Shown here piece after piece: positions 1 through 20,546 of a stretch of 20,546 bases of DNA. Where the stretch lies: contig DHHG01000084.1 in NCBI GenBank assembly GCA_002403175.1, positions 1 to 20,546 on the forward strand, in the 5' to 3' direction. Below the pieces are notes generated by a model that was not told the DNA's origin, did no database searches, and saw nothing but the letters and a program-made list of their open reading frames with translations. The first letter of the stretch is position 1. Each line of letters starts with the position of its first letter. The DNA comes from Syntrophaceae bacterium UBA4778 (lineage in GTDB: Bacteria > Desulfobacterota > Syntrophia > Syntrophales > UBA4778). The translations under genes and the position numbers were made by a program.

Positions 1-45
1 CTCAAGTTTCGTTCAGGACACATGATCACATCTCCAATCTTTTCT

Positions 46-88
46 GTTAAAAAAAGAACTGGAGCAATGCTCCAGTTCTTTTTTTAAC
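46..88. terminator. Bidirectional intrinsic terminator after hypB
   Basis: A perfect 20-bp inverted repeat (arms 46-65 and 69-88, loop AAT) has GC-rich tips (CTGGAGC/GCTCCAG) and runs of seven A and seven T at the base. It can therefore work as a rho-independent terminator on either strand. The hypB stop codon (84-86) lies inside the distal arm, so it ends the minus-strand operon. The symmetry suggests it also ends a converging plus-strand gene to the left of the window; bases 1-45 hold no recognisable coding sequence. Confidence 0.93.
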
Positions 89-752
89 TAATTGAATCCG
101 TAACTTTTCTACTCAACCAATCCGTCCATGCATCGAATCCCTCTCCCGTTTTTGCAGAAATCGGGAAGATTTCTATATCAGGATTAAGCTTCTTTGCATA
201 TGTCCGTACTTTCTCTATGTCAAAATCAAAGAATGCCGCACAATCAATCTTGTTGATGATCATCGCGTCGACAATCTTAAACATGAGCGGATACTTTAGA
301 GGCTTGTCATGACCCTCACAGATACTCAGAATCATAACGTTTAGGGCCGCTCCAGTATCGAACTCAGCCGGACAGACAAGGTTCCCAACGTTCTCAAGAA
401 TAATCAGATCAAGATCTTTCGTTCCTATCTCGTTCAGGCCCTGCTCGGTCATTCCGGCATCCAGGTGACACATGCCCCCTGTGTGTAGCTGAATGGTACG
501 GATTCCGGTTTTGGCAACTGCAATTGCGTCAACATCGGAATCGATATCAGCTTCCATTACTCCTATTTCTATCTTTTCCTTTAGAGCGCTGATGGTTCGG
601 AGCACCGTCATTGTCTTGCCCGAGCCGGGGGAAGACATCAGGTTGAGAAGACACGTCTTCTCTTCCTTCAGTCTTTTCCTGAGTAAATCAGCAGCCCTAT
701 CATTATTATCAAGAACACTTTTCTTGATTTCGATTATGCGAACTTTATCCAT
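84..752 (-). CDS. hypB: Hydrogenase/nickel-enzyme maturation GTPase HypB
   Basis: HypB is the GTPase that, with HypA, inserts nickel into [NiFe]-hydrogenase (and in some organisms other nickel enzymes) in the cytoplasm. The 222-residue product has the P-loop SSPGSGKT at residues 40-47, the paired Cys95-His96 metal ligands in GGMCHLDAG, the GNLVCPAEFDTG segment and an NKID guanine-specificity motif. The histidine-rich stretch and the N-terminal CxxCGC nickel site seen in some HypB proteins are absent, so this is the short form. I chose the ATG at 752 because GGAG sits 7 nt upstream; an in-frame ATG at 767 lacks such a site. The start overlaps the hypA stop by 8 nt (ATGGATAA), which suggests translational coupling. 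It is the last gene of the operon and ends in the terminator. Confidence 0.95.
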   Translation of the reverse strand: MDKVRIIEIKKSVLDNNDRAADLLRKRLKEEKTCLLNLMSSPGSGKTMTVLRTISALKEKIEIGVMEADIDSDVDAIAVAKTGIRTIQLHTGGMCHLDAGMTEQGLNEIGTKDLDLIILENVGNLVCPAEFDTGAALNVMILSICEGHDKPLKYPLMFKIVDAMIINKIDCAAFFDFDIEKVRTYAKKLNPDIEIFPISAKTGEGFDAWTDWLSRKVTDSIS

Positions 753-1125
753 TTCCCTTCTCCGCATCAGTTGATGAAGATTTCTCCTCTATACCGATTT
801 CTTTTATGAGCAGTCCTCTTCCATCAATCACATCACACTGCTCGCTTGAGCATTCTGGGCATTTCATGTCTGTCTTCGTTGGATTGTAGGTAGTCGCGCA
901 CTCTGTACAGAAAACGATTGCCTCGACCATTTCAATCACCAATTCAGACCCTTCGAGAATCGTCCCTTCGACGACATCGGGGTAGAACTCACGAAGATAC
1001 CGAGGTTCCACCCCGCTGATCTCTCCAACCTGCAATACGACTTTCAGAACTTTGGCAGCATTGTTTTTAACGGCATACTCCTCCACCGTTTTCACAAAGC
1101 TAACTACGATACTCATCTCATGCAT
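745..1125 (-). CDS. hypA: Hydrogenase nickel incorporation protein HypA
   Basis: HypA is a small nickel metallochaperone that partners HypB. The 126-residue product begins with MHE, in which His2 is the usual nickel ligand, and carries a structural zinc site of two CxxC pairs (Cys73/Cys76 and Cys89/Cys92). Length is slightly above the usual 113-120 because of an acidic/serine tail. It starts 15 nt downstream of the oxidoreductase stop and overlaps hypB, so the three genes form one transcription unit. No hydrogenase structural gene lies in the window, so the client enzyme (hydrogenase, or possibly CO dehydrogenase/acetyl-CoA synthase) cannot be told from here. Confidence 0.95.
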   Translation of the reverse strand: MHEMSIVVSFVKTVEEYAVKNNAAKVLKVVLQVGEISGVEPRYLREFYPDVVEGTILEGSELVIEMVEAIVFCTECATTYNPTKTDMKCPECSSEQCDVIDGRGLLIKEIGIEEKSSSTDAEKGNG

Positions 1126-1140
1126 GTGGGTTCCCTTTTG

Positions 1141-3810
1141 CTATTTTCCTGAAATCATTTTTACCGTGATTCGTCCTGCGCGCACCACCGTGGCTTTTGT
1201 AGCCCTTGTGTATAGTTCAAAGAATGTCTTTGCGGGAACGGTCTCGCCGACTCTCTCCAGGTGTATCGCATCGAAATTGCACCGTCTGGTGCAGACGCCG
1301 CAGCCGTAGCAAACGTCTGGATCAACGATGCTCAGACCGCAATGTAGACAGCGTTGCGCTTCTTTCTTGACCTGCTCTTCGGTAAGGCCTGCACGCAGGT
1401 CGGCAAAGGTGGTCTTTGCCAGCGTAGGATCGACCGGTCTCATCATCTGCCTGGGGATGCGGTCATAACTGGAGGTGTCGAGCTTTTTCTTATCAAGTGC
1501 TACGTAGTCTTGTTCGCGGTTCATGAACAGATCCAATCCCAGTACATACCGAGAGATAGATTCCGCACCCTGCTTTCCGTTTGCAATAGCATCTATTGCA
1601 AACTTGGGTCCGGTAACCACATCTCCACCTGCGAACACATCGGGCGCTGCCGACTGGAAGGAGACATCCGCAACCTGAATCCTGTTGCGTCCATCGAGAA
1701 TGATCTTTTCGCCCTTGTTCAAATTGCCCCAGTCGATCATCTGACCGATGGCGAGAAGAACTTTGGAAGCTGGTATGGTGATGGTTACCTTTTCATCATA
1801 CTTCGGAGCGAATCGGCCATTATCAAATACCGATACGCATTTCTTGAACTCTACGCCGGTCACTTTTCCTTCTTTCGATAGAATTCGCTTTGGTCCCCAT
1901 CCGTTGTTCAGTACGATGCCTTCTTCTTTTGCCTCTTGCTGTTCTTCCTTAAGAGCAGGCATCTCTTCCGCGCTTTCAAGACAATAAAGATTAACGCTTT
2001 CAGCGCCCGCCCGGACTGCCGCGCGTGCTACGTCGATGGCCACGTTTCCGCCGCCTACAACAATAACCGGTCCTTCCAGTTTTACGTTGCTGTCCAAGTT
2101 GACGCTACGGAGGAATTCAATTCCGTTGATGACATCTCCAAGGTTTTCTCCTTCGATGCCGAGAGATGCGCCTTTCTGGGCTCCAATCGCAACATAGAAT
2201 GCCTTATACCCTTCTTTACGGAGTTTTTCAATCGTAGTATCCTTGCCAACTTCAACACCGGTCTTGAATTCGATCCCCAGTTCTTTCAGGATATTGATCT
2301 CCGTATTAATGACATCCTTATCCAGACGGAAGGAGGGGATACCCAGGGTCAGCATTCCGCCGAGTACTTTCTCCCTCTCGAATACCGTTACCTTATAACC
2401 CTCGATGGCGAGATAGTAAGCGCAGGTTAAGCCGGCAGGTCCGGCACCGATGACCGCAATCTTCTTGCCGGCCTTCGCTGAAGGATCGTATTCGGTCTTG
2501 ATCTGCGGGATGAACCGATTCTCGGAGTTGCGTTCCTGATCGGCGATAAACATCTTGATAGCATCAATGGCAAGCGCCTCGTCTACCGTGCCGCGCGTAC
2601 ATTCACTTTCGCAGGGGTGAGGACAAATCCTTCCGCAGACGGCGGGGAAGGGGTTGTCTTTCTTGATCACTTCCAAAGCCTCTCTGTATTTTCCCTCGGC
2701 TGCTTTCTGGATATAACCCTGTACGGAAATATGCGCGGGGCATATTGTCTTACAGGGCGCCGTGCCTCTGTTCGATACGATCTTTTTATCCCGGTAATTT
2801 TCATTCCACATGCCTTGGCCCCAAAGGCTATTCTCGGGTATTTTGGTCTTTTCGATCTGAGTCTCTATCGATTTGCACAGACCGTCTCCCAATTTGATAG
2901 CATTCATCGGACAGACAGAAACGCATTCACCACAGGCCACGCATTTCTCTTGATCTATCTTCGCTATGAAATTGGACTTGCAGAATCCTGCCCCGCCGAA
3001 CTGTTTGACGGTTCTGAATCCGGCGCACGAACAACCGCAGCAGTTGCAGATATAAGAGGATTCGCCGAGTCCCTCAGTCGCAAAGACGTGATGAACAAGA
3101 CCGGCCTTCTCCACGAAATCCAGAATCTTGAGAGCCTCTTCCTTGCTGACCTGCCTGCCTCTCTTGGTTTTGATGTAGTATACGGCATGCGGTCCGAGCT
3201 GAAAGCACGTATCCTCTATGGGGTGATCACATCCCTTCCCGAGCATTCTCATGGATTCACGACAGAGGCACGGGGCAACAGTTACGCATTCCGCCTCCAT
3301 GATGTACCTTTTTATATCTTCAGAAGAAAGGATCTTTGACTGTGCCGCTATCTCCTTCATGACCGGGACGGTTTTCATCATGCCGGCGTCTTTTCGCCCC
3401 AGAAGACCAAACAAGTATGGCATCTGCTGATCCCCTGGCATATCCACAAACAATTGGGCCATTTCCTTGTCTAGGGTTCTGCGGTCCATCATGTACTCAT
3501 AAATACCCGGAACAAAAGGAGCCAGACGATAATACGGCTTATCTTTGATGAAATGCGCGAAGATGGCACCGTGATCCGCCATGTTCCAGAGCATCTTGCT
3601 GACCTGTTCTACCGGTCGGCCAACTTTTTTGGCGTAATCTTCGGCGGAGATCGGTTTCCTTGTCAGGTGCATTCCCAACTCAGCTTCTTCCGCTGAAATC
3701 AGTTTTTTGAGAATCTTTACCCAGACCGAGCTCTCCATTACCGGTCCGATCATAAGACCCCCATGCCAGCTAACGCGGTTAGCAAACTTACAGTGAGCGC
3801 TCCTAGCCAT
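1141..3810 (-). CDS. Multidomain Fe-S/FAD/NAD(P) oxidoreductase (glutamate synthase small-subunit-like core)
   Basis: An 889-residue cytoplasmic electron-transfer flavoprotein. In order: a winged-helix-like N-terminal region (about 55-110); a cysteine-rich part with CLC near 181-183 and the cluster CNCCGCSC at 255-262; a ferredoxin-type 4Fe-4S motif CVACGECVSVC at 290-300; a GltD/DPD-type Fe-S domain with cysteines from 353 to 404; an FAD Rossmann motif IGAGPAG (454-460); a second nucleotide site VVGGGNVAID (584-593); an FAD-closing motif AGGDVVTGP; and a C-terminal 4Fe-4S pair (CLHCG at 821, CYGCGVCTRRC at 834-844). This core is known in NADPH-dependent glutamate synthase small subunits and NfnB-like transhydrogenases. 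The actual donor and acceptor are unknown. The ATG follows GGAGGG closely. Placement before hypAB and behind operator-like repeats suggests a hydrogen/redox role. Confidence 0.85.
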   Translation of the reverse strand: MARSAHCKFANRVSWHGGLMIGPVMESSVWVKILKKLISAEEAELGMHLTRKPISAEDYAKKVGRPVEQVSKMLWNMADHGAIFAHFIKDKPYYRLAPFVPGIYEYMMDRRTLDKEMAQLFVDMPGDQQMPYLFGLLGRKDAGMMKTVPVMKEIAAQSKILSSEDIKRYIMEAECVTVAPCLCRESMRMLGKGCDHPIEDTCFQLGPHAVYYIKTKRGRQVSKEEALKILDFVEKAGLVHHVFATEGLGESSYICNCCGCSCAGFRTVKQFGGAGFCKSNFIAKIDQEKCVACGECVSVCPMNAIKLGDGLCKSIETQIEKTKIPENSLWGQGMWNENYRDKKIVSNRGTAPCKTICPAHISVQGYIQKAAEGKYREALEVIKKDNPFPAVCGRICPHPCESECTRGTVDEALAIDAIKMFIADQERNSENRFIPQIKTEYDPSAKAGKKIAVIGAGPAGLTCAYYLAIEGYKVTVFEREKVLGGMLTLGIPSFRLDKDVINTEINILKELGIEFKTGVEVGKDTTIEKLRKEGYKAFYVAIGAQKGASLGIEGENLGDVINGIEFLRSVNLDSNVKLEGPVIVVGGGNVAIDVARAAVRAGAESVNLYCLESAEEMPALKEEQQEAKEEGIVLNNGWGPKRILSKEGKVTGVEFKKCVSVFDNGRFAPKYDEKVTITIPASKVLLAIGQMIDWGNLNKGEKIILDGRNRIQVADVSFQSAAPDVFAGGDVVTGPKFAIDAIANGKQGAESISRYVLGLDLFMNREQDYVALDKKKLDTSSYDRIPRQMMRPVDPTLAKTTFADLRAGLTEEQVKKEAQRCLHCGLSIVDPDVCYGCGVCTRRCNFDAIHLERVGETVPAKTFFELYTRATKATVVRAGRITVKMISGK

Positions 3811-3860
3811 AAAAAATCCCTCCTTCTTTTAGGTGCACATGCCGTGCGCCAATGTGATGA

Positions 3861-3938
3861 TTATTGGAACCATATACCAATATTATTATGCGGAAAACCA
3901 TATACATATATCGTTATATACTGGGCCCACAAAACCAT
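3861..3938 (-). CDS. Possible 25-residue leader peptide
   Basis: A very short open frame in the leader between the regulator and the oxidoreductase. An ATG at 3938 is preceded by a strong Shine-Dalgarno (GGAGGAA at 3947-3953) with 8-nt spacing, and the frame ends in TAA at 3861. The predicted peptide is rich in aromatic and isoleucine residues and matches nothing I recognise. It spans both operator-like repeats, so its reading may be accidental. It could be translated only from a transcript starting upstream, for example read-through from the regulator gene. Confidence 0.25.
   Translation of the reverse strand: MVLWAQYITIYVYGFPHNNIGIWFQ
3870..3891 (-). promoter_or_regulatory. Operator-like repeat S1
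   Basis: One of three related 22-bp AT-rich elements. On the minus strand it ends in TATATGG and matches the element in the regulator's promoter at 16 of 22 positions by eye. It lies 60 bp before the oxidoreductase start. Binding by the adjacent ArsR-family protein is inferred from its position only. Confidence 0.5.
3898..3919 (-). promoter_or_regulatory. Operator-like repeat S2
   Basis: Second 22-bp element, offset 28 bp from S1 and in the same orientation (minus strand ATATAACGATAT then TATATGG). It is an imperfect dyad (ATATA ... TATAT), as is usual for SmtB/ArsR-type operators. With S1 it forms a tandem site likely to overlap the promoter of the oxidoreductase-hypAB operon, although I could not place a convincing -35/-10 pair there. 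Confidence 0.5.
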
Positions 3939-3981
3939 TAACGAAATTCCTCCATTTTTTTAACCGCCCCTTTTCAGAATA

Positions 3982-4398
3982 CTATTCGAAACCGCTCACC
4001 CCGGATTGTAGGGATAAATCCCCATCAGGAGCTATACAGGTATCCTTGTATTGACACTCATCGCAGCTAAAATTGTATGGGCAAGGCGAATAGACGGCTG
4101 CGAACGCATAATCGAGCTGTTTCTTGTAATCCGCTAGGGCTTCTTTATCGAGGCTGTAGAAGACACTCATTCCCACACGAGTGCGTTGTACCAGGTGAAC
4201 ATTATAAAGCACCTGAAGGTGTTTGGTGGCAGCGGGCTGAGAAATGCCCAGGATGCCGGCGAGGTCACTGACACTGAGTGTATGCTCGGGAGTCGAGCCG
4301 AGAATCTTGATCATCATCATGCGATTGGTGTCAGAGATAGCTTTATTGTAAAAGCACATACGAGGGACGAGACCAGATTTATTACTCATTTCATTCAC
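3982..4398 (-). CDS. ArsR/SmtB-family winged-helix regulator with cysteine-rich tail
   Basis: A 138-residue DNA-binding repressor-type protein. The winged helix runs from about residue 20 to 95, with the recognition region LGISQPAATKHLQVL and a wing ending in VFYSL. The C-terminal tail carries cysteines in CPYNFSCDECQYKDTC, four within 16 residues, a plausible metal or Fe-S sensing site not typical of the metal sites of the classical ArsR/SmtB proteins. The start is uncertain: a GTG at 4398 and an in-frame ATG at 4389 are both possible, neither with a strong ribosome site. It lies immediately upstream of, and in the same direction as, the oxidoreductase-hypAB genes, and its promoter contains the same repeat found before them. 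This suggests autoregulation plus control of the operon; the signal sensed is unknown. Confidence 0.85.
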   Translation of the reverse strand: MNEMSNKSGLVPRMCFYNKAISDTNRMMMIKILGSTPEHTLSVSDLAGILGISQPAATKHLQVLYNVHLVQRTRVGMSVFYSLDKEALADYKKQLDYAFAAVYSPCPYNFSCDECQYKDTCIAPDGDLSLQSGVSGFE

Positions 4399-4429
4399 TC
4401 AGTTTTGCATGATGTATTTTCGGTTATGA

Positions 4430-4451
4430 CCGTATAGCCATATTGTTATAT
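4430..4451 (-). promoter_or_regulatory. Operator-like repeat S3 in the regulator promoter
   Basis: Third copy of the 22-bp element (minus strand ATATAACAATAT, then TATACGG). It fills the space between the perfect TTGACA at 4452-4457 and the -10-like TATACG at 4431-4436. A protein bound here would block RNA polymerase, consistent with negative autoregulation. Confidence 0.55.
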
Positions 4452-4457
4452 TGTCAA
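4431..4457 (-). promoter_or_regulatory. Sigma-70-type promoter of the ArsR-family gene
   Basis: On the minus strand a consensus -35 TTGACA (4452-4457) is followed after 15 nt by TATACG (4431-4436). The spacing is shorter than the optimum of 17, so activity may be low or a neighbouring hexamer may serve as -10. It ends 32 bp before the GTG at 4398. Confidence 0.5.
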
Positions 4458-4590
4458 GAAAAAAATAGAAGATTTCAGCCCGGATTCTCGAGGATGAGGC
4501 CAGGAGGACCATGCGCCATGTGATTCAAATTACAGACCACTTTACGAGGATGTGCTATTTCTGGATCCAAATCAATACAGGGGATGATGA

Positions 4591-4935
4591 ATGAAAAGAT
4601 TGCTCTTTTTTGTGGTCCTCTCTTTTTTTGCGATAGGGATGATATGTCATGAAGGCTACGCCTTCGAGGGTAGTTCGCTGCATTCGACTCAGCAGAATTC
4701 TGATTGGCTGGCTGCAGAAATGCCTTTAAAGACATGGCTAGGTATTTCAGAAAGTGAGAGGATCAAAATCGCGAGAGGTTTTGTGGATGATTACTATCAG
4801 ATGGACAAAACTTGTGATTATGCAAAAATCAAAGCCTTTTACGATGAGAAAAAAAATCTGACCTCGATTTATGTAGAGTGTTTGAAGCGCTCTCAACCTA
4901 AATTACAGGATAAGAAAGATCCTCAAGGCGTGTGA
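4591..4935 (+). CDS. Small secreted protein of unknown function
   Basis: I do not recognise this 114-residue product. It begins with MKR and a long hydrophobic stretch (residues 4-18), then GYA before Phe, which looks like a Sec signal peptide cleaved near residue 24. It is not a lipoprotein: the cysteine at 20 is not in a lipobox. The mature part of about 90 residues is charged, mostly helical in composition, and has two cysteines (about 75 and 97) that could pair in the periplasm. The ATG at 4591 has AGGGG about 8 nt upstream. It stands alone between the divergent regulator gene and a 490-bp gap, with no operon partner. Confidence 0.7.
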   Translation: MKRLLFFVVLSFFAIGMICHEGYAFEGSSLHSTQQNSDWLAAEMPLKTWLGISESERIKIARGFVDDYYQMDKTCDYAKIKAFYDEKKNLTSIYVECLKRSQPKLQDKKDPQGV

Positions 4936-5074
4936 TAGCGTTTCTTCGAACGATGTACCGGCAGGGGAGCTAATTCGACGGAAAGCGAAGAAGGCTCCTC
5001 TGGGTTGTGATCCGATCTCAAAAGCTGCGCACCTGTAGAAGGATGCGCTCTTTTCGAGATGTTGCCTCCCTAAT

Positions 5075-5239
5075 TTACCGCATCATTATCATTCGGAATC
5101 CCGTCTCTTTTAAAGTCTTTGTCCTCACGGGGAAACCATTAAGATGCTCAGGATATTCCGCCGGTAGACCGCTCTGTTTAAGATAACATATCAGATTCTT
5201 GCGGCCTCTTGCCGTAGCGATATAGATGTGTATTTCTCT
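5075..5239 (-). pseudogene. Possible gene remnant (protein-like 54-codon open fragment)
   Basis: Between an in-frame TGA and the TAA at 5075-5077 there is an open frame of 54 codons with protein-like composition (for example IYIATARGRKNL and LNGFPVRTKTLKETGFR). The only ATG codons are in its last five codons, so it cannot be expressed as an intact gene. It may be the 3' end of a decayed gene. I do not recognise the family, and chance is a real alternative for this length. Confidence 0.25.
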
Positions 5240-5255
5240 TCACACCCCCCGCGAA

Positions 5256-5283
5256 TTGACTTATCCATTCCGTTCAGTATAGA
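5256..5283 (+). promoter_or_regulatory. Candidate promoter of the fatty-acid-like operon
   Basis: TTGACT (5256-5261) is separated by 16 nt from TATAGA (5278-5283), a fair sigma-70-type match about 145 bp before the first gene of the operon. It is the best pair I could find in the gap. It leaves a leader of about 140 nt. Confidence 0.4.
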
Positions 5284-5428
5284 TCCTGAAAAAAATACCG
5301 GTAACAAATTATGTTTTTAAAATCAGCTACATAAATAGCAAGCAGATATGTCCGCCTCATGGCACGGAATCTGCTACAAGCGGAAAAGTTCAGGTTGGAA
5401 TGATTGGCTTTAGGAGGGCATTCCGAAA

Positions 5429-6373
5429 TTGACAGAAAAAACCGTTGCCGTTGTTTTTCCCGGGCAGGGCTCACAGCGTCCCGGCATGGGGAAAGACTTT
5501 TATAGTGAAATTAAAGAATGTCGCGAAGTTTACGAAGAGGCCTCTGATTCTCTCGGCTGGGATGTTGCCGCGATGTGCTTCGGAGAAGATGATCGCCTTA
5601 ATATGACAGAGTTTACTCAGCCCTGTATTGTCGCGACTGAAATAGCCATGTTGCGCGGTTTGAAAGCGCTTTATGAATTTTCCCCCGAGTTTTTTGGGGG
5701 GCATAGTCTGGGCGAATTTACCGCTCTGGTTGCTTCCGGATTTATGCCGTTTGCCGCTGCTGTAAAGATTGTCCATGTCAGAGGGCGCCTCATGCAGGAG
5801 GCGGTGGCGGTAGGAACCGGCAGCATGTCGGCTGTGATTTCAGAGAATCTGGACACGGAAAACATTCGCACGGCGCTTTCGGGTATCCCTGTTGACATTG
5901 CCAATATAAATTCCGCAAACCAGATAGTAATCAGCGGTGCGGCCGCGGCAATGCCATATGCGGAAGAGTTGATGAAGGATGCCCTTGGGGGGCGACCTTT
6001 TCGGTTCGTCGCTTTGAATGTAAGCGCGCCTTTTCACAGCCGGTTTATGAGCACAATCAAAAATTCTTTTTTGGAAACGCTTCAAAAATACGGAAGCGCC
6101 ATGATTGCGGAGAAGGCCACCTGTGTCACCTCGAATTATACCGGAGACTTTCATTGTGGCAATATATCCAAAATTCAGGGAAATCTGGTGGCTCAATTAA
6201 GTAATGCCGTGAATTGGCGAAGCAATATGGAACAGCTTTCGTCTAAGGCAAACAGCATTTACGAAGTCGGCCCGGGCCGTCCGTTGAGGGATTTTTTCAA
6301 AACAATCGGCGTGGGTTGCTCGTCCATAACTACGTTATCAGCCGCAAGGAAAACGTTGGAAGAGAACTTGTAG
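5429..6373 (+). CDS. fabD: Malonyl-CoA:ACP transacylase (FabD-type)
   Basis: Transfers malonyl groups from CoA to the acyl carrier protein, supplying extender units for chain elongation. The 314-residue product has the oxyanion motif PGQGSQ (11-16), the nucleophile elbow GHSLGE with Ser93, the malonate-carboxylate-binding Arg118 in RGRLMQEAV and the catalytic His203 in PFHSRFM. Length is normal for the family. The TTG start at 5429 is favoured because AGGAGGG lies 10 nt upstream and the protein then begins with the usual TVAVVFPGQGSQ. It is the first gene of a ten-gene co-directional cluster that contains its own carrier protein. As FabD-type enzymes also occur as discrete trans-acyltransferases, a dedicated rather than housekeeping role is likely. 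Confidence 0.93.
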   Translation: MTEKTVAVVFPGQGSQRPGMGKDFYSEIKECREVYEEASDSLGWDVAAMCFGEDDRLNMTEFTQPCIVATEIAMLRGLKALYEFSPEFFGGHSLGEFTALVASGFMPFAAAVKIVHVRGRLMQEAVAVGTGSMSAVISENLDTENIRTALSGIPVDIANINSANQIVISGAAAAMPYAEELMKDALGGRPFRFVALNVSAPFHSRFMSTIKNSFLETLQKYGSAMIAEKATCVTSNYTGDFHCGNISKIQGNLVAQLSNAVNWRSNMEQLSSKANSIYEVGPGRPLRDFFKTIGVGCSSITTLSAARKTLEENL

Positions 6374-6463
6374 GATTCGAATCGAATCGGACCATGCGAT
6401 ACTAACCGGATGTCCGGGATCAATAAAGCCGAATCGGCCTTATAAAGGAGTTGGGGGGAGAGA

Positions 6464-7639
6464 ATGGATTTTGATCTGAATGAAAATCAAAGAATGTATG
6501 TGGAGACCGTTCAGAAATTTGTACGGGGGCGGATTACGCCCAATATTTTGAAATTGGAAAAGGATCATGCTTTTCCTTGGGATATTATCGACAAGGCCTG
6601 GGAGCTTGGACTTTTGAACCTGAGTATCCCGGAATCGGTCAAAGGTTTCGAAATCGATCCTGTCTCCAGCGCTTTGATAATCAAAGAACTCTCTTACGGG
6701 GATACGGGAATTTCCACGTCCGCCATGTGCAATGATCTGGCCAATGTCGTTATTGCGCAGCATGGAAATGAAAGTCAAAAACAGGAATTCTTAGGTCCGT
6801 TTGTGGAGAAATCTTCTTTGGCTTCATTTTGCCTCACCGAGCCAGGGGCAGGTTCAGATAATTCCGCCATGACCTCCTGCATAACGAAGGTGGACGGAGG
6901 TTACATTCTGAATGGAGCTAAATGTTTCATTACGAATGCATCGTTTGCTTCACAGTTCACTGTTTTCTGTAAGGTAGGCAAACCGACCTCTAATTTCATG
7001 GCCTGCGTTATTGTGCCGGCGATCGGCGTAAAGAGGGAGGGCAACACCGAACTGGAAGCTAAAAATGGTGGAAAGATCATCATCGGCAATCCGGAGGAAA
7101 AGCTGGGGCAGAGATTATCCAATACGGCAACAGTTACGTTCGAAGATGTCGTCATCAAAGATGAGCAGATCATCGGTGATCGGCGCTTCGGCTTCAAATA
7201 TGTGATCGATGTTCTCGATTATGCCCGTCCTATGGTGGCCGCAATCGGCGTGGGACTCGCCAAACGCGCGCTGGATGTTACCCTGGAGTATACCAGGGAG
7301 CGGAAGCAGTTCGGGCAACGGATCTGCGATCTACCGGTTGCGCGAGAAATCCTGGTGAACATGTGGAAAAAGGTCGAATTGGCTGAACTGGCCCTGATCA
7401 AGGCGGCTGTAAAATGTCAGGAGCTGGCGCCCGACCGAGGCCTGTATGCATCGTTGGCGAAGAACACCGCTGCCGAAACGGCGCTTTACTGCGCCAATGA
7501 GGGGCTTCATCTGCATGGAGGCTACGGCTTCATGAACGAGTACGAAATTTCCAAACTCGTCAGGGATGCCCATATCATAGATATCTATGAGGGTGTGCGG
7601 GAAATTCAAAATATGATAATAGGCCGGGAACTGATTTAA
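6464..7639 (+). CDS. Acyl-CoA dehydrogenase family protein
   Basis: A 391-residue FAD enzyme of the acyl-CoA dehydrogenase fold. The family normally oxidises acyl thioesters to trans-2-enoyl thioesters. It shows the FAD/substrate signature LTEPGAGSDN, the RKQFG motif of the C-terminal domain and the catalytic base Glu376 in IYEGVREIQ, so it should be active. A segment of about 15 extra residues lies before the LGQRLSNT motif. Its gene sits between fabD and a KAS III-like gene in a fatty-acid-synthesis-type operon that has no FabI, FabK, FabL or FabV. It may therefore act on carrier-bound chains, either as the missing enoyl reductase (reverse direction) or to add or remove a double bond. An ordinary beta-oxidation role is less likely from context. 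An ATG at 6464 follows a purine-rich GGGGGGAG. Confidence 0.9.
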   Translation: MDFDLNENQRMYVETVQKFVRGRITPNILKLEKDHAFPWDIIDKAWELGLLNLSIPESVKGFEIDPVSSALIIKELSYGDTGISTSAMCNDLANVVIAQHGNESQKQEFLGPFVEKSSLASFCLTEPGAGSDNSAMTSCITKVDGGYILNGAKCFITNASFASQFTVFCKVGKPTSNFMACVIVPAIGVKREGNTELEAKNGGKIIIGNPEEKLGQRLSNTATVTFEDVVIKDEQIIGDRRFGFKYVIDVLDYARPMVAAIGVGLAKRALDVTLEYTRERKQFGQRICDLPVAREILVNMWKKVELAELALIKAAVKCQELAPDRGLYASLAKNTAAETALYCANEGLHLHGGYGFMNEYEISKLVRDAHIIDIYEGVREIQNMIIGRELI

Positions 7640-7759
7640 GTTTAATGTAGCTCTTTAACATTGCTTCAATTACTGCCCGCGATGAATCTCGGGATGGGCT
7701 TTGTTCTAAGACTTTGAATGACATAGCGAATTTCAATACCGTTTAAGGAGAAATAGAAC

Positions 7760-8752
7760 ATGCTTTATATCCATGGAATGGGCCATTTTTATCCGGAAAA
7801 TGTTATTACCAACCAATTTCTGGAAGATCTTGATATTGGCACCAATTCGGAGTGGATTTTGGACAGAGTCGGTATACAGAGTCGTAGGACCTGTATGTCT
7901 CTTGATTATATCAAGACCACCAAAAATCGTGACCCCCGGGCAGCATTGGAGGCATCTCTCTACGGCGATGCGCAAACCGGCGCTGCGGCAGCAAGAATGG
8001 CGCTGGATAGGGCGGGTTTGAAAGCGGAAGATATCGGGATGGTTATTTCCGGCAGCTCGGCTTCGGATTATGTATCTCCCGCCCAAGCCGCATTAATCGC
8101 GGCAGAACTGGGTATTGAGGTACCGTGTTTTGATCTGAATTCCGCCTGCACGACCTACGGGATGCAGATCGATTTTCTAAACAAAATGAAAGCCGATGCA
8201 CTGCCGCCCTTCGTGTTAATCGTCAATCCGGAGAACTTTACGCGGGTGCTGGATTACTCGAATCGCAGTGTGGCCGTTCTCTTCGGGGATGGAACCTCGG
8301 CATCTGTTATTTCTACGGTCAATCCGTCGCCTGTTGCCGTGATGACCAGTGAATCGGACTCGAAACCTTCCTCCTGGATGAAGGTGTTTGTGCCCCGGAT
8401 GGGTTTTTTTGAGCAGGACGGACATGCCGTTCAGGGCTTTGCGATCCGCAAATCGACGGATGGCCTGCGGAGCTTGCAATCGATATCAAAGGCAGGTCCG
8501 GAGCGGTTTATTTACATCGGACACCAAGCCAATCTGGGCATGCTTAAAACGGTTTGCGAGCGTTGCGAAATAGGGGAAAAGAATCACTGGTCCAATGTGG
8601 CCGAATATGGAAATACGGCCAGCGCCGGAGCCCCCGGGACCTTAAGCCTTCATTGGGATGAATTGAAAGCAGGATATGATATCGGAATCTCCATCGTCGG
8701 CGCAGGGCTGACGTGGGTTAATTTATTGATAAGCGTAGCTGAAGGAAAATAA
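7760..8752 (+). CDS. Beta-ketoacyl-ACP synthase III-like (FabH-type) starter condensing enzyme
   Basis: KAS III enzymes condense an acyl-CoA starter with malonyl-ACP to begin a chain. The 330-residue product has the thiolase fold and the full Cys-His-Asn triad: Cys130 in LNSACTTYG, His255 in YIGHQAN and Asn285 in YGNTASAGAP. The N-terminal WILDRVGIQSRR matches the conserved WI..R.GI..RR of the family. Divergence from housekeeping FabH over much of its length suggests an unusual starter, which the sequence does not reveal. AAGGAG lies 9 nt before the ATG. The gene follows the dehydrogenase after a 120-bp gap that holds a small imperfect hairpin (CCCG.../...CGGG around 7677-7694), and runs 7 nt from the dehydratase gene. 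Confidence 0.88.
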   Translation: MLYIHGMGHFYPENVITNQFLEDLDIGTNSEWILDRVGIQSRRTCMSLDYIKTTKNRDPRAALEASLYGDAQTGAAAARMALDRAGLKAEDIGMVISGSSASDYVSPAQAALIAAELGIEVPCFDLNSACTTYGMQIDFLNKMKADALPPFVLIVNPENFTRVLDYSNRSVAVLFGDGTSASVISTVNPSPVAVMTSESDSKPSSWMKVFVPRMGFFEQDGHAVQGFAIRKSTDGLRSLQSISKAGPERFIYIGHQANLGMLKTVCERCEIGEKNHWSNVAEYGNTASAGAPGTLSLHWDELKAGYDIGISIVGAGLTWVNLLISVAEGK

Positions 8753-8759
8753 GGATATT

Positions 8760-9350
8760 ATGAAATATTCAGAATTCAAAAGCAGAAATGAGTTTAATCA
8801 TGAAGAAATCCTGGCGTTCTGTTACGGCAATCTGGTATCAGATCCTCCGGAAAATTTTGATGCGCGCTTGCCGGCTCCCCCGTTTCTCATGGTGGATAAC
8901 ATTCTTTCCATTCAAAGCAAGGGACGGCAGGGGACGATCATCGCCGAACAGACCGTTCGTCTGGATGCTTGGTATTTCCAATGCCATATGCCGGGAGATC
9001 CGGTCCAGCCGGGATGCCTTGGTATCGATGCCATCTGGCAGCTGCTGGGGTTTTATTGTGTCTGGCGAGGATCATTGGGCTCGGGTCGGGCATTGGGTTG
9101 CGGAGAGGTCGCCTTCAACGGTCAGATTCGCCCTTATAATAAGAAGGTACGTTATGAAGTCGATGTGCGCCGCTTTTCGTCTTTAAAGGAATCGGGCGCC
9201 AGCGTCGTAATTGCGGATGGCCGTATTTTTGTGGACGGAGAGTTGATTGCGCTGGTTAATCAGGCACGGACAGGAGTTTTTAAAAATATCGCATACAGGG
9301 ATTATCCTAAGCGATCTAAGAATTCTGTTGGCGGGATCATAAGGGAATAA
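8760..9350 (+). CDS. fabA: FabA-type 3-hydroxyacyl-ACP dehydratase
   Basis: The 196-residue product aligns along its whole length with E. coli FabA, which dehydrates 3-hydroxydecanoyl-ACP and can isomerise trans-2 to cis-3 double bonds. The catalytic pair is present: His76 in CHMPGDPV and Asp90 in PGCLGIDAIWQL, followed by the typical GRALGCGEVAFNGQ. It is slightly longer than FabA (171) because of N- and C-terminal extensions. The gene lies 7 nt after the KAS III-like gene and 1 nt before the ketoreductase gene, so translation is probably coupled. FabA is usually paired with FabB to make unsaturated fatty acids anaerobically. Whether isomerase activity is retained cannot be seen. A second, FabZ-type dehydratase lies two genes on. 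Confidence 0.9.
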   Translation: MKYSEFKSRNEFNHEEILAFCYGNLVSDPPENFDARLPAPPFLMVDNILSIQSKGRQGTIIAEQTVRLDAWYFQCHMPGDPVQPGCLGIDAIWQLLGFYCVWRGSLGSGRALGCGEVAFNGQIRPYNKKVRYEVDVRRFSSLKESGASVVIADGRIFVDGELIALVNQARTGVFKNIAYRDYPKRSKNSVGGIIRE

Positions 9351-9351
9351 A

Positions 9352-10080
9352 ATGGAAGAGAAGCGTGTAGCGATTGTAACCGGAGGAGGGACCGGAATCG
9401 GAGAAGCCTGTTGCCGGGCCTTTGCGAAAGCGGGGTTCCGAGTTGGCATTCAGTACAGGAGCAGCGAAGATAAAGCCAAAAAGCTGCTGTCCGAAATCGG
9501 AGACGGTTTTCTCCTGAAAGCGGATATTACCGAAATCGACCAGGTTGAAGCCATGGTGGCTGCCATCAAAGAAAATGCAGGGAGGGCAGATGTCCTGGTA
9601 AACAATGCGGGAGTTTCCATCAACGCCGATATCAACAGCATGAGAATGGAGCAGTTTGATGCCCAGCGAGCCCTGACCCGCGGGACATGGTATCTGACGA
9701 AAAGAATCATTCGCCTTTTCATGCTTCGCAAAAATTATGGAAGGATTATTAATATTTCGAGTGTAGTAGGTCATACCGGCAATGCCGGACAGATTGTATA
9801 TACAATGGAAAAAGCGGCGCTGGATGCCTTTTCCAGATCGTTATCCAAAGAGCTTGCAGGGCGCGATATACTAATCAATTCGGTGGCCCCCGGATTTATC
9901 GAAACATCGATGACGGATGAACTGCCGGAGGAAATTAAACAGAAAATACTCTCAAATATCACCATTGGTCGCATGGGGCGGCCCGAAGAGGTGGCCGAGG
10001 TGGTCGCGTTTCTGGCCACAGGCGGCTCTTACATTACAGGGAGTGTGATTCATGTCAATGGAGGGCTTTATGGAGGCTGA
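9352..10080 (+). CDS. fabG: SDR-family 3-oxoacyl-ACP reductase (FabG-like)
   Basis: A 242-residue classical short-chain dehydrogenase that would reduce the 3-oxoacyl chain to 3-hydroxyacyl using NAD(P)H. It has the cofactor motif TGGGTGIG (residues 10-17), NNAG in strand 4, Ser in NISSVVG and the YTMEK form of the catalytic YxxxK, ending with ITGSVIHVNGG as in FabG. The Asn of the N-S-Y-K tetrad, expected in the NLTGVF-type helix, is not found: the aligned stretch reads ALTRGTWYLTK. This may change proton relay or substrate range. The start at 9352 follows AAGGGA and is 1 nt from the preceding stop. The gene overlaps the next one by 29 nt or, if the later ATG is used, 11 nt. Confidence 0.9.
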   Translation: MEEKRVAIVTGGGTGIGEACCRAFAKAGFRVGIQYRSSEDKAKKLLSEIGDGFLLKADITEIDQVEAMVAAIKENAGRADVLVNNAGVSINADINSMRMEQFDAQRALTRGTWYLTKRIIRLFMLRKNYGRIINISSVVGHTGNAGQIVYTMEKAALDAFSRSLSKELAGRDILINSVAPGFIETSMTDELPEEIKQKILSNITIGRMGRPEEVAEVVAFLATGGSYITGSVIHVNGGLYGG

Positions 10081-10582
10081 TGCGGGGACCAGAGAGCTGG
10101 TCCTCAGTGCTATTCCCCAGAAGTATCCGTTCCGCTTTATTGATGAAATCCTGGAATTGGATGAAATGCGTATAAAAGGCGCCTATCGCTTTCGTGAAGA
10201 CGAGTATTTTTACAAAGGCCATTTTCCCGAAAGACCGATTACGCCCGGCGTCATTCTTATCGAGACAATGGCTCAGGCGGGAATCGTTGCCTTGGGTATA
10301 TACATCCTTATGAAAGAGATGAAACTTGGCTTTGAGCAGATAAAGGACATCATCACTCTTTTCAGCTATGCGGAAGGGGTCGAATTTCTCTATCCTGTTT
10401 TTCCGGGTGAAAGGGTGATCATTCATGGAGAGAAGATGTATTTTCGAAAAGGACGCATGAAAGCCAAAGTTTCCATAACTCATGAGGATGGTCGATTGGT
10501 CTGTAGCGGCATTTTGGCGGGTATGGAGCAATTCTATTCAAACGGAAAACAGGCCGATTTATCGGTCCGTGAATCAATCTAA
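10052..10582 (+). CDS. fabZ: FabZ-type 3-hydroxyacyl-ACP dehydratase
   Basis: A 176-residue hotdog-fold dehydratase. The N-terminal IPQKYPFRFIDEI corresponds to the IPHRYPFLLVD of FabZ, and the catalytic His57 in YKGHFPERPITPGV and Glu71 in IETMAQAG are present. It removes water from 3-hydroxyacyl-ACP to give trans-2-enoyl-ACP. Compared with FabZ (about 150 residues) it has a longer C-terminal tail. Two starts are credible: ATG at 10052 with AGGGAG 8 nt upstream, and ATG at 10070 with GGAGGG 4 nt upstream. Both overlap the reductase gene, so coupling is likely. Together with the FabA-type enzyme it gives the operon two dehydratases, perhaps for different chain lengths or for retaining double bonds. 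Confidence 0.88.
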   Translation: MSMEGFMEADAGTRELVLSAIPQKYPFRFIDEILELDEMRIKGAYRFREDEYFYKGHFPERPITPGVILIETMAQAGIVALGIYILMKEMKLGFEQIKDIITLFSYAEGVEFLYPVFPGERVIIHGEKMYFRKGRMKAKVSITHEDGRLVCSGILAGMEQFYSNGKQADLSVRESI

Positions 10583-10611
10583 ACTTTCCTTTGTATAGGA
10601 GGTCTTTGGAA

Positions 10612-11880
10612 GTGAAAAATAGAGTCGTTGTAACCGGTATGGGTATTATAGCACCCAACGCCAATGGTCTGCAGCAATTTGAGGAAGCTCTTCGGGAAGG
10701 AAGATCGGGGATACGCTTCATTCCCAAACTTCAGGAGCTGAACTTTGCCTGCCAGATCGGAGGGGTGCCACAGGATTTTCAGGCGATACGGGACAGTTAT
10801 TTCAATCCGGAAGAGATCATGTCCATGAACGAAAACATAGGATATGCATCCGTAGCCGCGGTAGATGCCTGGAAAGATGCCGGACTGAAAATCCCGGAAG
10901 GGGATGAGGTGGATTGGGGCAGCGGAGTTATTGTCGGCTGCGGTATTGGCGGAATGGATACGATCGCTGAGACTATCGTTCCCCTGGTCAACCAGGGGAA
11001 GGTTCGCCGGTTGGGAAGCAGGGTTGTCGAGCAAGTCATGAACAGCGGGACAAGCGCCCGGATCTCAGGCTTGCTGGCGCTCGGCAACAAAGTCAGCTCC
11101 AACTCATCCGCGTGCAGTACCGGAACGGAAGCTATTGTAGACGCAATGCTGCGTATCCGAATGGGGCTGGCCAAACGTATTCTGGCCGGTGGAGCCGAAG
11201 GGTCATCTCCCTATATCTGGGCGGGATTCGACGCGATGAAGGTGATTGCCAGAAAATACAATGATCAACCCCAGATGGGATCGCGTCCGATGAGCGCGAG
11301 CGCAAACGGTTTTGTTCCCGGTTCCGGATGTGGAGTTCTTGTCTTGGAAGAACTGGAGAGTGCTCTCAAACGTGGAGCGAGGATTTATGCGGAAATCTTG
11401 GGGGGAACTGTGAACTGCGGCGGTCATCGCAACGGAGGCTCAATCACTGCGCCGAATCCTGAAGGGGTTAAGCGCTGCGTACAGACGGCTGTGGCGGATG
11501 CGGGCATTCATGCCGACGAAGTGGACGCTATCAATGGGCATCTCACAGCGACCTTTGCCGATCCTATGGAGATCAAAAACTGGTCCATCGCACTCGAAAG
11601 GGGACCAGAGCGATTCCCGTTTGTGAATTCGACCAAATCGCTGATCGGCCATTGTCTTGGCGCTGCGGGAGCCCTCGAAAGCATCGCGGCGGTTCTGCAG
11701 TTGCACAAGGGATTTCTACATCCCTCTGTCAACTGTGAAGATGTCCATCCGGATATTGAGGCATATAGCGATAAAATCCCACGAACTTGCATGAAAATGC
11801 CGGATATGAAAGTAATGGCCAAAGCCAGCTTCGGCTTTGGTGACGTGAACAGCTGCTTAATATTTAAAAAATGGGAGTAA
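10612..11880 (+). CDS. Beta-ketoacyl-ACP synthase (KAS I/II-like elongating enzyme)
   Basis: A 422-residue decarboxylating condensing enzyme that extends carrier-bound chains by two carbons. The Cys-His-His triad and Lys are intact: Cys168 in SSACSTGTEA, His310 in INGHLTAT, Lys342 and His347 in STKSLIGHCLGAAG. Two segments differ from FabB/FabF: the usual HGTST is HLTAT, and the RPFDxxRDGFVxGEGAG motif is RPMSASANGFVPGSGCG. It therefore looks like a separate subfamily rather than the housekeeping enzyme. I chose the GTG at 10612 because AGGAGGT lies 8 nt upstream and the protein then begins MKNRVVVTGMG; an ATG at 10591 would precede that site. A lone condensing subunit without a chain-length-factor partner fits fatty-acid-like rather than aromatic polyketide chemistry. 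Confidence 0.9.
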   Translation: MKNRVVVTGMGIIAPNANGLQQFEEALREGRSGIRFIPKLQELNFACQIGGVPQDFQAIRDSYFNPEEIMSMNENIGYASVAAVDAWKDAGLKIPEGDEVDWGSGVIVGCGIGGMDTIAETIVPLVNQGKVRRLGSRVVEQVMNSGTSARISGLLALGNKVSSNSSACSTGTEAIVDAMLRIRMGLAKRILAGGAEGSSPYIWAGFDAMKVIARKYNDQPQMGSRPMSASANGFVPGSGCGVLVLEELESALKRGARIYAEILGGTVNCGGHRNGGSITAPNPEGVKRCVQTAVADAGIHADEVDAINGHLTATFADPMEIKNWSIALERGPERFPFVNSTKSLIGHCLGAAGALESIAAVLQLHKGFLHPSVNCEDVHPDIEAYSDKIPRTCMKMPDMKVMAKASFGFGDVNSCLIFKKWE

Positions 11881-12024
11881 GGCTATTCGAAAAGATCAGC
11901 CGCTAATCTCATTCACTCAGGAAAGAGTGATATTGGATTTCCGGGTATCTTGCGCAAACGATGAATTTCCCCCGGTTGCCGGGAGGACTTGAAATTTTAA
12001 TTAGAAAAAGAAGGAGAGAATAAA

Positions 12025-12273
12025 ATGGAAGAATCAAAAATTTTCGAAGAAATGTTGAACATACTGAAACCCTATACGAAAGATCCGTCTTTATTGGAAA
12101 AGGCGACCAAAGAAACCCACATTCTTAACGATCTTAAGGTCAATTCCGCAAGATTGGTCGATGTGATCATCAAATGCGAAGATGTTTTCGGGCTGACCAT
12201 CGATGACGATGAAGCCGATAAAATCGGTACGATCGGAGATGCGGTTTCTCTGATTAAGCAAAAGTTGGGGTAA
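12025..12273 (+). CDS. Dedicated acyl carrier protein
   Basis: An 82-residue acidic four-helix carrier protein that holds the growing chain on a 4'-phosphopantetheine arm. The attachment residue is most likely Ser41 in LKVNSARLVDVI. The familiar DSL is NSA here, so the Asp before the Ser and the Leu after it are both replaced. This could make it dependent on the PPTase encoded two genes downstream. The C-terminal half (IDDDEADKIGTIGDAV) matches normal ACP helix III. A good ribosome site (AAGGAGAG) lies just upstream. A 144-bp leader separates it from the synthase gene and carries two small hairpins (TCACTC/GAGTGA at 11913-11930 and CCCGG/CCGGG at 11971-11983), perhaps allowing separate, higher expression. 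Confidence 0.9.
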   Translation: MEESKIFEEMLNILKPYTKDPSLLEKATKETHILNDLKVNSARLVDVIIKCEDVFGLTIDDDEADKIGTIGDAVSLIKQKLG

Positions 12274-12280
12274 GCTTACC

Positions 12281-13108
12281 ATGGGGAAGATGGCGAAAGA
12301 TCTTTTGCGACTTCAGACCTGGCTGGTTCGTCTGATGCTCCCTTTTACCGTTACGCTTTATTTCCTTATCATCCGGGCGGCTGGTTACCGGGTCCGGGAT
12401 ATTGAAAGGATTCGGCGGGAGTGCCTTGAGCAGTTCAGCAGGCATCGCGGTCCATGGGTTGTCTGTGCCAATCATCTGACGTTGATCGATTCCATGATTT
12501 TGGTCTATGGAATGCTGTCTTTCACTAGCCATTTTACAAATTACAGGAATGTTCCCTGGAATCTGCCCGAGCAGGACAACTTTCATAAAAAGAATTTTCT
12601 CATTGCCGTCCTTTGCTATATTGCAAAGTGCATCCCGATCAACCGCGGCGGGGATCGTGATGAGATGAAGAAGACGCTGGATAAATGCAATTATGTCTTA
12701 AGCAAAGGACAGAGTCTGATGATTTTTCCTGAAGGGGGAAGATCTCGGACGGGAAGGGTCGATACGGAAGGATTTTCGTACGGAGTCGGCCGGTTTGTAA
12801 AGGATCATCCGGATTGCAAGGTGATGTGTTTATATTTAAGAGGCGATCACCAGGTGACTTACGGGAACTTCCCTCAGATCGGAGAGCATTTTTCCATGAT
12901 GATGGAGGTGCTTGAACCCGGACCATCGGATTATAGCGGGATGCGGGCGCAACGGTTTTATGCCGAGCAGATTATTCAAAAACTGGCCCGCATGGAGGAG
13001 AATTATTTTGCCATACATCGGGAACGACGTCGTCAACTTGAGCGATTCGCAAGCCCGTGCAAAGAGCGGGAATATTCGGTTTCTCAACCGGGTCTTTACC
13101 CAAAATGA
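12281..13108 (+). CDS. PlsC-like lysophospholipid/glycerol acyltransferase family protein
   Basis: A 275-residue membrane-associated acyltransferase of the PlsC/LPLAT superfamily that would move an acyl chain from ACP or CoA to an alcohol acceptor. A hydrophobic segment at residues 15-33 could anchor it in the inner membrane. The catalytic HX4D is His65-Leu-Thr-Leu-Ile-Asp70 (NHLTLIDS), and the acceptor-phosphate motif is FPEGGRSRTG at 149-158. The acceptor cannot be deduced; lysophosphatidate is the classic one. The gene begins 7 nt after the carrier protein gene, and its last 101 bp overlap the phosphopantetheinyl transferase gene in another frame. In this cluster it is a good candidate for the release or transfer step that places the product in a lipid. 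Confidence 0.88.
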   Translation: MGKMAKDLLRLQTWLVRLMLPFTVTLYFLIIRAAGYRVRDIERIRRECLEQFSRHRGPWVVCANHLTLIDSMILVYGMLSFTSHFTNYRNVPWNLPEQDNFHKKNFLIAVLCYIAKCIPINRGGDRDEMKKTLDKCNYVLSKGQSLMIFPEGGRSRTGRVDTEGFSYGVGRFVKDHPDCKVMCLYLRGDHQVTYGNFPQIGEHFSMMMEVLEPGPSDYSGMRAQRFYAEQIIQKLARMEENYFAIHRERRRQLERFASPCKEREYSVSQPGLYPK

Positions 13109-13715
13109 ACAGGACCTGATTTGCCGTTCCATCGATCCGGATCTTGCCGTCTGGTCTTTATGGGCGGCTAAGGAATCGGCTTATAAAGCCATCAGCAAAA
13201 AGAGGATTGGAATCACCTCTTCGCCGCGAAAATACGAAATCAAGCTGGATTCCAGTCCACGACATGGTTTTTTAACCGGTGCAGCGATCACCCCCGCTGA
13301 ACCGGTTTTTTTTAATTTGTTTTCCGGAACCGATTTTGTTCATTGCGTTGCAGCCGAATCTCGTACAACGCTGAATTTAATTCTTTGGGGAATGGAGCGC
13401 TCCGATACCGGATGTTATCAACGTGGAGCTTTCCACGGATTTCAGGATGAGTCCGCAACGGCACGCATGGCGGCTGTAAGCGCGATTGCGGCTTATCTGG
13501 GAGTCAAACCCGAAGACGTGAATATTCGACGGGATCGGCATTCGGGGAGCCTGTGCCCTCCAGTGGCCTACTTAAAAGGAGAAAGGATTAAGGGCGATTT
13601 GAGCCTGAGTCATGATCTTCCCTTTATCGCATATGCCTTTATGCCCGAGATTGGAATTGTACCTGCTGGGGGCGGGAATAATCATCCGAGTTTGGCGCGT
13701 TTAGGATTTCAATGA
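13008..13715 (+). CDS. 4'-phosphopantetheinyl transferase
   Basis: Converts the apo carrier protein to its active form using coenzyme A. The 235-residue product shows the first Mg/CoA motif GNDVV with Asp7 and the second motif LWAAKESAYKAISK with Glu56 and Lys60. A C-terminal half resembles the Sfp/EntD-type end (LSLSHDLPFIAYAF). I set the start at the TTG at 13008: GGAGGAG lies 7 nt upstream and the product then begins MPYIGNDVV, as family members do. An ATG at 12912 would add 32 unrelated residues read from the acyltransferase gene. The start lies 101 bp inside that gene, so translation is probably coupled. The 3' end overlaps the convergent RNase D-like gene by 77 bp. It probably serves the operon's own carrier protein. 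Confidence 0.9.
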   Translation: MPYIGNDVVNLSDSQARAKSGNIRFLNRVFTQNEQDLICRSIDPDLAVWSLWAAKESAYKAISKKRIGITSSPRKYEIKLDSSPRHGFLTGAAITPAEPVFFNLFSGTDFVHCVAAESRTTLNLILWGMERSDTGCYQRGAFHGFQDESATARMAAVSAIAAYLGVKPEDVNIRRDRHSGSLCPPVAYLKGERIKGDLSLSHDLPFIAYAFMPEIGIVPAGGGNNHPSLARLGFQ

Positions 13716-14550
13716 TTTCATTCCCGAATTTTTTTATTCTCCCCTCCGGAAGTTTGCCGGTTTTTCTCAATTCAATAAGGCTCTCGGGTTTCAAACGGGA
13801 CAAATCAAGCAGATTTTGATCTGAAAGAATCATAAACACGGCGGTGTTGGTTGATTTTGCCTTGAGGAAACGCCATTCATAAAGTGATCTCAAACGCTCT
13901 TTTTGCTGTCTCTTCAGTTCCTTATATCCGCTGATCCTGAAAAAACCATACGGATCGAATACTTTCTCGTTCCACCTCACAGAGGCAATCTCTTTGAATG
14001 CCCGATCGGCCCTCTCCATCAGATTTTTTGTAATTAATTCCCGACTGAATCTTTCATAAAGTCCGAACAAATGCTCAATATCCTGAGCTGCATATTCTTT
14101 TTGTTCTTCGGAAAGCGGCCGTATATCCCACTGGGATCTCTGAATTCGCTTGGTTTTTAGCAATTCAATCCCGAGCGCTTGCTGGATAACAGATGCAAGG
14201 GACAGATGCTTGTACCCGAGAATGGACGCGGCCTTCTGAGTATCAAATACGCTGTTGAATTCAAAACCATAATCCCGGTTCAGGAGCCTGATATCATTGT
14301 CCCCGGCATGGATGATTTTTGGTATCTGTCGGTCGGAAAAGCACTGTTCCAAAAAGATGATTTCCAGATGGTTGAGCGGATCGAAAAGATATGTTTTCTT
14401 ATCCGTTTGTATCTGAATCAGGCAAAGTTTCTCCCGAAAATAGCGGAATGAGTCATATTCCGTATCTATACCGATCAGTCGAGAGGTGCTGATATCCTTT
14501 TTGGCTGAACGCAACTTGGAGTTTGTGTCAACCAATATAAAATTACTCAC
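13639..14550 (-). CDS. rnd: RNase D-like 3'-5' exoribonuclease
   Basis: A 303-residue DEDD-family nuclease of the RNase D type, which trims RNA 3' ends, for example of tRNA precursors. The metal-binding residues are all present: Asp29 and Glu31 in GIDTEYDSF, Asp86 in HAGDNDIRLL, and Tyr153/Asp157 in YAAQDIEHL, at nearly the spacing of E. coli RNase D. One HRDC domain follows (about residues 205-285); the protein is shorter than the 375-residue E. coli enzyme, which has two. I chose the GTG at 14550, which has AGGGA about 9 nt upstream; a TTG at 14583 would add 11 residues. Its stop lies inside the 3' end of the convergent phosphopantetheinyl transferase gene, with no terminator between. Confidence 0.9.
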   Translation of the reverse strand: MSNFILVDTNSKLRSAKKDISTSRLIGIDTEYDSFRYFREKLCLIQIQTDKKTYLFDPLNHLEIIFLEQCFSDRQIPKIIHAGDNDIRLLNRDYGFEFNSVFDTQKAASILGYKHLSLASVIQQALGIELLKTKRIQRSQWDIRPLSEEQKEYAAQDIEHLFGLYERFSRELITKNLMERADRAFKEIASVRWNEKVFDPYGFFRISGYKELKRQQKERLRSLYEWRFLKAKSTNTAVFMILSDQNLLDLSRLKPESLIELRKTGKLPEGRIKKFGNEIIEILNAPNSDDYSRPQQVQFQSRA

Positions 14551-14651
14551 TCTAAAGAATCCCTTCAATTTGAAATTGCTCAAGTTTACATCTACCGAGT
14601 TTAGTCTGCAAGGTTTTATTAGTGAATATCTGATCCAAGAATAAATCCATT

Positions 14652-15491
14652 TTATTTGTACATCAGAGAAGAAGAGAGAAAGTCATTCAGACCTTTTTCA
14701 TAGATTGGAAGGGAATCCAGGAAACCGCTATTATGAGGGCCCCGGATCTGCAGAAATTGTTTCGGTCCCGTTGCGGTTTCATAAAGTTTCAGACCATGCT
14801 TGAAAGGCACTGTTTCATCTTCAGGGCTGTGTATAATTAGAATAGATGATGGACATTTTTGAAGTGATTGCATGGTTTCAAATTGAAGTTCAGGTAAAAA
14901 GATTTCGGGTAGCCACTGTACATAATCCTTTACGAGATCTTGGATTGACGTGAAAGATGATTCAATAATCAGGGCACATCCGGAGTGTCGGGAAGCGAGC
15001 CGGGCAGCAACTGCACCTCCCAGGGATCGTCCGAATATGACAATCCGATCCGGAGAGATGCTTCGGGTTTTTACCAGGTAATTCCACGCCGCTTCAGAAT
15101 CCAAGTAAGTCCCCGATTCAGTAGTCCGGCCCTCACTGAATCCGAATCCTCGATAATCGAATATGAAAACACTCATGTTCAATTTGTAAAAAATAACTAG
15201 ATTGTCGATGTTATGGGAAATGTTCCCACCATTTCCATGGCAGAACAGGATGACCCCCCTTTCATGTTCAGCGGGAATCCACCAGCCGTAAATCTTGATT
15301 CCATCAGCCGTATTGAGGATGACTGTTTCGTGTTGCAATCCGCTGCTGGCGGGTGTGGCCCTGAATTCCTTCTGAAGGGGATGGTACAAAAAAAGAGAGG
15401 AGCAACCGGATAAAAATGGGAGGGAAAAAAAGAAGAAAAGACTGAAAAGAGCATAGCAGCGTTTTATTATGCCTGAGCTAATTCCAAACAC
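14652..15491 (-). CDS. Lipoprotein alpha/beta hydrolase
   Basis: A 279-residue serine hydrolase of the alpha/beta fold, of the type often annotated as BEM46/ABHD13-like or dienelactone-hydrolase-related. The N-terminus has Lys10-Arg11, a phenylalanine-rich hydrophobic stretch and the lipobox LSGC with Cys30, so it is probably lipid-anchored in the periplasm. The catalytic triad is visible: Ser156 in GRSLGG, Asp225 in SPEDETVPF and His253 in GPHNSGF, with the oxyanion HGNGGN. I chose the GTG at 15491 because GGGAG lies 7 nt upstream and a normal lipoprotein signal results; the ATG at 15530 would add 13 residues before the signal. The natural substrate is unknown. A 282-bp gap to the MarC gene holds no convincing gene. 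Confidence 0.85.
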   Translation of the reverse strand: MFGISSGIIKRCYALFSLFFFFSLPFLSGCSSLFLYHPLQKEFRATPASSGLQHETVILNTADGIKIYGWWIPAEHERGVILFCHGNGGNISHNIDNLVIFYKLNMSVFIFDYRGFGFSEGRTTESGTYLDSEAAWNYLVKTRSISPDRIVIFGRSLGGAVAARLASRHSGCALIIESSFTSIQDLVKDYVQWLPEIFLPELQFETMQSLQKCPSSILIIHSPEDETVPFKHGLKLYETATGPKQFLQIRGPHNSGFLDSLPIYEKGLNDFLSSSLMYK

Positions 15492-15773
15492 AATTTCGCT
15501 CCCTTTAACAAACTTTGGTTCTGAATCCATGCGGCATATGGGTGCGGGTGGAAAGCAAATGGGGGATGAAAATCCAGGACCGAAATAGATAGTGCCGGGG
15601 TGCTCTATAAGAACTCAGAAGGAATCTTTCGAAAGAATAACGGAAGGAAAAGTGCGACCAAAGCGAGCATTTGAGAATATTCTGGAATCGATGAATGTAA
15701 ATGTCAAGCAGTTTGGGGCTTCAGAGCGGGGGAAGTCTGTCCAGCCCAACTTTGCTGGTCGGTATTATTCTAA

Positions 15774-16373
15774 TTACAGAACATCTTTGAATTGAGTCAG
15801 AATCATGACGATTCCCTTTCGAATCATCATGATCGATATGGCCGCGAGGAGGAGATCCCCTATTTTGGATATAGTTTTCGCGCCTGAATTCCCCAGAACG
15901 CTGATAATCGGGGCAGAAAGCCAGAACATTAATCCCGAAATCAGAATATTGGCGATGATGGCGAGAATGGTTATCGTCGCTCCGTATTGGGGTACAAGCA
16001 ACAATATGGTTGTCAAAACGGCGGGCCCTACAATCAGAGGGACTCCGAGGGGAACAGCTCCCAGGCTTTCAAGATCGATCTGTTGTGATTTTTTTTCCAT
16101 GCTCAAGAGATCATCAAGGGAAATGACAAAGAGGAGGGCGCCCCCAGCGATCAGGAAATCAGCGGTCGTTACTCCGAGAATATCCAGGATAGCCTTCCCT
16201 GCGGCTAAAAAAACAATGGAAACAGCAGTTGCTGTAATGACCGACTGAATAATAATTTTCTGGATCTGTTTCTTTTCCAGATTGATAGTAAAATTGATGA
16301 ACATCGGCAAAAGCCCGATGGCGTTGACGGCCATAAATATGGGGAGGAATGCCAGCCAAAATTTGTTTATCAT
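15774..16373 (-). CDS. MarC-family integral membrane protein
   Basis: A 199-residue inner-membrane protein with about six hydrophobic segments, of normal MarC/UPF0056 length. Family features include the first segment with MAVNAIGLLPMF, the GGALLFVISLDDLL segment and VPLGVPLIVGPAVLTT. Members were once linked to multiple antibiotic resistance, but the transported substrate is not established. I chose the ATG at 16373, which gives the usual start just before the first membrane segment; the open frame extends to 16511 but that part has no family similarity. A 150-bp gap upstream carries two inverted repeats. Confidence 0.88.
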   Translation of the reverse strand: MINKFWLAFLPIFMAVNAIGLLPMFINFTINLEKKQIQKIIIQSVITATAVSIVFLAAGKAILDILGVTTADFLIAGGALLFVISLDDLLSMEKKSQQIDLESLGAVPLGVPLIVGPAVLTTILLLVPQYGATITILAIIANILISGLMFWLSAPIISVLGNSGAKTISKIGDLLLAAISIMMIRKGIVMILTQFKDVL

Positions 16374-16407
16374 GTGTGTGAGATTTACTCTATCTGAGAC
16401 AAAGGTT

Positions 16408-16432
16408 GAGAACCGGTTCCAGGCCGGTTCTC
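16408..16432. repeat. Perfect hairpin upstream of the MarC gene
   Basis: A 9-bp perfect inverted repeat, GAGAACCGG and CCGGTTCTC, with a 7-nt loop. No T-run follows on either strand, so it is not a standard intrinsic terminator. It lies 35 bp before the MarC start and could be a regulatory RNA element, an mRNA-stabilising structure between two operon genes, or an operator. Confidence 0.5.
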
Positions 16433-16468
16433 GTTCGAATCTTAAGTAAGGAAATAGAATTCTGTCGA

Positions 16469-16502
16469 GGTCCGATCTCATGCGGCAAGCCCTTATCGGA
16501 CC
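16469..16502. repeat. Second inverted repeat between isochorismatase and MarC genes
   Basis: Perfect 8-bp arms GGTCCGAT (16469-16476) and ATCGGACC (16495-16502) enclose an 18-nt spacer that contains a small GGC/GCC pairing. It starts 21 bp beyond the isochorismatase stop. Together with the 16408-16432 hairpin it makes the short intergenic region highly structured. Confidence 0.4.
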
Positions 16503-16523
16503 GGACTGCATACCATTTTTTGC

Positions 16524-17075
16524 CTATTTAATCAGGCGTGAAAGATCTCTGAATTTAGGTGACTCGGCTGTTCTCAAAAGCTCAAACAGGACGATTTCAA
16601 TAGAAGTGAGGCCTGCCCCGGCAGCCTGCATTTTTTGCAGGCCGATGTCTCTGTTCCTGGCGGTTCGAGAAGAGACCGCATCCGTTATGATCTGGACGGA
16701 ATATCCCGCTTCGAGAAGATCCATCGCGGTTTGATATACGCAGACATGGGTTTCTATCCCGGCCAGCAGGATTTGTTTTCTTTCTGCCCTCGTAATGGCT
16801 TCCATACAGTCCTTATCTGCACAGCAACTGAAACTGAGTTTTTCGAGCGGACGGGTTTCCGGCCGGAACTCTGAAAAGAGGGCTGCTATTTCAGGGATTG
16901 TGCTCCCTAACCCGGACGGATACTGCTCCGTAGCTATCATTGACAAATCCAGCATGCCGGCTCCCTTGAGTAGAATTTGCAGATTACGGCATAGTGCCTC
17001 TTGTTCGTACATTGCGGCGAATAATTTAACCTGAACATCAATCATCAGCAACAGCGTATTCTTAATTTCCAGCAT
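16524..17075 (-). CDS. Isochorismatase-family cysteine hydrolase
   Basis: A 183-residue hydrolase of the isochorismatase/nicotinamidase superfamily, closest in style to the YcaC-like group whose substrates are mostly unknown. The Asp-Lys-Cys triad is visible: Asp13 in LLMIDVQ, Lys79 in PLEKLSFSC and Cys112 in GIETHVCVYQTA, with the cis-peptide region just before the cysteine. I chose the ATG at 17075 (AAAGG about 8 nt upstream), which places the first strand MLEIKNTLLLMIDVQ at the N-terminus as in relatives. The frame is open to 17225, but that extension looks non-coding. No neighbouring gene points to a pathway. Confidence 0.87.
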   Translation of the reverse strand: MLEIKNTLLLMIDVQVKLFAAMYEQEALCRNLQILLKGAGMLDLSMIATEQYPSGLGSTIPEIAALFSEFRPETRPLEKLSFSCCADKDCMEAITRAERKQILLAGIETHVCVYQTAMDLLEAGYSVQIITDAVSSRTARNRDIGLQKMQAAGAGLTSIEIVLFELLRTAESPKFRDLSRLIK

Positions 17076-17440
17076 GAGCTTGCCTTTCCCATTATGTATT
17101 TTCGATTGATTCCGGGCGTACGAGGCCCAACCATCTTCATGCCATTTGATAGCATGTCCGCCGGAATAAAAGCAAGGGAAAGACATAAAACCCGAATCAG
17201 TTGCGCTGCCGACCCCATCCTTCAAATTGTTGTTAGGCTTGCGGTTCGGTTCACCGATGCGATCAGGAAATTGAGACTTTCTGATAAACGGCGCTTTGCA
17301 AAGCAGCCTTTTGGGATGCCTGCTCAGGGCCTTAAAAATGGTTGAGTCTTCCTTAGGGAATCACCCGGTAAAGAAACTGCTGAAACGAGTATCTATAAAA
17401 CGTGTAATCTGTGGATTGATCCTGTATATCGGAAACAGTG
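17076..17440. other. 365-bp stretch without a recognisable gene
   Basis: Between the isochorismatase start and the acetyltransferase stop several open frames of 60-85 codons exist on both strands, but none has a convincing start site or protein signature. I see no clear terminator or promoter in it. It may carry the promoter of the isochorismatase gene or decayed sequence. Confidence 0.5.
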
Positions 17441-17854
17441 TTAGGGAAGCCGCAGCATCATTATTTTCGGATTATCCAAGGTTCTGAATCCGTACTTTTT
17501 GTATAATCCCTGTGCGTTTTTGGTTGCCAGAAATCCGATCAGATTTTTCAGCTCCGGAGAATTCGTAATGCATTCCAGCAGCCATTTCCCAAGGCCCTTC
17601 CCCCGGTATTCCTTCACAACAAAGACATCGGACAGCAGATATACGGTTGAAAGATCTGACACGGCCCTGGCAAAACCGATTTGTCGCCCATGATGGTACA
17701 TTCCAAAGCAAATCGAATTTTCGACCGATTTCGCCACTTCTGTAGAAGATCTCGATCCGGACGGGAAAGAACGAGACAAGAAATCCTGAATGCTGCTCAG
17801 GGATAATAACATTTTATCCGTGCTGATGAAGTAATCGCCAAGAGTCCACTCCAT
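17441..17854 (-). CDS. GNAT-family N-acetyltransferase
   Basis: A 137-residue acyl-CoA-dependent acetyltransferase. The acetyl-CoA pyrophosphate-binding motif is YRGKGLGKWL in motif A, preceded by strand 4 LLSDVFVVKE, and the C-terminal NAQGLYKKYGF is the usual motif B region. The acceptor cannot be predicted. I chose the ATG at 17854, which has GAGG in AAAGAGGATACC just upstream; an upstream TTG at 17905 would add 17 lysine/glutamate-rich residues and itself contains a strong ribosome site. The gene is 62 bp downstream of the PNPOx-fold gene and may be co-transcribed with it. Confidence 0.87.
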   Translation of the reverse strand: MEWTLGDYFISTDKMLLSLSSIQDFLSRSFPSGSRSSTEVAKSVENSICFGMYHHGRQIGFARAVSDLSTVYLLSDVFVVKEYRGKGLGKWLLECITNSPELKNLIGFLATKNAQGLYKKYGFRTLDNPKIMMLRLP

Positions 17855-17916
17855 GGTATCCTCTTTGAAATTGAATTTTTCCTCCTTTTTCTCTGCCAGA
17901 TCCAATGTTATTTAGA

Positions 17917-18297
17917 TTATTCTGCATCTCCCACCAAAGGCCGAACCTGATCAATGTGAAAATAAACGACATATTTCTGTATGTCTCGATAACGGGCCCC
18001 GATGTTGTCCGGCAGCCAGCGGAGAATCTTATCGATGAGTTCGGAATCCTGGTTTTCATCGGTTTTAGTAAGATAGAGCCGTTTCCCGGTAGAGTCGCCT
18101 TCGGAAAACAAAAAGGCGGCATGGGGATTGTCCTGTAGATTTTTGTGGGTCAGCCGATCTGCCATTAAAAAAGCGACCTTATCTTCATCCAGAAAATAAG
18201 GCTTGCTGTAAAGGGCCGCATCGATCTGTCCTTTCGAATCAGAGGTTGCAATGATGCCGGTACCGCCTGTGTTTTCAAAATATGTGCTCAGCTTCAT
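17917..18297 (-). CDS. Pyridoxamine 5'-phosphate oxidase-fold (FMN-binding split barrel) protein
   Basis: A 126-residue protein with the PNPOx-like split-barrel pattern: GIIATSDSKGQIDAALYSKPYF, then VAFLMADRLTHKNLQDNPHAAFLF, in which T-x-K-x-x-N-L-x-x-N-P-x-x-A is typical of small flavin- or heme-binding members. It lacks the C-terminal dimer segment of true PdxH, so pyridoxine synthesis is unlikely. Flavin reductase, F420 or heme-related roles are possible but unproven. The ATG has GGAGG 5 nt upstream. It lies 64 bp after the DUF255 gene on the same strand. Confidence 0.85.
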   Translation of the reverse strand: MKLSTYFENTGGTGIIATSDSKGQIDAALYSKPYFLDEDKVAFLMADRLTHKNLQDNPHAAFLFSEGDSTGKRLYLTKTDENQDSELIDKILRWLPDNIGARYRDIQKYVVYFHIDQVRPLVGDAE

Positions 18298-18361
18298 AAA
18301 ATCCTCCTTTATTGGAATTATTGATGAATAAAAGCATCGGGCCGAAATGAACAGCCTTGCC

Positions 18362-20437
18362 TCAATCTCTTAGCAATTCCATCATCTCATTAACGGATGT
18401 GACCGGTTTTCTGCAGGCGTGATTCGAGCACACAAAGGCTGTCGCTTTCCCGTCTACAGAATGCATTTTTTCGGTAAATTCGGCCAACCGTGAAATATCG
18501 ATTGCGTTATGGTTTGTCTTCAGGAGAACGGTTGTGTTGGGAGCGAATCCGGCCTGAATTTTTCTGACCATTTCCTGCGTATCGACAGCATCTCTATCTC
18601 CGGCGATCACGACCTCTCTGGAAGGACCTAATGCGAAATCAACAGCCTCCATGAAATAAGTATGTGAGGACGGCGATTGTCCGGTCTCATGCAGGAATAC
18701 TTTGATCGTTTCCTCCGCTTTTGCTTCCAGCGAGGAGTCGCCGGTCAGCCGCGCCAGTCTCAACAGGTTAAATACAACCACGGCGTTACCGGAGGGAATG
18801 GCTCCATCATAGATTTCCTTCTGGTTCACGGGTATCTCTGCTGAATCTCGCATTGAAAGAAAGAATCCCCCGTGAAGCGTGTCTTCAAACATGGTTATCA
18901 TTTCCCTGTTAAGGCGGAGAGCCGAATCGAGCATCGACATATCGAAACCGGCCTCGTAAATCTCAATCAGCCCGAGGATGAGAAAGGCATAATCGTTCAG
19001 AAAGCCCCTGATTCCCGAATCACCACGCCAGAACCGATGCAAAAGTCTTCCCTGGGAGTCGCGAAGATGTTTTAGGAGGAAGCGTGCAGCTTTTGTTGCC
19101 GATTCCAGGTAAAGAGGATCTCCAAACGCCTGAGAGGCTTTCGCAAAGGCAGCGATCATTAGCCCGTTCCAGTCCGTCAGGATCTTGTCGTCCAGGTGAG
19201 GAGAAATCCTTTTTTTCCGGTTCTCAGCTAGAATGCGAAGTGCGGCTTCTATTGAATTCCTATGGTTCTGCTCCAATTCTAATGCCTGAGGCAGATCCTG
19301 GATGGATCGAATGCTGTGAAGAATGTTCTTCCCTTCCTTTCCGCTTAATGCACCGGCAAAATTGCCTTCCTGTTTCACATGGAAAGTTTGGATGACAAGA
19401 TCAGCGTCTTCGGGATTCAGGATTTTCCGGATCTCCTCTTCCGTCCAGACATAGAATGCTCCCTCTTTCCCTTCGCTTTCTGCATCCTCCGCACAATAAA
19501 ATCCTCCATCTGACGATGTCAGGTGATCGGTAACATAAGAGAGAATCTCTCTCGTAGTTTTTTCGTAATAGGTGTTTCCTGCAGCTTGGTATGCTTCGGT
19601 ATAGGCAATGGATAGGAGTGCCTGATCATAGAGCATCTTTTCAAAATGAGGAACCGTCCAGGCTGCATCTGTAGTATAGCGGTGAAATCCATGCCCGACG
19701 TGATCGTAGATCCCCCCCTGGCGCATTGCCTGCAAGGTCTTTTCAGCCATTTCCAATGCATCGGAAGAGCCGGTTCGCTTCCAATATCGAAGGAGGAAAG
19801 AGATATTATGGGGAACAGGAAATTTCGGAGCTCCGCCGAATCCTCCGAACTTGGTATCGTAATGGGTTCTGAGCTCTTCATAGGTACCGTCCAGGATGGC
19901 TTGATCGGGCTCTTTCTCCCGTCCGACTTTCTTTGCCTGAATGGAATCCAGATGACTTATCATCTTGTCTGCGTTATCAATAAGGAAACTTCGATTCTTT
20001 CTCCAAAATGAACTGATTTTGGGAACCAGGTCCAGAAGACCGCTTTGGCCGAAACGACTCTCTTTGGGAATGTAGGTTGCTGCAAAAAAGGGTTTTTTAT
20101 CCGGAGTCATAATGATCGTTAGAGGCCACCCGCCGCTGCCCGTCATCATTTGGCAAAAGCTCATAAAGACGCTATCAATATCCGGTCTCTCTTCTTTGTC
20201 TACTTTGATGCAGACAAAGGCATCATTCATTAATTTTGCAACTTCCGTATCTCCGAAGGATTCTCTTGCCATCACATGGCACCAGTGGCAAGTCGAATAT
20301 CCGATGGACAGGAAAACCGGTCTGTCCGATTCCATTGCTGTCCTGAATGCCTCTTCCCCCCAGGGGAACCAGTTCACCGGGTTTCCCGCGTGCTGAAGCA
20401 GGTAAGGACTTTTTTCGTGAATCAGTCTGTTTCGCAA
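18362..20437 (-). CDS. DUF255/YyaL-family thioredoxin-fold protein (spermatogenesis-associated protein 20-like)
   Basis: A 691-residue member of the family conserved from bacteria to mammals (YyaL, SSP411/SPATA20). Residues 1-160 form a thioredoxin-like domain with the hallmark [20 protein letters not shown] and the CHWC redox motif (Cys50-Cys53) in STCHWCHVM. The rest is an alpha/alpha-toroid domain resembling N-acylglucosamine epimerases and glycosidases, with the family segments [11 protein letters not shown] and [12 protein letters not shown]. Length is normal. The biochemical role is not firmly known. The start is a TTG at 20437 with AGGAG 7 nt upstream, beginning the usual [13 protein letters not shown]. 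It follows the rhodanese-domain gene by 29 bp, so a shared redox or sulfur role is possible. Confidence 0.92.
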
Positions 20438-20466
20438 ATTGATTCTCCTTCTTGAATCCGAAAGAG

Positions 20467-20546
20467 CTATTTAATAATCGGGCACCGATCTGATTTCCAT
20501 CCAGACATGCCGCCTAAAATGACAGTTACGTCCGACCATCCTTCGC
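20467..20546 (-). CDS. Rhodanese-like domain protein, C-terminal end only
   Basis: The last 25 codons of a gene that enters from the right edge. The reading [17 protein letters not shown] followed by a short tail to TAG matches the end of a rhodanese domain, where G(W/Y).xVxxLxGGmxgW packs against the active-site loop. The catalytic Cys lies outside the window, so activity cannot be judged. It is 29 bp upstream of the DUF255 gene and in the same direction, which suggests co-transcription. Confidence 0.7.

Follow-up and report, generated by a model that had tools for sequence, protein, structure and literature searches.

Ten co-directional genes, all lying within positions 5429 to 13715 of a 20,546-nucleotide stretch of Syntrophaceae bacterium UBA4778 (the window, meaning the whole stretch analysed), form an intact operon that, judged by its genes and motifs, is a real, dissociated (type II) fatty-acid synthase. 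With a probability of roughly 60%, it is a second, inducible type II synthase of the Syntrophales, in which an acyl-CoA dehydrogenase would act as an enoyl-ACP reductase fed by electron-transferring flavoprotein (ETF), a PlsC-like enzyme would transfer the chain to glycerolipid, and transcription would be under sigma-54 control. Searches of the open-licence PMC literature listed no description of the operon.

Composition of the operon

The operon encodes a malonyl loader, starter and elongating ketosynthases (KS), a ketoreductase, FabA-type and FabZ-type dehydratases, its own acyl carrier protein (ACP), an Sfp-type phosphopantetheinyl transferase (PPTase), a PlsC-like acyltransferase and an acyl-CoA dehydrogenase. 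Six of the nine gene junctions overlap or span at most 8 bases, the other three being gaps of 90, 120 and 144 bases. The expected Pfam family was reached at gathering score by nine of the ten proteins, the exception being the ACP. A sequence-only reading of the same DNA had described ten co-directional, tightly packed genes, and these coordinates and matches bear it out.

5360..5375, + strand: sigma-54 (-24/-12) promoter-like site TGGCACGGAATCTGCT, 1 mismatch to TGGCACGN4TTGCW
5412..5417, + strand: Shine-Dalgarno AGGAGG for fabD (sequence)
5429..6373, + strand: FabD-like malonyl-CoA:ACP transacylase (GHSLGE), PF00698 91.5 bits
6464..7639, + strand: acyl-CoA dehydrogenase family protein, proposed enoyl-ACP reductase, PF00441/02771/02770
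7760..8752, + strand: KAS III-like starter ketosynthase (Cys130-His255-Asn285), PF08541/08545
8760..9350, + strand: FabA-type 3-hydroxyacyl-ACP dehydratase/isomerase (His76/Asp90), NF003509 198.4 bits, cut-off 124
9352..10080, + strand: SDR ketoreductase, FabG-like (Ser137, Tyr150-x3-Lys154), PF13561/PF00106
10052..10582, + strand: FabZ-type dehydratase (His57/Glu71), PF07977 58.9 bits, dyad in 59/59 copies
10591..11880, + strand: KAS I/II-like elongating ketosynthase (Cys175-His317-His354), TIGR03150 316 bits, below cut-off 493.75
12025..12273, + strand: acyl carrier protein, attachment Ser41 in VNSARL, PF00550 20.1 bits, cut-off 20.8
12281..13108, + strand: PlsC-like membrane acyltransferase (NHLTLID, FPEGGRS), PF01553 51 bits
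13008..13715, + strand: Sfp-type phosphopantetheinyl transferase (GND...WxxKExxxK), PF01648 47.6 bits

The discrete ketosynthases, ketoreductase, dehydratases, ACP and malonyl transferase of a type II synthase are all present with intact active sites, even though most NCBIfam equivalog cut-offs are not reached by the operon proteins. Divergent motifs had been suspected; instead, those active-site residues that were checked are canonical and do not vary, every ORF copy with a residue at the column showing the same one. FabD, which starts at TTG 5429 behind the AGGAGG, scored 243.3 bits with TIGR00128 (cut-off 260.9) and keeps Ser93 in 38/38 copies. The dehydrogenase carries all three Pfam domains of its family (N-terminal, middle, C-terminal) as well as the Glu in IYEG, which is the catalytic residue of acyl-CoA dehydrogenases; Glu376 is kept in 63/63 copies. 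Its top NCBIfam model is acryloyl-CoA reductase (253 bits, below the cut-off of 640), and its nearest solved relative is the medium-chain acyl-CoA dehydrogenase 3mdd (239.6 bits). The KAS III triad is found in 74/74 copies, and the active-site residues of the ketoreductase (TIGR01830 238.6 bits, below 297.75) in 55/55. Two dehydratases had been proposed and both are present, differing in type: the first is a FabA (His/Asp) and the second a FabZ (His/Glu). Membership of the FabA family rests on the curated score together with the dyad (37/37 copies) and PDB FabA matches, the TIGR01749 score being 159.6 bits (below 238.15). The elongating ketosynthase scored 316 bits with the FabF model and 259 with the FabB model, both below cut-off; its Cys is found in 58/58 copies and each His in 56/58, with a gap in the remaining two.

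For the ACP, NCBIfam ACP models gave E-values down to 1.3e-14, below their cut-offs (NF009104 53.9 bits, cut-off 70), and the attachment Ser is kept in 41/41 copies. Sfp-type PPTases are about 230 aa long with GND and WxxKExxxK motifs, and the operon protein has this length and these motifs. Its start is most likely TTG 13008 rather than 12912; G37, N38, D39, W84, K87, E88 and K92 (numbered from 12912) are near-invariant in 50 copies. Neither the PPTase nor the PlsC-like protein found a match in single-sequence PDB searches; as profiles, the former matched holo-ACP synthases (best E 1.1e-5) and the latter 5kym alone (E 0.59). The PlsC-like protein keeps His65/Asp70/Glu151 in 45/45 copies, and in a fold comparison its predicted model resembled GPAT1 8e4y (E 2.2e-5), with a TM-score of 0.50 by query length and 0.23 by target length.

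Aryl polyene clusters combine a ketosynthase plus chain-length factor with an aromatic starter lyase. The operon had been described as no obvious ladderane or aryl polyene cluster, and this held: radical SAM, CrtI-like (phytoene-desaturase-like) and aromatic-lyase families were absent from the 20 window ORFs scanned, and there is a single KAS I/II with intact Cys-His-His. Both candidates were rejected, and clusters of these kinds are separate loci in some relatives. The ladderane or polyunsaturated-hydrocarbon clusters of Kuenenia and Desulfotalea share type II KS, dehydratase and ACP with the operon; unlike it, they have radical SAM and phytoene-desaturase-like proteins, according to a section of PMC2649909.

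The dehydrogenase and the enoyl reduction step

Gene order could be judged at 39 relative loci of sufficient length (counts corrected for spurious FabA matches at two loci): 16 hold all ten genes in the same order, 11 are without FabA only, 8 without fabD only, one without a ketoreductase match and one without the PPTase, while two have the starter ketosynthase alone. The ten-gene order, which the sequence-only reading had singled out for checking, is thereby conserved, and its recurrence among these loci places the operon far beyond chance. The dehydrogenase is present in 57/57 clusters covering its place. FabA is present in 40 of these and absent from 17, which means that the core function must be something other than unsaturation; all 17 FabA-less clusters keep the dehydrogenase, and the loss comprises a whole clade (support 1.0, concatenated tree). 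As in the E. coli FabA/FabB pathway, a FabA-family His/Asp protein shares an operon with a ketosynthase, an arrangement also seen in one relative, whose FabA-KS-PlsC mini-module (L102 in genome G003) has a TetR gene next to it. In contrast to E. coli, FabA here sits inside a full dedicated synthase and is missing in one clade, and the ketosynthase is nearer FabF than FabB. FabA was above cut-off in nine of ten cluster-bearing genomes tested.

The recognised enzymes for enoyl-ACP reduction are FabI, FabK, FabL and FabV, and none of these types was found among the ten operon proteins with Pfam and NCBIfam. In three divergent clusters, a FabI/FabL-like SDR holds the dehydrogenase's place upstream of KAS III in the cluster region examined. 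It carries HS(V/L/I)A(F/Y), where E. coli FabI has HSIGF, together with the Tyr-x6-Lys of FabI; used as query, it scored 382–687 bits in the three SDR-type genomes versus at most 70.1 bits in 17/17 dehydrogenase-type genomes. Because such an SDR replaces the dehydrogenase at the same place and has no close match in those 17 genomes, the dehydrogenase is most likely the operon's enoyl-ACP reductase, with electrons probably supplied by a flavoprotein. The operon itself contains no etf genes, and the direction of the reaction is not readable from sequence. In Syntrophus aciditrophicus, acyl-CoA dehydrogenases and ETF work as enoyl-CoA reductases, as a portion of PMC8805022 describes; that respiration uses CoA esters in energy metabolism, whereas the operon enzyme would act on ACP in synthesis.

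Several observations qualify this picture. The replacing SDR reached 112 and 121 bits with the FabL model (cut-off 328) in the two copies scanned, that of L104 being left out, and its best PDB match was glucose/ribitol dehydrogenase (72.5 bits), followed by dienoyl-CoA reductase (72.1) and enoyl-ACP reductase (70.4). L105 and L106 have no ketoreductase match, so the SDR might be a ketoreductase there. A concatenated tree of full-length plus-strand copies unites the three SDR-type clusters with a support of just 0.61; a KS-only tree, in which L024 is represented by a wrong paralogue, places L106 among the dehydrogenase types. Searches of ten relative genomes for a housekeeping enoyl reductase favour the proposal in that the best match to E. 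coli FabI was 64 bits and none exceeded the FabK cut-off of 453. Against it, FabK-family relatives at 221–279 bits exist in nine of the ten, and a divergent FabK could therefore serve as reductase. FabV models gave no signal in relatives, nor in controls, and the FabI model had no match above cut-off in 59 phylum genomes (four at 296–326 bits). The positional argument, and with it the odds, does not depend on the FabK relatives, the SDR's PDB ranking, the cluster-region scope for the three SDR-type genomes or the oxidising precedent of HliR.

That precedent belongs to an unlikely alternative, in which the operon makes polyene or polyunsaturated chains and is without an enoyl reductase by design: FabA would isomerise, the dehydrogenase add a double bond and the acyltransferase load the lipid. 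The lack of a FabI/FabK/FabV-type protein would fit, as would HliR and its nearest relative TcsD, members of the same protein family that oxidise in carrier-protein pathways of polyketide clusters (part of PMC4768178), while the operon enzyme is proposed to reduce. PigA and RedW models also score 177 and 155 bits on the dehydrogenase, far below their cut-offs, and several relatives bear radical-SAM KS clusters at other loci, of a kind that Rattray et al. tied to polyunsaturated hydrocarbons. Against it stand the SDR replacement, the retention of the dehydrogenase where a whole clade has lost FabA, and genome G001, which bears the operon yet has just two full-length KS genes in total, so that its operon needs no other KS cluster.

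More doubtful still is a FabX-like pair, in which the dehydrogenase would oxidise a saturated medium-chain acyl-ACP to the trans-2 form, FabA convert this to cis-3 and the KS elongate it, a separate reductase serving the normal cycle. FabA and the dehydrogenase do share the operon, and the FabK-family proteins elsewhere could be that reductase. Helicobacter pylori FabX likewise brings acyl-chain dehydrogenase-type chemistry into fatty-acid synthesis and performs both steps in a single protein; it is of the FMN nitronate-monooxygenase family, however, and FabA by itself can form the double bond via dehydration (both from sections of PMC8626469). Furthermore, the dehydrogenase stays in every FabA-less cluster, and for an oxidising step one would not expect to find a FabI/FabL-like protein in that position.

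Equally improbable is a special-starter synthase, whose KAS III would take a host-specific acyl-CoA, such as cyclohexanecarboxyl-CoA in Syntrophus, into omega-cyclic or branched lipids. Smithella differs from Syntrophus in known diet, and the same operon occurs at loci titled Smithella; no starter-supply gene was seen among the recurrent neighbour families examined. In its favour, the KAS III is dedicated and distinct, falling below every NCBIfam cut-off, and S. aciditrophicus handles cyclohexene- and cyclohexadiene-carboxyl-CoA (an excerpt of PMC8805022).

A probable second synthase behind a putative sigma-54 promoter

The starter gene has a strong match in 117 of 149 sampled genomes of the order (Syntrophales by record title). 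Across 297 genomes of the phylum, 12 have a strong match, and the best of the others reaches 127 bits vs 488. In 10/10 relative genomes, one fabF above cut-off lies on a contig other than the cluster's, so that the cluster is not the genome's only fabF-bearing locus; its neighbours in G001 include a fabD and a fabG, among genes that we take by eye to be yceD, rpiB and glyA. AcpS was above cut-off in eight of the ten. The operon is thus very likely not the housekeeping synthase, in line with the self-contained secondary system first proposed, and the idea that it is this organism's sole fatty-acid synthase was rejected as highly improbable from the separate fabF of the relatives. Housekeeping type II synthases (fabD-fabG-acpP-fabF) resemble it in separate FabD, KAS III, KR, FabZ, KAS II and ACP and in canonical active sites. 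The operon differs in its separate locus, its own PPTase, PlsC-like enzyme, FabA and sigma-54 type promoter, and in having an acyl-CoA dehydrogenase in place of the expected enoyl-ACP reductase.

The putative sigma-54-type promoter ahead of the operon was recognised with the consensus TGGCACGN4TTGCW. The window's TGGCAC-N5-TTGCW-like site sits 69 bases ahead of the fabD start and was equalled in 0/100 shuffles. It is kept in relatives: with at most three mismatches, such a site precedes fabD at 34 of 40 loci (window included) versus 5 of 203 control ORFs, and in 8/8 fabD-less loci it lies ahead of the dehydrogenase gene. The three SDR-type clusters have no such site upstream (none, 6 and 6 mismatches). 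In relatives, the site is often beside an AtoS/AtoC-like sensor-activator pair; this neighbouring pair is absent in the window, and likewise in 17 of the 40 loci. The sequence-only reading had been silent on this promoter and on the conservation across the order; nor had it noted that an enoyl reductase is missing or what the dehydrogenase probably does.

Proposed mechanism and meaning

Gene content, order, motifs, the promoter-like site and the separate fabF of relatives are read from the sequence, and a working scheme can be proposed on them. FabD would load malonate onto the operon's own ACP, activated by its own Sfp-type PPTase, and KAS III would begin the chain. The cycle would consist of KAS II, ketoreductase and FabZ, with FabA, where present, putting in a cis double bond. 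We infer the direction of the dehydrogenase and its electron donor: running in reverse as enoyl-ACP reductase, it would most likely be fed by reduced ETF. The PlsC-like enzyme would then move the chain from ACP to its presumed target, a glycerolipid, and an AtoS/AtoC-like sensor and activator would act on the sigma-54 promoter to drive transcription. The product is most likely an unsaturated acyl chain put on glycerolipids; an unusual acyl chain had been suggested, whereas FabA speaks for unsaturated chains of the ordinary kind. More tentatively, and with the balance somewhat against it, the synthase may be wired to the respiratory chain, the dehydrogenase taking its electrons from ETF and the menaquinone pool rather than from NAD(P)H. 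With a membrane-bound sigma-54 sensor in control, syntroph membrane lipids would then track the redox state shared with the methanogen partner.

Altogether, the Syntrophales seem to possess a second, separately switched fatty-acid synthase whose last reduction is performed by an enzyme recruited from fat degradation. If the dehydrogenase does reduce enoyl-ACP, the step would have gained one more solution, unrelated to FabI, FabK, FabL and FabV. If the proposal is true, lipid synthesis would be tied to electrons from flavoproteins in organisms that live close to the thermodynamic limit. The operon would then offer the Syntrophales a likely way of making unsaturated membrane lipids and a regulated means of adjusting their membranes during syntrophy.

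Gene layout and predicted promoter of the operon

The sequence-only reading had proposed ten co-directional type II fatty-acid synthase genes, and this was borne out by ORF and family profile scans of the window, which confirmed the following arrangement.

5429-13715, plus strand: operon of ten genes
Genes 1-5, plus strand: FabD, acyl-CoA dehydrogenase, KAS III (starter ketosynthase), FabA-type dehydratase, SDR ketoreductase
Genes 6-10, plus strand: FabZ-type dehydratase, KAS II (elongating ketosynthase, KS), ACP, PlsC-like acyltransferase, Sfp-type phosphopantetheinyl transferase (PPTase)

The FabD start is a TTG preceded by AGGAGG, and the predicted start of the PPTase is most likely the TTG at 13008, within the 3' end of plsC, since the median length in relatives is 231 residues. 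The upstream neighbours, on the minus strand (84-3810), are HypA-like and CobW/HypB-like genes adjoining an 889-residue FeS/FAD oxidoreductase; those downstream, also on the minus strand, include a 3'-5' exonuclease with HRDC, a hydrolase and MarC, among others.

A sigma-54-type site (5360-5375, scored by mismatches to TGGCACGN4TTGCW) was found 69 bases upstream of fabD. Sites before fabD were compared across 40 loci (the window and relatives with DNA upstream of the gene): 7 had one mismatch, 16 had two and 11 had three, while 6 had more than three or no site. Other plus-strand ORFs from these loci served as a rough yardstick (simple ORF caller, operon-internal genes included), and 5 of the 203 had a site with three mismatches or fewer. 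In clusters lacking fabD, the site precedes the dehydrogenase gene instead (8/8 with at most three mismatches), and none was found before three divergent clusters, L104, L105 and L106 (SDR-type). Furthermore, 40 loci, a set that does not include the window, had enough DNA upstream to look for regulators, and in 23 of these an activator of the NtrC/AtoC type, its sensor kinase or both lie divergently upstream; neither was found among the scanned upstream proteins of the window. The one kinase scanned carries HisKA and ATPase domains, with a 7TM-sensor match below cut-off.

Conservation and the housekeeping synthase

The closest KAS III relatives (best 120 of 1549), where named, are metagenome proteins from Syntrophales and other Deltaproteobacteria. 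From the 300 relatives that a genome-contig scan yielded, the best 80 loci were retained; layout was judged in the 39 spanning far enough, the 41 too-short loci being excluded. The ten-gene order was found to be conserved, complete and in order in 16 of the 39. FabA alone was missing in 11 and fabD alone in 8, one locus lacked a ketoreductase match, one lacked the PPTase, and two held KAS III by itself; a stricter FabA score was used for this count, the FabA matches in L061 and L066 being spurious. Across 37 to 74 ORF copies per family, the active-site residues checked never varied wherever the alignment column was occupied. For nine operon genes, pairwise distances correlated with one another (0.69 to 0.88), which is expected of genes that travel together. 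Based on the KAS III gene only rather than the whole operon, matches of at least 488 bits were found in 12 of 297 phylum-sample genomes (next genome, 127 bits), and matches at E 1e-80 in 117 of 149 genomes sampled from the order of the relative genome G001, taken as Syntrophales. Solitary KAS III relatives, with the other nine genes absent from the DNA covered, were also observed (L048, L049, L053, L057, L073); the one in L057 has a kinase and an activator of the NtrC type close by.

A separate housekeeping fabF was sought in ten cluster-bearing genomes (G001 to G010) and was present in all of them: each holds exactly one fabF above the curated cut-off (613 to 648 bits), always on a different contig from the cluster. 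In G001 this fabF adjoins FabD- and FabG-like genes, with yceD, rpiB and glyA identified by eye in its surroundings. AcpS was above cut-off in eight of the ten genomes, whereas G004 yielded fragments only and G005 no match; PlsC-family matches numbered 4 to 10 per genome, the operon's own counted. The window cluster is a real second type II fatty-acid synthase, order-wide and of sigma-54 type, whose non-housekeeping status we infer from these relatives. Its kind, the type II fatty-acid synthase, is already known, and the operon is a new variant of it.

Predicted product and neighbouring lipid clusters

The FabA protein scores above the NF003509 cut-off and has its active-site dyad in 37/37 copies, which points to unsaturated chains as the putative product. 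Unsaturation is nevertheless predicted to be an added function of the operon rather than its core, because FabA is present in 40 of 57 clusters and missing from 17, the 20 FabA-less loci placed in the tree form a single clade with support 1.0, and FabA occurs elsewhere in three of four tested genomes with a FabA-less cluster. In addition, genome G003, which also has the full operon, carries a smaller unit.

L102 4462-7983, minus strand: FabA-KS-PlsC mini-module adjoining a TetR-family gene

Its three proteins are 67, 66 and 54% identical to those of the window, and it fits a unit that would make an unsaturated chain and place it on a glycerolipid. The predicted structure of the PlsC-like enzyme (mean pLDDT 80.8) matches GPAT1 (8e4y) at E 2.2e-5. 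Among accessory genes, a pyruvate carboxylase B/transcarboxylase-like gene (family identified from the L015 copy) occurs in 11 of 22 FabA-less loci, lying between fabD and the dehydrogenase gene in L046, L051, L061, L063, L066, L068 and L074, and a flavodoxin/FMN-reductase-like gene, of the kind that follows the PPTase gene in L029, occurs in 12 loci.

The clusters of Rattray et al. (PMC2649909) contain radical SAM and phytoene-desaturase-like genes, whereas neither was found among the 20 window ORFs scanned. The earlier view that this is not an obvious ladderane cluster thus stands, such genes forming separate loci in several relatives. Separate KS clusters resembling the Kuenenia/Desulfotalea ladderane-type clusters (L097, L098, L099, L100, L101, L103) carry radical SAM proteins (one B12-binding), a KS pair and a PlsY-like gene, and FabA adjoins those in L097, L098 and L099. 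These were read by eye except for profile scans of four L097 proteins (three radical SAM matches, one below cut-off) and one each of L101 (a CrtI-like FAD protein) and L103 (a PPTase domain). In genome G144 (L108 and L104), the operon adjoins an aryl-polyene-like cluster with ammonia-lyase-like, large exporter-like, KS-KS and acyltransferase-like proteins, identified by reading the sequences.

The enoyl-reduction step

Family scans found no known enoyl-ACP reductase among the ten operon proteins, and the acyl-CoA dehydrogenase was present in all 57 clusters covering its place. Among NCBIfam models this dehydrogenase scores best against acryloyl-CoA reductase (253 bits, below the cut-off of 640), a match that does not settle reaction direction. 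No dehydrogenase was found in the sequenced stretch of the L104, L105 and L106 clusters, each of which carries an SDR 311 to 316 residues long directly upstream of KAS III, between fabD and KAS III in L104 and L105; fabD was not found in the L106 stretch. In its own three genomes this SDR scores 687, 428 and 382 bits; no match exceeded 70.1 bits in any of the 17 dehydrogenase-type genomes searched.

HSIGF-like and Tyr-x6-Lys versus Tyr-x3-Lys patterns distinguish reductase types. Aligned to E. coli FabI, the SDRs carry HS(V/L/I)A(F/Y) at HSIGF and share its Tyr-x6-Lys, whereas the operon ketoreductase and a FabG carry Tyr-x3-Lys. In an NCBIfam scan of the L105 and L106 copies, the FabL model (cut-off 328) ranked first for L106 (121 bits) and second for L105 (112 bits), and PDB matches of the L105 SDR, which do not decide between reductase types, were near-equal for glucose/ribitol dehydrogenase (72.5 bits, the nearest), dienoyl-CoA reductase (72.1) and enoyl-ACP reductase (70.4). 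L104 retains the complete layout, including a separate ketoreductase; the SDR role is less certain in L105 and L106, because no ketoreductase was matched in those clusters.

The dehydrogenase is likely the operon's predicted enoyl-ACP reductase, mainly because it and the SDR share one place and never occur together in the clusters read. This reading fits Syntrophus aciditrophicus, where enoyl-CoA reduction is carried out by acyl-CoA dehydrogenases together with electron-transferring flavoprotein (ETF) and an ETF:methylmenaquinone oxidoreductase in the membrane (PMC8805022). Against it count the acyl-CoA dehydrogenases of polyketide clusters, which oxidise, e.g., HliR (PMC4768178). FabX is the closest precedent for dehydrogenase chemistry within a synthetic pathway, but it belongs to a different family (PMC8626469).

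No clear housekeeping enoyl-ACP reductase of the FabI or FabK type was observed in G001 to G010: FabI was not found (best match 64 bits), and FabK was above cut-off in 0/10 genomes, with FabK-family relatives below cut-off (221 to 279 bits) in nine. In the phylogenies, a KS-only tree rooted on housekeeping FabF, read leaving aside L024 (represented by the wrong paralogue), placed L105 and L104 deepest and L106 within the dehydrogenase types, while a concatenated tree grouped L104, L105 and L106 with support 0.61 (L104 and L105, 0.98). Neither this operon nor an acyl-CoA dehydrogenase serving as enoyl-ACP reductase was found described in the one open-licence literature library searched. The likely use of a dehydrogenase for enoyl reduction is the surprising part of this operon.
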